A DNA stretch of 64,000 nt, from assembly GCF_009696575.1 (NCBI RefSeq), contig NZ_VULQ01000001.1, positions 124,001 to 188,000 on the forward strand, written 5' to 3'. This DNA is from Anaerococcus porci (lineage in GTDB: Bacteria > Bacillota > Clostridia > Tissierellales > Peptoniphilaceae). Shown here in pieces: positions 1 through 64,000 of the stretch (its first letter is position 1; every line of letters begins with the position of its first letter). The position numbers were made by a program, and so were the translations under genes. Below the pieces are notes generated by a model, which made no database searches, was not told the origin of the DNA, and saw nothing but the letters and a program-made list of their open reading frames with translations.

Positions 1-185
1 CCTAAATTCTCACCACTTTTAAGTTTTTGATCAAGATATTTTGCTCTTTCAAGAGAATCTTCTTCATTAAATGATATATAAGCATTTGTTTTATCATTTT
101 TTATCTTTTCTAAAACTTTTTTAGTATGATCATAGACTGAAATCTCTTTATTTTTATATTTTTCAATAGTTTTGTTTATATTCAT
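1..185 (-). CDS. gatA: Aspartyl/glutamyl-tRNA amidotransferase subunit A, 5' part only
   Basis: Only the first 61 codons lie in the window; the gene runs off the left edge. The start is ATG at 185, eleven bases after the gatC stop, with a Shine-Dalgarno AAGGAG just upstream. The visible peptide begins MNINKTIEKYKNKEIS and contains a TNAYISFNEE stretch typical of the GatA N-terminus, before the amidase catalytic region. GatA is the amidase that frees ammonia from glutamine to convert Glu-tRNA(Gln) or Asp-tRNA(Asn) in the GatCAB complex. Identity rests on this short N-terminus plus the adjoining gatC. Confidence 0.85.
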   Translation of the reverse strand, partial: MNINKTIEKYKNKEISVYDHTKKVLEKIKNDKTNAYISFNEEDSLERAKYLDQKLKSGENL

Positions 186-195
186 CAATATCTCC

Positions 196-474
196 TTAAA
201 GTTTCCAATCTAATCTAAAGTATCCAAATTGAGTATCTTTAGCATTTTTTAAGGCATCTTCTCTATCAAGAGATTCTTGAGCTTCATCCTCTCTTAATAT
301 AGCCTTATGATTTTCTAACATTTCTGTCATTTCGACATTTTCACAATCTACCTCAAATATATGATCTATAAAATCAAGTATTATATTATATTTATTTGTT
401 ATTATATCTATATCTTCATTTGAAAGATCTAAGTTAGCAAGTCTATAAACTCTTTCAACTTCATTTTTATTCAT
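196..474 (-). CDS. gatC: Aspartyl/glutamyl-tRNA amidotransferase subunit C
   Basis: A 92-residue protein of normal GatC length. GatC is the small scaffold of GatCAB that wraps around GatA and GatB; the complex amidates misacylated Glu-tRNA(Gln) or Asp-tRNA(Asn) in the cytoplasm. The N-terminus (VERVYRLANLDLSNEDID) and the C-terminal LREDEA segment match the family. The start ATG overlaps the end of ligA by 8 nt and has a GGAGG site six bases upstream, inside ligA, so translation is probably coupled. It is followed at once by gatA, so it belongs to the pcrA-ligA-gatC-gatA transcript. Confidence 0.9.
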   Translation of the reverse strand: MNKNEVERVYRLANLDLSNEDIDIITNKYNIILDFIDHIFEVDCENVEMTEMLENHKAILREDEAQESLDREDALKNAKDTQFGYFRLDWKL

Positions 475-2473
475 AGTTTTCCTCCAATTTTTCTATAAAA
501 TCGAGTAGATCTTCACTTTCTAATATTTCAATTCCCAATTCAATAGCTTTATCTCTTTTTGAGCCAGGTTTTTGACCACACAAGACTAGGTCTGTATTTT
601 TAGAAACAGAACTTGTTACATTACCTAAGTTATTCTCTATTAATTTTTTCAAATCATTTCTTTTATAATTATCAATAGAACCCGTTATAACAATATTTTT
701 ATTTTTTAATAAGTCAGACTTAATACCTTTATCTATTTCTTTAATTTTTATGCCTTTTGATAAAAGTATATCAATTGATTTACTAATATTATGGTCATTA
801 AAGAAATCTATTATATAACTTGCAGTTTTTTCACCAATATCTTCAATTTCTATTAACTCATCTTCTTTTGCATTTCTAAGATTATTAAAAGTCCTAAACT
901 TATTAGCCAGGTCATTTGCAGTCTTTACTCCAACATTTGGAATTCCTATAGCATAAGTGAAATTTGATAAATCACATTCCTTACTATTTTCAATAGCATT
1001 TAATAGATTATTAGTCTTTTTTTCTTTAAATGATTCAAGTTTTATCAAATCCTCATATCCTATATCATATAAGTCATAAATTTCATTAATATTTAAATTT
1101 TTTATAAATAATTCAGCAGTTCTCTCACTCAAACCATCTATATCCATGGCCTCTCTTGAAGCAAAATGAACAAGTCTTGCTTTGAGTTGAGGTGTACATG
1201 ATATAGAATTTGGACAGTATATATGAACATTCCCTTCAATAAGTTCTGAGTTACAAAAAGGACATCTTGATGGTTTTTCTATCTTTTTTGTATTTTTTTG
1301 ATTTTCATCAACTACGCCCAAAATTTCTGGAATTACATCATTAGATCTTCTTATGAACACCTTGGAACCAATTCTAAGTTTTTTTCTTTCAATATCATCA
1401 TAATTGTTTAAGGTAGCACGTCTTACAGTAACCCCAGAAAAATCTACAGGTTTGACTATTGCAGATGGTGTAACTTTTCCAGTTCTTCCCACATTCCACA
1501 AAACATCTTCTAAAATTGTAGTGTATTCTTCAGGATCATATTTAAAGGCTATTGACCATCTAGGGAATTTATTAGTATATCCAAGTACTTTTTGAGTTTT
1601 TATATCATTTATTTTAATTACTACGCCATCAGTTAATATGTCTATTTTATGTCTTTGAACTTTAATTCTTTCTATCTCTTTAACTAAGTCATCAAAATTA
1701 TCAATTAAATTGTAATAAGGATATACTGGAAGTTTTTGCTTTTCTAAAAACTTAAGCATTTCTTCTTCAGTTTCAAATGATAATTCATTTGTAGGAATTT
1801 GATAAAAATATGCCTTAAGATTTCTTTTTTTTGTTTGACTTGTATCTAGATTTCTAATTGCTCCAGCTGCTGCATTTCTAGCATTCTTTAAAGGAACTTC
1901 ATTTTCTTCATTGTATTTTTTTAATGAAGAAAGCGGCATTACAGCCTCTGCTTGGACTTCTATCAAAGATTTTTCATCAATTTTTGTTGGGATAGAAGAA
2001 ATAGTAAGAACTTGTTCTAGAACATTTTCTCCAACTATTCCATTACCTCTCGTAGCTGCAGTTTGAAGCACTCCATCATTATAGGTTAGATTTATTGTTA
2101 GTCCATCAAACTTATACTCAGTTATAAATTCTAACTTTTTTAATTTATCTTCATGAGTATTATTATAATTTTGTCTTAACCTCTCACATCTATTAATCCA
2201 CTCTTTTAGATCTTCGTAATTTTGTGACTTATCTTGAGAATATAACCTTGAAATATGGTAATGCTTTTCAAACTTATCGAGTATTACTCCTCCAACTCTT
2301 TGAGTGGGTGAGAATTTATCCACTATACCTGTTTCCTCTTCAAGATTTTTAAGCTCATCATATAGCTTATCATACTCACCATCTGATATTAAAGGTTTAT
2401 CTAAGGTATAGTAGTGATAATTTAATTCATTAATTTGATCTATTAAATCTCTAATTCTTTCTTTTTTGTCCAT
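467..2473 (-). CDS. ligA: NAD-dependent DNA ligase
   Basis: 668 residues, the usual LigA length. It seals nicks in DNA with NAD as cofactor, in replication and repair. Visible in order: adenylation domain with the KFDG lysine near residue 121, OB fold, a four-cysteine zinc finger (CPFC...CPNSISC), helix-hairpin-helix repeats (IPNVG, IEDIGEKTA), and a C-terminal BRCT domain beginning near NIVITGSIDNY. One oddity: the usual PMLSL motif early in the adenylation domain reads ISRLYSQ, so this is a divergent branch of LigA. It lies one base after pcrA and overlaps gatC, an order (pcrA-ligA-gatCA) common in Firmicutes. Confidence 0.95.
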   Translation of the reverse strand: MDKKERIRDLIDQINELNYHYYTLDKPLISDGEYDKLYDELKNLEEETGIVDKFSPTQRVGGVILDKFEKHYHISRLYSQDKSQNYEDLKEWINRCERLRQNYNNTHEDKLKKLEFITEYKFDGLTINLTYNDGVLQTAATRGNGIVGENVLEQVLTISSIPTKIDEKSLIEVQAEAVMPLSSLKKYNEENEVPLKNARNAAAGAIRNLDTSQTKKRNLKAYFYQIPTNELSFETEEEMLKFLEKQKLPVYPYYNLIDNFDDLVKEIERIKVQRHKIDILTDGVVIKINDIKTQKVLGYTNKFPRWSIAFKYDPEEYTTILEDVLWNVGRTGKVTPSAIVKPVDFSGVTVRRATLNNYDDIERKKLRIGSKVFIRRSNDVIPEILGVVDENQKNTKKIEKPSRCPFCNSELIEGNVHIYCPNSISCTPQLKARLVHFASREAMDIDGLSERTAELFIKNLNINEIYDLYDIGYEDLIKLESFKEKKTNNLLNAIENSKECDLSNFTYAIGIPNVGVKTANDLANKFRTFNNLRNAKEDELIEIEDIGEKTASYIIDFFNDHNISKSIDILLSKGIKIKEIDKGIKSDLLKNKNIVITGSIDNYKRNDLKKLIENNLGNVTSSVSKNTDLVLCGQKPGSKRDKAIELGIEILESEDLLDFIEKLEENYE

Positions 2474-2474
2474 A

Positions 2475-4667
2475 TTAAACCTTCTTTATAGGAGCATAGT
2501 CTTGATTTAATTTTTTAAGACCTTTTTTATCAAATGCTACAACTAGTTCATTTCCATCAGTAGATAATTTTATTTGTACTATCATACCCTTTCCCCATTT
2601 AGAGTGGAGAATATTATCACCTATTTTAAATTCTTCTTTTGATGATTCCTTTATGGTTTTTTTCTTTAGAACACTTTCTCTGGCCTTATCTCTCATGTAA
2701 TCTTCATTTGTCTTAACTCTTAACTCGTGATTGGAGAAGGTTTGAGTCTTATCTTGATCTAGCTTTTTTATTGAACCGTCTAATTCATTTAAAAATCTTG
2801 ATGGTTTATAATATACTGGCTGACCATATTGTCTTCTAATTTCTGCTGAGGTTATATATAATTTTTCCATAGCACGTGTTATTGCAACATAGCATAGTCT
2901 TCTCTCTTCTTCAATATTTCCTTCATCAATACTTCTTTTTGATGGAAATAAACCTTCATCCATACCAACAATAAAACAGACTTTAAATTCTAAACCCTTC
3001 GAAGAATGAACAGTCATTAAAGATATAGCCTCATTACTTTCTTCCGTCTTATCAAGATCTGATAAAAGAGATAGATTTTCTAAGTAGTCATATATATTGT
3101 CTTCAGGATTATTTGACTGATATTCAGCTGCAGAAGACATAAACTCATTTAAGTTGTCAATCCTTGATCTATTTTCTATTGAATAACTTTCTTCAAGAGA
3201 TTTTAAATAACCACTCTTATCCAAAACATTTTCAATTAAATCAACTATTAGATAATCACTATAATGTTCAAAAATATCTTTTAAAGGATCATAAAATTTT
3301 CTACAAGTATTTTTGTACTTTTCAGTAAGGCCATTGAAAAGACTTGGGTCTGTTACAAGTTCTGTCAAAGAAAAACCTAATTTAGAAGCCTCTTTTTCTA
3401 GTCCTTCTATGGTTTTTTGACCTATTCCTTTTTTAGGTTCATTAATAATTCTTTTTAATGAAATATCATCCTTAGGATTTACTAAAACTTTAAGATAAGC
3501 TACAAGGTCTTTTATTTCCTTTCTGTCGTAAAACTTTAAACCACCTATAACCTTATAATCTATAAGTTTTTTCATGAAAACTTCTTCAAATATTCTCGAT
3601 TGAGCATTGGTCCTATATAAGATTGCAATATCACTTAATTTATAGCCATCTTTTAAAAGTGATGTAACTTCATTAACTACAAAGCTTGCCTCTTCTGTTT
3701 CAAGAGAAGATTTTTTATATAAGACTTCTGCACCATCTTTTTTTGATGTCCAAAGAACCTTATCTTTTCTTTCGGTATTGTTTTCTATCAATTTATTTGC
3801 AGCATTTATGATTTTTGAAGTCGACCTATAATTTTGCTCAAGTTTTATAGTCTTAGCATCTTTAAAGTCCTTTTCAAAATCTAAAATATTATTTATATCA
3901 GCTCCCCTAAAGCTATAAATAGATTGATCAGCATCTCCTACAACAGTAATATTATTATGTAGTTTTCCTATGAATTTAATCAATTCATATTGACTTTTAT
4001 TTGTATCTTGATATTCATCTACATAAATATACTCAAACTTATTTTGATAGTAAGTTAGAGTATCAGGACTTTCTGCAAACAAGTCCAAAGTTTTAAGTAT
4101 TAAATCATCAAAATCTAAGGAATTATATTCAAACTTTCTTTTTTCATAATTTTTATATATTTTATAATACTCTTCTTGTTTTACATAGAATGTATTTAAT
4201 TTTAAGAATTCATCTGGGTATATTGATTTATTTTTACAATATGAGATTATATTTAAGGCTTCTTTTGGGCTTATTTCATCCTTATATCCTAAGTCTTTTA
4301 TTATTTCTTTTACTAAAGTTTTCTGATCATTTGTGTCATATATTGTGAAGTTATTATCATAGCCTAACTTATCAATATTCATCCTAAGAATTCTTGCGCA
4401 TATGGAGTGGAATGTCCCAATCCAAAGATAAGATACATCTTTACCCAATAAATTAGCAACTCTTTCTTTCATTTCATTAGCAGCTTTGTTGGTAAAAGTT
4501 ATGGCTAAAATATTTACTGGATCCACATTTTTTTCTTTAATTAGATAAGCGATGCTTGTAGTTAGAACTCGAGTCTTACCGCTACCTGCACCTGCTACCA
4601 CTAACAAAGGACCTTTATTATGTAAAACAGCCTCTTTCTGTTTATCATTTAAATTAGATAAGTCCAT
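2475..4667 (-). CDS. pcrA: ATP-dependent DNA helicase PcrA (UvrD family)
   Basis: 730 residues. This is a superfamily 1A 3'-5' helicase that acts in nucleotide excision repair, removal of recombinase filaments and plasmid replication. Motifs seen in order: Q motif LNDKQKEAV, Walker A AGAGSGKT, Walker B VDEYQDTN, motif III VGDADQSIYSFRGAD, motif IV QNYRST, motif V TVHSSKGLEF, motif VI VAITRA. The C-terminal tail ends in a PcrA-type KWGKGMIVQI module that in relatives contacts RNA polymerase. It is first in the transcript, behind a promoter with a perfect 14-bp palindrome at 4700-4713. Confidence 0.95.
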   Translation of the reverse strand: MDLSNLNDKQKEAVLHNKGPLLVVAGAGSGKTRVLTTSIAYLIKEKNVDPVNILAITFTNKAANEMKERVANLLGKDVSYLWIGTFHSICARILRMNIDKLGYDNNFTIYDTNDQKTLVKEIIKDLGYKDEISPKEALNIISYCKNKSIYPDEFLKLNTFYVKQEEYYKIYKNYEKRKFEYNSLDFDDLILKTLDLFAESPDTLTYYQNKFEYIYVDEYQDTNKSQYELIKFIGKLHNNITVVGDADQSIYSFRGADINNILDFEKDFKDAKTIKLEQNYRSTSKIINAANKLIENNTERKDKVLWTSKKDGAEVLYKKSSLETEEASFVVNEVTSLLKDGYKLSDIAILYRTNAQSRIFEEVFMKKLIDYKVIGGLKFYDRKEIKDLVAYLKVLVNPKDDISLKRIINEPKKGIGQKTIEGLEKEASKLGFSLTELVTDPSLFNGLTEKYKNTCRKFYDPLKDIFEHYSDYLIVDLIENVLDKSGYLKSLEESYSIENRSRIDNLNEFMSSAAEYQSNNPEDNIYDYLENLSLLSDLDKTEESNEAISLMTVHSSKGLEFKVCFIVGMDEGLFPSKRSIDEGNIEEERRLCYVAITRAMEKLYITSAEIRRQYGQPVYYKPSRFLNELDGSIKKLDQDKTQTFSNHELRVKTNEDYMRDKARESVLKKKTIKESSKEEFKIGDNILHSKWGKGMIVQIKLSTDGNELVVAFDKKGLKKLNQDYAPIKKV

Positions 4668-4691
4668 TTTTCACATCCTTTCATCCTTACA

Positions 4692-4713
4692 ATTATACCA
4701 CAAACTAGTTTGT
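4692..4713 (-). promoter_or_regulatory. pcrA promoter -10 with adjoining 14-bp palindrome
   Basis: Reading leftward, an extended -10 (TGGTATAAT; TATAAT at 4697-4692) lies 25 bases before the pcrA ATG. Directly upstream at 4713-4700 is ACAAACTAGTTTGT, a perfect palindrome filling the spacer. No good -35 is visible (T-rich). The palindrome has the size and position of a repressor operator. It resembles, but does not match, the Gram-positive SOS box GAAC-N4-GTTC. LexA control is therefore only a guess. Confidence 0.55.
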
Positions 4714-4739
4714 AAAAAAGATTAATCAAATTAGACTAA

Positions 4740-4831
4740 CTAAAAAACGGATTCACCTTGATTGATGTGTACCATCCTTACCGCTCTTTGTCCAGTTTTA
4801 TGTCTATACATCATTAAGATAAATCCGTTAT
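4740..4831 (-). terminator. Long imperfect hairpin with U-run after the fhs-yerC transcript
   Basis: Outer arms 4829-4822 and 4753-4746 (AACGGATT/AATCCGTT) are perfect and are followed by six T. Inner arms continue with CTT/AAG and TGATGT/ACATCA, leaving a 37-nt apical region. It starts about 13 nt after the yerC stop. It works on paper as a factor-independent terminator, but it is far larger than needed. It also spans a 24-codon reading frame (4814-4740) that begins ATGATG and lacks a good ribosome site. Confidence 0.6.
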
Positions 4832-4841
4832 AAGTTTTTAC

Positions 4842-5165
4842 TTATCTATTATTTTCTTTTTCTTCTTTTAGATTATTTGCTATAAGATTTTCTAAAACCA
4901 AATCATATCCATCAGTTCCATAGTGAAGCGACCTATTTACCCTGGAAATTGTAGCAGTTGATGCACCAGTTTGCTCCTCTATTTCACTATAGGTTTTTCT
5001 TATCTTTAATAATTTAGCTACTTGAAGCCTTTGTGATATAGATTGAAGCTCTCTTGCTGTGCAAGCATCCTCAAAAAACATATAACACTCTTTTCGATTT
5101 TTTAGCATCAATATAGCATCAAAAAATTCATCTAATTCTTTACTTTTTAATTTTGATTCTGTCAT
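4842..5165 (-). CDS. YerC/TrpR-like DNA-binding regulator
   Basis: 107 residues when started at ATG 5165, which has AGGGAG nine bases upstream. A longer in-frame start at 5243 would run inside fhs and adds nothing family-like, so I rejected it. The protein begins with the KELDEFFDAILMLKN segment of the YerC/TrpR-like family and ends with a helix-turn-helix (YSEIEEQTGASTATISRV) and the signature SLHYGTDGY. This places it in the TrpR superfamily, whose members bind operator DNA as dimers; the regulon here is unknown. It follows fhs by ten bases and shares its transcript. Confidence 0.85.
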   Translation of the reverse strand: MTESKLKSKELDEFFDAILMLKNRKECYMFFEDACTARELQSISQRLQVAKLLKIRKTYSEIEEQTGASTATISRVNRSLHYGTDGYDLVLENLIANNLKEEKENNR

Positions 5166-5175
5166 ACATATCTCC

Positions 5176-6831
5176 CTAAAATAGTCCAACGATATTCCCA
5201 TTTTCATCAATGTCAATCTCATAAGCAGCAGGTTTTTTGCCAAGGCCTGGCATCGTCATAATATTTTGTGTAATAGCAACTATGAAACCTGCTCCTTGAT
5301 TTAATCTTATATCATTGATAGTAATTTCATATTCACTTTCAGGATTAAGATTCTTTGGATCATCAGAAAATGAATATTGAGTTTTAGCAATACATACAGG
5401 TAATTTATCTGAGTTTAAATTTTCAATTCTTTCTATTTCATCAAGGGCTTTTTTTGCATATTTTACTCCATTAGCTCTGTATATTTCTTTACAAATAACA
5501 TCAATTTTCTCTTTAATAGATAAGGATTCATCATATAATAATTTAAAATCATTATCTTTATTTGATTTTTCAATAATATACTTGCATATATCTAGACAAC
5601 CTTCTGAGCCCTTATGATATACATCACATTCAAAGGCCTCTATACCTAAATTATTAACTAGTTCTTTTAATAAACTTAGTTCAGCTTTAGTATCTTGGTC
5701 AAACTTATTAATTGCTACTACCACATTATTAGAAAATTTCTTCAAATTTTCTAGATGAACTTTAAGATTTTTAAAGCCACTTTTCAAACCCTCAAGATTT
5801 TCACAATTAATATCTTCAAGGCTAACACCACCATGATATTTTAGTGCTCTAACACTTGCAACTATTACAGTAATATTTGGCTTTATAGATGCCTTTCTAC
5901 ACTTAATATCATAGAATTTTTCGGCTCCCAAGTCTGCTCCAAAGCCTGCTTCTGTTACTGTATATTCCGATAAGGCAAGTGCCGTTTTAGTGGCTATAAT
6001 AGAGTTACAGCCGTGAGCAATATTTGCAAAAGGTCCACCATGTATAATAGCTGGCGTATTTTCTAAGGTTTGAACAAGGTTTGGTTTAAGTGCGTCTTTC
6101 ATGAGAACTACTACAGGTCCTGTAGCTTTAATATCATCTACTGTAACTGGATTGTTATCATAGTCATAGGCAACTATCATTCTGGATACTTTTTCTCTAA
6201 AATCATTTAAGTTATTACTTAAACAAAATACTGCCATCATTTCTGTAGCAACAGTAATATCATATCCATCTTGTCTAGCTATTCCATTCGTTTTTTTACC
6301 TAAACCAACTACTACTTCTCTTAAGGCCCTATCATTAAGATCAACACATCTTTTCCATAGAATATTACTTAAATCTATATTTTTTTCGTTACCTTGGTAA
6401 ATATGATTATCAATCATTGCAGCTACAAGATTAACAGCACTAGTTATAGCATGAAAATCTCCAGTGAAGTGAAGATTAATATCTTCCATTGGTATAACTT
6501 GAGAATATCCTGCACCACAGGCTCCTCCTTTAATACCAAAAGATGGTCCTAAAGATGGTTCCCTTAAAGCTGAAATAGCTTTCTTTCCTAGTTTATTAAG
6601 CCCCATAGACAAGGCTATATTCATAGTAGTCTTACCTTCTCCATAAGGTGTTGGACTAATAGCAGTTACTAATACTAGCTTTGAATCTTTATTTTGATTT
6701 TCAGAATAAGAAAGATCGATTTTAGCCTTATAATTTCCATATTTCTCATACTTTTCAATATTGAGAAAATGTGCTATTTCATCAATATCCTTAATTTGAG
6801 CTTCTCTAGCAATTTCAATATCTTTTTTCAT
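5176..6831 (-). CDS. fhs: Formate-tetrahydrofolate ligase
   Basis: 551 residues, the family length. It joins formate to tetrahydrofolate with ATP to give 10-formyl-THF, feeding purine and formyl-Met synthesis or, in acetogens, one-carbon fixation. The ATP loop PTPYGEGKTT is at about residue 62, followed by REPSLGPSFGIKGGACGAGY, and the C-terminus carries GLGKKPAAYEIDID, all hallmarks. ATG 6831 has AGGAG upstream. It is transcribed from its own promoter at 6873-6901 and is followed by yerC. The leader of about 35 nt is too short for a folate riboswitch. Confidence 0.96.
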   Translation of the reverse strand: MKKDIEIAREAQIKDIDEIAHFLNIEKYEKYGNYKAKIDLSYSENQNKDSKLVLVTAISPTPYGEGKTTMNIALSMGLNKLGKKAISALREPSLGPSFGIKGGACGAGYSQVIPMEDINLHFTGDFHAITSAVNLVAAMIDNHIYQGNEKNIDLSNILWKRCVDLNDRALREVVVGLGKKTNGIARQDGYDITVATEMMAVFCLSNNLNDFREKVSRMIVAYDYDNNPVTVDDIKATGPVVVLMKDALKPNLVQTLENTPAIIHGGPFANIAHGCNSIIATKTALALSEYTVTEAGFGADLGAEKFYDIKCRKASIKPNITVIVASVRALKYHGGVSLEDINCENLEGLKSGFKNLKVHLENLKKFSNNVVVAINKFDQDTKAELSLLKELVNNLGIEAFECDVYHKGSEGCLDICKYIIEKSNKDNDFKLLYDESLSIKEKIDVICKEIYRANGVKYAKKALDEIERIENLNSDKLPVCIAKTQYSFSDDPKNLNPESEYEITINDIRLNQGAGFIVAITQNIMTMPGLGKKPAAYEIDIDENGNIVGLF

Positions 6832-6872
6832 TTAAACTCCTATAAAACTTTATGATTTGCTTTTCATAGTAC

Positions 6873-6901
6873 ATTATATCAATAAAAACTTATCAATTCA
6901 A
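6873..6901 (-). promoter_or_regulatory. fhs promoter
   Basis: TTGAAT (6901-6896), a 17-bp spacer and TATAAT (6878-6873) with the extended TGA-TATAAT form. The predicted start is near 6866, about 35 nt before the fhs ATG. This is a sequence match only. Confidence 0.7.
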
Positions 6902-6923
6902 TAGCTTATTAAAGTGAATTAGG

Positions 6924-7580
6924 TTAATACTGTTTTTTATTATCTTCTATGATTTGTAAAAATGTATCACACAAATTATCATTGCGAGCTAACAAAGGAC
7001 CATGGAGATAACTTGCAAAAGTATTTTTATATCTAAATCCTTCAGTTTTATCTTGGCCATTATTTCCATATCCTTCAATAATGGTTGAAAATGCACAATG
7101 TTTATCTGAAAGATAAGTTACTCCACCATGATTTTCAAATCCTTCATAAATTTGTCCGCTTTTATTATCCTTAACCTTTACATTCCCAACAAATCTTTTA
7201 GAATCTTCTTGATTTTTTGTATAATAGTCAAAAATGTTAAGACCTTCTATTTTATTATTATAAGCATCATAATAATATTTACCTAAAAGTTGATATCCTC
7301 CACAAATCGCAAGAAATAATCCATCATTTTCAATATATTTTATTATGTTATCTTTTTTATTTTCTAAGTCTTTTTCGACTATTGACTGTTCGTAGTCTTG
7401 TCCTCCACCAAAGAAAACAAAATCATATTTTTTATAATAAAAATCATCATTAATACTAATAACATCTACATTTACTTTATAGCCCTTTTTTTCTGCTAAA
7501 TATTTAATAGCCATAACATTTCCTACATCTCCATAGGTATTTAAAAGATTTCCATAAAGATGGCATATATTTATTATCAT
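6924..7580 (-). CDS. gatD: Lipid II isoglutaminyl synthase, glutaminase subunit GatD
   Basis: 218 residues, class I glutamine amidotransferase of the CobB/CobQ type. With MurT it amidates the alpha-carboxyl of D-Glu in the lipid II stem peptide on the cytoplasmic side; GatD supplies the ammonia from glutamine. The nucleophile is Cys93 in LAICGGYQLLG, and the catalytic His193 is in SYLHGPLL. FFGGGQDYEQ matches the family. The ATG overlaps the murT stop by 4 nt, so the two are translationally coupled. This GatD is unrelated to the GatCAB complex also in this window. Confidence 0.9.
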   Translation of the reverse strand: MIINICHLYGNLLNTYGDVGNVMAIKYLAEKKGYKVNVDVISINDDFYYKKYDFVFFGGGQDYEQSIVEKDLENKKDNIIKYIENDGLFLAICGGYQLLGKYYYDAYNNKIEGLNIFDYYTKNQEDSKRFVGNVKVKDNKSGQIYEGFENHGGVTYLSDKHCAFSTIIEGYGNNGQDKTEGFRYKNTFASYLHGPLLARNDNLCDTFLQIIEDNKKQY

Positions 7581-8908
7581 TGTAAGTTTAAAACCTCCCT
7601 TAATCTTAACATGGCAGTATAGGTTGAAAGTATATAAATTTTATTTGTTTTTGATGTACTGATAGCTTTTAAAATATCTTTTTCATAGTCAAATTCTATA
7701 ATTTCCCCATCAAATATATCTGCGATTTCTAGTCTTCTCTTCATATCTTTTTTTCTCTTACCTGAAACTTTTACTTCTTTTATATTTAGTTTTTTTAGTC
7801 TTTCATAATAGGAGTCGTAAATCCAAGATACATCTGTTCCATCAGCATAATTATCATTTAAAAAGCAAAATAAACTTATAGGATCATCTTCTAAAAGCAT
7901 AAGATTAATAATTTGATTTAAACCAGTTGGATTTTTAACTAAATTTATAATTACTTCTTTGCCCTCAATATTAAGATTTTCTTGACGACCAAAAACGTGT
8001 TCCTGATTTTTTAATCCATCATATATTTCTTCATAAGTAAGTTCCAATTCTTTTGAAAGAGATATGGCCGCAAGGGCGTTGTAAATATTATAAAATCCTC
8101 CAATTTGAATTTCATACTCTTCATTATCTATAAGAAATTTTGAATAATTTGCTTCCATAGATAAAATATTTTCAATATTATAATCTATTTTTGGAGAATG
8201 GAAATCACAGTTTGGACATGAAAAATCTCCTAGGGATGAATAATTTATAATTCTATATTTTAAAATAGACTTACAATTTGGACAAAGTATGCCATCACTA
8301 TTAAACTCAGCATCTAAGTCATATAATTGACTATCTTTTTTATCCTCTCTAATACCATAATATATTGGATTATATTTTTTTAATGAATCATATGAAAATA
8401 TTGGTAAATCACCATTTGCTATAATTTTTACATCATCACATTTTTTAAATCCCTCTAAAATCTTGTTATAAACATTATAAATTTCACCAAACCTGTCCAT
8501 TTGATCTCTAAATATATTTGTCAAAACAACATAATCCGGTTTTATAAATTCAGAAACCCTAACAAGATTCGCCTCATCTACCTCCAAAACGGCAACTGTA
8601 TTTTCATTTTTAGGATTATCTAGAAGACTTGTAATTATTCCTTGAATCATATTTGATCCAGATTCATTTGTAAAAACTTTATTATAATGATTTTTAAGAA
8701 TACTTGTCACAAAGTGTGTAGTCATAGTCTTACCATTCGTCCCTGTAATAAAAATAAATTTAGTATTTTTACTAAGTGACTTAAGTATATCTTTATCCAT
8801 CTTATAAGCAATTTTACCTGGAAGACTTGTAGCCTTGTGTTTTGTCAATTTCAATAAAAAGCGAATTAATTTCGCTGTACTTATAGTTAAATTATCTTTT
8901 ATACTCAT
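7577..8908 (-). CDS. murT: Lipid II isoglutaminyl synthase, Mur ligase-like subunit MurT
   Basis: 443 residues. MurT activates D-Glu of lipid II with ATP and receives ammonia from GatD. A Mur ligase central domain shows the P-loop TGTNGKTMTT, then VLEVDEANL, then a zinc ribbon with CPNC...CPNC (residues about 208-235), which is the hallmark insertion of MurT. The C-terminal MurT domain (NPTGLNQ, DGTDVSWIYD) is present. The N-terminus aligns with known MurT, so ATG 8908 looks right. Yet there is no Shine-Dalgarno site and a promoter-like -10 ends six bases before the ATG, suggesting a leaderless message. Confidence 0.92.
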   Translation of the reverse strand: MSIKDNLTISTAKLIRFLLKLTKHKATSLPGKIAYKMDKDILKSLSKNTKFIFITGTNGKTMTTHFVTSILKNHYNKVFTNESGSNMIQGIITSLLDNPKNENTVAVLEVDEANLVRVSEFIKPDYVVLTNIFRDQMDRFGEIYNVYNKILEGFKKCDDVKIIANGDLPIFSYDSLKKYNPIYYGIREDKKDSQLYDLDAEFNSDGILCPNCKSILKYRIINYSSLGDFSCPNCDFHSPKIDYNIENILSMEANYSKFLIDNEEYEIQIGGFYNIYNALAAISLSKELELTYEEIYDGLKNQEHVFGRQENLNIEGKEVIINLVKNPTGLNQIINLMLLEDDPISLFCFLNDNYADGTDVSWIYDSYYERLKKLNIKEVKVSGKRKKDMKRRLEIADIFDGEIIEFDYEKDILKAISTSKTNKIYILSTYTAMLRLREVLNLQ

Positions 8909-9304
8909 GACATTAGTATATTACAAAAATTTTGATTTTCAAAATCATAAAACAAAACTATCTTTTTTTATTTTATAATACATGTAAATACAAATAATAT
9001 TTTTTTGTTAATAATCATATAATTTAAGTCTTAGAAATAATATTTAAGCCAAACTTAAATATACTATCTATGTTTAATTGACTATTTGTATAAATCATAA
9101 TTTTCATAATCTTCTTGACTTTTATCTTTTAAAGTAATAAAATCATAAAAAATATCTAAAACTTAATATTAAAAATTTATAAGTTAAATGCTTGTATTGC
9201 ATATTATAAATACATTTTATACTATTATTTTTATAAAAAGTAAATATTTGCTTAATAATAAAAATTATTAATTTATAAAAAACTGTTGTAATAAGGAGTA
9301 AATA
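8909..9304 (+). promoter_or_regulatory. Divergent murT/hom intergenic region with hom promoter and inverted repeats
   Basis: 396 bp, very AT-rich, no gene. A hom promoter is seen as TTGACT (9115-9120), 17 bp, TAAAAT (9138-9143), leaving a leader of about 155 nt. Upstream is a perfect inverted repeat with 9-bp arms, ATATTTAAG/CTTAAATAT, at 9040-9062. Further arms lie at 9160-9165/9180-9185 (AACTTA/TAAGTT) and 9252-9259/9264-9271 (TTAATAAT/ATTATTAA), the last one inside the leader 20 nt before the ribosome site AAGGAG at 9293. I see no T-box or leader peptide. Confidence 0.6.
8915..8942 (-). promoter_or_regulatory. murT promoter placed for a leaderless transcript
   Basis: TTGAAA (8942-8937), a 16-bp spacer and TATACT (8920-8915). 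The -10 ends six bases before the ATG at 8908, so the expected transcription start falls on or beside the A of the start codon. No ribosome site is visible between. Confidence 0.55.
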
Positions 9305-10504
9305 ATGAAAAGAATTGTAGGAATAGCGATATTAGGATTTGGAACTGTTGGTCAAGGCGTTTATAAAATTATTAAAGAAAAACATGACTCTATTATGTAC
9401 TATACAAATGCAGAAATTGACATAAAAAAAATCTTAGTTAGAAATTTTAATAAAGAATATAAAGTCGAAATAGATAGAAATCTTTTAACAAATAACTTTG
9501 AAGAAATCCTAAATGATGACGCTATAGATATTATTGTAGAAGTAACCTCATCAATTGATCAAGCAAAAGACATGATGGTGATGGCAATGAATAAGGGAAA
9601 AGATATTGTATCCGCAAATAAGGCTGCTATTAGTAAGTATTTTAATGAACTTAATGACCTTGCAAGGGATAACAATCTTCATTTTCTTCATGAGGCAGCT
9701 GTTGCAGGTGGTATTCCTGTTCTAAAACCTCTTGGAGATTTAGTTATGGAAAATGATATTACAAGAGTAAGAGGTATTCTGAATGGAACCTGTAATTTTA
9801 TTTTATCAAAAATGACAGAAGAAGGTGAGGATTACGAAAATGTACTAAAAAAAGCTCAGGAATTAGGCTATGCAGAAGCTGACCCATCTAGTGATGTCGA
9901 TGGTCTTGACACTCTCAGAAAACTTAGAATTCTATCAACAATGGCTTTTAGACAAGATGTTGATGAAAATGATATACTCTTGGAAGGTATATCAAATATA
10001 AAAGCTTGTGATATTAAAAATCTTGCAAAATTAAATAGAACCATAAAGCTCATAGGTGATGCGTGGGTAGAAGATGAAAAAATTAAAGCAATTGTCCAAC
10101 CAGTAGCAGTTTACTCTAACTCCTACTTTGCATCTGTAAGGGAAGCCTATAATAGTGTAACAGTATATGGTGATATGGTTGGAGAATTAAAGTTTTATGG
10201 AGCTGGAGCAGGTATGCTTCCTACAGCTAACGCAGTTACAAATGATATTATAGATATATTATTTGATAGACAGTCTAAGGTAAGACTTGGTGAGGGACTT
10301 AATAGACAAATTGCAAAAGATGAAATCAAGGGGGATTTTTATGTTAGATATAATTCTGAAATTATAAGTCTTGATAGTTTTAAAAGAAAAAAATTAACAA
10401 ATGAAAGTTACTTGATTAAAAATTGTCAATATGAAAAACTTAAAAGAGCTCTTAAAAAAGATTCAAATTCTATAATAATAAGACTTGAAAGTGAGGATTA
10501 TTGA
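9305..10504 (+). CDS. hom: Homoserine dehydrogenase with shortened ACT region
   Basis: 399 residues. It reduces aspartate semialdehyde to homoserine, the branch point to threonine and methionine. The NAD(P) fold GFGTVGQGV is at the N-terminus, with SANKAAIS, AGGIPVLKPLGDL, GILNGTCNFIL and DPSSDVDGLD following as expected. The last 58 residues correspond to the ACT domain but begin YVRY and end YLIKNCQYEKLKRAL with the middle, including the DxPGVLA signature, missing. Threonine feedback may be lost. It starts with AAGGAG six bases before ATG and overlaps thrCB by one base. Confidence 0.93.
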   Translation: MKRIVGIAILGFGTVGQGVYKIIKEKHDSIMYYTNAEIDIKKILVRNFNKEYKVEIDRNLLTNNFEEILNDDAIDIIVEVTSSIDQAKDMMVMAMNKGKDIVSANKAAISKYFNELNDLARDNNLHFLHEAAVAGGIPVLKPLGDLVMENDITRVRGILNGTCNFILSKMTEEGEDYENVLKKAQELGYAEADPSSDVDGLDTLRKLRILSTMAFRQDVDENDILLEGISNIKACDIKNLAKLNRTIKLIGDAWVEDEKIKAIVQPVAVYSNSYFASVREAYNSVTVYGDMVGELKFYGAGAGMLPTANAVTNDIIDILFDRQSKVRLGEGLNRQIAKDEIKGDFYVRYNSEIISLDSFKRKKLTNESYLIKNCQYEKLKRALKKDSNSIIIRLESEDY

Positions 10505-12807
10505 TGAAATTTCTTTCGACTAGAAATAAAAATATTAAAATGAATGGTTCTATGGCAATAATTAAAGGTATAGCACCAGATGGTGGTCTTTTTGTGCCAG
10601 AGTATTTTCCAAAGATAAAAAAACTTGATAGTCTAATTGATTATAACTATAAAGATCTTGCAGCTTATATTTTAGGTTTATATTTTGATGATTTAGGTGA
10701 TAAGGTAAAAGATATTGCTTACAAAGCTTATGATTCAAAATTTCCTAATGAAGTTGTAGCTTTAAAAGAAAATGATGCTGTCTTTCTTGAACTTTATCAC
10801 GGAAGAACTCATGCCTTTAAAGATATGGCCCTCTCTGTCCTTCCACACCTTCTTAAAGCATCATTGGAGGTCAATAAGGACAATAAAAATATACTAATTC
10901 TTGTTGCAACATCAGGGGATACTGGTAAGGCTAGTCTAGAAGGTTTTAAAAATATTGATGGTGTTCGTTGCATGGTATTTTATCCAAAGGGAGGGGTATC
11001 AAAAATTCAAGAACTCCAAATGCTAACCCAAGAGGGAGATAATCTTGATGTAATTGCTATAAATGGAAATTTTGATAATGCCCAAAGTGCTGTTAAAAAA
11101 ATTTTTATTGATCAAAATTACAAAAATCTACTTTTAAAAAGGGGATATGAACTTTCTTCTGCTAATTCAATAAATATAGGTAGACTTATACCCCAAATAG
11201 TCTACTATGTCTATTCCTATCTCAAGTTAGTAAAAATAGGAAAACTCAATATAGGTCAAAAAATTAATATATGTGTTCCTACAGGAAATTTTGGCAATAT
11301 TTTAGCTGCATACTATGCAAAAAGGATGGGACTGCCTATAAACAAGTTAATAGTAGCATCAAATGAAAATAATGTACTTACAGATTTTTTTAATAGTGGT
11401 ATATATAATTCTAATAGAAATCTTATTATTACATCATCTCCGTCAATGGATATACTAATTTCTTCTAACCTTGAACGTTTACTTTTCCACCTAGTAGATG
11501 GGGATACAAAAAAAGTCAAAATAGCTATGGAAGATCTTAAAAACAAAAAATCGTACAAGTGGAAAGACTTAGATAAGAGCCTTATAGAAGCTGGTTTTGC
11601 AACAGAAGAAGATATTTCAAATGCTATAAAAACTTGCTACGATAATTACAATTATGTAATAGATTCTCATACAGCTGTTTCATATAGTGTCTACAAAAGC
11701 TATAAAAATCGAACATCTGATAATACTCTGACATTAATAGCATCTACAGCAAGCCCTTTTAAATTTCCAGACAAGGTCTTGAATTCAATAGGTATTTTTA
11801 AATCAGAAGATGATTTTAAAAAGCTTGAAGATTTAGCTAAACTAATGAAGGTTGATGTTCCAAAAAATATTAAGGAATTAGAAAATAAGAAGATTATACA
11901 TCATAGGATAATTGATCCTAAAAATATGAAAAAAGAAGTATTAGAAATCTTAAATTGCAAATTTAGTGTTAAAGTTCCAGCAACAAGTGCTAATATTGGA
12001 GTAGGCTTTGATACTTTTGGCGTTTCTTTAAATTTATTTAATACGTTTACATTTAAAAAATCTGAAACCTTCATGGAAGATAACCTTGTGATTGATTCAT
12101 ATAAAAAAACTTTTAAATATTTAGATGAGGATATTATTCCAATATCAGTAAAGATAAAATCACAAGTTCCATATACTAGAGGACTAGGCTCATCATCAAC
12201 TTGCATAGTTGCAGGAGTATATTCTGCTCTTTTCATGATGAATAAAACCATAAATAAGGAACTTGCTCTTGACATAGCAACAGAAATTGAAGGACATCCT
12301 GATAATGTAGCTCCAGCCATTATGGGAAGCTTTGTAATTTCGCTTAAACACAATGAACACATACACTATAGAAGGTTTGAACTTAATAAAAATCTAGAAT
12401 TTCTAGCTTTAATTCCTAATTTTTCATTAAGCACCAAGGATTCAAGGAATATACTTCCAAAAATGATTAGTCTAAAAGATGGAGTACATAATGTTTCAAG
12501 AGCTGCTTTACTTACTCCTGCTCTTGTAAATCTTGATAAAAATCTTATTAAAGTATGCCTTGATGATAGATTTCACCAACCTTACAGAAAGAGACTTATA
12601 AAAGATTTTGATTTACTTAAAGAAAAATCTTTAGAATTTGATGCAATTGCTACTTATCTTAGTGGTGCAGGCCCAACAATAATGGTACTTTCAGAAAAAA
12701 ACTCCAAAACATATGCGATGCTTAAAGACTATATTAATAACAATCTTAAAGATTGGGATGTAAAAAAACTTAATGTGGATCTTGATGGGGCTAAAATAAT
12801 TTCATAA
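10504..12807 (+). CDS. Fused threonine synthase - homoserine kinase
   Basis: 767 residues from ATG 10504 (GAGG seven bases upstream; a TTG at 10501 is too close). Residues 1 to about 475 are threonine synthase (ThrC, PLP enzyme): PLP lysine near residue 106 in GRTHAFKD, then ATSGDTGKA and CVPTGNFGN. From about residue 487 a full GHMP kinase, homoserine kinase (ThrB), follows: KVPATSANIGVGFDTFG, ATP loop GLGSSST, EGHPDNVAPA, SGAGPT. No stop or start codon lies at the junction. One polypeptide would phosphorylate homoserine and convert the product to threonine. It is coupled to hom by an ATGA-like overlap. Confidence 0.93.
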   Translation: MKFLSTRNKNIKMNGSMAIIKGIAPDGGLFVPEYFPKIKKLDSLIDYNYKDLAAYILGLYFDDLGDKVKDIAYKAYDSKFPNEVVALKENDAVFLELYHGRTHAFKDMALSVLPHLLKASLEVNKDNKNILILVATSGDTGKASLEGFKNIDGVRCMVFYPKGGVSKIQELQMLTQEGDNLDVIAINGNFDNAQSAVKKIFIDQNYKNLLLKRGYELSSANSINIGRLIPQIVYYVYSYLKLVKIGKLNIGQKINICVPTGNFGNILAAYYAKRMGLPINKLIVASNENNVLTDFFNSGIYNSNRNLIITSSPSMDILISSNLERLLFHLVDGDTKKVKIAMEDLKNKKSYKWKDLDKSLIEAGFATEEDISNAIKTCYDNYNYVIDSHTAVSYSVYKSYKNRTSDNTLTLIASTASPFKFPDKVLNSIGIFKSEDDFKKLEDLAKLMKVDVPKNIKELENKKIIHHRIIDPKNMKKEVLEILNCKFSVKVPATSANIGVGFDTFGVSLNLFNTFTFKKSETFMEDNLVIDSYKKTFKYLDEDIIPISVKIKSQVPYTRGLGSSSTCIVAGVYSALFMMNKTINKELALDIATEIEGHPDNVAPAIMGSFVISLKHNEHIHYRRFELNKNLEFLALIPNFSLSTKDSRNILPKMISLKDGVHNVSRAALLTPALVNLDKNLIKVCLDDRFHQPYRKRLIKDFDLLKEKSLEFDAIATYLSGAGPTIMVLSEKNSKTYAMLKDYINNNLKDWDVKKLNVDLDGAKIIS

Positions 12808-12812
12808 TCCAA

Positions 12813-12845
12813 TAAGCATAAAGTTTCTCTTATCTTTATGTCTTA
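12813..12845 (+). terminator. Hairpin after thrCB
   Basis: Arms TAAGCATAAAG (12813-12823) and CTTTATG-T-CTTA (12834-12845), with one bulged T, start six bases after the thrCB stop. The T-run behind it is weak (AATTTTT 14 nt on), so termination may rely on the stronger hairpin at 12902. Confidence 0.4.
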
Positions 12846-12901
12846 TAAAAATTAATTTTTCATTAAGGCGTGCACCCTTAGTTAATTATTAAGTTTAGAA
12901 C

Positions 12902-12956
12902 AAAAAGAGACTGTTGCAAAATTATTAATTTCTATCATTTTGCAACGGCCCCTTTT
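12902..12956. terminator. Bidirectional terminator between thrCB and the glucosaminidase gene
   Basis: Ten-base arms GTTGCAAAAT (12913-12922) and ATTTTGCAAC (12937-12946), extended by partly paired AAAAAGAGAC/GGCCCCTTTT flanks, sit between two convergent transcripts. Either strand gives a stem followed by a U-run, so it can end hom-thrCB (+) and the glucosaminidase gene (-). The GACTGTTGCAAA core looks like some transposon ends, but no transposase is present. Confidence 0.7.
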
Positions 12957-12966
12957 AACCTTAATT

Positions 12967-13671
12967 TTATTTATTTTCTAATATATTTACAGAAACTTCT
13001 CTAATCATATAATCTACTTTTTCTGACCAATATGGATCTGAAGCATATAATTTTCCTATAGATGCAGTAGATATTCCATTATAAAACTTACCATCTTTAC
13101 TCAAATAATTTTCTTTTAAGAATTTAGCTACATAGTCTATTGATTCACCCTTAGTTTTAAAATGATTTGCTTTATTAATAGGATCTTGATCTATAGCATT
13201 GAATCCAAAAAGATTATTTTTTTCTTTTGCAAGATATGAATTTCCATTACCTGTTTCATGCTTAGCCATAGCCATTAAAAGTATTGCATTTACTCCATAC
13301 TTTTCTTCTGCATTTTTAAAGTCTTTACCAAGGCCTAAAAGTTCTGTATTTTTAAGACCTGTTTCTAATTCATCAGCTGTAAAATCAGTCTTATTGGTTA
13401 AATATAAATAAGAATTCTCACTTATATTCTCAGACCCCTTTTCCCTAAACTCTTTTAAATCATTCTCTAATTTTTCATATCTTTTAATTTTAGACTGCTC
13501 TAAACTCAGTGCCTCTTTGTCAATTTTTTCTATTCCCCTAATAATCTTATTTCTTCTTTGACTTGAATTTGATGCAAATGATGAACTTTCAATTCCAGAT
13601 GAAATAATTAGCACAAGAACAATAGATAAAAAAGAAAACATAGATATTTTTAATTTTTTATATTTAAACAC
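12967..13671 (-). CDS. Secreted glucosaminidase (GH73-like peptidoglycan hydrolase)
   Basis: 234 residues. An N-terminal basic stretch and a hydrophobic segment (about residues 11-25) form a signal peptide or membrane anchor, followed by a short charged coil (40-80). The C-terminal half is an endo-beta-N-acetylglucosaminidase domain with EKYGVNAILLMAMAKHETG, whose Glu139 is the likely acid catalyst, then NNLFGFNAID and DPYWSEKV. It would cut the glycan strand outside the membrane during wall turnover. The start is GTG 13671, with AGGGAG six bases upstream. It stands alone behind its own promoter. Confidence 0.85.
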   Translation of the reverse strand: MFKYKKLKISMFSFLSIVLVLIISSGIESSSFASNSSQRRNKIIRGIEKIDKEALSLEQSKIKRYEKLENDLKEFREKGSENISENSYLYLTNKTDFTADELETGLKNTELLGLGKDFKNAEEKYGVNAILLMAMAKHETGNGNSYLAKEKNNLFGFNAIDQDPINKANHFKTKGESIDYVAKFLKENYLSKDGKFYNGISTASIGKLYASDPYWSEKVDYMIREVSVNILENK

Positions 13672-13716
13672 ACATATCTCCCTTATTATTTTAAATGTTA
13701 CAGAATTGTTACAAAT

Positions 13717-13745
13717 ATTCTATCATAACTTATGCTATATTTCAA
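13717..13745 (-). promoter_or_regulatory. Promoter of the glucosaminidase gene
   Basis: TTGAAA (13745-13740), a 17-bp spacer and TAGAAT (13722-13717) with TG upstream of the -10. The predicted start is near 13710, giving a leader of about 40 nt. It lies immediately after the pyrE stop. Confidence 0.6.
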
Positions 13746-13747
13746 CT

Positions 13748-14317
13748 TTATTTTCTAGAACCAGGTTTTACTGCAGGAGTATCCTTTAAATCATCTGGTA
13801 AATTATCAGGATCAAAGCTATTAATTTGAATTTTTGTAGCTGATATTAACTTAAGTCCCCTTATCTGATCAAGACCTGACCTATTCACAATTGATGTCAA
13901 AGCCACAGTATTTGCTCCCTCTTTTTCAATAACATCTACTGTTTCAAATGAAGATTTTCCAGTTGTTATTACATCTTCAACTATAATAACATTCATATCT
14001 TTTTTTATTTCAAAGCCTCTTCTTAGAGTCATTATATTATCAACCCTTTCAGTAAAGATAGCATTTACCCCTAGAGCTCTTGCTACTTCATAGGCTATAA
14101 TTATCCCTCCCATAGCGGGACCTACACATAAATCAACTTTAATTCCAGCTTCCTTAATTTTTTTAGCTATAATTTTCGCAATCTCTTCGCAATATACTGG
14201 ATTTTCTATTAATTTAGCGCATTGTATATATTTTCTAGAATGTCTTCCACTTGAAAGTAAGAAATGTCCTTCAAGTAAAGCATTAGATTTTTTTAATAAT
14301 TCAACTGTTCTATCCAT
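13748..14317 (-). CDS. pyrE: Orotate phosphoribosyltransferase
   Basis: 189 residues. It transfers ribose phosphate from PRPP to orotate to give OMP, the fifth step of UMP synthesis. The type I PRTase signature VIIVEDVITTGKSSFET is at about residues 110-126, and FLLSSGRHSRKYIQ near the N-terminus is the orotate-site motif. TAGGAG precedes ATG 14317. It is the last gene of the pyr operon, eight bases after pyrD. The C-terminus AVKPGSRK is a slightly unusual basic tail. Confidence 0.94.
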   Translation of the reverse strand: MDRTVELLKKSNALLEGHFLLSSGRHSRKYIQCAKLIENPVYCEEIAKIIAKKIKEAGIKVDLCVGPAMGGIIIAYEVARALGVNAIFTERVDNIMTLRRGFEIKKDMNVIIVEDVITTGKSSFETVDVIEKEGANTVALTSIVNRSGLDQIRGLKLISATKIQINSFDPDNLPDDLKDTPAVKPGSRK

Positions 14318-14325
14318 AATATCTC

Positions 14326-15225
14326 CTATATAATATTTCTTATTTCATCTAAAGATTTTATATTTTCTCTATCTATATATGATTTTAAATCATCAATAAT
14401 ATTTATCATTGTATTAAAATCAACAAAGTTACTAGTCCCAACTTGGACTGCCGTTGCTCCTGCCATAATGAACTCAAGGCAGTCTCTATAATTTCTTATA
14501 CCACCCATTCCAATTATAGGTAGCTTTGTAGCCATACTTGCCTCATATACCATTCTTAATGCTATTGGTTTTATACAAGGTCCAGATAAACCAGCAGTCT
14601 TATTTTCAAAAATCGCCTTTTTCTTATCAACATCTATTGCTAAAGCATTAAAAGTATTTACTAAGGATATACAATCAGCACCTGAATTCTCTGCAATTTT
14701 TACAAACTCACTTATGCTTCCTACATTTGGAGACAATTTTACCATTAAAACTTTTTTAGTGACTTTTCTTACTTCTTCTATAACTTCACAAGCCTTATTA
14801 GGATCAGTACCAAAGGCCATTCCACCTTCTTTAACGTTAGGGCAAGAAATATTTAACTCAATTATAGGGATAGATGTATCATCTAGTAATATTGCACCTT
14901 TTACATACTCATCAATACTATGTCCACCTAAATTTGCAATAATTACTGGATTTTTACTTTCTAAGAAAGGAAGTTCTTCTTTAATGAAATAATCTATGCC
15001 TGGATTTTGAAGTCCAATTGAATTCATAATTCCAGATTGTGTTTCATAAATTCTAACCCCCTTATTACCTAAATTTTTATGTAGGGTTAGACCTTTTGAA
15101 GATATTCCACCAAGCTTATTTATATCTATATAATTTGCAAATTCTTTGCCAAAACCAAAAGTACCACTTGCCGCTATTACAGGATTGTTAAATTCTATTC
15201 CACAGATATTTACTTTTAAAGTCAT
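14326..15225 (-). CDS. pyrD: Dihydroorotate dehydrogenase, class 1B catalytic subunit
   Basis: 299 residues. An FMN TIM-barrel enzyme that oxidises dihydroorotate to orotate and passes electrons through PyrK to NAD. Seen: NPVIAASGTFGFG, NSIGLQNPG, the class 1 catalytic cysteine in ELNISCPNVKEGG, MVKLSPNV, and GMGGIRNYRDCLEFIMAGA near the FMN phosphate site. Its ATG shares one base with the pyrK stop (TAATG), tying production of the two subunits. Confidence 0.94.
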   Translation of the reverse strand: MTLKVNICGIEFNNPVIAASGTFGFGKEFANYIDINKLGGISSKGLTLHKNLGNKGVRIYETQSGIMNSIGLQNPGIDYFIKEELPFLESKNPVIIANLGGHSIDEYVKGAILLDDTSIPIIELNISCPNVKEGGMAFGTDPNKACEVIEEVRKVTKKVLMVKLSPNVGSISEFVKIAENSGADCISLVNTFNALAIDVDKKKAIFENKTAGLSGPCIKPIALRMVYEASMATKLPIIGMGGIRNYRDCLEFIMAGATAVQVGTSNFVDFNTMINIIDDLKSYIDRENIKSLDEIRNII

Positions 15226-15941
15226 TAAAATATCTCCTTTGAATCAAAAACCGGTCCGTCTTTACATACTCTAATAAAATCTCCATTGATATTTTCAATA
15301 GTGCAACCAAGACATGCTCCTATTCCACAAGCCATGTGTGCTTCCATAGATATTTGGATTTCAGTAGTAGTATTTTTCTTAGATAGTGTCTCTAGCATTG
15401 GATTTGGTCCACAAGCATAGATTACATCGTAATCATTAGTATTTATTTTATCTGTAATAAATATTTTATCTATTTTATCTATAGTTACAGTTGTATTATT
15501 CACATAGTCTTTAAAATAATCTGTAAAATACTCAAAATCAGAAAATCCAACATAAAAATCAGCCTTTTTATCAAGCATTTTTGCCAAAAATAATAAAGGA
15601 GCTATCCCTATACCACCAGCAACTATTGCTGATTTTCTACCTTCTCTTATCTTAAATCCATTTCCAAGAGGACCAAGAATACTTACTTCTGATCCCTTTT
15701 TTAAGTCTTTTATTATATTTGTACCTACACCCTTAACTTGATATAAAAATGACATAGTTTCTTCATCTTGATCACACACACCAAAAGGTCTTGATAATAG
15801 TGGAGATTCTCTAAAGCTATCTGTTCTAAGCATAAAAAATTGACCAGGCTTTGCATTAATTTTGGTTTTTAACTTACAAAAATAGATATTATCACTAATT
15901 TTTTTATTAAAAACCACATCTGCTTTTCTATAGCCTTCCAT
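15225..15941 (-). CDS. pyrK: Dihydroorotate dehydrogenase electron transfer subunit
   Basis: 238 residues from ATG 15941; the TTG at 15950 lies too near the AAGGAA site. This FAD and [2Fe-2S] subunit moves electrons from PyrD FMN to NAD. The FAD site is RPFGVCD, the NAD region is [16 protein letters not shown], and the iron-sulfur cysteines are in CGIGACLGC plus the final Cys of [11 protein letters not shown]. The start lies inside the end of pyrF (14-nt overlap). Confidence 0.92.
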
Positions 15942-16794
15942 TATTCTCAATTTCCTTTCTTGTTTCTATACACTTAAGCCTTGCATAATAACCAATTTTA
16001 TCTTCACCATCATCAAAATTGAGATAATTTTTTAGGATAGCCCTAGATGAATTTACTACTCCTCCATTAAGATTGTTGAGAAGTTTATATACATTCATAG
16101 ACTCTGCCATCTGAGCACCAAAACCAGGTATTAAGAAAAACATATTATCATATCTTTTTCTAATTTTCTCCACCTCATCTTTGTGTGTTGCACCAACGAC
16201 CAATCCTATTGGGCCATAGCCTGTTTTATCTAATAATTTATTATTCAACTCTTTAAGCTTGTCACCTACTGTATAAAAAAATTCACTATTATCTTTAAGC
16301 TTTAAACACTCAAAATCACTTGCTCCAGGATTTGAAGTTCTTAAAAGTACAAAAACACCTTTATCTTTTTTTTCAATAAAATCTAAATAAGGTGAAATCG
16401 AATCCATTCCCATATATGGATTAAGAGTGATAAAGTCTGCTTCAAAATCTCCAGAAAAATGAGCTTTTGCATATTGTTTTGCACTCTGAGCAATATCAGA
16501 CCTTTTTACATCTGCTATGCTTAAAAGATTATTTTTTCTAATATAGGATAGAGTTTTGCTATAGGCTTTCATTCCCAATAATCCATATGATTCATAATAA
16601 GCAATTTGAATCTTATATATAGCACAGACATCTTTTGTACTATCTATTATTTCCCTATTAAAATCAAATAGAGCTTGATCAATAGACTTATTTTCTTTGT
16701 GAGTTTTTGGTATATAGTCTATAGATGTATCTAAACCTACACAAACAAAGCCATTTTGACTTACTTTATTATATAATCTTTCCATCAAGGTCAT
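15928..16794 (-). CDS. pyrF: Orotidine 5'-phosphate decarboxylase (type 2)
   Basis: 288 residues, the longer type 2 form of the enzyme that makes UMP from OMP. The N-terminal [14 protein letters not shown] and the catalytic [10 protein letters not shown] segment (Asp-Lys-Asp network) are visible, with FLIPGFGAQ near the phosphate site. ATG 16794 has GGAG nine bases upstream and overlaps the pyrC end by 26 nt, one of the longest overlaps in the operon. A second ATG at 16785 is a possible alternative. Confidence 0.93.
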
Positions 16795-17965
16795 ATTTTA
16801 GTACTCCTTTTTTGTAAACTTTTTTAATCTGTCCCTTTAGTGTCTTACCTATAAATAAAGAATTTTTTGATTTTGATAAAATATCTTCTTCTTCATATAT
16901 ATATTCTTTATCTAAGTCAATAATGGTAAAATCAGCCAAGTATCCTTTTTTTAGTTTTCCTTTTTTAATCTCAAGAAGCTTAGCTGGATTTGTGCTCATC
17001 ATCCTAATTAAGTCATTTAAAGATATTAGACCAGATAAAACCAAAACCTCATAAGAAGTTGAAAAAGCAGTTTCAAGTCCTATAAAACCAGGTTTTCCTT
17101 CATTTTTTTCTTTTTTAGTATGAGGAGCATGGTCGGTTGCTATACAGTCTACATATCCTCTTTTTATCATAGAAAGTAAAGCTTCTTTATCCTTATCTTT
17201 TCTAATAGGAGGATTAACTTTTAAATCAACCCTATTTGTAAAATAAATATGATGAGGTGTAACTTCACAAGTAATATTTGCACCTTTATCTTTAAAATAT
17301 GCAATAGCTTCAATAGCTCCCTTAGTAGATACATGAGAAAAATGAATTGGTACATCCATTTTATAAGAAAGGTATGCATCTCTTATAGTCATCAAATCTT
17401 CTGCTATTTCATAATCATATTTAGATATTTCTTTACATTCTTCATGTAAAGTGAATTTAAGTTTATTCTCTTTAGCTATTTTTATAGCTTTATACATAGC
17501 AAAATCATCATCCACACCCTTTCCATCGTTTGAAAGAAATAGTAAATCTTCAGGTAGGTCTTTAAGATGTGATAAATCATCTGTTTCAAAATCTTTAGTT
17601 ATTGAATAAACTTGAAATATATCAATAAGATTTAAATCTCTTCCTCTTTTCATTATATCATCATAAACATCTTTGCTTGATACAATTGGATTTGTGTTAG
17701 GCATGAGATTTACCGTAGTATATCCACCTTTAAGAGCCGTCTTAGAGCCAGATTCTAAATCTTCTTTATAGATAAATCCTGGGTCTCTAAAATGAGTGTG
17801 CATATCTATAAATGAAGGAACTAAAATCAGACCTTCACAATCTATAATTTCTACATCATCATCTAAGTCAAATTCATCTGTAATAAATCCATTTTCAACA
17901 AAAATATTCTTTCTAGATATATTTACATCATCAATCCCAACAAGGTTTTTAAATACTTGTCTCAT
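16769..17965 (-). CDS. pyrC: Dihydroorotase (class I)
   Basis: 398 residues, an amidohydrolase that closes carbamoyl aspartate to dihydroorotate. The metal-binding HTHFRDPG is at residues about 55-62, followed by [18 protein letters not shown] and [12 protein letters not shown] supply further metal and catalytic residues. The length and motif spacing fit the class I (Bacillus-like) enzyme. Its ATG shares a base with the pyrI stop (TAATG) with GGAGG just before it. Confidence 0.94.
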
Positions 17966-18393
17966 TATTCCTCCACATCATAAATATGGTCACAATAAGC
18001 ACATTTATACATCTTTTCCTTCCTATCTATAAGGATAAATTTACTTTCAATATTTCTTTCACTTGTTGTTATGCAAGTTGGATTTTGACATTTTAATATT
18101 CCCCTAGTTTCTTTAGGTAAATCCAATGTTTTCTTTTCTACAACTTCTTCATTTTTAATAAAGTTTATTGTAGCATTTGGGTCGATAATTGCTACTGCAT
18201 CTAAGTTAATATCAAGATTTCCTGCAATTTTAACTATATCTTTTCTGCCTTGGGATGATGATTTTGCATTTAAAATAAGTGCAACTTCTTCTGATAATTC
18301 ATCTAAACTTAAAAGGTTAAATATTTTAATTCCTAAACCACTTTTAATATGATCTATAACTATTCCATCTTTTAGTGAAGTAATCTCAAGCAT
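17965..18393 (-). CDS. pyrI: Aspartate carbamoyltransferase regulatory subunit
   Basis: 142 residues from ATG 18393, which has GGAGG a few bases upstream; the open frame reaches 18480, but that part lies inside pyrB and is not PyrI-like. PyrI binds nucleotides (ATP, CTP) and makes PyrB allosteric. The N-terminal allosteric domain has [16 protein letters not shown] and GRKDIVKI; the C-terminal zinc domain has four cysteines, CQNPTC and CAYC. It overlaps pyrB by 8 nt. With a short pyr leader, this allostery may be the main control. Confidence 0.93.
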
Positions 18394-19315
18394 CTCTTCC
18401 CTCCAATAATTTAATAATAAGTGCCATTCTTGCATACATACCACATTTAACTTGTTTAAAATAAAGGGCTCTAGGATCATTATCTACATCAGTATCAATT
18501 TCATTAACTCTTGGAAGTGGATGAAGTATAGCCAAATCTTTCTTGACATCTTTAAGTTTTTCCTTATTTAAAACATAAGAATCCTTGAGTCTAGTATATT
18601 GATTATCTGAGAAAAATCTTTCTTTTTGGATTCTAGTCATATATAAGATATCTAAATCATTTATAGAATCATCTAAAGACCTTCTTTCCTCAAATTCTAT
18701 ATTATGTTTTTCAAAAACTGATTTTTTAATATAGTTTGGAAGTTTTAACTCTTCTGGAGAAATTAGGACATATTCATTATTATCAAACATGGTTAGTACC
18801 TTTAATAATGAATGGACTGTCCTGCCATATTTTAAGTCTCCACATAGACCTATCCTAAGTCCTTCTAACTTATTTTTGTAAGTTTTTATAGTTAAAATAT
18901 CAGTCAAAGTTTGAGTAGGATGTTGATGTCCGCCATCTCCCGCATTAATAATTGGACAATCACTTACTTCACTTGCAAGTTTTGCAGCTCCCTCTTGGGG
19001 ATGGCGCATGGCAATTATATCCGCATATTGACTAACTGTCTTAATTGTATCTTGTAAACTTTCACCCTTACTTTGGCTAGAAGATGCTGCATTTGAAAAT
19101 CCTACAACAGAACCACCCAACCTTAACATTGCTGATTCAAAAGAAAGTCTAGTCCTAGTAGAAGGCTCAAAAAAAAGAGTCCCTAATAGTTTTCCATTAC
19201 AATAATCTGAAAAATCACTAGGACTCTTTACTATGTCTTCTGCTAAGTCAATTACTTCAAGTAAATCATCTTTATACAAATCTTCTGCACTTAGTAAATT
19301 TTTAATTTTTAGCAT
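18386..19315 (-). CDS. pyrB: Aspartate carbamoyltransferase catalytic subunit
   Basis: 309 residues. It joins carbamoyl phosphate and aspartate, the committed step of pyrimidine synthesis. The carbamoyl-phosphate motif [12 protein letters not shown] is at about residue 50, SQSKGES contributes the neighbouring-subunit loop, and [10 protein letters not shown] and HPLPRVNEI follow. It is first in the pyr operon (B-I-C-F-K-D-E), only about 20 nt downstream of the predicted transcription start. carAB and pyrR are not in the window. Confidence 0.96.
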
Positions 19316-19317
19316 TT

Positions 19318-19371
19318 AGACACTCCTTTTTAAGTTTTTTTAATTATATCAAAAGTGTCTTGCTAAGTCAA
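19318..19371 (-). promoter_or_regulatory. pyr operon promoter with flanking inverted repeat
   Basis: A near-consensus promoter: TTGACT (19371-19366), 17 bp, TATAAT (19348-19343). The expected start is about 19336, so the leader to pyrB is near 20 nt, with no room for a PyrR-type attenuator. A 7-bp inverted repeat AGACACT/AGTGTCT (19360-19354 and 19324-19318) brackets the -10 and start site and could be a DNA operator. Confidence 0.75.
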
Positions 19372-19375
19372 TAAA

Positions 19376-19909
19376 TTACTTTAATTTTTGTATAAGCTCA
19401 TTTATAGACTCACTTGTAACATTATCTCTATCAATATCAAATTCATCTAAAATTTCTTCAATCAAATTAACATTTGTAAACTCAATTTCCATATAAGGGT
19501 CTGGATATACATCCTTTGACCATGTATCAAGGTCAAATCTTTGTTCTTTATATTCATAAGAAACTCTTTTTTTCTCACCTACATATCTTTCCACAAGTCC
19601 AATTTCTTCAAGAATCTTTATCATGTTTGAAGTAGAGGTGATATTTGTAGTATATTCGTTATTAACTCTAACATCATCTTTTGAATCTACAGATTCCTTA
19701 AAGGTCAACTCTGTATCTAATCTTTTCCCATCAATAGTTTTTTCCCTAATTCTAAGATATCCATTTGGAAATTCACTCCTATTCTGTGGTGAAAAAGTAT
19801 GATTTTTTTGTATCTCAACACCTAGTTTTTTAGCTCCTTTAGAAATCAACTTCTTTTCCATTTCATTCAAGTCAATATTTAAAATTTTTAATTCTAATTC
19901 ACGATCCAT
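19376..19909 (-). CDS. CYTH-domain phosphohydrolase or class IV adenylate cyclase-like protein
   Basis: 177 residues forming one CYTH domain. The N-terminal ELELKI is the metal-binding ExExK signature; later basic and acidic strands (GYLRIREK, DTELTFKE, KKRVSYEY, YMEIEF) follow the triphosphate tunnel pattern. Family members hydrolyse thiamine triphosphate or inorganic triphosphate, or make cAMP, and sequence alone does not decide. It overlaps the upstream phosphoesterase gene by 11 nt and is the last gene before the pyr promoter. Confidence 0.8.
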   Translation of the reverse strand: MDRELELKILNIDLNEMEKKLISKGAKKLGVEIQKNHTFSPQNRSEFPNGYLRIREKTIDGKRLDTELTFKESVDSKDDVRVNNEYTTNITSTSNMIKILEEIGLVERYVGEKKRVSYEYKEQRFDLDTWSKDVYPDPYMEIEFTNVNLIEEILDEFDIDRDNVTSESINELIQKLK

Positions 19910-20591
19910 TTAAACTTATCCTCTCTGCTTTAAAATCTACATAATCTCCAGAAATACATTTAAGCTTAATGCCATCAAATATTCCTTCAACAATTTGTTT
20001 ATGTCCTGGTCCATGAAGATGTCCATACACTATTGATTCTACCTTATAACCCTTACAAATTCTAAAAAATTCATTTAAAGATTTGTCTGAATTTAATGGT
20101 GGGTAATGAAGCATTACAATTTTCTTATTTCCTTTCTTATTATATTCTAATGAATTCCTTAATCTCTGAAGTTCTCTTTTAAAAATTTTTTCGTCATGTT
20201 CATCAAAGTCTTTAAAATCTCTACTAATCCAACCTCTTGTTCCACATATATCATATCCTTCGACTTCAAAAGAATTATTTTGTAAAAAACTTATACTTCT
20301 AAGATTTAAATCATTTAACTTTTTTAATGACTGCCGCCAATAATCGTGATTTCCTTTAAGAAGGATTTTTTTTCCCTTCAAATTATCTATTCTCTTAAGA
20401 TCATTATAAGCATTTTTTTCTGTCATAGCCCAGGAAATATCTCCAGCTATCAAAACTGAATCCTCATCATTTATAATATTTTGCCAATTTTTAAATATTT
20501 TTTCTTGATATCCATCCCAAGCTTCGCCAAAAATTTCCATAGACTTCTCTTCCGTGTAATCAAGATGTAAATCTGCTAGTGCATAAATCAT
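19899..20591 (-). CDS. Calcineurin-like metallophosphoesterase
   Basis: 230 residues with the full dimetal motif set: ADLHLD near the N-terminus, AGDISWA, KGNHDYW, MLHYPP and VYGHLHG. No signal peptide is seen. It is a cytoplasmic phosphoesterase of unknown substrate. ATG 20591 overlaps the SbcC/YhaN-like gene by 4 nt, with GGAG upstream. Placement after an SbcCD/YhaON-like pair suggests a DNA or nucleotide substrate, but this is inference only. Confidence 0.85.
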   Translation of the reverse strand: MIYALADLHLDYTEEKSMEIFGEAWDGYQEKIFKNWQNIINDEDSVLIAGDISWAMTEKNAYNDLKRIDNLKGKKILLKGNHDYWRQSLKKLNDLNLRSISFLQNNSFEVEGYDICGTRGWISRDFKDFDEHDEKIFKRELQRLRNSLEYNKKGNKKIVMLHYPPLNSDKSLNEFFRICKGYKVESIVYGHLHGPGHKQIVEGIFDGIKLKCISGDYVDFKAERISLNGS

Positions 20592-22498
20592 ATTTTCTCC
20601 ATGTATTTTATATCTATATCAATTCCCTCTGCTTTAAGTATATCCTCTTCTCTTTTATGACATGAAAAGTAAATAATTTGAAAGTTATTAGAAATATCTA
20701 ATAAATGTAACAAGGCCATTCTAAGTCTAAAACTATCATAATTAATAAAAGCATCATCGAAAATCAAAAACATATTATTATATAAATTTTCAGTAAGACT
20801 TAGTCTTAAAGCGAAATTAATCTGATCAAAAAAACCTACTGATAATTTATTTAGATCAATAAATTCATTATTTTTTGTCCTTATTAATGGATTTAGTTTA
20901 TCATCATAGGATAAATCTTTATACTTACAATTAGATATATCAGCTATTAACTTTGAAATCTTATTTTCAAGCTTTATTTTATTTTTCCCTAACTTATCTT
21001 TATTAGATTCTATAAGTTTTATCGCTAAATTGGATGCTCTTAATTCGAGTTCTATTTCATCAAGCTTTCTCTTAATAGCTTTTATATCTTCAATAAGATC
21101 ATTTTTCTTTCCTAATTCATCTTCAACAAGTGCTAATTTCTTTTCAAGTTTTAAATTTAAATCCCTAAGTTTATTAAGCTCATTTTCATTTTCTTCAATT
21201 TCTTTATCAATTTTTAAAATATCTATATTTTTTTTATAGTTAATATCTATTTCTTTATCATATTTCTCTTGCTTATCAAGAATATTAAGAATCTCTATTA
21301 TCTTTTCTTTTTCAATTTTTAATTTTTCATACTCTATAAATTTTTCTTTCTTTTTTTCGTATTGATATTTGTTTTTGGCCCCAACTTTTAATAATTCATT
21401 ATTTATTCTAATATTTAAATTAATTAGATTATTTCTTTTTTTATAATCATTTTTAACCTTTTTATATAAAAAATAAATTATTGGTATAATAAAGGCTAAT
21501 ATAATATAAGCTCTTTTTAAGATAATAAAAATTGTAATCATTAAAATTATAATAAAATAAAGAAATTTAATATCACGACTTTTATTATTCTTATAAAAGT
21601 CTTTACTTTCATCTAAGAGTTCATCCAACTTTTCAAAATAAATCCTATCAATATCATAAAACTCACTGTAATCTTTAAGTTTTCTCTCAATAATATTTAA
21701 AGATTCTTTTCTTGCTTTCTCTTCTAAGTAATTACTATTAGCTTTTGCTTTCCTATACTGATCTCTTTCATTTTTTAATTCTTTGATTTTTTCTAAAAAT
21801 TGTATAATTTTATGCCTTTGATTTTTTAATTTTAATAAATCATTATAATATTGGTCATTTAACTTATTTATACGTCTAAGCGCATCATTTTTATTTTCTA
21901 AAAGTTTAAGATTTTTTGCATAGGGTTTTGTATAAGCTCTTTTACTTCCGAGCTTATTAATTCTGTCCTCTATATTTTCTTTTGCTTTTAGGGATGAAAA
22001 TTCTAAATCCGATGATGGATTTTTTAAAAAATCTATAATCTTTTTTTTAGAATCTTGATCAATATCTTGTAATTGTTGATTATTTATTATATTTCGATAA
22101 ATACTATAACTAATATTTAAGAAATACTCACCCGGATAATTTAGTCTTGATTTTTTATTTTCTATCTCTATATTTTCTTTTAAATCATATATCTTATAGC
22201 TTCCATCATCAAAATTTCTATCTACTCTATAATCCTTATTATTTTTCGAAAGAATTAATGAACCCATATATTTAAAAGAACCAATTGGTCTGTATTTTTC
22301 TCTTTTATATGAAAAATTAATCTTATTTTTACCTTGGTCAAATCCATAAAAAACACCCTCTATAAAGTCAAGAATTGTAGATTTACCACTTTCATTTTCT
22401 CCATAAATTAGGTTAAATCCTTCATTGAATTTTATATTTTTATTTTGAAAATGTCCAAAAGATAATAAGTTGATTTCTTTTATATATAAATTAGACAT
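20588..22498 (-). CDS. SbcC/YhaN-like AAA ATPase with a central membrane hairpin
   Basis: 636 residues from ATG 22498 (AGGAG upstream; an earlier ATG at 22519 lacks one). It is an SMC/Rad50-type ATPase: Walker A IYGENESGKST near residue 35, a long coiled coil, then the signature LSVGFFDQINFALRL and Walker B MFLIFDDAF at the C-terminus. In the middle, at about residues 313-350, are two hydrophobic segments that could cross the membrane, as in Bacillus YhaN. It overlaps the partner nuclease gene by 8 nt. Likely role: DNA end processing in complex with the next gene product. Confidence 0.82.
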   Translation of the reverse strand: MSNLYIKEINLLSFGHFQNKNIKFNEGFNLIYGENESGKSTILDFIEGVFYGFDQGKNKINFSYKREKYRPIGSFKYMGSLILSKNNKDYRVDRNFDDGSYKIYDLKENIEIENKKSRLNYPGEYFLNISYSIYRNIINNQQLQDIDQDSKKKIIDFLKNPSSDLEFSSLKAKENIEDRINKLGSKRAYTKPYAKNLKLLENKNDALRRINKLNDQYYNDLLKLKNQRHKIIQFLEKIKELKNERDQYRKAKANSNYLEEKARKESLNIIERKLKDYSEFYDIDRIYFEKLDELLDESKDFYKNNKSRDIKFLYFIIILMITIFIILKRAYIILAFIIPIIYFLYKKVKNDYKKRNNLINLNIRINNELLKVGAKNKYQYEKKKEKFIEYEKLKIEKEKIIEILNILDKQEKYDKEIDINYKKNIDILKIDKEIEENENELNKLRDLNLKLEKKLALVEDELGKKNDLIEDIKAIKRKLDEIELELRASNLAIKLIESNKDKLGKNKIKLENKISKLIADISNCKYKDLSYDDKLNPLIRTKNNEFIDLNKLSVGFFDQINFALRLSLTENLYNNMFLIFDDAFINYDSFRLRMALLHLLDISNNFQIIYFSCHKREEDILKAEGIDIDIKYMEKI

Positions 22499-23522
22499 CT
22501 CTACTCCTAAGTATTGCATCTATACCTATTTCTAATGCTCTTTCTTTTACTTTTTCATCTTCATCAAGACTTAACAAAGAATCATAGAAATCCTGCAATA
22601 TTGTATTTGGATATTTTTTAATTAAATCATTATAATATGATAATGATTTTTTGTAAACAAGTTCAATATAAATTAAATCAAGTTCTTTTCTTAATTTTTT
22701 TTCATTAATATCAAATAAATCATAATTATCAAGTTTTAATCTCAAAAAAACATAATCCCCTTTAAACATATCTCTTATAGAATCTATCATATGGTCCATA
22801 TTTCTATAGTCTGATAGATCTTCATTTAATTCTAAAAATTCAAGCTTAGAAGATTCTTTAAAGAAAAAATCTCCATTATCATACTTAATATATCCAAATT
22901 TTCCTTTGTCCTTAAAAGATTGAGGCTCTATACTTCCTACGTAGTAAATATTATTATTAAAGTTTGTTTTTTTGTGAATGTGACCTAACCCTACATAGTT
23001 GAATCCTATTTTTTTAAGTCTTTCTAAATCAAGACTTAAATAAGTTGAGTTAATATTAGTAATTTCGCCATGAAATATACCTATATTATAATAATTCTTA
23101 TTTAGATTTATACTATAATTAAATCTTTTTGAAAATATCCTATCATCATAAGATATTCCATATATCCTTACATTTTTATATTCATAAAACTCAATTCTTT
23201 CACTCCCAAATATATATAAGTTTTGAGGTTTATTTTCAAAGAAAAAATCATTTTTTCTATCTATATAGTCATGATTTCCTGTAACATAATAAATATTTTT
23301 ACCAAAATTTTCTATTATCCTAAACAATCTGTCATAATCTTTAGACATAAAATAATCTCGCTCATAAAGATCCCCAGAAATAAGGGCAAAATCTACATCC
23401 TTATTACTTTCTAATATGTCCTTAAAACTATCCCATTTACTTCTTCTAATTATATTAGAATATGAGCTTTCAAAATCAAAACTATCTGATAGATGTACAT
23501 CTGATAAATTAATAAATTTCAT
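22491..23522 (-). CDS. SbcD/YhaO-like DNA repair exonuclease
   Basis: 343 residues. A metallophosphoesterase of the SbcD/Mre11 class: NLSDVHLSD, LISGDLYERDY, YVTGNHDY, GIFHGEI and GLGHIHKK provide the metal ligands in order. The C-terminal part would hold the ATPase-binding region. It is the partner of the downstream SbcC/YhaN-like ATPase, with which it overlaps. The size and partner are closer to YhaO than to canonical SbcD. Confidence 0.83.
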   Translation of the reverse strand: MKFINLSDVHLSDSFDFESSYSNIIRRSKWDSFKDILESNKDVDFALISGDLYERDYFMSKDYDRLFRIIENFGKNIYYVTGNHDYIDRKNDFFFENKPQNLYIFGSERIEFYEYKNVRIYGISYDDRIFSKRFNYSINLNKNYYNIGIFHGEITNINSTYLSLDLERLKKIGFNYVGLGHIHKKTNFNNNIYYVGSIEPQSFKDKGKFGYIKYDNGDFFFKESSKLEFLELNEDLSDYRNMDHMIDSIRDMFKGDYVFLRLKLDNYDLFDINEKKLRKELDLIYIELVYKKSLSYYNDLIKKYPNTILQDFYDSLLSLDEDEKVKERALEIGIDAILRSRDV

Positions 23523-24088
23523 ATCTTATTTACACACTCTAGAATTTTTTTGTTATTTTCAATATTAATAATAGTTAATGAGCCATTATCAATCCAAAAA
23601 TTTTCAAAATTTGATAAATCATTCAATATTGTAAAAATAGCTGCCCTTATTGCTATACCATGACTTACACAAAGTATTGTATTATGAGATGTTTTTTTAT
23701 CTTCAATAAAATCATCAAGCCTTTTTATAAGATCTTTTACGCTCTCTCCACCAGGATATCTTATATCATATGGATTTAATTTCCTTTCCTTATAAAAGTT
23801 TTCGTATTCTATTAAAGTGTCAGAAATCCTTTTTCCCTTAAAGTCACCAAAATCCATTTCATTTAATCTTTTATCTTCTGTATACTCATTAAAGCCTAAA
23901 TATTCTGCAGTTTCTTTGCTTCTCAATAGCTTGGATGTGTATACCTTATCTACATTATAATCTCTTAAATTAAACTTACTTTTATCAAGATCTTTATAAG
24001 CATCTTTAGATATTTTCGTATCTGCTGTAGAAAATCTCTTACTCTTATTTGATTCAGTAAGACCATGTCTTAAAAATATTATCTTCAT
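23519..24088 (-). CDS. Histidine phosphatase family protein (phosphoglycerate mutase-like)
   Basis: 189 residues from ATG 24088, chosen over GTG 24097 because AAGGTG sits six bases upstream. The catalytic FLRHGLTESN is at the very N-terminus, MDFGDFKGK provides the acid, and CVSHGIAIRAAIF gives the second histidine. These enzymes remove phosphate via a phosphohistidine; the substrate (for example alpha-ribazole phosphate or a sugar phosphate) cannot be told. The stop overlaps the next gene by 4 nt, so it heads the exonuclease cluster. Confidence 0.82.
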   Translation of the reverse strand: MKIIFLRHGLTESNKSKRFSTADTKISKDAYKDLDKSKFNLRDYNVDKVYTSKLLRSKETAEYLGFNEYTEDKRLNEMDFGDFKGKRISDTLIEYENFYKERKLNPYDIRYPGGESVKDLIKRLDDFIEDKKTSHNTILCVSHGIAIRAAIFTILNDLSNFENFWIDNGSLTIINIENNKKILECVNKI

Positions 24089-24105
24089 ACTAATCACCTT
24101 TTTCT

Positions 24106-24111
24106 ATTATA
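24106..24111 (-). promoter_or_regulatory. -10 element of the histidine phosphatase cluster
   Basis: TATAAT (24111-24106) preceded by TGA, an extended -10, 18 nt before the ATG at 24088. No clear -35; the upstream bases are the terminator of the ABC permease. Confidence 0.45.
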
Positions 24112-24116
24112 TCACA

Positions 24117-24146
24117 ATAAAATAAAGCAGACTAAACTGCTTTATT
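24117..24146 (-). terminator. Terminator of the ABC permease gene
   Basis: Perfect 10-bp arms AATAAAGCAG (24146-24137) and CTGCTTTATT (24130-24121), six-base loop, then a T-rich tail. It overlaps the permease stop codon. Confidence 0.75.
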
Positions 24147-27100
24147 CTCCTGCCTTCATAGCTTCAGCCATATTTATCCTTTTCAATCTTAAATGGACGA
24201 TTATCATTATAATAAATGAAATAAATAAGGTTACTATAGCTGATATTATATAAGATAGTGGATGTGTTTTTGCTGATAAATATATACCATCAGGTGCTAC
24301 AACTAAAAGTACATACTTTAGCATAATATATCCTAACATATAGCCTAACATTATTCCTAAAATTGTTAAAATACAAGTTTCTCTATATATATAAGCTGTC
24401 GTCTCTCTTGGGAAAAATCCTAAAACTTTTGTTGTTGCTAGTTCCTTTTTTCTTTCACTAACATTTATATTGGTAAGATTATATAAAACAACTATGGCCA
24501 ATATTGCAGAAACCAGAGTGATTATTCCTATAACCAAGTTAAGATTTGCCATCAATGAATCAATTGTTTCATATGATTTATTAGGTTCAATTAGTGATAG
24601 ACTAGCTTTATTTTTTAATATTTTATCTTTCAAACCTTTATTTTCTGTATTTATTATATCAGCATTAAATTCTAATTTATCATTAAAATTATTTTCATAA
24701 GCTTCTTTTGACATATAGATATAATCATCTATATAATTTTCTGCCACATCTTTAATTTTAACTTTTTTGTCTAAAAACTTAAGCTCGTCTTTTTCATTAA
24801 GTTTATTATAAAGATTTGTAGTTACTACCAAAGAATCTTCACCTAACTTAATAGGATTTTTGGATTTATTTCTTATATCAATAAATTCATTAAGCCTATC
24901 TTGATTTTCAAAGACTATTAAATTAGCTTTGATATCATCTTTAAGATCAATTTCTACACTCTTATAATAGATTCTTTTTGTCATCTCATCATTTATTATA
25001 TCTTCATATTCATTTTTATCTTTCACATCAGCTCTATTATCAAATATATTTATATAATCATATTTGCTAATTTCTTGTCTTTGGATATTTGATGTATCTT
25101 TTATAGAGTCTGTCATTGCAAATCCAAAAAATAACAAGGCAGTACATCCTCCAATACCAAAAATTGTCATCAGCATACGTGACTTATATCTAAATAAATT
25201 TCTAAAAGTAATTTTTGTCATAAAAGACAATCTTTTCCATAAAAAGTCAATTTTTTCTAGAAATATCCTTGATCCACCCCTTGGTGGTTTTGGCCTTAGT
25301 AAGTCTGCAGTTTGTTCTTTTACCTCACTGTTTGATGTAAAAAATACAGTAAGCGTTATAAGAATTATAGAAAGGATAATAGTTGTAACAACAAGTAAAA
25401 AACTATTAGGAAAATCCATCTCAAATATATCAAATCCTGATGAATAAGCCTTAAATATAATCTTACTTATTAGATACTTTCCTAAAATAACCCCTATTAT
25501 TGATCCCAATATAGTAGGTGAAAGTGCATATATATAAAATTTATTTGCGATATCCTTATTAGCATATCCTAGAGATTTCAAAGTACCATTTTGAATTCTT
25601 TGTTCTTCAATATATCTTTTTATTGTAGTCAATGATACTAAAAGAGCTATAAAATAGAAAAATGTTGGAAATACTTTAGAAAGTTCATCCATGTTCTTAG
25701 AATTCTTATAGTAAGTGTCAATAGCTTTATTTGATAATATATTCCCTATACTATATTTTGGATCTGGAAGTCTTACAAGATTTTCTCTAGCATCCTCAAT
25801 TTCATCATAACCATCGTTAATTTTCTTTAATGATTTATCTTTTTCTTCGAAAAATTTTTTATTGGTTTCTTCTAATTTTCTTTGATTTTCTAAAAGTTCT
25901 TCATATGCTTTATCAAGTTTAAATCTTCCATTTTCTTTTTCATTTTTAAACCTTTCGTAAGATAAATTATAAAGATTTAAAGCTTCATTTAAACTTGCTT
26001 CATTAGAAGCTATCATGGATTTAGATTCATTTAACTTATTTCTTGCACTATCTTTCTCTATATTTATTTTTCTAATAGATTCTTGTAAGATAGTATTTTT
26101 TTTACCTAAATTATTTTTTTTCTTATTAAGTACATCTTCTTTTTCTAAAATTGGAGCCATAGCTTCATTATAGGCTAAATCATACTTATTTTTAAATTCC
26201 TTAAAAGACAAATCTATTTCTTCTTTTTTTTCTATAAGCTCTTTATTTTTCGAATCTAATTCATTAAACTTATTTGAGAGATCTTCTCTGGATTTACTTA
26301 ACTTATCAATCTCTTCTTTATTCTCTTCACTATCATCTAAATTTTCTATTTTTTTTTCAATAATTTTAATATTTTCTTCTATAGATTTTTTACTTTCATT
26401 GATTTTTGAAATTTCAAGTTCAAGTTTACTTTTATTGTTATTAAGTTCAACTAATTTATCCTTTTGGGATTTAAAAGAGCTTTCAATTTTATTTTTATCT
26501 TCTTCAATTTCCTTACTACTGTCATTAATTATTTTGTAAGCCTTATTAATTTCAAGCTCTAAATCTTTAAGTCTTTTTTCTGCATTACTAAATTTAGTAT
26601 TATATTCATTTAAACCACTCTCATATTGCTTCTTTGCCTTATCGAGCTTAATATATCCATTGTCAATTTTAGCCTTTGATAATTTAAGCTTTTCTTCAGA
26701 TTCAGTAATTTTATTTTGAAATTCTTTTTCATTGGCATAGTATTTATTTATACCATTAAGTAATTTTTCATTAGCATTGTAGAGTTTCTCTTGCTCATCA
26801 CCAAGCTTTTTTTTCGCATCATCTAATTCTTTTTCGTTCTCATCTAATTTTTTATTACTTTCATCTTTAAGTTTTTTTAAAACTTCACTTGGCCTATACT
26901 TAAAGTCATCTTCTAAATCTTTCTTCTTTTTGTCAACATATGATATGTAAGTTTCATCAAATTTATGAAGATTTTTGGTATCTTTATATAGTATATTTGC
27001 TTTTTTTATATCATCTGTTTTAAAATTATCATAAGATATTATAGCAAAGCCATCTACCATTTTTTTGCCTTCAATTGAATAATCTCGTATATCATTCATG

Positions 27101-27621
27101 AGATTTTCTGTCGAATTGGCAAAGCCCACTATTTTAAATTTTTTATTTTTTAATTTATCATCAATATTTTTATTTAAAGATTCATCAAATTCTATAGTAT
27201 CTCCAATTTTAAACTCATCTTTCAATACTTCATCAATGATTATTTCATTATTGTTTTTTAAGTCCCTACCTTTTTTTATATTATATTTTGGGAAAATTTC
27301 ATCTTTAGAATCTATACTTAATAGTAAGTCTTTATAATATAGGTCTGTTCCTTTTTGGTAGGATACATTCTCAATACCCTTGTCTTTTTCTATAATTACT
27401 TTATCTTCATCTTTAAGTCCATAAGTTGAGCTTATAATCATATCTGGATGATTAGCATTTTTTAAAGTATTATTTAAGGTGTTTCTCATAGTAGGTCCTG
27501 TTAGAAATAAAGCTACTACAATCATTGAGGCAAGCATTATCATTATAAAGATAGAAAAAATCTTACCCTTGGTATTTTTCATATCCCTAAATATACTTTT
27601 ATAATAATTACTTTTTCTCAT
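24142..27621 (-). CDS. ABC transporter permease, FtsX family, with very long coiled coil
   Basis: 1159 residues from ATG 27621, one base after the ATPase stop; an upstream in-frame TTG is inside the ATPase gene. One membrane helix at about residues 19-41, an outside domain, then about 380 residues (roughly 245-625) of almost unbroken Lys/Glu/Asn-rich coiled coil, then FtsX module 1 (TM near 665, 720, 760), a TM near 815, an outside domain, and FtsX module 2 to the end (LNLVIGIITLVSAI... and HLRLKRINMAEAMKAGE). FtsX-type permeases are mechanotransmitters that act on lipids, peptides or wall enzymes. The substrate is unknown. Confidence 0.85.
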   Translation of the reverse strand: MRKSNYYKSIFRDMKNTKGKIFSIFIMIMLASMIVVALFLTGPTMRNTLNNTLKNANHPDMIISSTYGLKDEDKVIIEKDKGIENVSYQKGTDLYYKDLLLSIDSKDEIFPKYNIKKGRDLKNNNEIIIDEVLKDEFKIGDTIEFDESLNKNIDDKLKNKKFKIVGFANSTENLMNDIRDYSIEGKKMVDGFAIISYDNFKTDDIKKANILYKDTKNLHKFDETYISYVDKKKKDLEDDFKYRPSEVLKKLKDESNKKLDENEKELDDAKKKLGDEQEKLYNANEKLLNGINKYYANEKEFQNKITESEEKLKLSKAKIDNGYIKLDKAKKQYESGLNEYNTKFSNAEKRLKDLELEINKAYKIINDSSKEIEEDKNKIESSFKSQKDKLVELNNNKSKLELEISKINESKKSIEENIKIIEKKIENLDDSEENKEEIDKLSKSREDLSNKFNELDSKNKELIEKKEEIDLSFKEFKNKYDLAYNEAMAPILEKEDVLNKKKNNLGKKNTILQESIRKINIEKDSARNKLNESKSMIASNEASLNEALNLYNLSYERFKNEKENGRFKLDKAYEELLENQRKLEETNKKFFEEKDKSLKKINDGYDEIEDARENLVRLPDPKYSIGNILSNKAIDTYYKNSKNMDELSKVFPTFFYFIALLVSLTTIKRYIEEQRIQNGTLKSLGYANKDIANKFYIYALSPTILGSIIGVILGKYLISKIIFKAYSSGFDIFEMDFPNSFLLVVTTIILSIILITLTVFFTSNSEVKEQTADLLRPKPPRGGSRIFLEKIDFLWKRLSFMTKITFRNLFRYKSRMLMTIFGIGGCTALLFFGFAMTDSIKDTSNIQRQEISKYDYINIFDNRADVKDKNEYEDIINDEMTKRIYYKSVEIDLKDDIKANLIVFENQDRLNEFIDIRNKSKNPIKLGEDSLVVTTNLYNKLNEKDELKFLDKKVKIKDVAENYIDDYIYMSKEAYENNFNDKLEFNADIINTENKGLKDKILKNKASLSLIEPNKSYETIDSLMANLNLVIGIITLVSAILAIVVLYNLTNINVSERKKELATTKVLGFFPRETTAYIYRETCILTILGIMLGYMLGYIMLKYVLLVVAPDGIYLSAKTHPLSYIISAIVTLFISFIIMIIVHLRLKRINMAEAMKAGE

Positions 27622-27622
27622 T

Positions 27623-28324
27623 TTACCACTCAATATTTTCTACATTTTCAGGATTTTTATTTTCATACTCATTTACTATTTTACCATCTTTAAGTTCAAA
27701 TACCTTATCAGCAATATCTTTTATAGCTGTATTGTGTGTTATTATAATTACAGTAGTATTTAGATTCTTGGCTGTATCTTGTAATAATTTTAGTATAGAC
27801 TTACCTGTTCTATAATCAAGAGCTCCTGTAGGCTCATCACAAAGTAAAAGTTTAGGGCTTTTAGCAATAGCCCTTGCAATAGCAACTCTTTGTTGTTCTC
27901 CTCCAGAAAGCTGAGAAGGAAAAGAGTCTTTTCTATTTGAAAGTCCCACCTCATCAAGAGCTTTATAAGCATCCATATTATCTTTTGCAATCTCTGATGC
28001 AAGTTCTACATTTTCTATACTTGTAAGATTTGGTATAAGATTATAAAATTGAAAAACAAACCCAACATCATCTCTTCTATATTTTGTAAGCTCTTTTTCA
28101 TTCATATCCGATAAGTTTTTATCATCAACTATAATTTCCCCTTCACTTAACTTATCCATTCCTCCTATAAGGTTTAAAAGGGTTGTTTTACCTGCACCAC
28201 TTGCTCCAACTATTATTACAAGCTGACCTTTGTCTATGGATAAGTTAATATTATCATTTGCAATTATCTTATTTCCAGCTACATTAAAATATTTATACAC
28301 ATTTTTTAATTCTATATAGGCCAT
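27623..28324 (-). CDS. ABC transporter ATP-binding protein (LolD/MacB type)
   Basis: 233 residues. Walker [13 protein letters not shown] at about residue 38, Q-loop [11 protein letters not shown], signature [14 protein letters not shown], Walker [13 protein letters not shown] and switch His in VIIITHN are all intact. It powers the downstream FtsX-type permease, its only partner here. ATG follows the smpB stop by one base (TGATATG), so it is read from the secG-rnr-smpB transcript or an unseen internal promoter. Confidence 0.9.
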
Positions 28325-28325
28325 A

Positions 28326-28769
28326 TCAATAATTTTTTAACGCTCTTTCAATTTTTCTATCTGCATCTTTTCTCTTAATAGTTTCTCTCTTATCAAATAC
28401 CTTTTTCCCTTTTGCTAAAGCCACTTCCGCTTTTATAAGACCATCTTTTAAATAAATCTTTGTTATAACAATAGTATAGCCTGCTTGTGATACCTTACCT
28501 ATTAACTTATTAATTTCTTTTTTATGAAGTAAAAGTTTTCTTGTCCTAATAGGGTCTATATTTTTATCATAAGATTGTTTATAAGGAGTTACATTCATAT
28601 TGTATATATACATCTCACCTTTATACTCACCTACATGGGATTCTTTTATTGATACTTTTCCTTCCTTAATACTCTTTACTTCATTTCCCTTAAGTTCAAT
28701 TCCTGCCTCATATTTTTCCTCTAAAAAATAATCATGTTTTGCTTTTTTATTATTAGCAATTACTTTCAC
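28326..28769 (-). CDS. smpB: SsrA-binding protein (trans-translation factor)
   Basis: 147 residues. SmpB binds tmRNA and brings it to stalled ribosomes. The core AGIELKGNEVKSIKEGKVSIKES and the C-terminal VALAKGKKVFDKRETIKRKD match the family. The start is GTG 28769, with GGAGG five bases upstream, directly abutting the rnr stop. The tmRNA gene (ssrA), often nearby, is not visible in the window. Confidence 0.94.
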   Translation of the reverse strand: MKVIANNKKAKHDYFLEEKYEAGIELKGNEVKSIKEGKVSIKESHVGEYKGEMYIYNMNVTPYKQSYDKNIDPIRTRKLLLHKKEINKLIGKVSQAGYTIVITKIYLKDGLIKAEVALAKGKKVFDKRETIKRKDADRKIERALKNY

Positions 28770-30875
28770 TTATTCCTCCAATAAATCAAAATCTATATTT
28801 CTTTTTTCAATATCTACATTAATAACACAAATCCTTACTCTATCTCCAATCTTATATCTTTTATTATTATCAGTATTTACAGTATACATCATATCTTCAA
28901 TATACTCGAATCTATCTTCGGAAAATTTATACATAAATAAACCCTCAACAGTATTTTCAAGCTCTATAAATATTCCAAAATCTGTAATTGATGAAATTAT
29001 ACCTTCAAATTCCTTCCCAATATATTTTTTCATATACTTACATTTGTTTAAGTCTTCTACATCTCTTTCACATTCTTCACTATTTCTTTCAGTAATTGAT
29101 AAATGTTCAGCCTTCTTACCTAAATCCTTACTTAATTTAGATTGGTTAAGCTTTGTAAGTTTATTTTCTATATAAAGTTTTATAAGTCTATGGACTATTA
29201 AATCTGGATATCTTCTAATAGGTGATGTAAAATGGGTGTAAAATTTTGTTGCAAGTCCAAAATGAATATCCCTATAATTTGTATATTTGGCTTTTTGCAT
29301 GGTTCTTAACATCAAAATATTTATTAAGCCTTCATCATCTTCACCCTTTACTTCTTTTAAGATTTCTTGGAAATCTTTTGAGTGGAGGCTATTTCCCTTA
29401 ATATTGTGCCCAAGAGTATTTAAAATTTTATTAAATGACTCTACTTTTTCTTCTTTTGGTTTTTCATGAATTCTATAAATTGATGGAAAGTCCATATAAG
29501 CAAATAAACTTGCTACAGTTTCATTAGAAGCAATCATAAACTCTTCAATCATCTTATTTCCAGTACCTCTTTCATAACGAGATATATTTAAAACTTCTCC
29601 ATCTTCTGACACATCAATTTGACTTTCTGTAAAGTTAAAATCAATTGATCCTCTTTTGCTTCTTTTATCCTTTAATATTTTATATAGTTTTTTAAACAAG
29701 TTTAATTTTTCAATAGTTAATTTATCATTATAAACTGATTGATCATTTTCATCTAAGAGAGCATTTACATCATCATAAATAAGTCTATAGTCTGATTTTA
29801 TTACAGATTTATAAAAATCATTTTCTATAACATTTCCATTCTTGTCGATTCTCATTTTAATACTTACAGCAAGCCTATCTTCATTTGGGTTAAGTGAACA
29901 TATACCATTTGATAAAACCTCAGGAAGCATTGGTATAACTATATTAAATAAATAAGTTGAATTACCTCTTTCATAAGCATCCTTATCAATTGCAGTAGAT
30001 TCTTTAACATAGTGACTTACATCAGCTATATGAACATAGAGTATATAATCATCTTTATCTATTTCAATTGAGATTGCATCATCAAAGTCCTTAGAATCTC
30101 TACCATCTATAGTTACCGTAAAAAGCTTTCTAAAATCCATCCTATCTTCTATATCTTTATCAGTAATTTCCTTTTTTATGTATAAACATTCACTTTTTGC
30201 CTTTTTTGAAAAATTATCTTTTATCCCATGGCTTCTTACTATAGACAATACATCTATATTTGCATCATCTTTGTTGCCTAATACTTCAGTAATTTTTCCT
30301 TCTGGATTACCATGTTCAGGGTATCTTAATATCTTTACTACTACCTTATCATTATTTTTTGCGTTTTTTGAGTCTTCATTATCTATATAAATATCATCAA
30401 ATATACTCTTATCATCAGCTATAACAAATCCAAATTTCTTATTTTTTTGATAAAGTCCAACTATCTTATTTTGTTTTCTTTCTAAGATATCAACAACTAC
30501 ACCTTCAGCATTCTTTCCATATTCTTTTTCTTTTAAGATTTTTATTTTAACTCTGTCACCATTTATAGCTTTATTAAGATTAGCATTAGAAATAAAAACA
30601 TCATCAAAGTCTTCATCATCAGATATAAAGAATCCATAGCCGCCCTGAGCTGTAGAAATTATACCTATAAGTGCCTTATCTTCCTTGCTTAAAGGCATAA
30701 TCTTTCCCTTTTTTGTAATATTGAGTTCTCCTTCATTATGTAATTTTTGAATTTCTTTTACTACATCTTTTCTTATATACTTATCACAATCTAGAAACTT
30801 TAACATATGTTTCATTGTCATAGGTCTATAATTTTCACCATTTACTATATTTAAAATTAAATCCTTGAAATTCAT
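28770..30875 (-). CDS. rnr: Ribonuclease R
   Basis: 701 residues, an RNB-family 3'-5' exoribonuclease able to degrade structured RNA. Order: N-terminal winged helix, two cold-shock domains, the RNB catalytic core with DGRDSKDFDDAIS (metal-binding aspartates), then a C-terminal S1 domain (FEGIISSITDFGIFIELEN). Together with SmpB and tmRNA it takes part in trans-translation and mRNA decay; the rnr-smpB order is standard. AGGAG precedes ATG 30875. Confidence 0.95.
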   Translation of the reverse strand: MNFKDLILNIVNGENYRPMTMKHMLKFLDCDKYIRKDVVKEIQKLHNEGELNITKKGKIMPLSKEDKALIGIISTAQGGYGFFISDDEDFDDVFISNANLNKAINGDRVKIKILKEKEYGKNAEGVVVDILERKQNKIVGLYQKNKKFGFVIADDKSIFDDIYIDNEDSKNAKNNDKVVVKILRYPEHGNPEGKITEVLGNKDDANIDVLSIVRSHGIKDNFSKKAKSECLYIKKEITDKDIEDRMDFRKLFTVTIDGRDSKDFDDAISIEIDKDDYILYVHIADVSHYVKESTAIDKDAYERGNSTYLFNIVIPMLPEVLSNGICSLNPNEDRLAVSIKMRIDKNGNVIENDFYKSVIKSDYRLIYDDVNALLDENDQSVYNDKLTIEKLNLFKKLYKILKDKRSKRGSIDFNFTESQIDVSEDGEVLNISRYERGTGNKMIEEFMIASNETVASLFAYMDFPSIYRIHEKPKEEKVESFNKILNTLGHNIKGNSLHSKDFQEILKEVKGEDDEGLINILMLRTMQKAKYTNYRDIHFGLATKFYTHFTSPIRRYPDLIVHRLIKLYIENKLTKLNQSKLSKDLGKKAEHLSITERNSEECERDVEDLNKCKYMKKYIGKEFEGIISSITDFGIFIELENTVEGLFMYKFSEDRFEYIEDMMYTVNTDNNKRYKIGDRVRICVINVDIEKRNIDFDLLEE

Positions 30876-30888
30876 TTTTACTCCTATT

Positions 30889-30910
30889 AAAAAAGAGGCT
30901 AGTATAGCCT
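30889..30910 (-). terminator. Hairpin between secG and rnr
   Basis: AGGCTA/TAGCCT arms (30910-30905 and 30901-30896), three-base loop, then six T. A short factor-independent terminator that would cut part of the transcription from secG into rnr. Confidence 0.6.
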
Positions 30911-30948
30911 ATTAACTTGCTTGGCAAATTATAGTTATACTCAACCCC

Positions 30949-31176
30949 TTAGTTTATTGCTAAAAGTACTATACTCAATACAAATAATACAATACCTGCA
31001 GCTATTACAACTTTATCTAACATTTCATTCTTTGATCTATGTGCGCTTCTACCAAACACATTAGTTTCTTGTCCAGCTAATGTTCCAAGTCCATCAGTTT
31101 TTGGTTCTTGCAGAGTTACAGCAATAACTAGTACAAGAGAAGCAATCATCAATAAGATTGATAATACTGTTGTCAT
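30949..31176 (-). CDS. secG: Preprotein translocase subunit SecG
   Basis: 75 residues with two membrane helices (about 4-22 and 52-73) separated by the GLGTLAGQETNVFG loop typical of SecG. It sits beside SecYE and helps SecA-driven export. Preceded by its own promoter and followed by a hairpin, then rnr; the secG-rnr-smpB order is common in Firmicutes. Confidence 0.92.
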   Translation of the reverse strand: MTTVLSILLMIASLVLVIAVTLQEPKTDGLGTLAGQETNVFGRSAHRSKNEMLDKVVIAAGIVLFVLSIVLLAIN

Positions 31177-31203
31177 AAGACACCTCCATTTTCATACTAT
31201 ATA

Positions 31204-31232
31204 ATGATAACATAAATTATTATATATATCAA
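31204..31232 (-). promoter_or_regulatory. secG promoter
   Basis: TTGATA (31232-31227), 17 bp, TATCAT (31209-31204). It lies between the eno terminator and the secG ATG, giving a leader of about 20 nt. Confidence 0.5.
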
Positions 31233-31267
31233 TAAAAAGAGGGGTTTTGTATATATTTACCCCTCTA
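31233..31267 (-). terminator. Terminator of the glycolytic operon (after eno)
   Basis: Perfect GC-rich arms AGAGGGGT (31266-31259) and ACCCCTCT (31245-31238) with a T-run after the second arm. It ends the gap-pgk-tpiA-eno transcript. Confidence 0.85.
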
Positions 31268-31281
31268 TCTATATTTTTTAA

Positions 31282-32595
<1,314 letters not shown>

Positions 32596-32598
32596 TTA

Positions 32599-33351
32599 TT
32601 ATTTTTTATAATTTATTAATTGCTCAAAGTCACTTGCTTTAAGGCTTGCTCCACCTATAAGTCCACCGTCTATATTTTCTTTAGCTAAAAGTTCTTTGAC
32701 ATTTTTAGGCTTCATAGATCCACCATATTGAATCCTAATTTTTTCGCTATAATCTTCACCATAGACCTTTTTTATATAGTCTCTAATAAACTTACACATA
32801 CAGTCAGCATCATCTGATGATGCAGTTTTTCCAGTTCCTATAGCCCAAATTGGTTCATAGGCAATAATTACCTTTTCTATATCAGAATCTTTAACATCTT
32901 TTAAATCTTTTTCTAATTGATTTCTTACTTTTTCTTCTTCTTTATTAGATTCTCTTTCTTCTAAAGTTTCACCTACACAAAGAATTGGAATTATATCATG
33001 CTCAAGTGCTGATAAGACTTTTTTATTAATTAATTCATCATCTTCCTTAAAGTACTCTCTTCTTTCGGAATGACCTAATATAACATAATCTGCTTTAATA
33101 TCATTAAGCATAGTTGGAGAAATTTCTCCAGTATAAGCACCACTTTCTTCAAAGTACATATTTTGAGCACCAAACTTAATATCACTGTCTTTTAAAATAT
33201 CTTCAGCTATTAATAAATCTATAGCTGGTACACAAACTCCCTTTTCAACACTTTGATCAAGGTCTAATTCTCTAAGCTCTCTTAACAAAGCTTTTGCTTC
33301 ACTAGGAGCTAAATTCATTTTCCAATTTCCTATTATTACAGGTGTACGCAT
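32599..33351 (-). CDS. tpiA: Triosephosphate isomerase
   Basis: 250 residues, TIM barrel. It interconverts dihydroxyacetone phosphate and glyceraldehyde 3-phosphate. The N-terminal NWKMNL carries the catalytic lysine, LGHSERREYF the histidine, and AYEPIWAIGTGKTA the glutamate and flexible loop; YGGSMKP is the phosphate site. AAGGAG precedes ATG 33351; nine bases separate it from pgk. Confidence 0.96.
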   Translation of the reverse strand: MRTPVIIGNWKMNLAPSEAKALLRELRELDLDQSVEKGVCVPAIDLLIAEDILKDSDIKFGAQNMYFEESGAYTGEISPTMLNDIKADYVILGHSERREYFKEDDELINKKVLSALEHDIIPILCVGETLEERESNKEEEKVRNQLEKDLKDVKDSDIEKVIIAYEPIWAIGTGKTASSDDADCMCKFIRDYIKKVYGEDYSEKIRIQYGGSMKPKNVKELLAKENIDGGLIGGASLKASDFEQLINYKK

Positions 33352-33360
33352 ATCTACTCC

Positions 33361-34557
33361 TTATTTTTCATCAATACAAGCAATACCTGGTAGAGTCTTT
33401 CCTTCCAAGAATTCAAGACTTGCTCCACCACCAGTTGATACATGTGTTATTTTATCCTTAAATCCAGCTTTCTCAATAGCAAGGGCACTATCTCCACCAC
33501 CTACTATAGTCACAGCATCTGAGTCAGCTAAAGCTTTAGCAACTTCATTTGTACCATTTGAGAACTCTTTTATTTCAAAAACTCCCATTGGTCCATTCCA
33601 AACAACTGTTTTTGCATCTTTAATTTTACTTGCAAAAAGTTCTATTGTTTTTGGACCTATATCCAAAGCTTCCTTATCTTCTGGAATATTATCAATATCA
33701 ACTATTGCAGTCTCAACACCTGATTTTATTTCATCAGCAATAACTACATCTATAGGTAGAAGTATTTCAACTCCTTTATTCTTAGCTTTTTTGATTAGCT
33801 CAAGAGATAAATCCATCTTATCTTCTTCAAGTAATGACTTACCAATCTCTTTTCCTTGTGCTTTAAGGAAAGTATAAGCCATTCCTCCTCCAATTAGAAT
33901 TGTATCTACTTTTGTTATAAGATTTTCTATAACACCAATTTTATCTGATACTTTTGCTCCACCTAAAATTGAAACAAAAGGATGTTCTGGTGTTTCAAGA
34001 GCCTTACCCATAACATCTATTTCTTTTTCAATTAATAGTCCAACTGCAGATGGAAGTATACTTGCAACTCCGACATTGGATGCATGAGCTCTATGACTTG
34101 TACCAAAAGCATCATTTACATATAAATTAGAAATTTCAGAAAGTTCTTTTGCAAATTCTTCACCATTTTTGGTTTCTTCTGGTCTAAATCTTGTATTTTC
34201 TAAGAGAGCAATCTCACCATCTTTTAATTCATTTACCTTATCTTTTACATTTTGATCAATTACCCTAGGTGATGGTATAAAATGAAACTTTTCTCCATAC
34301 TTATTCTTAAGCCAATCTGCTACTGGTTTTAAAGTAAATTCTGGATTAGCTTCTCCCTTTGGTCTTCCTAAATGACTAATTAATATTACCTTTGCACCAT
34401 TTTCTGATAGGTAATCAATAGTAGGTAGAGCCGCTCTTATTCTAGCATCATCAGCTATAACTCCCTTTTCTTCCTTTGATAAAGGAACATTAAAGTCAAC
34501 TCTAACTAACACCTTTTTTCCAGATACATTTAAATCTTTTACTGTTTTTTTATTCAT
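33361..34557 (-). CDS. pgk: Phosphoglycerate kinase
   Basis: 398 residues. It transfers phosphate from 1,3-bisphosphoglycerate to ADP. The signature [12 protein letters not shown] is at the N-terminus; [26 protein letters not shown] and the C-terminal [13 protein letters not shown] follow. It begins just after a terminator-like hairpin behind gap, which may lower its level relative to gap. Confidence 0.97.
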
Positions 34558-34568
34558 TATTCACCTCT

Positions 34569-34594
34569 AAAAAAAGGCGAGACTATATCCCGCC
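34569..34594 (-). terminator. Internal terminator between gap and pgk
   Basis: Arms GGCGGGA (34594-34588) and TCTCGCC (34582-34576), one G-U pair, five-base loop, followed by seven T. It would stop part of the transcripts after gap and let the rest run into pgk. Confidence 0.75.
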
Positions 34595-34604
34595 AATTAA
34601 AATC

Positions 34605-35612
34605 TTAAAGATTTGCCAAGTAATCTAGTGTTCTAACTAGGTTAGATACATATCCCATTTCGTTATCATACCATGCTACAGTTTTAACAACTTGTGTTCC
34701 ATCTGTACCTTCAACTATTTTGGTTAATTGTGAATCAAATACACTTCCTGCTGGATATCCAACAATATCACTTGATACTATATCATCTTCTGTGTAAGCA
34801 AAAGCATCTGATTCATATTTTTTCATTGCAGCATTAACATCTTCCACAGTAACTTTATTTTCAAGTACTGAGTAAAGTTCTGTAATAGAACCTGTTATTG
34901 TTGGAACTCTTAGAGCTGATCCATCTATTTTTCCTTCTACTTCTGGAAGTACTTTACCAACCGCTTTAGCTGCACCTGTTGATGCTGGAATTGTATTTTG
35001 AGCTGCTGCTCTTCCACCTCTAAGGTCTTTTTTACTAGCTGGAGTATCTTGGATAGCTTGAGTAGCTGTATAAGCATGGATTGTTGACATTTGTCCTGAT
35101 ACAAAACCAAATTCTTTTACCAATACATTAACCATTGGTGCCAAACAGTTTGTTGTACATGAAGCACCTGAAACCACTGTTTCTGATCCATCAAGTGTTT
35201 CATGGTTAACACCATAAACTATTGTTTTCATATCACCTTTACCTGGTGCTGAAATTAACACTTTCTTTGCTCCTGCTTTAATATGAGCTTCTGCTTTTTC
35301 TTTTTCTGTAAAGAATCCTGTACATTCAAGTACTATATCAACATCTAAGTCTTTCCATGGAAGGTCTTCTGGATTTCTTTCAGCAAATACTTTTATATCT
35401 TTTCCATTTATTTTAAATCCATCATCTGTAAGTTCAGCTTCCCCGTTGAATCTTCCTTGAGCAGTATCATATTTAAATGCATATAATAAGCCTTTTTTAT
35501 CAATAAGATCATTGATTGCTACTACTTCTATATTGTCTTCAACTTCAGCAATTCTTCTAAGTGTAAGACGTCCTATTCTTCCAAATCCATTAATAGCTAC
35601 TTTTGTTGTCAT
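34605..35612 (-). CDS. gap: Glyceraldehyde-3-phosphate dehydrogenase
   Basis: 335 residues. NAD-dependent oxidation of glyceraldehyde 3-phosphate in glycolysis. NAD fold [12 protein letters not shown], active-site cysteine in [19 protein letters not shown] with the catalytic histidine, and WYDNEMGY near the end. AGGAGG precedes ATG 35612. First gene of gap-pgk-tpiA-eno. Confidence 0.97.
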
Positions 35613-35654
35613 TATTTCCTCCTAAGTGCTTTTTCAATGTGCTTTACAATAATT

Positions 35655-35682
35655 ATTTTACTAATTGACGATTTTTTGTCAA
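35655..35682 (-). promoter_or_regulatory. Promoter of the glycolytic operon
   Basis: Consensus TTGACA (35682-35677), 16 bp, TAAAAT (35660-35655). The predicted start is near 35648, a leader of about 36 nt. No CggR-type operator or gene was recognised. Confidence 0.7.
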
Positions 35683-35689
35683 GTGTATA

Positions 35690-36616
35690 TTACCACTCAC
35701 CATTATCGATATATTTATTAGCCATCTCGCTAGCTATACATCCATCACTTGTTGCTGTTACCATTTGTCTTATTTTTTTAACTCTGGTATCACCAATAGC
35801 AAAAACTCCCTTTAAATTAGTTTTCATGTCCTCATCTGTAGGAATATAGCCATCTATAAGTTCAATTTGATCTTTAAATAAATCAGTTTGTGGTATATTA
35901 CCTATATATATAAATACCCCAAATGGACTATTATCATCATTTTTTATTGTTTTTAATTCATTTGTTTGAGTATTTTTTAGTATAAGTTCATTTACTTCAC
36001 TTTCTCCTTTTATCTCTTCAACTGTATAATTTAATAAGAAATTGATTTTTTCATTTTCCTTACATCTATCAACTATAGTTTGACTTGCTCTAAAACCTTC
36101 TCTTCTATGAATTATATTTACAGACTTGCCAAATTTAGTAAGATAGAGTGCTTCCTCTAGTGCTGCCTCACCTCCACCAATTACAAATATATCTAAACCT
36201 TGATAAAATGGACCATCGCAGGTTGAACAGTATGAAACTCCAAGATTTGCAAATTCTTTTTCACCTGGAACATTCAATTTCCTATGACTTGCCCCAGTTG
36301 AGATAATAACCACCTTGCTTTCATAAACTTCATCTGTCGTATACACTTTTTTAACTTCACCTTTAAGCTCTACTTTCTTAACCTCTTTATATTTTATTTC
36401 ACAAAACTCTCTTGCTTGCTCTTCCATCCTATCTGATATGGCAAGACCTCCTGCTCCTTTTTCAGAACCAGGATAGTTTTCTACATGCTCTGTTGTTGCA
36501 ATTTGCCCACCTGCTATATCTTTTTCTAAAATTAATGTTTTAAGCTTAGCCCTACCAGCGTAAAGACCTGCTGTAAGTCCTGCAGGTCCTGCTCCAATTA
36601 TTATTACATCAAACAT
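35690..36616 (-). CDS. trxB: Thioredoxin reductase
   Basis: 308 residues, low-molecular-weight type. It reduces thioredoxin with NADPH through FAD. FAD site IIGAGPAGLTAGLYAGRA, redox pair CSTC in GVSYCSTCDGPFY, NADPH site VIGGGEAALEEAL, and GVFAIGDTR at the C-terminal FAD site. AGAGG precedes ATG. Twelve bases after trmL, so likely the last gene of the nth-HAD-trmL-trxB transcript. Confidence 0.94.
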   Translation of the reverse strand: MFDVIIIGAGPAGLTAGLYAGRAKLKTLILEKDIAGGQIATTEHVENYPGSEKGAGGLAISDRMEEQAREFCEIKYKEVKKVELKGEVKKVYTTDEVYESKVVIISTGASHRKLNVPGEKEFANLGVSYCSTCDGPFYQGLDIFVIGGGEAALEEALYLTKFGKSVNIIHRREGFRASQTIVDRCKENEKINFLLNYTVEEIKGESEVNELILKNTQTNELKTIKNDDNSPFGVFIYIGNIPQTDLFKDQIELIDGYIPTDEDMKTNLKGVFAIGDTRVKKIRQMVTATSDGCIASEMANKYIDNGEW

Positions 36617-36628
36617 ATTTCACCTCTA

Positions 36629-37087
36629 TTATTTAAAAAAATTATTTTGTCTTAATCCTTCATATAAAACTATTGCAACTGAATTAGCTAAATTTAATGA
36701 CCTATCTATCTTATTAGTCATTGGTATACTAAAAATTTTATCCTTATGTTCATCTAATAGTTTTTGATCTATACCTTCTTTTTCTCTGCCAAAAATTAGA
36801 TAATCATCTACTTTAAAGCAAATATCACAATAAGTCCTATTACTTCCTGTTTCGATAAAATATATATTTTTATCTTTTACATATTCAAAAAAATCATCAA
36901 CACTATTATGAATTACTAGCTTCAAATCATCCCAATAGTCAATGCCAGCTTTTCTTAAAGATTTATTTGATAGGTCAAATTTAAATGGTCTTATTAGATG
37001 AAGAGTTGAATCAGTCTGTACACAAGTTCTTGATATATTGCCAACATTTCCAGGATGTTGTGGAGAAATCAATACTATATTAAACAT
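36629..37087 (-). CDS. trmL: tRNA (cytidine(34)-2'-O)-methyltransferase
   Basis: 152 residues, SPOUT fold with a trefoil knot. TrmL methylates the wobble ribose in certain leucine tRNAs. The N-terminal LISPQHPGNVGNISRTC, central YLIFGREKEGI and C-terminal IPMTNKIDRSLNLANSVAIVLYE motifs form the S-adenosylmethionine knot. ATG overlaps the HAD gene by 8 nt. Confidence 0.9.
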   Translation of the reverse strand: MFNIVLISPQHPGNVGNISRTCVQTDSTLHLIRPFKFDLSNKSLRKAGIDYWDDLKLVIHNSVDDFFEYVKDKNIYFIETGSNRTYCDICFKVDDYLIFGREKEGIDQKLLDEHKDKIFSIPMTNKIDRSLNLANSVAIVLYEGLRQNNFFK

Positions 37088-37919
37088 CTTTATTCCTTTT
37101 TATTACTATATCAATAGCTTCAACAATACCAAATTCATCATTAGATCCTACAATTACATCTGCAATTTCTTTTACCTCATCTATAGCATTTTCAACTGCA
37201 AAAGAAAGCTTCGCTAACTTTAACATTGGTATATCATTATCTTGATCTCCAATTGCAGCTATTTCATCTCTATTTATACCCAAATAATCTGAAACTTCAC
37301 ATATAGCTTGATATTTACTTACATTTTTTTGCATTATTTCTATAACTTTATCATTTGATGATGTTATATAAAGATTTTTATTGAACTTTCTAATTTCTTC
37401 AATAATCCTATCTTTACTTAATTTATTATATTCCTTTGGAAATATTTGAAATTTAAGTACATTACTATTTCTGTTTTTTATTTCATTTAAGGGATTTGCT
37501 GAAAAAGAAAAATTGACCTGATAATTCATTCCATAATCACTTTTCTTTTTTAGATGGCTAAATCTTTCAGGACATACTCTATTAGAATAATAAGTATCAT
37601 GGTCATAAAATTGATACAAAAGTTTATAATTTTCACAAAATTCAATAAGCTTTTCTATATTTTTATAAGTTAGATAATTTTCGTATATTATGTTTTCTCT
37701 ATTTATAGATGCTATAGCTCCATTATTAGCTACAGTTGGGTTATCGAAACCTGTAAGAGATGTTAAATAATCTACGGATGGCTTTGCTCTTCCAGAAGTA
37801 AATACGAATTTTATACCATTTTCATCTAATTTTTTTAAAGCCTCTATAACTTTATTATCAAGCCTTGACTGATTATCTAAAGTTGTCCCATCTAAGTCAA
37901 TAGCAAATAATTTTATCAT
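37080..37919 (-). CDS. Cof-type HAD hydrolase
   Basis: 279 residues. Motif I AIDLDGTTLD (nucleophile Asp8), motif II FTSGRAKPS, and motif IV AIGDQDNDIPML place it in the Cof/YbjI-YidA branch of HAD phosphatases with a C2 cap. Such enzymes hydrolyse sugar phosphates or flavin precursors; the substrate is not predictable here. ATG overlaps nth by 4 nt, with AAGGAG upstream. Confidence 0.88.
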   Translation of the reverse strand: MIKLFAIDLDGTTLDNQSRLDNKVIEALKKLDENGIKFVFTSGRAKPSVDYLTSLTGFDNPTVANNGAIASINRENIIYENYLTYKNIEKLIEFCENYKLLYQFYDHDTYYSNRVCPERFSHLKKKSDYGMNYQVNFSFSANPLNEIKNRNSNVLKFQIFPKEYNKLSKDRIIEEIRKFNKNLYITSSNDKVIEIMQKNVSKYQAICEVSDYLGINRDEIAAIGDQDNDIPMLKLAKLSFAVENAIDEVKEIADVIVGSNDEFGIVEAIDIVIKRNKDV

Positions 37920-38563
37920 TTTTTCTCCTTATAGTACTCACATAAAACTCTTATATCACATTCATGGCAAAGTGGATTTCTAGCCTTACAAATTTTTCTT
38001 CCATGTGCTATAATCTGATGGTGTAAAATTGACCATCTGTCTTTTGGTAAGTTTTTCATCAAATCTTTTTCAGTATTTAACACATTCTTACTATTAGCAA
38101 GACCTATCCTATTTGAAACCCTTTGTACATGAGTATCTACTGCTATGGTGTCTTTATTAAAAGCATTTGCCATTACAACATTTGCTGTTTTTCTACCAAC
38201 TCCTGGAAGTTTAATCAAATCTTCCATGGTATCAGGTACTTTTCCATCAAATTCCCTTAACAACATTATAGATGCATTTTTAATATTTTTTGCTTTATTC
38301 TTATAAAGTCCACATGTTTTTATCAAGTCTTCAATATCTTTAATATTCATATTTGCAAAGTCTTCTGCTTTATTAGCAATTTTAAACATATATTTTGTAA
38401 CTTTATTTACTCTTACATCGGTACATTGAGCTGATAGAATTGTAGCTACTAAGAGTTCAAATGGTGTTGTAAAATCTAGAAAACTTTTATCAAGATTTGG
38501 ATAAAGTTGATTTAGTATATCTATTACTTTTGAAATTTCTTCTTTTTCTAAAATAATTCTCAC
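37916..38563 (-). CDS. nth: Endonuclease III
   Basis: 215 residues. DNA glycosylase and AP lyase for oxidised pyrimidines. Catalytic lysine in LPGVGRKTANVV, catalytic aspartate in VDTHVQRV, and the [4Fe-4S] cluster pattern C-x6-C-x2-C-x5-C near the C-terminus (CKARNPLCHEC...C). The frame opens with GTG 38563, but the ribosome-site-like AAGAGGTGAG overlaps that GTG, so the true start may be an ATT a few codons on. It heads the nth-HAD-trmL-trxB set. Confidence 0.92.
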   Translation of the reverse strand: MRIILEKEEISKVIDILNQLYPNLDKSFLDFTTPFELLVATILSAQCTDVRVNKVTKYMFKIANKAEDFANMNIKDIEDLIKTCGLYKNKAKNIKNASIMLLREFDGKVPDTMEDLIKLPGVGRKTANVVMANAFNKDTIAVDTHVQRVSNRIGLANSKNVLNTEKDLMKNLPKDRWSILHHQIIAHGRKICKARNPLCHECDIRVLCEYYKEKK

Positions 38564-38573
38564 CTCTTAATTT

Positions 38574-38579
38574 ATTATA
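38574..38579 (-). promoter_or_regulatory. nth -10 element
   Basis: TATAAT (38579-38574) 10 nt before the GTG of nth; no good -35 (TTATTT region). The expected start leaves almost no leader. Confidence 0.4.
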
Positions 38580-38606
38580 CCCTTATCTTTTGGGAAAAAT
38601 AAAGAT

Positions 38607-38635
38607 TGAAGATTTAAGATGCTTATTATATAATT
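38607..38635 (+). promoter_or_regulatory. rodA promoter
   Basis: TTGAAG (38607-38612), 17 bp, TATAAT (38630-38635), about 23 nt before the rodA ATG. Confidence 0.7.
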
Positions 38636-38658
38636 ATTACTAGTATTGGAGTGATTAA

Positions 38659-39798
38659 ATGTTTAATTTAAAGAAAAAAGATTTAAAAAGATTCGATTGG
38701 CTGCTATTTATAAGTGTGGCTTTTTTAAGTTTATATGGACTATTTATACTTTATTCTGCTTTTTCTGGAAAGATTAGCAATATAAAAAGCCAAATAGTTG
38801 CAACTGTATTGGGATTTATACTTATATTTGTATTATGCACCATGGATATGGATGTTATAAAAAAAGCATGGATGCCAGTTTATGTAATATCTTTAATTTT
38901 GTTACTATTAACCATACTTTTTGGACAAGGTGAACAAGAGTGGGGTTCTAATTCTTGGTTAATTCTCGGTCCTATTCAAATTCAACCATCTGAGGTAACT
39001 AAAGTTGGTATAATATTTGCTTTAGCAGCTTATTTTGATAAATACAAATCAAATATAAATAAACCAAGTGGTCTACTTATAAGTATGGCCTTTGCCCTAG
39101 TTCCTGTAATTTTAATATTATTACAACCTGACTTTGGAACAGCCATGGTTTATATATTTTTTATAGCTGTAATGTTTTTTATGGCTGGACTTTCATGGAA
39201 ATGGATCATTGCTCTATTAGCCATCGCTATAGTTGGATTTTTAATTTTATTACTTAATCTTAAAGGCTATAGAGCCGATAGAATTCATGACTTTTTGGAC
39301 CCATCAAGAGATACATCTGGTAGTGGTTGGCAACAACAACAAGGTTTAATAGCCATAGGAAGTGGTATGCTTACAGGACGTGGATATATGAAAGGAACCC
39401 AAGCTCAATATGGTTATATCCCTGAAAAGGAAACAGATTATATTTTCTCAGTGCTTGCAGAAGAACTTGGATTTATAGGTGCAATACTTATGCTAATAGC
39501 CTTTGTTATAATGATTTATAGGTTTATAGCTATAAGTAAAAATTCAAAAAATACTTTTGTGAGCCTATTAGTTTCTGGTATTTCAGCTATGTTTTTTATC
39601 CATATATTTGAAAATGTAGGAATGACAATAGGTCTTATGCCTGTTACTGGAATTCCCTTACCATTTTTCTCATCGGGAGGAACATTCTTACTTATATGTT
39701 TTGCAAATGTAGGACTAGCTTTATCTGCATCCATGCAAAAATCATCATATGACATAGAAGATGCAAGCGAATACGAAACTATTAAATTTATTAGATAG
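38659..39798 (+). CDS. rodA: SEDS peptidoglycan polymerase RodA/FtsW
   Basis: 379 residues with about ten membrane helices. SEDS proteins polymerise lipid II into glycan strands with a partner class B PBP. The family segments WLILGPIQIQPSEVTKVG, LLQPDFGTA, and the C-terminal GMTIGLMPVTGIPLPFFSSGGTF are intact; the GLMPVTGIPLPF form is RodA-like. It stands alone with GGAGTG before ATG. In a coccus it could serve general or septal growth, so the RodA versus FtsW role is an inference. Confidence 0.9.
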   Translation: MFNLKKKDLKRFDWLLFISVAFLSLYGLFILYSAFSGKISNIKSQIVATVLGFILIFVLCTMDMDVIKKAWMPVYVISLILLLLTILFGQGEQEWGSNSWLILGPIQIQPSEVTKVGIIFALAAYFDKYKSNINKPSGLLISMAFALVPVILILLQPDFGTAMVYIFFIAVMFFMAGLSWKWIIALLAIAIVGFLILLLNLKGYRADRIHDFLDPSRDTSGSGWQQQQGLIAIGSGMLTGRGYMKGTQAQYGYIPEKETDYIFSVLAEELGFIGAILMLIAFVIMIYRFIAISKNSKNTFVSLLVSGISAMFFIHIFENVGMTIGLMPVTGIPLPFFSSGGTFLLICFANVGLALSASMQKSSYDIEDASEYETIKFIR

Positions 39799-39830
39799 GA
39801 ATTATTAAAAAATTATTATTTCCTATCTTT
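39794..39830 (+). terminator. Hairpin at the end of rodA
   Basis: Arms GATAGGAA (39794-39801) and TTCCTATC (39820-39827) flank an AT loop and overlap the stop codon; only three T follow. A weak terminator candidate. Confidence 0.4.
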
Positions 39831-39947
39831 AGCAAGTCATTACAATCTATTCTAAACAACTTGAAGACTATATAGCAAGCTTAGAAAACTAATTTGTTAT
39901 ATAAAATTAGTTATAAGTAATTTAAAATATTGTAATGATTTGCTAAA
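39828..39947. repeat. 120-bp inverted-repeat (MITE-like) element
   Basis: The ends TTTAGCAAGTCATTACAAT (39828-39846) and ATTGTAATGATTTGCTAAA (39929-39947) are inverted copies with one mismatch in 19. Inside is a second perfect 9-bp inverted repeat, AACTAATTT/AAATTAGTT. No reading frame. I see no clear target duplication. It looks like a miniature transposable element or a structured RNA. The rest of the gene-free stretch to 40184 is AT-rich and shows nothing else I can support. Confidence 0.5.
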
Positions 39948-40184
39948 TTAATTAATTTTAAACAAGCAATTTTTACATGAACCATTATCTAATATTATTA
40001 ACTTATGCCTTGATTCTTAAAACAGTTAGTTCACTTTCCCAATGTTTTTAGTATTTAATCTCAAGAATAATTTTACTATTATTTATACCTCTAATTATGA
40101 TTTCTAAATTATAAATACTTCTAGTAAACAATATTATTTTTAACTTCCCAATTCTATTATATTATAGTAGAAATAACTATTTGA

Positions 40185-40438
40185 GATTCTTTCAATTCAA
40201 ATGAAAATCATTTAAACTACGATTATATAGAAAAAAGAATAACAGAAATTACTTTAAAAACAATTCTTAAATCTTAAAAAATATAGGAATAAATATAAAT
40301 TATGATAATATTAAGGATAGTGTAGAATACGTTCATAGCTATAATCTCAATTCTTTTGAAGAAATAGTAATAAATGAAGATAGTAAAAAATATTTTTATC
40401 TTTTACAAAAAATAAATGATTTAGACTTTATAGAATAA
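40185..40438 (+). pseudogene. Remnant of an unidentified gene
   Basis: Two short coding-looking blocks lie in different frames: 40185-40277 (ending ITLKTILKS stop) and 40271-40438 (ILKNIGININYDNIKD, later NSFEEIVINED and KKYFYLLQKINDLDF, stop). Read together through one shift they form a plausible acidic, hydrophilic C-terminus. There is no start codon or ribosome site. I do not recognise the family. Confidence 0.35.
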
Positions 40439-40494
40439 AATATTTTAATCAAGAAAACAATTTTGAAGTCTATCTAATGTGATTGTTGGTTTGG

Positions 40495-40943
40495 TTATTT
40501 TATAACTAATTTATCTTCTGTTGTTGTTCCTGTAAGAAGTTTTCCTATTTTGACTAATTCTAGTTGTCCTTTTTGATGTATATTTCCTAAGGTTATTTTG
40601 ATTTTGAATTCATTGTTTTCTTCTACGTTTTCTACTGAAATTATGTCTAGATGGTTTTTTTCATATTGATATGAAGCCCATTCAGAGCCTGTCTTATTGC
40701 CGAGTATGTTAAAGTGGAATGGCTTTGACATAATAATGTATCATCTGTTTTTTATGGATTCGGCTTTTTCTATTAGTTCATATTCACCTAGTGGAAGCTC
40801 TTTTGCTTCTTCTTTTTTGTTATCGTTCTTTTCTTCTTTTGATGGCTTAGATAGGGTAGTTTGCACTCTTGTGCGTGTGCTTGGGGTGCTGCTAATAGTC
40901 CTAATGATAGGATTAATGCTGGTGTTATTATTTTCTTTTTCAT
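40495..40943 (-). pseudogene. Broken gene for a small secreted protein
   Basis: ATG 40943 with AAAGGA upstream opens a clean signal peptide (MKKKIITPALILSLGLLAAP, then QAHAQE). Soon after, one frameshift near 40863 separates it from SKPSKEEKNDNKKEEAKELP and LGEYELIEKAESIKNR; an in-frame TGA follows, then the same frame continues as MSKPFHFNILGNKTG... to 40495 (78 codons). Joined, this is a secreted protein of about 145 residues with a charged linker and a C-terminal domain of unknown function. One frameshift plus one nonsense codon argue for decay. The 78-codon part could still be made from its own ATG, but has no ribosome site. Confidence 0.6.
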
Positions 40944-40968
40944 ATAAATTTATCCTTTAGCAATCCTA

Positions 40969-40996
40969 ATTATGTCTACATTATATATATTGTCAA
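40969..40996 (-). promoter_or_regulatory. Promoter of the secreted-protein pseudogene
   Basis: Consensus TTGACA (40996-40991), 16 bp, CATAAT (40974-40969), about 26 nt before the signal-peptide ATG. The promoter has survived the decay of the gene. Confidence 0.55.
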
Positions 40997-41145
40997 GTTG
41001 AATAATATTTCTAAATTAAATAAAAGTATATTCTAAAAACAAATCTATTAAAAAATAATTAAAAATATTTACGATAAAATTCAATTCAAAATTCATCCAA
41101 GAATTTCTATATTAAAATTTGCCTACAATTTACTTAAACTCTATA

Positions 41146-41305
41146 TAAAAAACACGCCCTTTACAATTAAATTTGTAAAAGACGTTTTGATAAAGACTAC
41201 GTTTTTTTTAAAATCCTTGGAAGGATTTTGGAATAGAACTGGCTTTATTTTAATCATTTTTAATTAGTATATACCATCATAATTAGCTGAATTTAGGCTT
41301 TTCCC
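41146..41305 (-). ncRNA. Candidate small RNA, tracrRNA-like
   Basis: A promoter (41312-41339) and a terminator hairpin frame about 155 nt without any reading frame. In transcript order: an AU-rich 5' part; TTAAAATAAAGCCAGTTC at 41253-41236, which matches 15 of 18 positions of the bulge-nexus segment of Streptococcus pyogenes tracrRNA as I remember it; a perfect 9-bp-arm hairpin at 41229-41210 (AAAATCCTT/AAGGATTTT); and a terminal stem at about 41187-41153 (AACGTCTTTTACA paired with TGTAAAGGGCGTGTT, a 2-nt bulge) ending in six T. The layout equals that of a type II tracrRNA, but neither cas9 nor a repeat array is in the window. Identity is unproven. Confidence 0.4.
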
Positions 41306-41311
41306 TTTCAA

Positions 41312-41339
41312 ATTATATTATATATTTATTCTATATCAA
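41312..41339 (-). promoter_or_regulatory. Promoter of the candidate small RNA
   Basis: TTGATA (41339-41334), 16 bp, TATAAT (41317-41312); predicted start near 41305. From here to 41457 the sequence is AT-rich and gene-free. Confidence 0.5.
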
Positions 41340-41457
41340 TATCATTTTTCAGACAATTATTTTACCACTTTTTATCTATAATATTATAGAATTTATGCTA
41401 GCACCTATTACTAATTTTTGATATTGTTCATGTACTTTTCTTATTTATCCATAATGT

Positions 41458-41496
41458 AAAAAAGTCTTATGTAAACAAGACGTTTGCATAAGACTT
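41458..41496 (-). terminator. Terminator of the V/A-ATP synthase operon
   Basis: Perfect 10-bp arms AAGTCTTATG (41496-41487) and CATAAGACTT (41471-41462) with a T-run, overlapping the ntpD stop codon. Confidence 0.85.
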
Positions 41497-42121
41497 ACTT
41501 ATTATCAACTTTTCTATCTTTTATCATTTTTGTTTTAGAAAATTCTTCTCTTTCTTTTTCTTCAATTTGACTAGAAATAGATTTAATTGTTTTGTTATAA
41601 TTTGGTATTTGAACTTTTTCAAGACTATTAACCTTTTTTGAGGTTTTTTTAATCTCTTTATCAAGATTATTAATAGTTGTATCAAGCTCAGCTAACTTAT
41701 ACACCTTACTCTTTAATTCATTTAATGAAATTAAGGCTAGGTCAAATAAAGAGTTTGTTAAACTTAATGAATAAGATAAATCAAGCTTTTTTTCTTCAAA
41801 ACTTATCTCATAAATTTTCGTTTGCATAAATTTTCTATTTATTAAAGATATTGAATTATCTAATGGTACTGATAAAGCTATTGATTTAAGCTTATCCTCC
41901 CCTATAGTTGCACTTGCTTTTTTAATTGCTTTTTTTACATCTTTAATTGATGAATTTACTATATCATTCAACTCGTTTCTTTGATCAATTTTAGCATTAT
42001 ACTGACTAATAAGAGCCTTTCTCTTCTTATCTAAAATATCATAGCCCTCATTGATAAGGTCAAGCTGGGCTTTAGCTTTCATTAGATTGGCTTTGGTTGG
42101 TGCAAGCTTAGTCTCTGTCAT
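41495..42121 (-). CDS. ntpD: V/A-type ATP synthase subunit D
   Basis: 208 residues from ATG 42121 (GGTGG upstream); the frame extends to 42157 inside ntpB but the [15 protein letters not shown] start of the family lies right after this ATG. Subunit D is the coiled-coil central rotor shaft inside the A3B3 head. Long N- and C-terminal helices and a RNELN turn are visible. It overlaps ntpB by 14 nt and closes the operon. Confidence 0.92.
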
Positions 42122-43487
42122 TATTTCCACCCAAGAATTTTGCTTTATTTTTATCACTTACTCTATGAAGTTGATCTAGAGGAAGTATTTTAAGAATATC
42201 CCAACCTAAATCTAATGATTCTTCTATAGACCTATTTTCGTATTGATCTTGGCTTAAGAACTTATTTTCAAATATCTTACCAAATTTCAAAAATTTCTTA
42301 TCAACATCTGAAAGATCATCCTCACCAACTATTTGTGAAATATTTCTAATTTCTTGAACCTTAGAATAAGATTCATATAACTGATTCATCAAATCATCAT
42401 GATCATCCCTTGTATATCCTTCTCCTATCCCATCTTTCATAAGTCTTGATAAAGATGGAAGAACATTTATTGGAGGATATATCCCTTTTTGATTAAGTCC
42501 CCTATCTACTACAATTTGACCTTCTGTGATATATCCAGTCAAATCTGGAATAGGATGGGTTATATCGTCATTTGGCATAGTTAGTATAGGGATTAAGGTT
42601 ACTGATCCATTTATCCCTTTTATCATACCAGCTCTTTCATATAAAGAGGCTAAATCTGAGTAAAGATATCCTGGATAACCCTTACGTGATGGCACCTCTT
42701 GCCTAATAGATGACACTTCACGTAAAGCTTCTGCATATGATGTAATATCAGTTATTATTACTAAAACATGTTTATTTTTTTCAAATGCTAAGTATTCTGC
42801 AGCTGTTAGAGCACATTTTGGTGTTATAAGTCTTTCCATTATTGGATCATCCGCAAGATTTTCATACATAACTACCTTATTTTTTACACCTGCCTTGGTA
42901 AAGGCATCATCAAAGAACATTGCTTCATCCTTTTTTATCCCCATTGCCGCAAATACAAAACAAAAGTCTTCATCGGTCTTAAGTTTTGCTTGTCGTACAA
43001 TTTGGGCAGCTATTTCGTTATGTGGCATTCCAGATCCTGAAAATATAGGTAGTTTTTGACCACGTATTAATGTTGTTAGTATATCAATTGATGATATACC
43101 TGTTTGGATAAAATTTCTTGGATATTGTCTTGATACAGGATTTAAAGGTTTACCTTCTACAGAATAAAACTTATCAGAGTAGATTTCTCCACCATTATCA
43201 ATTGGTCTTGCTACACCATTAAAAGTTCTGCCTAATATTGACTCATTTAATGGAATCTCTAAGGGTTTTTCATTAAATTCAACAACTATATCATAAATTG
43301 AGAAATTTTGAGTATCACCAAAAACTTCAACTGTTACTGTGTCTTCATCTATTTTTACAACTTGTCCTATAAATTCTTGACCAAGTGTATTTATCTTTAC
43401 CACAGCACTATAAGCAATATCTGAAACTTTTTCTAACTCTATAATTGATGCTTCTATTTTTTTAATTCTTGTATATTCTTTTATCAT
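42108..43487 (-). CDS. ntpB: V/A-type ATP synthase subunit B
   Basis: 459 residues, the non-catalytic partner of the A3B3 head. As expected for subunit B, the P-loop is changed ([14 protein letters not shown]). [31 protein letters not shown] and [18 protein letters not shown] follow. It overlaps ntpA by 4 nt. Confidence 0.96.
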
Positions 43488-45235
43488 AGTTCACCCTCTT
43501 TTAGACTTTGAAAATAAGAACGGATATTGTTATTTAACTCAATAAATTTATCTGTTTCATCATTTTTAATATTATATTTCATGCCATTAAGCTCTGAAAT
43601 TAAGTCTTTATTGTAAATGTCCTTATAAGATATTCCCCTATCAATAGCTTCAAGGGAATAGTTATAATAAGCTTCTATAGCCTTTAGCATTAAAACTTGC
43701 TTTTCTAATGGCACATACTTATCTATATCATTAAAAGCATTTTGTTGAAGATAGGCAATTTTTATAATACTTGCCACATCTAATAGATTTTTTTGCTTAT
43801 CACTTAAAGCATCTTTTCCAACAAGCATTACTATAGATTGAAGCTTATCTTCTTCAGTAAGTATTGTCATCATCCTATTTCTTAACCCTATAATATCTTC
43901 ACCTGTCAAGTTTTCATAATAATCTCCCATTTGGTCAAGGTAATTAGAATAAGAAGTAAGCCAATTTATAGCAGGGTAGTGTCTTGAGTAAGCAAGATTT
44001 TTATCCAGACCTAAAAATACATTTACACTTCTTTTTGTATTTTCAGTTACTGGCTCCGAGAAATCTCCTCCTGTTGGAGATACAGCACCAATTAGAGTAA
44101 CTGAGCCCTCACTACCATTTAAATTTATAAAATCTCCTGCCCTTTCATAAAATTGAGAAAGTCTTGAACCTAGATAAGCTGGGTATCCCTCTTCAGCGGG
44201 AATTTCTTCAAGTCTTGCAGATATTTCTCTTAAGGCCTCTGCCCATCTTGATGTTGAATCTGCCATAAGAGCTACATCATAGCCCATATCCCTAAAATAT
44301 TCCGCCATGGTTATTCCAGTATAAATACTAGCCTCTCTTGCTGCTACTGGCATATTTGAGGTATTTGCTATAAGAATAGTCCTTTCCATTAGACCTCTTC
44401 CAGTATTTGGATCTATTAGATCTGGAAAGTCTTCAAGTACTTGGGTCATTTCATTTCCACGTTCACCACAACCTATATATATAATTATATCAGCGTCTGA
44501 ATATTGGGCCAATTGGTGTTGAAGCATTGTTTTTCCTGTACCAAATCCTCCTGGAATTGCTACAGTTCCTCCCTTTGCAACTGGAAAGAAAATATCTAAA
44601 ACTCTTTGTCCTGTCACTAAAAGCTTATTTAAAGCTTTTGACTCTTTAACAGGTCTTTGAACTCTTACAGGCCAATATTGATAAAGTTTTAATTCTTCTA
44701 TACCGTCATTTGTTTTAACCTTTACAATAGTATCTTCTAGTTTATAAAAACCATCATCTGATATCTCTATAACTTCACCATTAACATTTGACATTATTCT
44801 ATGCTCTATTATTGGACTTTCTTTACAAGTTGCATAAATATCGCCTATTTTAATTAAGTCGCCTATTTTGACTTTAATTTTTATATCCCACAGTTTTTCT
44901 TCATCAAGATTTGATAAACCTAAACCAGAAGGAATAAAAGCTCCATTTTTTGCAGCAATCCTATCTAATGGTCTTTGAATACCATCAAACATATTTCCAA
45001 TCATACCAGGTCCAAGCCTTACTGATAAAGGTCTATGTGTAGGGACTATTTCATCACCTACCTTAAGACCTGAACTATCTTCATAAACTTGTATTACACC
45101 CATATTGCCATCTATAGATACTACTTCACCTATAAGTTTTAAAGAACCTACATTAACCATTTCTCTAACTTTAAGTTTACTAGCATCTTTTGCTACTATT
45201 ACAGGTCCATTTATAGATTTAATTCTTGGAGTCAT
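43484..45235 (-). CDS. ntpA: V/A-type ATP synthase catalytic subunit A
   Basis: 583 residues from ATG 45235, preceded by GGAGG; the open frame to 45301 runs inside ntpE and is not family-like. Catalytic head subunit: [11 protein letters not shown] start, the A-subunit bulge domain, P-loop [46 protein letters not shown] and [19 protein letters not shown]. Normal length. It overlaps ntpE by 17 nt. Confidence 0.96.
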
Positions 45236-45839
45236 ATAATTCCTCCATTTCTTTTTTGAAATTTTCAGCAATTTCTTTATAAAATTCGCTACCAATTTCA
45301 TACTTATAATTGTCTAGTTTCTTTTCTAAAGAAAAATTATATTGATAGGTAAAATCTTTATTTCTTATAATAAAGCCACCAATCTTACTATCATCCATAG
45401 TTTCGGTATCAAAATCAAATAGTTCTTTGTCAGATTCTCTAACCGCTAAAATCAGAGAATCATCATCCTTAGATAAGCTTTCAAATATTTTTGTAGCCTC
45501 TATTTTTAATTTTTCTTTGTATTCATCACTTTTACTATAGTCAATAAGCTCTAATCTAATTTCATCAATTAGTTTATTTAAGAGTTCTTCCTTAAATTTA
45601 TTATAAAGTGTTTTTTCGTGCTGAGATATATTTGCTATTTTTTCATTTTTTCTTGAATTAGCAAATTCTTCTCTTTTTTCCATGTACTTATTATATTCAT
45701 TTTCTAGCTTTATTTTTATTTCACTTAAAGCTTTAGATGAATTTTCTGTAGAATTATAAAGCTGTTTCTCGCTTTTTTTCTTTTCATTAGACCAAACCAT
45801 CTTTCTAAAGCTTGATATCTTTGAACTTAAATCTAGCAT
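45219..45839 (-). CDS. ntpE: V/A-type ATP synthase subunit E (peripheral stalk)
   Basis: 206 residues: a highly charged N-terminal helix up to about residue 110 (ENEYNKYMEKREEFANSRKN), then the globular C-terminal domain with DSKIGGFIIRNKDFTYQYNFS. Subunit E pairs with subunit G/H in each peripheral stalk and caps the head. It lies between ntpF and ntpA. No separate G/H gene is present, so its partner is probably the coiled-coil tail of the gene at 47958-48830. Confidence 0.85.
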   Translation of the reverse strand: MLDLSSKISSFRKMVWSNEKKKSEKQLYNSTENSSKALSEIKIKLENEYNKYMEKREEFANSRKNEKIANISQHEKTLYNKFKEELLNKLIDEIRLELIDYSKSDEYKEKLKIEATKIFESLSKDDDSLILAVRESDKELFDFDTETMDDSKIGGFIIRNKDFTYQYNFSLEKKLDNYKYEIGSEFYKEIAENFKKEMEELYDSKN

Positions 45840-45852
45840 ATTATATTCCTTA

Positions 45853-46089
45853 CTAATCTAAAACTACTATCAAGGGTTTGTCCTTGATTTGTCTAAAAGA
45901 TTCAACCTCATCTTTAATAAGTTCATAACAATCTTTTGAAAATATTATTAATGCTGTTTCCTTATTTCTAGAATATTGATTGAAATTTTTTAATATTTGA
46001 TCATTTTTGTCGATAAGGCAGCCATCTATACCTCCGAGTCTAAACCCTAGAAGTAGTGACATATCCTTAGTTATAATATTTGCTTTCAT
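45853..46089 (-). CDS. ntpF: V/A-type ATP synthase subunit F
   Basis: 78 residues, shorter than the usual 100 or so. Subunit F sits on the central shaft D and modulates ATPase activity. The N-terminal LLLGFRLGGIDGCLI and the central TALIIFSKDCYELI strand-turn are family features; the C-terminal helix that reaches into the head in relatives is reduced here. One base separates it from ntpK. Confidence 0.82.
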   Translation of the reverse strand: MKANIITKDMSLLLGFRLGGIDGCLIDKNDQILKNFNQYSRNKETALIIFSKDCYELIKDEVESFRQIKDKPLIVVLD

Positions 46090-46090
46090 T

Positions 46091-46516
46091 TTATGCGTAA
46101 AGAATTAATATAGAAATAATTACACCAAAGATAGCAATACCTTCAGCAAGTCCAACAAAGATTATTGTTCTACCCAAAATAGATGCATCTTCTGAAATAG
46201 CTCCTAAAGCGGCTGAACCTACTTGACCTACAGCATATCCAGTTCCTATAGTTGCAAGACCTGTTGATAAAGCAGCACCTATATATTTAAGACCACTTGC
46301 AGCCATTGCTTCATTTCCATTTGCTGCAGCCTTAACTCCATCTGGTAAAATCAAGACTAAAATCATAACCATGATTGGAACAAATGTTGATAAATTAATT
46401 TTTAAGGCTTTTTTTATTTTTTCCTTTGATGGGTCCTCATTGTTTTTCATTAAGTATAAACCTGAATAAATTGTCATTGTTACACATAAAAGTGCTAAAA
46501 TTGTTACTAAAATCAT
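46091..46516 (-). CDS. ntpK: V/A-type ATP synthase subunit K (membrane ring)
   Basis: 141 residues, four membrane helices. The second helical pair carries GYAVGQVGSAALGAI and the ion-binding Glu125 in GLAEGIAIFG. The first pair has no carboxylate and lacks the glycine pattern, so one ion site per four helices is expected, lowering the ion/ATP ratio. AAGGAG precedes ATG. It follows I-C by ten bases. Confidence 0.9.
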   Translation of the reverse strand: MILVTILALLCVTMTIYSGLYLMKNNEDPSKEKIKKALKINLSTFVPIMVMILVLILPDGVKAAANGNEAMAASGLKYIGAALSTGLATIGTGYAVGQVGSAALGAISEDASILGRTIIFVGLAEGIAIFGVIISILILYA

Positions 46517-46526
46517 ATTTTTCTCC

Positions 46527-47945
46527 TTATAATTTACTTATTGGACTAAATTTATGTCCATCTCCCTTGTAATATTTACTAAACATTTCGTAAAATTCAA
46601 GCCTTAAGCCTTGGATAAATACTATCATTCCCTCTAGACCTATAATTAGAATATTACCTAAAATCAATATAATTATTCCTATAAAGCCTCCACCGACAAG
46701 CTTACTAATAACTTCAAATGCCATATATAAACCTACGTGGTTTATTGCAAAGGCTCCAACCCTTGTAAAAGAAACAAGATTTGAAAATACTGATAAAAGT
46801 GCTTCTATTATAGAAAAAGAACTTTCTACGTAATAATCTGAACCTGATTGATCATATAAAGGACTAACACTAAGTAATATTCTAGTGATAGGTTGCTTAA
46901 ATATCATCATAACTATAGATAAGATTAAAAGTATTAATGATATTATCATTGGTAGTGGATTAATATTTACTATATTAAGTATTATCATAATAAATGATAT
47001 CATCATTATGAGTCCTGCTATTCCCTCTTTACCAAAAATACCCTCTTCTAAATCTTTTTGTTTGACTAACTTATTATATATTCCGATAAGATATGATATT
47101 ATTAATAAAATAATACCAAATCCTACAGATGCTGCTAAAACTTTTATTATATTATCAAATGGTTTTATAAGCAGAGTTGGTATCAAAGTTTCAATTCCAA
47201 AGAATGAACCATACATAAGACCAAAAATTGATGCTGATATTCCAATCCTTCTAATAAGTTGACCAAAAACTTCATTTTTCTTTCCTATAAAGAAGCTAGC
47301 TAATATAAAAACTAAACCTTGTCCTAGATCACCGAACATCATTCCATATAAAAGCATATATGTAATGGCAAAAAATCCTGTAGGATCTACTTCATTATAA
47401 TTTGGAGCACCATACATATTTACTAAAAATTCAAATGGCTTAAATATTTTATTATTCTTCAGCTTAGTAGGTGGATTGGCTATTGTTTCCTTATTTTTTT
47501 TTTGGTCGATCAAGCTGTCTTCATACTTATCGACTGTATCTTTTAATATCTTAAATTTTGATTCAGGAACCCAGCCTGAAAGGTAAAAATATTTATTTCC
47601 TCTAAGCATCTTTTCTTTAAGTTTTGAAGATTTTTTATAATAATCTATTGTTTTTGGGATATTTTCCAAATCAGCTAAATTATCATTTTTTATCTTACTG
47701 AGGCTCTTATCTAATTCTTTTAGTTTCCTTTTATTCTCTTCATACTCTTTTCTAAGACTTTCCATATCTGTCCCATTTTCTATCTCTTTATCAATAAAAC
47801 CCAAGGAAGATATTGTTCTATTTACTTCATCCTCAACATTTTTAGGATATACTAAAAGATAATCCTCATTTGACTGATCTATATTCTTACTTTTTGGACT
47901 ATTTTTATATTTATCTTTAAAACCTAATTTTTCTAATAATTTCAT
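46527..47945 (-). CDS. ntpI: V/A-type ATP synthase subunit I, C-terminal part (split gene)
   Basis: 472 residues. A leader of 26 charged residues is followed by the second strand of the cytosolic domain (DYLLVYPKNVEDEV), a coil, YFYLSGWVPESKF, NPPTKLKNNKIFKPFEF, and the membrane domain with about eight helices from residue 190, including MMFGDLGQGL and the essential arginine Arg395 in SFTRVGAFAINHVG. It forms the half-channels beside the K ring. The normal N-terminal 185 residues of subunit I are missing and are encoded by the preceding gene. A strong AAGGAGG before ATG shows it is a true separate gene. Confidence 0.9.
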   Translation of the reverse strand: MKLLEKLGFKDKYKNSPKSKNIDQSNEDYLLVYPKNVEDEVNRTISSLGFIDKEIENGTDMESLRKEYEENKRKLKELDKSLSKIKNDNLADLENIPKTIDYYKKSSKLKEKMLRGNKYFYLSGWVPESKFKILKDTVDKYEDSLIDQKKNKETIANPPTKLKNNKIFKPFEFLVNMYGAPNYNEVDPTGFFAITYMLLYGMMFGDLGQGLVFILASFFIGKKNEVFGQLIRRIGISASIFGLMYGSFFGIETLIPTLLIKPFDNIIKVLAASVGFGIILLIISYLIGIYNKLVKQKDLEEGIFGKEGIAGLIMMISFIMIILNIVNINPLPMIISLILLILSIVMMIFKQPITRILLSVSPLYDQSGSDYYVESSFSIIEALLSVFSNLVSFTRVGAFAINHVGLYMAFEVISKLVGGGFIGIIILILGNILIIGLEGMIVFIQGLRLEFYEMFSKYYKGDGHKFSPISKL

Positions 47946-47957
47946 ATAACCTCCTTT

Positions 47958-48830
47958 CTATTTAATTATCTTTTGGAAGAAGTCTTTTATAATGCTATCT
48001 TTCTTATCTTTATAAATTTTTTCAGTTTCAGACTTTTGTTGTTTATAAAATTCTTCTATATTTTTAGATTCTACATTTGCCTTACTTAGAATATCATCAT
48101 ACAATTTAGACGAATCATTTTTTGTCTTTTTATCATACTCCTCATTAAGTTCTATGCTGATTTTATTAACATTGGCCTTCTCATTTTCTAAAATTTTATC
48201 CGTATCATCCCTAAGTTTTTTAGTTTCTTTATCAATATTATAGATATCTCCAAGAGCCTGCTTATTTATTTCAATATCAGGATCATTTTCTTTTAAGTGA
48301 ATAATTAATGATGGTATTGATTCATAATTATTTTTTAATATAAATCTACCGTCCTTGCTTACTTCACCAAGTCTATACGAAAAATAATTAAGTTTTTGTA
48401 CCTTATTTATATCAATATCTTCATTTTCTAATGCTCTTAAATTTCTAATGTATTCTTCAAGTTTTATATTTCTTTCTTCTAACTTTTTCTTTTCATTAAT
48501 CTTTTCATCTAATATATTATAAAGATATTCAAGTTTTTCATTATCAATTTTTTTCCCATGAGTAGAATCTTTTAAGTTAAGAAACTCTTTCATATCTTCA
48601 AGTTTCTTTAAAAAATTAGGGTCTAATTTTTCAAAAGATTCAATATTATTGAAATCTTCAGTTTTTTCAATATTTGCTTCATTTGAAGTTATTGAAAATT
48701 CCCTATTTTGAATCTGTCTTAAAGCATCAACTTGGTCAAATTCATCAATTTCTATTAAATCTTCTAAAAAACTATCTAGATTATCTAACCTTGCCATTAT
48801 ATTGACTAGATGCATTTTTTCTACAGCCAT
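47958..48830 (-). CDS. V/A-type ATP synthase subunit I N-terminal part fused to a G/H-like coiled coil
   Basis: 290 residues, no membrane helix. Residues 1-185 match the start of subunit I in clostridia: AVEKMHLVNIMARLDNLDSF, a long coil, then KLNYFSYRLGEVSKDGRF and SLIIHLKEND. Exactly where subunit I should continue, the chain turns into 90 residues of charged coiled coil (ETKKLRDDTDKILENEKANV ... SIIKDFFQKIIK) that look like a G/H peripheral stalk subunit. No separate G/H gene exists in the operon. The I match is firm; the G/H assignment is inference. Four bases lie between it and ntpC. Confidence 0.75.
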   Translation of the reverse strand: MAVEKMHLVNIMARLDNLDSFLEDLIEIDEFDQVDALRQIQNREFSITSNEANIEKTEDFNNIESFEKLDPNFLKKLEDMKEFLNLKDSTHGKKIDNEKLEYLYNILDEKINEKKKLEERNIKLEEYIRNLRALENEDIDINKVQKLNYFSYRLGEVSKDGRFILKNNYESIPSLIIHLKENDPDIEINKQALGDIYNIDKETKKLRDDTDKILENEKANVNKISIELNEEYDKKTKNDSSKLYDDILSKANVESKNIEEFYKQQKSETEKIYKDKKDSIIKDFFQKIIK

Positions 48831-48833
48831 AAT

Positions 48834-49811
48834 TCACCTCTCTATTATATATTTTTTCTTCTCATCTTTATCAAAACTTTCGTCAAGTTCCAAAAGACTA
48901 ATTAGATTTCTATTAGATATGTCTATCATATCAACAATATAGATTAGTTTTAATAAATCATATTTAGAATTAGCTAATTTTTTTGAAAGTTTTGATAAAT
49001 AATCTTCTTTTGCCTTATAAAAAGTTTTACTAGTTAAAAATAAATCTTTATATTGACTTCCTATTATAAAGTCTTTGAAATTAATTAAATTCATATTAGA
49101 TAATTTTATCAAGTCATCAGACTTAAGATATTTACCTCCTTCAATTAAATAGTTAAACATTTCATTACTATTTATATCAAAGAATCTTATAAGTCTATAA
49201 AGCATCTCTATATTAAATATATCTATTTTTTTTCCTATAAAGTCTCTTAACTCATCTCTTTCATTTTTAGAAAATTTAGAAATTTCTTCTAAGAGGTCCC
49301 TATAATAGAATTTATTCAAAGAATTTGAAGACAAAAATATTAATGAGCTTCTATCCACATTTTCATTTAAAAATGGGAATAAGCTCCTATAATATCTAGT
49401 ATTGTTACTTTTTAAAACAAAATCTTCAAAATCATAGTCTTCTTTTATATCAAAGGCTTTTGAAAACTTATTTTCTTTTATAATTTCCAAGCTATCTTTT
49501 ATATGATTATTTAGCAAAGCTTGTATTATAAGCTGTAGAATTGAAATTTCATATCTAGAAATATATTTAATGAAAAATTCTTTTTCTTCACCCTTTATAA
49601 ATTTCAAAAAAGAATAAAGGTTATCGTATAAATGATTTTCAAGACCGATTTCTAAATCACTTTTACTTGTTAAAGAAGATATTTCCGGATAAAATGATTT
49701 GATAATATCAAGTTTTCTATCTGTATCATCTTCGTATAATAAATCTCTTCTAATGGTCTTATCCGGTAATTTACCTAGTTTTGCCTTTGCTTTAACTACA
49801 TAAGACTTCAT
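48834..49811 (-). CDS. ntpC: V/A-type ATP synthase subunit C
   Basis: 325 residues, all-helical, the family length. Subunit C (d in eukaryotes) is the socket linking the K ring to the D/F shaft. Family cues: an N-terminal YVVKAKAKLGKL start, EKEFFIKYISRYEISILQLI, three repeated helical bundles and a late DLLKLIYIVDMID helix close to the expected C-terminal segment. Similarity is diffuse, and operon position is a large part of the call. It lies 17 nt after miaB. Confidence 0.82.
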   Translation of the reverse strand: MKSYVVKAKAKLGKLPDKTIRRDLLYEDDTDRKLDIIKSFYPEISSLTSKSDLEIGLENHLYDNLYSFLKFIKGEEKEFFIKYISRYEISILQLIIQALLNNHIKDSLEIIKENKFSKAFDIKEDYDFEDFVLKSNNTRYYRSLFPFLNENVDRSSLIFLSSNSLNKFYYRDLLEEISKFSKNERDELRDFIGKKIDIFNIEMLYRLIRFFDINSNEMFNYLIEGGKYLKSDDLIKLSNMNLINFKDFIIGSQYKDLFLTSKTFYKAKEDYLSKLSKKLANSKYDLLKLIYIVDMIDISNRNLISLLELDESFDKDEKKKYIIER

Positions 49812-49828
49812 GTTCTCCTTCTTTCTAT

Positions 49829-51184
49829 CTAGCTTATTAAATCTCCAGATATAGTAAATGATGTGTGATCTGTAATCTTTACCTTTACAAATTTTCCTAT
49901 AAGGCTATTATCAGCCTTAACATGAACTAATTTAAAGGTATCTGTCCTACCGGTCAGCACTTCTCTGTTATTCTTACTTTCAGACTCAAGAAGAACTTCA
50001 ACTGTTTTTCCTAAGTATTCTTTATTTTTCTCATTAAAAATAGGATATAAGGTATCAAGTAGTCTGTCAAACCTATCTTGGACAATCATATCGTTTATTG
50101 GTGTAAGCTTACTTGCCTTAGTGTTTGGTCTAGGCGAGTATTTAAAGGTAAATGCTGAATCAAAACCAACTTTCTTACATACATCAAGTGTTTCTATAAA
50201 ATCTTCTTCATCTTCTGTAGGATAGCCCACAATTATATCCGTAGATATAGATATACCTGGTATTTCTTCTTTTAATTTTAATGCTCTTTCAAGGTATTTC
50301 TCTTTTGTATATTTTCTATTCATATCTTTAAGAACTTTATTAGATCCACTTTGCATAGGTAAGTGAAAATAATTACAAATATTATCATATTTTTTAATTA
50401 CTTTAATTAAATCATCTGATAAATCTTTTGGGTGACTTGTTGTGAATCTTAATCTTTTTAAACCATCAATTTGAGCACATTTTTCTAGTAGTTCAGGGAA
50501 AGTCACATTAAAATCGGACTTATTTCCATAAGAGTTTACATTTTGTCCAAGAAGTGTTACTTCCTTATATCCTTCTCTCACAAGATTTTCTATTTCTTCA
50601 ATTATATGAGAAGGTCTTCTACTTTCTTCTCTTCCTCTTGATTGTGGAACAATACAATATGAACAGAAGTTATCACAGCCTCTCATTATATTTACATAAG
50701 CTTGGAAATTATTTTTTGAGTTGTAATTTACATAGTCATCTTTAACATTATCTTCAGATATATCTATGACTCTTTCTCCGCTTTCTAAATACCTAAATAA
50801 TAAATCTGGTAGAGAATTTATATTTTTAGTACCAAAGATTATATCAACTTCTTTATGTTTTTTTTCTATAACTTCTCTTGCAACACTGGTTTGCATCATA
50901 CAACCTGATACTACAATAATTTTTTCTGGATTTTCTTCCTTTAATTTTTTTAAACTCCCAACTTGACCATATAATTTCAATTCCGCATTTTCACGAACCA
51001 AACAAGTATTAAATAAAATTAAGTCAGCTTCATCTCTATTTTCAGTTTTTTTATATCCTATGTCTTCCAATAAGTATGAAATTCTTTCAGAATCATGTTC
51101 ATTCATCTGACACCCAAAAGTAGTTATATTATATGTCTTGCCTTTAAAATGGTCTTTATAAATTTCATTAGTTTTTAATTGCAT
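49829..51184 (-). CDS. miaB: tRNA-2-methylthio-N6-dimethylallyladenosine synthase
   Basis: 451 residues from ATG 51184, which has AAGGAG four bases upstream; the TTG at 51202 is upstream of that site. A radical SAM methylthiotransferase that thiolates A37 of tRNAs reading UNN codons. N-terminal UPF0004 domain with three cluster cysteines (TFGCQMNEHDSE, NTCLVRENAE, VSGCMMQ), radical SAM CDNFCSYC, and C-terminal TRAM domain (TGRTDTFKLVHV). The gene precedes the ATP synthase operon on the same strand. Confidence 0.95.
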   Translation of the reverse strand: MQLKTNEIYKDHFKGKTYNITTFGCQMNEHDSERISYLLEDIGYKKTENRDEADLILFNTCLVRENAELKLYGQVGSLKKLKEENPEKIIVVSGCMMQTSVAREVIEKKHKEVDIIFGTKNINSLPDLLFRYLESGERVIDISEDNVKDDYVNYNSKNNFQAYVNIMRGCDNFCSYCIVPQSRGREESRRPSHIIEEIENLVREGYKEVTLLGQNVNSYGNKSDFNVTFPELLEKCAQIDGLKRLRFTTSHPKDLSDDLIKVIKKYDNICNYFHLPMQSGSNKVLKDMNRKYTKEKYLERALKLKEEIPGISISTDIIVGYPTEDEEDFIETLDVCKKVGFDSAFTFKYSPRPNTKASKLTPINDMIVQDRFDRLLDTLYPIFNEKNKEYLGKTVEVLLESESKNNREVLTGRTDTFKLVHVKADNSLIGKFVKVKITDHTSFTISGDLIS

Positions 51185-51200
51185 ATTTCTCCTTACAGGC

Positions 51201-51226
51201 AAAAAAGAGATGATAAAATCACCTCT
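51201..51226 (-). terminator. Terminator after ispH-S1
   Basis: Arms AGAGGTGAT (51226-51218) and ATCATCTCT (51214-51206), one G-U pair, three-base loop, six T. It ends the 16-gene run that begins at efp. Confidence 0.8.
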
Positions 51227-51237
51227 TTCTTGTACAA
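51210..51237 (-). promoter_or_regulatory. Possible miaB promoter nested in a terminator
   Basis: TTGTAC (51237-51232), 16 bp, TATCAT (51215-51210), where the -10 is part of the second terminator arm. Transcription would begin about 20 nt before the miaB ATG. It is the only promoter-like match upstream of miaB and the ATP synthase genes. Confidence 0.35.
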
Positions 51238-51254
51238 TTGTATTTTATCAAATA

Positions 51255-53330
51255 TTATTCATCTGAAGATTCTTCATCAATCTCAATACCTGATAGCATT
51301 TCTTCAATAGCAAATCCAATGTTGTTATTTAAATCATTATCCCCAAAGTCATCACTTGATTCCTTTTGAGCTGATTTTCTTTTAGCTTTTGCATTAAATC
51401 TGTTTTTATTATCATTGTTATCACGTCTTCTTGGTTTTCTTTCACTTCTTTCTGGAGCTTCTTTTAAAGCTTTGATTGATAAACCAATTTTTTCTTCTTC
51501 TGGATCAATGCTTAAGATTTTAACTTCAACTTCATCTCCAACATTTAACTCATCAGATGGTTTTTCAACGTGGTCCCATGATATTTCAGATACGTGAATT
51601 AATCCTTCAACTCCATCTTGTACTTCTACAAAAGCACCAAAGTCTAATAAATTAACCACCTTACCTGTTATAACATCTCCTACTTCATGTGTATTTACAA
51701 ATTCTGTAAATGGCTTTTCGAGTAGTTGTTTTCTACCAAGGGAAATTCTATTCTTTTCTTTGTTTAATTTTAATATTTTAACTTCTATATCATCACCGAT
51801 ATTTAATACATCTCTTGGATACTCTACCCTTGTCCAAGCAATATCAGATACATGAAGTAAACCATCAAGGCTTCCTATTTCTATAAATGCACCAAAATCT
51901 GTTAATCTTGCTACTTTACCTGTAATTACTTGTCCTTCTTCAAGCTCATCCCATTGTTCGTCTAATTTCTCTTCAACAATATCTTTTCTTGAAAGAACTA
52001 AACGATTCTTTCTTTCATCAATTGATATTATTTTAAGATCCCAATGTTCCCCAACAAACTTTTTAAAGTTTTTAACAAAATATGGGGCTATTTGACTTGC
52101 TGGAACAAAGCCATTGATACCCATAACTTTAACTGTTAGTCCGCCTTTGTTAGAGCCTACCACATCACCTTTAACAGTTTCTTTGTTTTCGTACGCATCT
52201 CTAAGGGCCTTCCAGTTTTTCATTCCTTCAACTCTTCTTGTAGATAAGGCTACATTACCCTCACCATCATCAAGCTTAATAACATAAACTTCTACTTCTT
52301 GACCTACTTCAAAATGATTTTTTGGATTTTCTCTTTCTTCTTCAGTCATTTCATCAAGCTTTACAATACCATCTGCACGATATTGAATGTCGACAAAAAC
52401 TTCATCATCTTTTACATCAATAATTGTACCTGTAACAACATCCCTTGGGTATATTTTTTTCATACTGTCATCAATGCTGTTCATTAATTCTTCATTTGTT
52501 AAATCATCCATCCTATTTACTACCTCCTCGATAACCGAATCTGGTGTGGACGCACCAGCGATTACCCCTATTATATTAAATTTTGAGAGCTTTTGCAAAG
52601 GTAGATCTTTAACAGTTTCAATTCTAAGAACATTTTTACAATACTTTTGTGCAATTTGATAAAGTTTGTTTGTATTTGAACTATTAAAACCACCGATAAC
52701 AATCATACAATCAACCTTCTTAGAAAGACTAAGACATGCTTCTTGTCTAAGTCTTGTAGCGTTGCAGATTGTGTTTTCTATTACTACATCATCATTCGTC
52801 TTCTCTAACTCATGAGCAATATTCTCAAAAAAATCAATTCTGTTTGTTGTTTGACTAACAACATATAGTTTTGATATATTTGTAATATTTTTTGCTTCAG
52901 TCTCATCTTTTACTATTATACCATTATTTACATAAGATGCCATAGCTTTTATTTCAGGATGTTCCTTATCTCCAACAATTACTATTTGATATCCATCATC
53001 TTCTTTTCTTTTGATTTTCTTATATATATTTATTAATACAGGACAGGTAGCATCAACAACATTGTTTGAATTTTTTTTTAGCTCATCCTTAAGTTTTTGA
53101 CTTATGCCATGACTTCGTATAATAATATTAGCATTTGAAATTTCTCTTACTTTATTCTCATCAATTACCTCTACTCCCTTATCTTCTAGCATCTTAACTT
53201 GAGTTGGGTTATGAACTAAAGGTCCTAGTGTATATGACTTATTTTCTTTATTACTTTCATTGTTTGCAAGTTCCACACTTCTTCTTACTCCACCACAAAA
53301 TCCCGAATTTTCAGCTACTATTACTTTCAT
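51255..53330 (-). CDS. ispH: IspH fused to ribosomal protein S1-like domains
   Basis: 691 residues. Residues 1 to about 280 are 4-hydroxy-3-methylbut-2-enyl diphosphate reductase, the last step of the MEP isoprenoid path, with [4Fe-4S] cysteines Cys12 (FCGGVRRSV), Cys96 (DATCPV) and Cys189 (NTICNATRLRQ). From about 295 four S1 RNA-binding domains follow (for example GKVARLTDFGAFIEIGSLDG and GKVVNLLDFGAFVEVQDG), then an acidic and basic tail. The fusion is known in clostridia. The S1 part probably stands in for ribosomal S1. ATG overlaps plsC by 4 nt. Confidence 0.95.
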   Translation of the reverse strand: MKVIVAENSGFCGGVRRSVELANNESNKENKSYTLGPLVHNPTQVKMLEDKGVEVIDENKVREISNANIIIRSHGISQKLKDELKKNSNNVVDATCPVLINIYKKIKRKEDDGYQIVIVGDKEHPEIKAMASYVNNGIIVKDETEAKNITNISKLYVVSQTTNRIDFFENIAHELEKTNDDVVIENTICNATRLRQEACLSLSKKVDCMIVIGGFNSSNTNKLYQIAQKYCKNVLRIETVKDLPLQKLSKFNIIGVIAGASTPDSVIEEVVNRMDDLTNEELMNSIDDSMKKIYPRDVVTGTIIDVKDDEVFVDIQYRADGIVKLDEMTEEERENPKNHFEVGQEVEVYVIKLDDGEGNVALSTRRVEGMKNWKALRDAYENKETVKGDVVGSNKGGLTVKVMGINGFVPASQIAPYFVKNFKKFVGEHWDLKIISIDERKNRLVLSRKDIVEEKLDEQWDELEEGQVITGKVARLTDFGAFIEIGSLDGLLHVSDIAWTRVEYPRDVLNIGDDIEVKILKLNKEKNRISLGRKQLLEKPFTEFVNTHEVGDVITGKVVNLLDFGAFVEVQDGVEGLIHVSEISWDHVEKPSDELNVGDEVEVKILSIDPEEEKIGLSIKALKEAPERSERKPRRRDNNDNKNRFNAKAKRKSAQKESSDDFGDNDLNNNIGFAIEEMLSGIEIDEESSDE

Positions 53331-53926
53331 TTAACCTTCCTTTTGTATAATAAATTATGATTTTCATATATTTTCTCATAAGTTTCATCCATAATCTTGC
53401 TCATAGCATCTTTTGATTTAAGTTCTTTAAAATCAGATATTTCTATAGGTTTTTTTATATATAAGTTAGTTTTTTTTAATATTTTGTATTCTGATATTAT
53501 CTCTATTGGTAATATATTTGTATTTGATTTAAGAGCAATAAAGCCTGCTCCGTCTTTCACATTTTCTCTTTTTATTTCTTTTACCCTAGTACCCTCAGGA
53601 AATATACCTAAAATTTGTCCTTTTTTCAATACCTTAATAGAATTTCTTAAAACCCCTAAATCCTTGCCATCCCTTTCAACAGGATATGCCCCAAGCAAGT
53701 CTAAAAATTTTCTCAAAAATGGATTTTTAAAAAGTTCTTTTTTGGCTAAGAAGTGTATTTGTCTATTTAATGATACAGCAACAAAGATGGGATCTAACAT
53801 GCTTTTGTGATTAGCACATACTATAAATTTATTATCTTTTGGAAGATTTTCTATGCCATGAACATTTATCCTATATAAAGGAATTATAATAAATTTTATT
53901 AAAATATAAAAAAATCTATAAAACAT
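53327..53926 (-). CDS. plsC: 1-acyl-sn-glycerol-3-phosphate acyltransferase
   Basis: 199 residues with an N-terminal hydrophobic anchor. It adds the second acyl chain to make phosphatidic acid at the membrane. The HX4D motif is in CANHKSMLDP, the substrate motif is IFPEGTR, and GAYPVERDG is also typical. It lies between cmk (11-nt overlap) and ispH-S1, the common cmk-plsC-ispH/S1 arrangement. Confidence 0.92.
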   Translation of the reverse strand: MFYRFFYILIKFIIIPLYRINVHGIENLPKDNKFIVCANHKSMLDPIFVAVSLNRQIHFLAKKELFKNPFLRKFLDLLGAYPVERDGKDLGVLRNSIKVLKKGQILGIFPEGTRVKEIKRENVKDGAGFIALKSNTNILPIEIISEYKILKKTNLYIKKPIEISDFKELKSKDAMSKIMDETYEKIYENHNLLYKRKVK

Positions 53927-54566
53927 CTTCTTTATCCATATAACTTATAATTTTACTGACTACTTCTTCTATACTTAAATTTGAAGAATCTATTACATAT
54001 GCATCATCTGCTTTTTTTAAAGGAGATATCTCTCGATGAGAATCAATGTAATCTCTTTTTATAATATCGTCTTTTATTTCATCTATACTTTTGTTTATCT
54101 CTTTTTGCTCAAAACGTCGTCTAGCCCTTATTTCAGGACTTGCATCAAGATAAAATTTGTATTTTGCATTAGGAAATACAACTGTACCTATATCTCTTCC
54201 ATCTAATATAATGGACTTATTTGAGGCGATTTTTCGTTGAAGTTTTACTAAATATTCCCTTACAGCCATGATTGAAGATACCCAAGATACATTTTCTGTT
54301 ACAAAGCTATCCCTTATTTCTAAGCTTACATTTTTATTATTTAAATATACTTTATTATTTTTTATATCAATATTTATTTTCTCGAGTAATGATTTATTTA
54401 TATTTTCATCTTTCTTAATATTGTTTTCTAGAAAATAAAGAGTAAGGGCTCTATACATTGAGCCTGTATTAAGATAAGATATTTCTAATTTTTTTGATAA
54501 TTCATTTGCAATAGTTGACTTACCAGATCCACTAGGTCCATCAATTGCAATTATATAATTATTCAT
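53916..54566 (-). CDS. cmk: Cytidylate kinase
   Basis: 216 residues. It phosphorylates CMP and dCMP. P-loop AIDGPSGSGKSTIA at the N-terminus, LNTGSMYRAL, DGRDIGTVVFPNA and the RRRFEQKE lid are all present. ATG overlaps the flavoprotein gene by 8 nt. Confidence 0.95.
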   Translation of the reverse strand: MNNYIIAIDGPSGSGKSTIANELSKKLEISYLNTGSMYRALTLYFLENNIKKDENINKSLLEKINIDIKNNKVYLNNKNVSLEIRDSFVTENVSWVSSIMAVREYLVKLQRKIASNKSIILDGRDIGTVVFPNAKYKFYLDASPEIRARRRFEQKEINKSIDEIKDDIIKRDYIDSHREISPLKKADDAYVIDSSNLSIEEVVSKIISYMDKEDVL

Positions 54567-55779
54567 TTTTCCTCCTTATATCATTTGCACAAGCATATCC
54601 TTGGGAAAATGCCACTTGTAAATTATATCCTCCAGTTAAACAATCTACATCAATTACCTCGCCTACAAAATAAAGATTTGGAACTAACTTGGACTCCATA
54701 GTTTTTGGATTAATTTCATTACAGTCAATCCCACCGCTTGTTATTATGGCGGAATTTATATCTTTTAGTCCATCAAAACTTAAGTGAAAAAATTTGATTT
54801 CTTTAATTAATCTATGTCTTTCTTCTTTTGTAATTTGATTAGCCTTTATCCGATTATTTATTTCAGATCTTTCTAATATTATATCTATAAAGGCGTTTAA
54901 AAGTAATTTTTTTAGGATATTTGATATATCTTTATTAGGATTTTTATCAAACTCTCTAAGAAGTCTATTATCAATCTTTTCAAAATCTAAAGCAGGCTTA
55001 AGATCTATATACATTCTAATTACTCTACTCCTATTAATTAAAGATGAGAGTGTTAATACAATTGGACCTGTTATAAAGTCTTTAGCAAAAAGCATATCAC
55101 CAAATTCTTTAAAATCCCCTCTATTTGTTTCTATATTAAGACTTACATTTTTTAAACTTATGCCATTTAATACATTTAAGTTTTTGTCTTTAAAAATAAT
55201 AGGACATAATCCCGGAACTTGATGTATTATTTTATGTGAAAATTTTTTAGCAAACTTATAGCCGTCTCCAGTCGAACCTGTCAAAGGATATGAAAGTCCT
55301 CCAGTAGCTATAACGAGTTTATCAAATTCATAAGCACTTTGACTTGTTTTAACCTTGAATTTATCATCTTTATACAAATCTATTACATTCTCATTAAGTC
55401 TTAAGTTTATATTTTTTTTTCTAATTTGTTTTTCAAATAGTTTTATAACATCATTTGACTTCTCACTTTTTGGAAATACCCTATCTCCTCTTTGTATAGA
55501 TAGTTTTAGATTATTCTTTTCCATATAATCCATAAGGGCATAATTATCAAAGTTTGTAAATGATGAATACATAAATTTCTTATTAACCACTATATTTTCT
55601 AAAAATTCATCAAAAAATTTGGCGTTTGTAATATTACATCTACCCTTGCCTGTTATAAAAAGTTTTTTACCTATCTTATCATTTTTTTCAATTAAGGTAA
55701 TTTCGTTATTTTCAGTTTTTGCATTTATTGCAGTAAATACACCACTTGCCCCTGCACCTATTATTCCTATTTTTTCCAT
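54559..55779 (-). CDS. HI0933/YtfP-family FAD-dependent oxidoreductase
   Basis: 406 residues from ATG 55779, eight bases after the rluB stop; an upstream GTG overlaps rluB. FAD motif IGIIGAGASGVFTAINA at the N-terminus, then GRCNITNA, ATGGLSYPLTGSTGDGY, and the C-terminal VGEVIDVDCLTGGYNLQVAFSQG (shortened here: GGYNLQVAFSQG) of the HI0933 family (BaiN-like). The physiological substrate is unknown for most members. It sits between rluB and cmk, as often seen in clostridia. Confidence 0.88.
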   Translation of the reverse strand: MEKIGIIGAGASGVFTAINAKTENNEITLIEKNDKIGKKLFITGKGRCNITNAKFFDEFLENIVVNKKFMYSSFTNFDNYALMDYMEKNNLKLSIQRGDRVFPKSEKSNDVIKLFEKQIRKKNINLRLNENVIDLYKDDKFKVKTSQSAYEFDKLVIATGGLSYPLTGSTGDGYKFAKKFSHKIIHQVPGLCPIIFKDKNLNVLNGISLKNVSLNIETNRGDFKEFGDMLFAKDFITGPIVLTLSSLINRSRVIRMYIDLKPALDFEKIDNRLLREFDKNPNKDISNILKKLLLNAFIDIILERSEINNRIKANQITKEERHRLIKEIKFFHLSFDGLKDINSAIITSGGIDCNEINPKTMESKLVPNLYFVGEVIDVDCLTGGYNLQVAFSQGYACANDIRRKNE

Positions 55780-55787
55780 ACCTATTC

Positions 55788-56477
55788 CTACAAACACCTT
55801 AAATAATTAATCTCTTCATTGCTAAGTTTGGCATAATCTCCGCTTTTTAGATTACCCAGCTTTATTTTTCCAATTTTAATCCTTTTTAAATCTAATACTT
55901 TCACTCCAAAATATGCAAACATTCTTCTAATTTGCCTGTTAAAGCCTTGATGAATTACAACTTTATATGTATTATCTGACAAATATTCTATATCGGATTT
56001 TGAAGTAATTTCCTTACTAGATAATTTTATAGGATTTTTAAAACTCGATAATTCAGTTTCTGAAAGTTTTTTATTCACTTTAACTATATATATTTTGTCT
56101 ATAACTTTGCTTGGATGAATTAATTTATTTGTTATAGCTCCATCATTTGTTATAAGCATAAGACCATGACTGTCTTTATCAAGCCTACCTGCACAAAAAA
56201 ATCTTTCATCTATATCTATTAAATCATTTAAATCTTTTTTATTGTATGGATCGAAATTTGACGAAATATAACCTATAGGTTTATTTAATTTTAGGTAAAA
56301 CTTATCTTTTATTTCTAAAATTTTTCGATTTACTACAACTTCATCGTTATCTTTTACCATATAAGATAAATCTTCTACCACTTTACCATTTATATAAACT
56401 TGTCCATTTTTTACAAGTTCTTCTGCCTTTCTTCTTGAAGAAATACCAGATTTTGCAATAAATTTATTTATTCTCAT
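55788..56477 (-). CDS. rluB: Pseudouridine synthase RluB-type (RsuA/RluB/E/F family)
   Basis: 229 residues. An N-terminal S4 RNA-binding domain (RINKFIAKSGISSRRKAEEL) is followed by the catalytic domain with GRLDKDSHGLMLITNDG, whose aspartate is catalytic, and GFNRQIRRMFAYFG. It converts a uridine in 23S rRNA (position 2605 in E. coli numbering for RluB). The call to RluB rather than RsuA rests on the scpAB neighbourhood. It overlaps scpB by 14 nt. Confidence 0.88.
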   Translation of the reverse strand: MRINKFIAKSGISSRRKAEELVKNGQVYINGKVVEDLSYMVKDNDEVVVNRKILEIKDKFYLKLNKPIGYISSNFDPYNKKDLNDLIDIDERFFCAGRLDKDSHGLMLITNDGAITNKLIHPSKVIDKIYIVKVNKKLSETELSSFKNPIKLSSKEITSKSDIEYLSDNTYKVVIHQGFNRQIRRMFAYFGVKVLDLKRIKIGKIKLGNLKSGDYAKLSNEEINYLRCL

Positions 56478-56997
56478 CAGATTCTTCCTTAATATCTATC
56501 TTAGGTAATTCTTCTAAACTTTCTATATTAAAATGTTTTAAGAAATTTTCAGTAGTTACATATATAATTGGCTTACCTATTTTATCAAGCCTTCCATTTT
56601 CTTTTATTAAATTCTTAGATAAAAGAGAATCAATAGTTGATTGAGAATTAAGTCCTCTAATTTTGTCAATCTCCGCTCTTGTTATAGGTTGTTTATAGGC
56701 AATAATTGATAAAGTTTCAAGAGATGAGTTAGAAAGTTTACTGCTTGATTTTTTTACAAGCTTTGATATATATTTTTCATGTTCACTTCTTGTTGAAAAT
56801 TGAAATTTACCATCGAAGTTTCTTATAAGTAGTCCACTAGTCTTAATGTTTCTCTCATTTTCCATATCTTTTAGTGCATCTTTTATCTCAGATTTTTTTG
56901 AATCATCAATAATCTTAGCAAGGTCGTCTATATCAATCGCTTCTCCCCATATATAGAGTATTTCTTCAATTATTCCTTTTAAATATTCTCTATCCAT
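56464..56997 (-). CDS. scpB: Segregation and condensation protein B
   Basis: 177 residues, two winged-helix domains. ScpB dimers bind ScpA and regulate the Smc condensin. The family core SNSSLETLSIIAYKQPITRAEIDKIRG is clear (central part SIIAYKQPITRAEI), followed by TIDSLLSKNLIKENGRLD. Start and scpA stop share a base (TAATG). Confidence 0.93.
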   Translation of the reverse strand: MDREYLKGIIEEILYIWGEAIDIDDLAKIIDDSKKSEIKDALKDMENERNIKTSGLLIRNFDGKFQFSTRSEHEKYISKLVKKSSSKLSNSSLETLSIIAYKQPITRAEIDKIRGLNSQSTIDSLLSKNLIKENGRLDKIGKPIIYVTTENFLKHFNIESLEELPKIDIKEESDENK

Positions 56998-57710
56998 TAG
57001 CTATTAACTTCCCTTTTTAAAATCAAAAACTTATTTACATAATCTTGTTTTAAATAAATTTCCTTAGTCTTAACTAGTTCTAATAAGGCTAAAAATGTTC
57101 CTATACATGCATCCTTAGATTTAATTTCATTAATTATGGACTCAAGTCTTATTTTTTTTGTAAATTTTAAAGTATTTCTAACCTTAAGAACATAATCATT
57201 TACATCAAGTTTTCTTATAGTATTTATTATATCTGGTTTTTGTCTATTTTTTTCCTTAAATTTATCCATTATTTTTCTAAATTCTTTTGAAAGAATTTCT
57301 ACGTCTTGGCTGATAACCTCCTCTTTTTCACTGTATTTTGACAAATCTTCTTGAAATTTGTAATAATATAAAAGACCTTTATTTTCAAGAACTTTCATAT
57401 CATCTTCAACACTTTTTATTTTTTTATATTCTATTAAATATTCAAGGAAATCTTCTTCTACCTTATCACTACCCTCTTTTGGCATAAGTTTTGATGATTT
57501 AATATACAACAAAATAGAAGATATATATATAAACTCACTTAATTGGTCTATTGGAATTTCCATATTTTTAATAGTTTCCATATAAGGGTTTGTAATATCT
57601 TCTATCTTAATATCATAAATATCAACTTTTTGTTTCTCAATTAGACTTAATAAGACATCAAAAGGTCCTGTATAGACCTCTAAGTCAATATTTAAACTAT
57701 TATCTTTCAT
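56997..57710 (-). CDS. scpA: Segregation and condensation protein A
   Basis: 237 residues. The kleisin that bridges the Smc heads. N-terminal YTGPFDVLLSLIEKQKVDIY with the ITNPYM and YIKSSKLMP segments, and a C-terminal winged helix ending in FLALLELVKTKEIYLKQ. ATG overlaps the nudix gene by 11 nt. smc itself is not in the window. Confidence 0.93.
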   Translation of the reverse strand: MKDNSLNIDLEVYTGPFDVLLSLIEKQKVDIYDIKIEDITNPYMETIKNMEIPIDQLSEFIYISSILLYIKSSKLMPKEGSDKVEEDFLEYLIEYKKIKSVEDDMKVLENKGLLYYYKFQEDLSKYSEKEEVISQDVEILSKEFRKIMDKFKEKNRQKPDIINTIRKLDVNDYVLKVRNTLKFTKKIRLESIINEIKSKDACIGTFLALLELVKTKEIYLKQDYVNKFLILKREVNS

Positions 57711-58239
57711 CTAATATTTTTTTTGCATACATTATTGCTATTATTGTTTTAGCATCTGTTATCTCACAATTTATAACCATATTATAAGCATCTTCAATTT
57801 TTATACTTTCAACTTCCAAAAATTCATCCTCATCAAGTTCTAATTTAGACTCTTCTAAGTCTTTTGCTATAAAAAATGATAGTTTATCATTTGTAAATCC
57901 TGGAGATGCGTGCATATCAAAAAGATATTCTATATCTAAAGGTTTATATCCAATTTCTTCTTGAAGCTCTCTTTTTGCAGTTTCAATTGGTTTTTCATTA
58001 GACTCTACAAGGCCAGCAGGTATTTCTAAGCTAAATTCATCTATTGCTTTTCTATATTGTCGTACAAAATAAAGTGAGTCTTCCCCATCATAAGCAATAA
58101 TCCCAACACCTTTCATGTGGTCTACTATTTCTCTTTTTGAATATTTTTTATCTGGCATTTCAACTGTTTCTACTCTTAATGATAGTATTTTACCTTCATA
58201 AATGTTATCTACTTTTATAGTTTTTTCATAGTTATCCAT
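57700..58239 (-). CDS. Nudix hydrolase, ADP-ribose pyrophosphatase type
   Basis: 179 residues. The Nudix box begins at GLVESNEKPIETAKREL and ends QEEIGY, giving the metal-binding glutamates; the upstream FVRQYRKAIDEFSLEIPAG segment is that of ADP-ribose pyrophosphatases (NudF). It probably cleaves ADP-ribose to AMP and ribose 5-phosphate. It lies four bases after recN and overlaps scpA. Confidence 0.88.
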   Translation of the reverse strand: MDNYEKTIKVDNIYEGKILSLRVETVEMPDKKYSKREIVDHMKGVGIIAYDGEDSLYFVRQYRKAIDEFSLEIPAGLVESNEKPIETAKRELQEEIGYKPLDIEYLFDMHASPGFTNDKLSFFIAKDLEESKLELDEDEFLEVESIKIEDAYNMVINCEITDAKTIIAIMYAKKILDER

Positions 58240-58243
58240 AAAA

Positions 58244-59932
58244 TCATCCTTTTCTTAATCTCTCAGCCATATCTAGCATTTCCTTAGCAGAATCTTTTGT
58301 TTTATCTGTTATATCGACTCCACCTATAAGTCTTGCTATCTCATTAACTCTCTCTTCACCTTTTAAATTTGTAGAGGAGCTTATTGTCAAAGATTTTTCG
58401 TCATGTTTTTCTATAAGTATATGATTATTAGATAAAGAAGCTATTTGAGGAAGGTGGCTTATGGCTAAAATTTGCCTTTCTTTGGATAAATCCAATATCT
58501 TCTCACCTACAATTTGAGCAGTCCTTCCACTTATACCTTGATCTATCTCATCAAAAATCATAGTATCTATATTGTCAAATGTAGAAAAAACTTTTTTAAA
58601 AGCAAGAACAATTCTTGATATTTCACCACCTGATGCAGTTTTCGACAAACTTTTTAGCTCTTCTCCCTTATTAGTTTTAATCAAAAAATCAATGTTATCA
58701 AAACCATTTGGGTCAATTCTCAACTTTTTACTAAAATCTATCCTAAAATCAGCATTTTTTATATTAAGAGATTTGATTTCGATAATTATCTTTTCTTCGA
58801 GTTCTTTAGCCTTATTTTTTCTAATATATGACAAATTCTTTGCCATACTTTTTAGACTTTCATCTATATTTTTAATAGAATTTGAAATTTTATCTTTATA
58901 ATTATCAATTTTATCAAGTTCGTCATATCTTTTTTTTATTTTATCTTTGTAAGTTAAGATTTCTTCTATATTATTACCATATTTTCTCTTTAAATCAAAT
59001 ATTTTTTGATTTATCATCTCAAGTTCATATAATCTTTCAGGGTTTTGATCAAGGCTATCCTTATAAAAATCTAATTCAGAGTATATTTCATTTACAGAAT
59101 CTATAAGCTCATCCACTTTTGAGTTTATTTCTTTTATATTATCATCAATATTCGAAAAAGAAGAAAGACTCGATGAAAGACTTGCAAGCATTGAACTAAT
59201 TGATGGACTATCATAGTCATATGAAGATAAGTGCTCTTCGCATTTTTCTATGCATTCTATAAGCTCAGTAACTGAATTTAATCTCTTATACTCTTGGTCT
59301 AATTTCTCTTCATTAATATTTTTTAAGTCAACTTGCTCTATATCATCTAATTGATATGAAATCAATTCTTTTTCTCTTGATATTTCCTCTTGAGATAGAT
59401 CAAATTCTTGATATTTTTTTAAAAAATTATTTTTTTCAATATACAAGGATTCTAATTTTTTTCTAATACTATTACTTTCCGTATCATTTTTATAAGAATC
59501 AATTATGTCCAGGTAATTATTTTTATACATAAATATATTTGTATCACCTTGTTTATATACGTCAATAAGAAATTTAGACATATCTTTTACAAGATTTAAA
59601 TTAGTAATCCTACCATTTATCCTTATTGATGATGACTTATCACTTATTGTTCTTGTAATGATTAATTTATTATCATCAAAAACAACATCCATTTGCTCTA
59701 ATATATTTATAAGCCTATCATCAAGTAAAAAAACAGCTTCTATAATTGTTTTATTATCAAATTTTCCTATAATATCCTTATTAGCTCTCTTTCCTAATAC
59801 GATATTTATTGCATCTAAGATAAGTGATTTTCCAGAGCCAGTCTCTCCTGTTATGACATTAAAGCCCTTATCAAAGAATATATGATCTCTCTTGATAATA
59901 ACAAAATTATTTATAAAAAGCTCTGCTAACAC
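58244..59932 (-). CDS. recN: DNA repair protein RecN
   Basis: 562 residues, an SMC-like ATPase acting early in double-strand break repair. Walker A VITGETGSGKSLILDAI, coiled-coil arms, signature TASGGEISRI, Walker B MIFDEIDQGISG and the ISHLPQIAS switch. The start is GTG 59932, directly after the argR stop. argR-recN is the standard Firmicutes order. Confidence 0.94.
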   Translation of the reverse strand: MLAELFINNFVIIKRDHIFFDKGFNVITGETGSGKSLILDAINIVLGKRANKDIIGKFDNKTIIEAVFLLDDRLINILEQMDVVFDDNKLIITRTISDKSSSIRINGRITNLNLVKDMSKFLIDVYKQGDTNIFMYKNNYLDIIDSYKNDTESNSIRKKLESLYIEKNNFLKKYQEFDLSQEEISREKELISYQLDDIEQVDLKNINEEKLDQEYKRLNSVTELIECIEKCEEHLSSYDYDSPSISSMLASLSSSLSSFSNIDDNIKEINSKVDELIDSVNEIYSELDFYKDSLDQNPERLYELEMINQKIFDLKRKYGNNIEEILTYKDKIKKRYDELDKIDNYKDKISNSIKNIDESLKSMAKNLSYIRKNKAKELEEKIIIEIKSLNIKNADFRIDFSKKLRIDPNGFDNIDFLIKTNKGEELKSLSKTASGGEISRIVLAFKKVFSTFDNIDTMIFDEIDQGISGRTAQIVGEKILDLSKERQILAISHLPQIASLSNNHILIEKHDEKSLTISSSTNLKGEERVNEIARLIGGVDITDKTKDSAKEMLDMAERLRKG

Positions 59933-60385
59933 CTACTTCACCATACTTCTTAAAGTTTCAATCAATTCATCTATTTCATCAAGATTTTTAGGTGTAATAA
60001 ATATTGTATCAAGACCAGTAACAATTCCACCTATATTTTCAAGCTTAGCATTAGTTATATAAAGCCCACAAACTGTAGCTGTATAAGATATAGTTTTAAT
60101 AACTACAAGTTGATAACTTCTTTCAACAGCAAGAACAGATTCTTTAAATATTTTTTCCATTCTCTCATTTAAAGAATCATAAACAGTATCAATCACTGTA
60201 TATTTATATTCATAGTCATCTGTTTGTACTTTTGAAATCCTAAGCTCTTTGATATCTCTAGAAATTGTTGCTTGAGTAGCATCTACACCTTGTTCCTTTA
60301 ACAATCTTGATAATTGACTTTGTGTCTTTACTTCGTTATTCTGAATAATATCTAAAATTAATCTTTGTCTAGTATATTTTTTCAT
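59933..60385 (-). CDS. argR: Arginine repressor
   Basis: 150 residues. N-terminal winged helix (RQRLILDIIQNNEVKTQSQL, then DATQATISRDIKELRI) binds ARG boxes; the C-terminal core with VCGLYITNAKLENIGGIVTGLD-type strands (GTITGxDT analogue IVTGLDTIFI) trimerises and binds arginine. It overlaps ispA by 4 nt. No arginine genes are in the window, so its targets lie elsewhere. Confidence 0.93.
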   Translation of the reverse strand: MKKYTRQRLILDIIQNNEVKTQSQLSRLLKEQGVDATQATISRDIKELRISKVQTDDYEYKYTVIDTVYDSLNERMEKIFKESVLAVERSYQLVVIKTISYTATVCGLYITNAKLENIGGIVTGLDTIFITPKNLDEIDELIETLRSMVK

Positions 60386-61218
60386 TTAGTCCTCTCAGTT
60401 AAATAATCAATTAAGTAAATATGAAAATCATTATTTTTGAATTTATTAATATTTTCCTTAGCCTTATTGTTAAAATCTAATAATAAGCTATTAGCTTCAT
60501 CTAACGATTTACATGATAGTATATTAAGTTCATTTTTTTCATTCTTATCTAATAAATCATCCTGAATTTGAAATGATAAACCTAAATAATAAGCGTAATT
60601 TTCCAAAGCTTTTAATTTATCTTCACTTAGTCCATTTAATAATCCAGCCATGACACACGCCGCCATAAATAATCTAGAAGTTTTATTTTTATAAACTTCT
60701 AATATATAGGATAAATCAATTTCCAAGTTTCTTCTTAGGTCATATACCTGACCTTTTATCATACCATCTATTCCACTAGCTTTTGAGAGATAAAGCGATG
60801 CATCTAGAAAACGTTGCCCATTTTTAGCCAAATTTAATGAATTTTCAAAAGCCAAATTTAATAAACTATCACCTATAAGAATTGCAATATCTTCACCAAA
60901 CTTCTTATGAACCGTCGGCTTTCCTCTTCTTAGATCATCATTATCCATTGATGGAAGATCATCATGGACTAGAGAATAAGCATGTATCATTTCAATATTT
61001 AATGCCATTTCAATAATCTCATCATTTAGATAACTTTTTTTAGTTAGCATCTTATAGGATTCTAAAAATAGTATTGGTCTAATCCTTTTTCCCGAATCTG
61101 TTGCATACCTTAAGGCTTCGTTTAAAGGATTATCATCCTTAAATTTTTCTTCAAATGCCCTATCAATTATTTTCTTATCTTTTTTTAAAATTGTTTTAAA
61201 ATCTTCTTTATTCATCAT
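60382..61218 (-). CDS. ispA: Polyprenyl (farnesyl) diphosphate synthase
   Basis: 278 residues from ATG 61218 (ATG 61215 or GTG 61224 are also possible; no strong ribosome site distinguishes them). It condenses isopentenyl diphosphate with allylic substrates. First aspartate motif HDDLPSMDNDDLRRG, second QIQDDLLD, plus GKRIRPILF and KTSRLF. It is located with xseAB and recN as in many Firmicutes, but dxs and tlyA, usual neighbours, are missing. Confidence 0.92.
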   Translation of the reverse strand: MMNKEDFKTILKKDKKIIDRAFEEKFKDDNPLNEALRYATDSGKRIRPILFLESYKMLTKKSYLNDEIIEMALNIEMIHAYSLVHDDLPSMDNDDLRRGKPTVHKKFGEDIAILIGDSLLNLAFENSLNLAKNGQRFLDASLYLSKASGIDGMIKGQVYDLRRNLEIDLSYILEVYKNKTSRLFMAACVMAGLLNGLSEDKLKALENYAYYLGLSFQIQDDLLDKNEKNELNILSCKSLDEANSLLLDFNNKAKENINKFKNNDFHIYLIDYLTERTK

Positions 61219-61399
61219 TACCACTATCTATAATTTTTATCTTAGCCTTATACTCATCAATTTGCTTATTTAAATTATTATATATATCCATAGCTTCTTT
61301 GTATAAGTCTATACTTTTGTCTAAATTATCCTTATTTTCTTCAAGCTGATTAAGTAAAGACTTCATCTTTTTATAATTATCTTCAAATGTATTATTCAT
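61208..61399 (-). CDS. xseB: Exodeoxyribonuclease VII small subunit
   Basis: 63 residues, all helical, with the family pattern FEDNYKKMKSLLNQLEEN and LDKSIDLYKEAMDIY. Six XseB copies are known to bind each XseA. Overlaps xseA by 8 nt and ispA by about 11 nt. Confidence 0.9.
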   Translation of the reverse strand: MNNTFEDNYKKMKSLLNQLEENKDNLDKSIDLYKEAMDIYNNLNKQIDEYKAKIKIIDSGNDE

Positions 61400-62573
61400 A
61401 TTTTATCTGTGCTTTCACTTCTCCATCACTAAAAACTATCTTAACAAAATCATAATCTTTCAAAGAAAATTTAGAATAAATATCATAACCATCTAAACTT
61501 TTAATGGATATAGATTTTCTTCTTATATCTAATATTTCCTTGATTGAAGAAAGCTTTATATTTAAATTTTCAATCAAAGACTCTTTCTGTCCTATTCTAT
61601 CGTTTAAAATATCTTTTATGCTTTTAAAATATATATCTATTTCATTTTTTTTCTTTTCGATAAGGCTGTTAGGACTAAATAAATCTAACCTTTGTTTTAA
61701 ATATGAAACTTCTATCTCCTTAAGTTCTAAATTTCTCGAGAAAACTTTTTTTATCTCAATAAAAGAATCTTTAAAATCTTCTCTAAGTCTTTTATAATTT
61801 CTTACAAGATAAGAGCCAGCCTCAGTTGGAGTTTGTAAAGATATATCACTTACTAAATCTGTAAGTGAATTATCTATTTTATGTCCAATAGCAGAAACTA
61901 TTGGTGTATTTAAATTATAAATCATCTCTACTAAATCTTTTTCATTGAAAACTTTTAAATCTTCCTTACTACCACCACCACGAGTTAGTACAATGCAGTC
62001 TAAGTCCATATCTTCAAGTCTATTAAGTGCTTTAATTATTTCATCTTTTGCACTACTTCCTTGAACTTTTACTGGATAAAGGAAAATCTCAATATCTTGC
62101 ATTTCCTTATTTATTACTGAAATAAAATCAACTATTGCAGCCGACTTACTAGATGTTATAAGTCCAATATTTTTAGGATAATCTTTGACTTTCTTTTTTC
62201 TATTTAAATCAAAATAACCTTTTTTGTAAAAATCTTCTTTTAGCTTTAAAAAACGTAAATATTCGTCAGATAGACCTGAAACTTTAATATCTTTTATCGC
62301 AATAGTTAACCTTGAAGAGTATGTAGAATAAGTAAGATTTCCAATTATTACTACCATATCTCCATTATTTATATTTTCAAAGTCCTCATTTTTATAGAAA
62401 AAAATAGCACAATCTACTATATCATTATCCTCTTTTAAAGAAAAGAAAATATGCTCATGCGATACTTTTAAATTAGCTATTTCCCCTTCAATACTTACAT
62501 TTTGAAATAAAGGATCATGCTTAATAGATGTCTTTACATACTGATTAAATTGTTTTACACTTAAAGACTTCAA
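61392..62573 (-). CDS. xseA: Exodeoxyribonuclease VII large subunit
   Basis: 393 residues. It degrades single-stranded DNA from both ends without metal. N-terminal OB fold (VSIEGEIANLKVSHEHIFFS), catalytic region with IGLITSSKSAAIVDF, VLTRGGGSKEDL and PIVSAIGHKIDNSLTD, then a coiled coil. The start is TTG 62573, two bases after the nusB stop; ribosome site weak. Confidence 0.93.
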   Translation of the reverse strand: MKSLSVKQFNQYVKTSIKHDPLFQNVSIEGEIANLKVSHEHIFFSLKEDNDIVDCAIFFYKNEDFENINNGDMVVIIGNLTYSTYSSRLTIAIKDIKVSGLSDEYLRFLKLKEDFYKKGYFDLNRKKKVKDYPKNIGLITSSKSAAIVDFISVINKEMQDIEIFLYPVKVQGSSAKDEIIKALNRLEDMDLDCIVLTRGGGSKEDLKVFNEKDLVEMIYNLNTPIVSAIGHKIDNSLTDLVSDISLQTPTEAGSYLVRNYKRLREDFKDSFIEIKKVFSRNLELKEIEVSYLKQRLDLFSPNSLIEKKKNEIDIYFKSIKDILNDRIGQKESLIENLNIKLSSIKEILDIRRKSISIKSLDGYDIYSKFSLKDYDFVKIVFSDGEVKAQIKYE

Positions 62574-62575
62574 AA

Positions 62576-62965
62576 CTATAATCTCTTTTTAGAAATTTTA
62601 CCAAGTACACTGTTAATAAATTTATATCCATCACTTGTAGAATATTTTTTTGATAAGTTAACAGCTTCATTTATAGAAACACTTACTGGAATCTCTAAGT
62701 AGAAAATTTCATTTATACTTAAAAACAAAATAGATTTATCAGCCTTAGATAATCTATTAAAAGAAGACTTTCCAATTTGATTTAGTATTATTTCATTTAT
62801 ATCGTTATAATTTTCTAGATATGATTTTAAAGATAAGTAGCAAAATGAATCTTCTCCTAAGTCTATTTCATGATTATAAAACGAATCTTTAATATTACTT
62901 ACTTCATTTATTTGATTTTCAAATATTATCTTAAAAATCCATTCTCTTTGTTTTTTTCTATTCAT
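62576..62965 (-). CDS. nusB: Transcription antitermination factor NusB
   Basis: 129 residues, helical bundle. With NusE it supports rRNA antitermination. LSKADKSILFLSINEIFYLEIPVSVSINEAVNLSKKYSTSDG... carries the family core (INEAVNLSKKY, KFINSVLGKI). The start shares a base with the stop of the asp23-like gene. Confidence 0.9.
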   Translation of the reverse strand: MNRKKQREWIFKIIFENQINEVSNIKDSFYNHEIDLGEDSFCYLSLKSYLENYNDINEIILNQIGKSSFNRLSKADKSILFLSINEIFYLEIPVSVSINEAVNLSKKYSTSDGYKFINSVLGKISKKRL

Positions 62966-63279
62966 TATATCTTCAAACTGTTTACTTGGACATTAACTCT
63001 TTTTACAAGAAGTCCTGTCATAGTTTCAACTTGCCTTTTTACATTTTCTTGAACGTGTTTGATAGTTTTTCTAACATTAACATCTGCCCTAAGTACTAAA
63101 TTTAAATCTATAGTTACAAAGCCTTCAAACACTGAAATATTAGATGCTTTTTTAAGCTCTTTACTATCGAGTTCTTCTAATTCAACAACTCCATTTATTT
63201 CTTCTGCCGCGGTTTTTGCTATTGTTTCAATAGTTTCATTAGCGATTTTTACACTACCGTATTTAAACTCTCTAGCCAT
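62965..63279 (-). CDS. Asp23/Gls24 family envelope stress protein
   Basis: 104 residues. The Asp23 domain is seen in GSVKIANETIETIAKTAA, NGVVELEELD and a beta-strand run VTIDLNLVLRADVNV followed by VKRQVETMTGL. Relatives are membrane-associated through partners and respond to envelope or alkaline stress. In many Firmicutes this copy lies next to nusB. GGAG precedes ATG 63279. Confidence 0.9.
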   Translation of the reverse strand: MAREFKYGSVKIANETIETIAKTAAEEINGVVELEELDSKELKKASNISVFEGFVTIDLNLVLRADVNVRKTIKHVQENVKRQVETMTGLLVKRVNVQVNSLKI

Positions 63280-63302
63280 CTTTACTCCTTTTTACCTAAA
63301 AG

Positions 63303-63860
63303 TTAAACTCTAGATAAATATTCTCCATTTCTTGTATCGATTTTAATAGTGTCACCTTCATTAACAAATACTGGTACATTTATAATTGCTCCAGTTTCAA
63401 CCTCTGCAGGTTTTGTAACGTTAGTGGCTGTATCACCTTTTATTGCTGGCTCAGTTTTAACTACTTTTAACTCTACAAAGTTTGGTGCTTCAATAGAAAA
63501 AGGTTTATTCTTATAAAATCTCATTGTTGCTGTATCATTTTCTCTAATATATGATATAGCCTCTTCTACTGCATCATGATCCACTGGAATTTGTTCAAAA
63601 GTTTCTGGATCCATAAAATAATATAATTCACCATCATTGTACAAATATTGCATATCTTTTGTACTTATTATAGCTTGTTCAAACTTTTCATTTGGATTAA
63701 ATGTTACATCTTTATTTCCACCATGCATAACAGATTTTATTTTAGCTCTTACAAATGCTGCTCCCTTGCCTGGCTTAACATGTTGGAAATCTATTACTTG
63801 ATAAACATCCCCATTATATTCAAAAGTTATTCCTTTTCTTAAATCATTTGCTGATATCAT
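63303..63860 (-). CDS. efp: Elongation factor P
   Basis: 185 residues, three beta-barrel domains. EF-P relieves ribosomes stalled at polyproline. The tip of the KOW domain carries VKPGKGAAF with Lys32, the position modified in other Firmicutes; the C-terminal ITGATIKVPLF-type region is [19 protein letters not shown] precedes ATG. First gene of the long rightmost operon. Confidence 0.95.
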
Positions 63861-63889
63861 AATTCCTCCTGATTGACTCTTTTTATCTT

Positions 63890-63918
63890 ATTATACCACT
63901 TATAGAAACTTTTTTAAA
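63890..63918 (-). promoter_or_regulatory. efp promoter
   Basis: TTTAAA (63918-63913), 17 bp, TATAAT (63895-63890) with TGG before the -10 (extended form). The predicted start leaves a leader of about 22 nt. Confidence 0.65.
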
Positions 63919-63977
63919 TTGATATGCAAATTTATGTAAAATTAACCTATATTTTTTCATATAGTAAAACATAAATC

Positions 63978-63986
63978 TGATATAAT
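63978..63986 (+). promoter_or_regulatory. Outward promoter at the right edge
   Basis: Extended -10 TGATATAAT at 63978-63986 on the plus strand with no clear -35, followed by GTGGTGA, a possible ribosome site. It suggests a divergent plus-strand gene beginning just beyond the window. Confidence 0.45.
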
Positions 63987-64000
63987 ATAAGTGGTGATTA

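Follow-up and report, generated by a model that had tools for sequence, protein, structure and literature searches.

A divided subunit I with a predicted stalk subunit G/H fused to its first half in a V/A-type ATPase of Anaerococcus

Where is the stalk subunit of a V/A-type rotary ATPase whose operon has no gene for it, and whose subunit I is broken into two genes? We addressed this question in a 64,000-nt stretch of Anaerococcus porci DNA (contig NZ_VULQ01000001.1, positions 124,001 to 188,000; hereafter the window), for which a first-pass annotation had proposed that a stalk subunit is welded into the arm of subunit I at the break. The set A, B, C, D, E, F, I and K is complete in one operon (Table 1), and open reading frames and family searches agreed with the annotation that C, K, F, E, A, B and D are present there and a separate G/H gene is absent. 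A whole-genome search with PF01991 did not recover the E subunit of this operon; its sole match was the E of a second operon, described below.

Table 1. Genes and parts of the fused operon, with positions in the window
Feature	Position	Strand	Description and basis
Subunit C	48834..49811	(-)	First gene of the fused operon, without a G/H gene ahead; PF01992 E 9e-26 and synteny
I-N::G fusion gene, 290 aa	47958..48830	(-)	Subunit I arm, first half, and predicted stalk subunit G/H; ORF, arm and G/H profiles
I-N half-arm, residues 1-190	48261..48830	(-)	Probable half of proximal lobe, outgoing helix and half of distal lobe; A5 arm profile
Predicted G/H stalk domain, residues 193-290	47961..48254	(-)	Position-chosen G/H profile E 9.2e-9; A1 profile 58 bits
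Spacer, 12 bases	47946..47957	(-)	Carries the ribosome-binding site AAAGGAGG for I-C
I-C gene, 472 aa	46527..47945	(-)	Second arm half and whole membrane domain; ORF, PF01496 E 1.4e-28, A2 profile 191-645
Docking half-arm, I-C residues 25-160	47466..47873	(-)	Probable second half of distal lobe, return helix and second half of proximal lobe
Subunit K (membrane ring)	46091..46516	(-)	PF00137 E 2.6e-15
Subunit F, short (78 aa)	45853..46089	(-)	PF01990 E 8.9e-10
Subunit E	45219..45839	(-)	Would pair with the fused G domain; PF01991 E 0.0012 (below gathering score), operon position, orthology
Subunit A	43484..45301	(-)	ORF and orthology; translation probably begins downstream of the listed start
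Subunit B	42108..43487	(-)	ORF and orthology
Subunit D	41495..42157	(-)	Orthology in relatives

The position of the break was established by profile alignment. The arm profile (16 sequences) matches the 290-aa product, I-N::G, from position 1 to ~190, after which residues 193–290 match positions 5–102 of 105 of a G/H profile, so that the linker between half-arm and G is a few residues only. The 472-aa product, I-C, picks up at position 191/194 of the I profile and extends to 645 of 651; by these alignments and a PF01496 match above the cut-off, it has the membrane domain with its conserved C-terminal region. Because I-N ends at ~190 and I-C starts at 191/194, no part of subunit I was lost or repeated at the break, and the I-like pieces total ~640 residues, compared with 641–667 in the intact relatives examined. 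Subunit I (PF01496) is accordingly not one chain here, being encoded by two genes that meet at about arm-profile position 190. The annotation had read the first gene as the start of subunit I followed by coiled coil and the second as resuming the same domain and holding the membrane part, the pieces together having the size of a whole subunit I, and the alignments upheld this reading.

Of 18 species compared, 11 have the two genes in a common frame, and in the window a single TAG and 12 bases separate them, a layout that would allow stop-codon readthrough into one long I-N::G::I-C chain. Such readthrough is extremely unlikely, as the frames differ in the other 7 of 18 species, the listed gaps run from −44 to 102 bases (counted from first start codons, which are partly uncertain) with various stop codons, and in the window I-C has a ribosome-binding site of its own, AAAGGAGG, 4 bases ahead of its ATG. 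We rejected the single long chain since the shared frame is not conserved, and hereafter consider I-N::G and I-C as two proteins, of an estimated 34 and 53 kDa by residue number.

The coiled-coil tail was then compared with the genes of canonical G-C-I-K-F-E-A-B-D operons from the same family/order (29 loci). These hold the closest orthologues of every subunit, in the same order from C on, but have a separate G/H gene before C and an intact I of 641–663 aa. A gene of 96–171 aa lies directly before C in all 29 intact loci with a readable region, a count that leaves out L043, cut off where its contig stops, and loci added afterwards. A position-chosen G/H profile, built from seven stand-alone genes that the fusion had missed at E 1e-3 and excluding the fusion itself, matched residues 192–288 at E 9.2e-9 over profile positions 4–100 of 108 (97 of 108 positions); the next-best ORF of the window was subunit E, at E 0.0055. 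With the all-29 G/H profile, the E values were 2.1e-18 for the fusion and 1.2e-4 for subunit E. A chance coiled-coil match was ruled out by the seven-gene profile with the window's own ORFs as background. The tail has the length (~100 residues) and the homology of a stalk subunit G/H, as a domain and not as a separate protein, and on this profile evidence we assign residues 193–290 to a stalk subunit G/H that is almost complete.

The name G/H is based on operon position, length and weak family-model support combined. The stand-alone genes match PRK08404 subunit H weakly (10 of 21, best E 1.5e-4), PF16999 V-ATPase_G_2 likewise (7 of 21, best E 0.026) and F-type subunit B models (PRK05759.1-2; 6 of 21, best E 1e-4); the scores of other coiled-coil families are about as good as those of the G/H models. 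At E 1, the 290-aa protein matches no Pfam family and none of NCBIfam's G/H models; the best NCBIfam match to residues 201–283 is a subunit E model (E 0.001). Searches of the PDB with the G/H, fusion and arm profiles found no V-ATPase G: the G/H profile returned just coiled-coil noise in the form of apolipoprotein matches, and the arm match to Thermus I was partial and weak. These results leave some room for the view that residues 193–290 are a generic charged coiled coil and that the true G is absent, has diverged beyond recognition or is supplied by the second operon, all the more as coiled-coil proteins such as apolipoprotein weakly match any coiled-coil profile and subunit E itself reached E 0.0055. 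We nevertheless regard this view as most improbable, because the match runs from end to end of a profile built without the fusion protein and because the fused operons examined for it have no G/H gene before C. Moreover, the best match of a 21-sequence profile (A1) was the fused domain in each of 31 of 31 Anaerococcus genomes, in which the same search found no separate G of the fused-operon family below 1e-3 and nothing else below that value.

A stand-alone G/H gene elsewhere in the genome had been named in the annotation as counting against a weld. One is indeed present, so the idea that the genome has no such gene was rejected; it lies inside a complete second V-ATPase operon of another subfamily (G-I-K-E-C-F-A-B-D; G000:C23, locus L092 4618–13019), and for the fused operon itself the expectation held, as it has none. 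The G of the second V-ATPase could in principle be borrowed by the fused enzyme, which is a point against the fusion replacing G. All three genomes in which the second operon was examined have it complete, and 31 of 31 have a second C subunit; the G match at G096:C6 is likewise the G of a second-type operon. The K of the second operon is 154 aa long with two ATP-synt_C stretches. Its gene order presumably resembles that of the Enterococcus hirae ntp operon, and the E. hirae Na+ V-ATPase, in which I is one chain, G is separate and there are two EG stalks, resembles the second operon and not the fused one. The I profile matches this enzyme (8wci_P) over profile positions 1–646.

Relatives were examined for the same break, a check that the annotation had proposed. 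All 31 Anaerococcus genomes, the source genome included, have a match to I-N::G along almost its entire length; the copy in the draft G014 carries in-frame stops. A family search (130 genomes, 90 with a match) also found I-N::G in G095 and G096 (genus g41). In G092 (genus g38), a genome 81 % complete, I-N lies at a contig end and no G precedes C, the gene ahead of C being what we take to be a MiaB-like one; the G profile has no match there at 0.01, and I-C is cut by the contig end and not scorable. Elsewhere in the family, good matches mostly fall in frames of 643–671 aa, that is, an intact I, and G143 is broken. In a sample of the class, 82 of 391 genomes had a G/H match at 1e-5, which fell inside a longer gene just in the two Anaerococcus members of the sample and in frames of at most 198 aa in the other 80. 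A tree of A and B had weak nodes and placed the two g41 genomes apart, G096 with G017 (support 0.99) and G095 with G092 (0.55).

Since a complete second enzyme exists in the three genomes examined, and a second C in all 31, the fused operon might be a decaying or remodelled spare while the ordinary V-ATPase does the work. This is very unlikely. All nine genes are present in each of the 30 fused loci that are long enough, the window included, some being split or short in drafts, and dN/dS is 0.012–0.29 for I-N, G, the docking half and the membrane part in 11 species pairs; these segments are under purifying selection. Stops or frameshifts interrupt I-N::G or I-C in three drafts (G009, G014 and G030; loci L045, L048 and L051). 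In the same drafts E is split (L045) or D is short (L048 and L051), which suggests sequencing error in place of decay. For the break itself, sequencing error or a pseudogene was ruled out by its presence in 31 of 31 Anaerococcus genomes, G095 and G096 and by dN/dS. Profile homology, a seamless break and conservation support the weld proposed in the annotation, with two amendments: the genome has another stand-alone G in its second operon, and some relatives carry the second arm half twice, as described below. The fused form is a new variation on the V/A-ATPase stator, present in every Anaerococcus genome examined.

With a probability of roughly 0.8, we propose that the operon encodes a functional rotary ATPase of the V/A type: subunit I (a) would consist of two chains, the first of them continuing covalently into stalk subunit G, the G helix would pair with NtpE and the arm would be rebuilt by pairing. 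Arm reassembly, E–G pairing and function of the fused enzyme are what we infer from sequence. I-N::G would give the N-terminal halves of the arm and I-C the complementary halves together with the membrane domain, and non-covalent pairing of I-N with I-C would restore the two-lobed arm. The G helix would leave I-N at the loop between two strands of the distal lobe, and the fused G part would pair with NtpE into a stalk reaching the top of A3B3. The lobe names used for I-N and the docking half-arm (Table 1) are our own reading, with landmarks for I-N taken from the Thermus lobes as given in the available text of PMC7367684.

The Thermus thermophilus V/A-ATPase, as described in the accessible parts of two reports, offers the closest point of reference for this arrangement: the subunits are the same, and G here starts at what would be the stalk-binding lobe, but the Thermus I is one chain and its G is a separate protein used twice (PMC7367684, PMC5758568). 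The coiled coil of Thermus subunit I has kinks at residues 119 and 246 (PMC7367684). Position 231 of the I profile aligns to Thermus residue 214, so that, by extrapolation, the break falls near Thermus residue 173, within the distal lobe. The lobe from which the G helix would exit is the one that binds the distal stalk in Thermus. There the stalk on the arm tip is EG1, and the stalk-tip contacts are flexible in the maps (PMC7367684, PMC5758568); the contacts by which both stalks join the a/I arm are flexible and weakly resolved (PMC5758568).

The arm also bears on how many fused chains each enzyme holds. In 9 of 31 Anaerococcus genomes and in G095, the second arm half is present in tandem duplicate in I-C, which measures 585–687 aa with two docking halves versus 453–477 aa with one. 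The other 22 genomes, the source species included, have a single docking half (three of the 22 are broken drafts). Outside the fused clade, 57 genomes had a clear match (94 matching genomes minus the 31, G092, G095, G096 and three weak coiled-coil matches), and none of the 57 had two docking matches in one frame. In a tree of docking halves, measured in I-C of 27 fused genomes, the nine species contribute two copies each, all of which group together (bootstrap 97; 65 for the first copies, 69 for the second), and the two G095 copies form a clade of their own (bootstrap 92). The two separate clades suggest at least two independent duplications. A single ancestral doubling followed by losses was rejected, a tree with all first copies together giving AU p 0.0018, a result to be read with the caveat that gene conversion between docking copies could mimic two duplications. 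The first docking copy evolves faster in amino acids than the second in 5 of 5 double-dock pairs (dN/dS 0.115–0.290), and in G095 it has lost part of a motif; both observations weigh against the proposed arrangement. In L073 and L078, I-C has an N-terminal stretch of ~88 residues ahead of the first docking half.

Each genome has one clear I-N::G match. Two docking halves alongside one such match suggest two I-N::G chains per double-dock I-C, one for each of two stalks, and double-dock species therefore likely have two I-N::G chains per membrane subunit, as predicted from these domain counts. As most genomes of the genus have a single docking half, two I-N::G chains are not needed everywhere; in single-dock species a second one could be held through its G part alone, or there may be one fused stalk only. 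The latter case would amount to a single-stalk V/A-ATPase, with one I-N::G per enzyme forming the distal stalk and the second stalk lost or built otherwise. Such an enzyme would be expected to show just what 22 of 31 genomes have, one docking half, together with one clear I-N::G match per genome and no other G of the fused-operon family. We hold it to be unlikely, as docking doubling apparently arose twice, suggesting pressure to seat two fused chains, and known A/V enzymes have two stalks (PMC6131620, in its available text).

Somewhat less likely than not is a general form of the two-chain arrangement, in which one membrane subunit of a fused V/A-ATPase would bear two I-N::G chains, each completing an arm and carrying a stalk of its own, and the number of docking half-arms in I-C would set the number of stalks. 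Similar two-arm solutions would then have arisen separately, as an arm-only paralogue of I in genus g10 and, in G223, as a fusion of a whole arm with G that accompanies an intact I. The g10 paralogue, of 344 aa, is an extra gene between C and I in 3 of 3 genomes (L038 5703–6737, L099 4964–5998 and L100 9905–10939), with two species 76–77 % identical to the third. G247 was rejected as a further arm-only case, its frames stopping at contig ends and two near-alike copies suggesting mixed strains. In G223, a 468-aa protein (L095 5777–7183) comprises a complete arm (residues 1–330) and a G/H domain (370–467, E 5.2e-9), and coexists with an intact I and a stand-alone G. The three genus mates of G223 examined have no arm–G fusion, just a stand-alone G. 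The G223 weld is separate from that of I-N::G; it lies at the proximal arm end, not in the distal lobe, and is found in one genome only.

A natural fusion of two stator subunits is also known from the mycobacterial F-ATP synthase, where b-delta carries a duplicated domain attached to the catalytic head (PMC8617483). That enzyme differs in being F-type and made of other subunits, its duplicated domain binds alpha subunits and not a second fused chain, and the accessible part of the report mentions no split a-subunit (PMC8617483). In the open-access literature, covered at the level of titles and abstract openings and with subscription papers mostly outside it, we found no split or G-fused subunit I and no description of an Anaerococcus V-ATPase. 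With the stalk welded to the arm and the free joint shifted to mid-arm, the fused enzyme would provide a natural test of where the elastic compliance of a rotary motor must sit. Stalk and arm numbers would become readable from sequence, and the stoichiometry testable, through the doubled docking halves, and the split into two chains, one of them fused to G, gives a ready handle for crosslinking and stoichiometry work.

Subunit F is also unusual in length, at 76–81 aa in most fused genomes versus 101–107 aa in most intact relatives, and may have lost its C-terminal part in the fused clade. A short F (83 aa) also occurs in two relatives with an intact I, L058 and L059.
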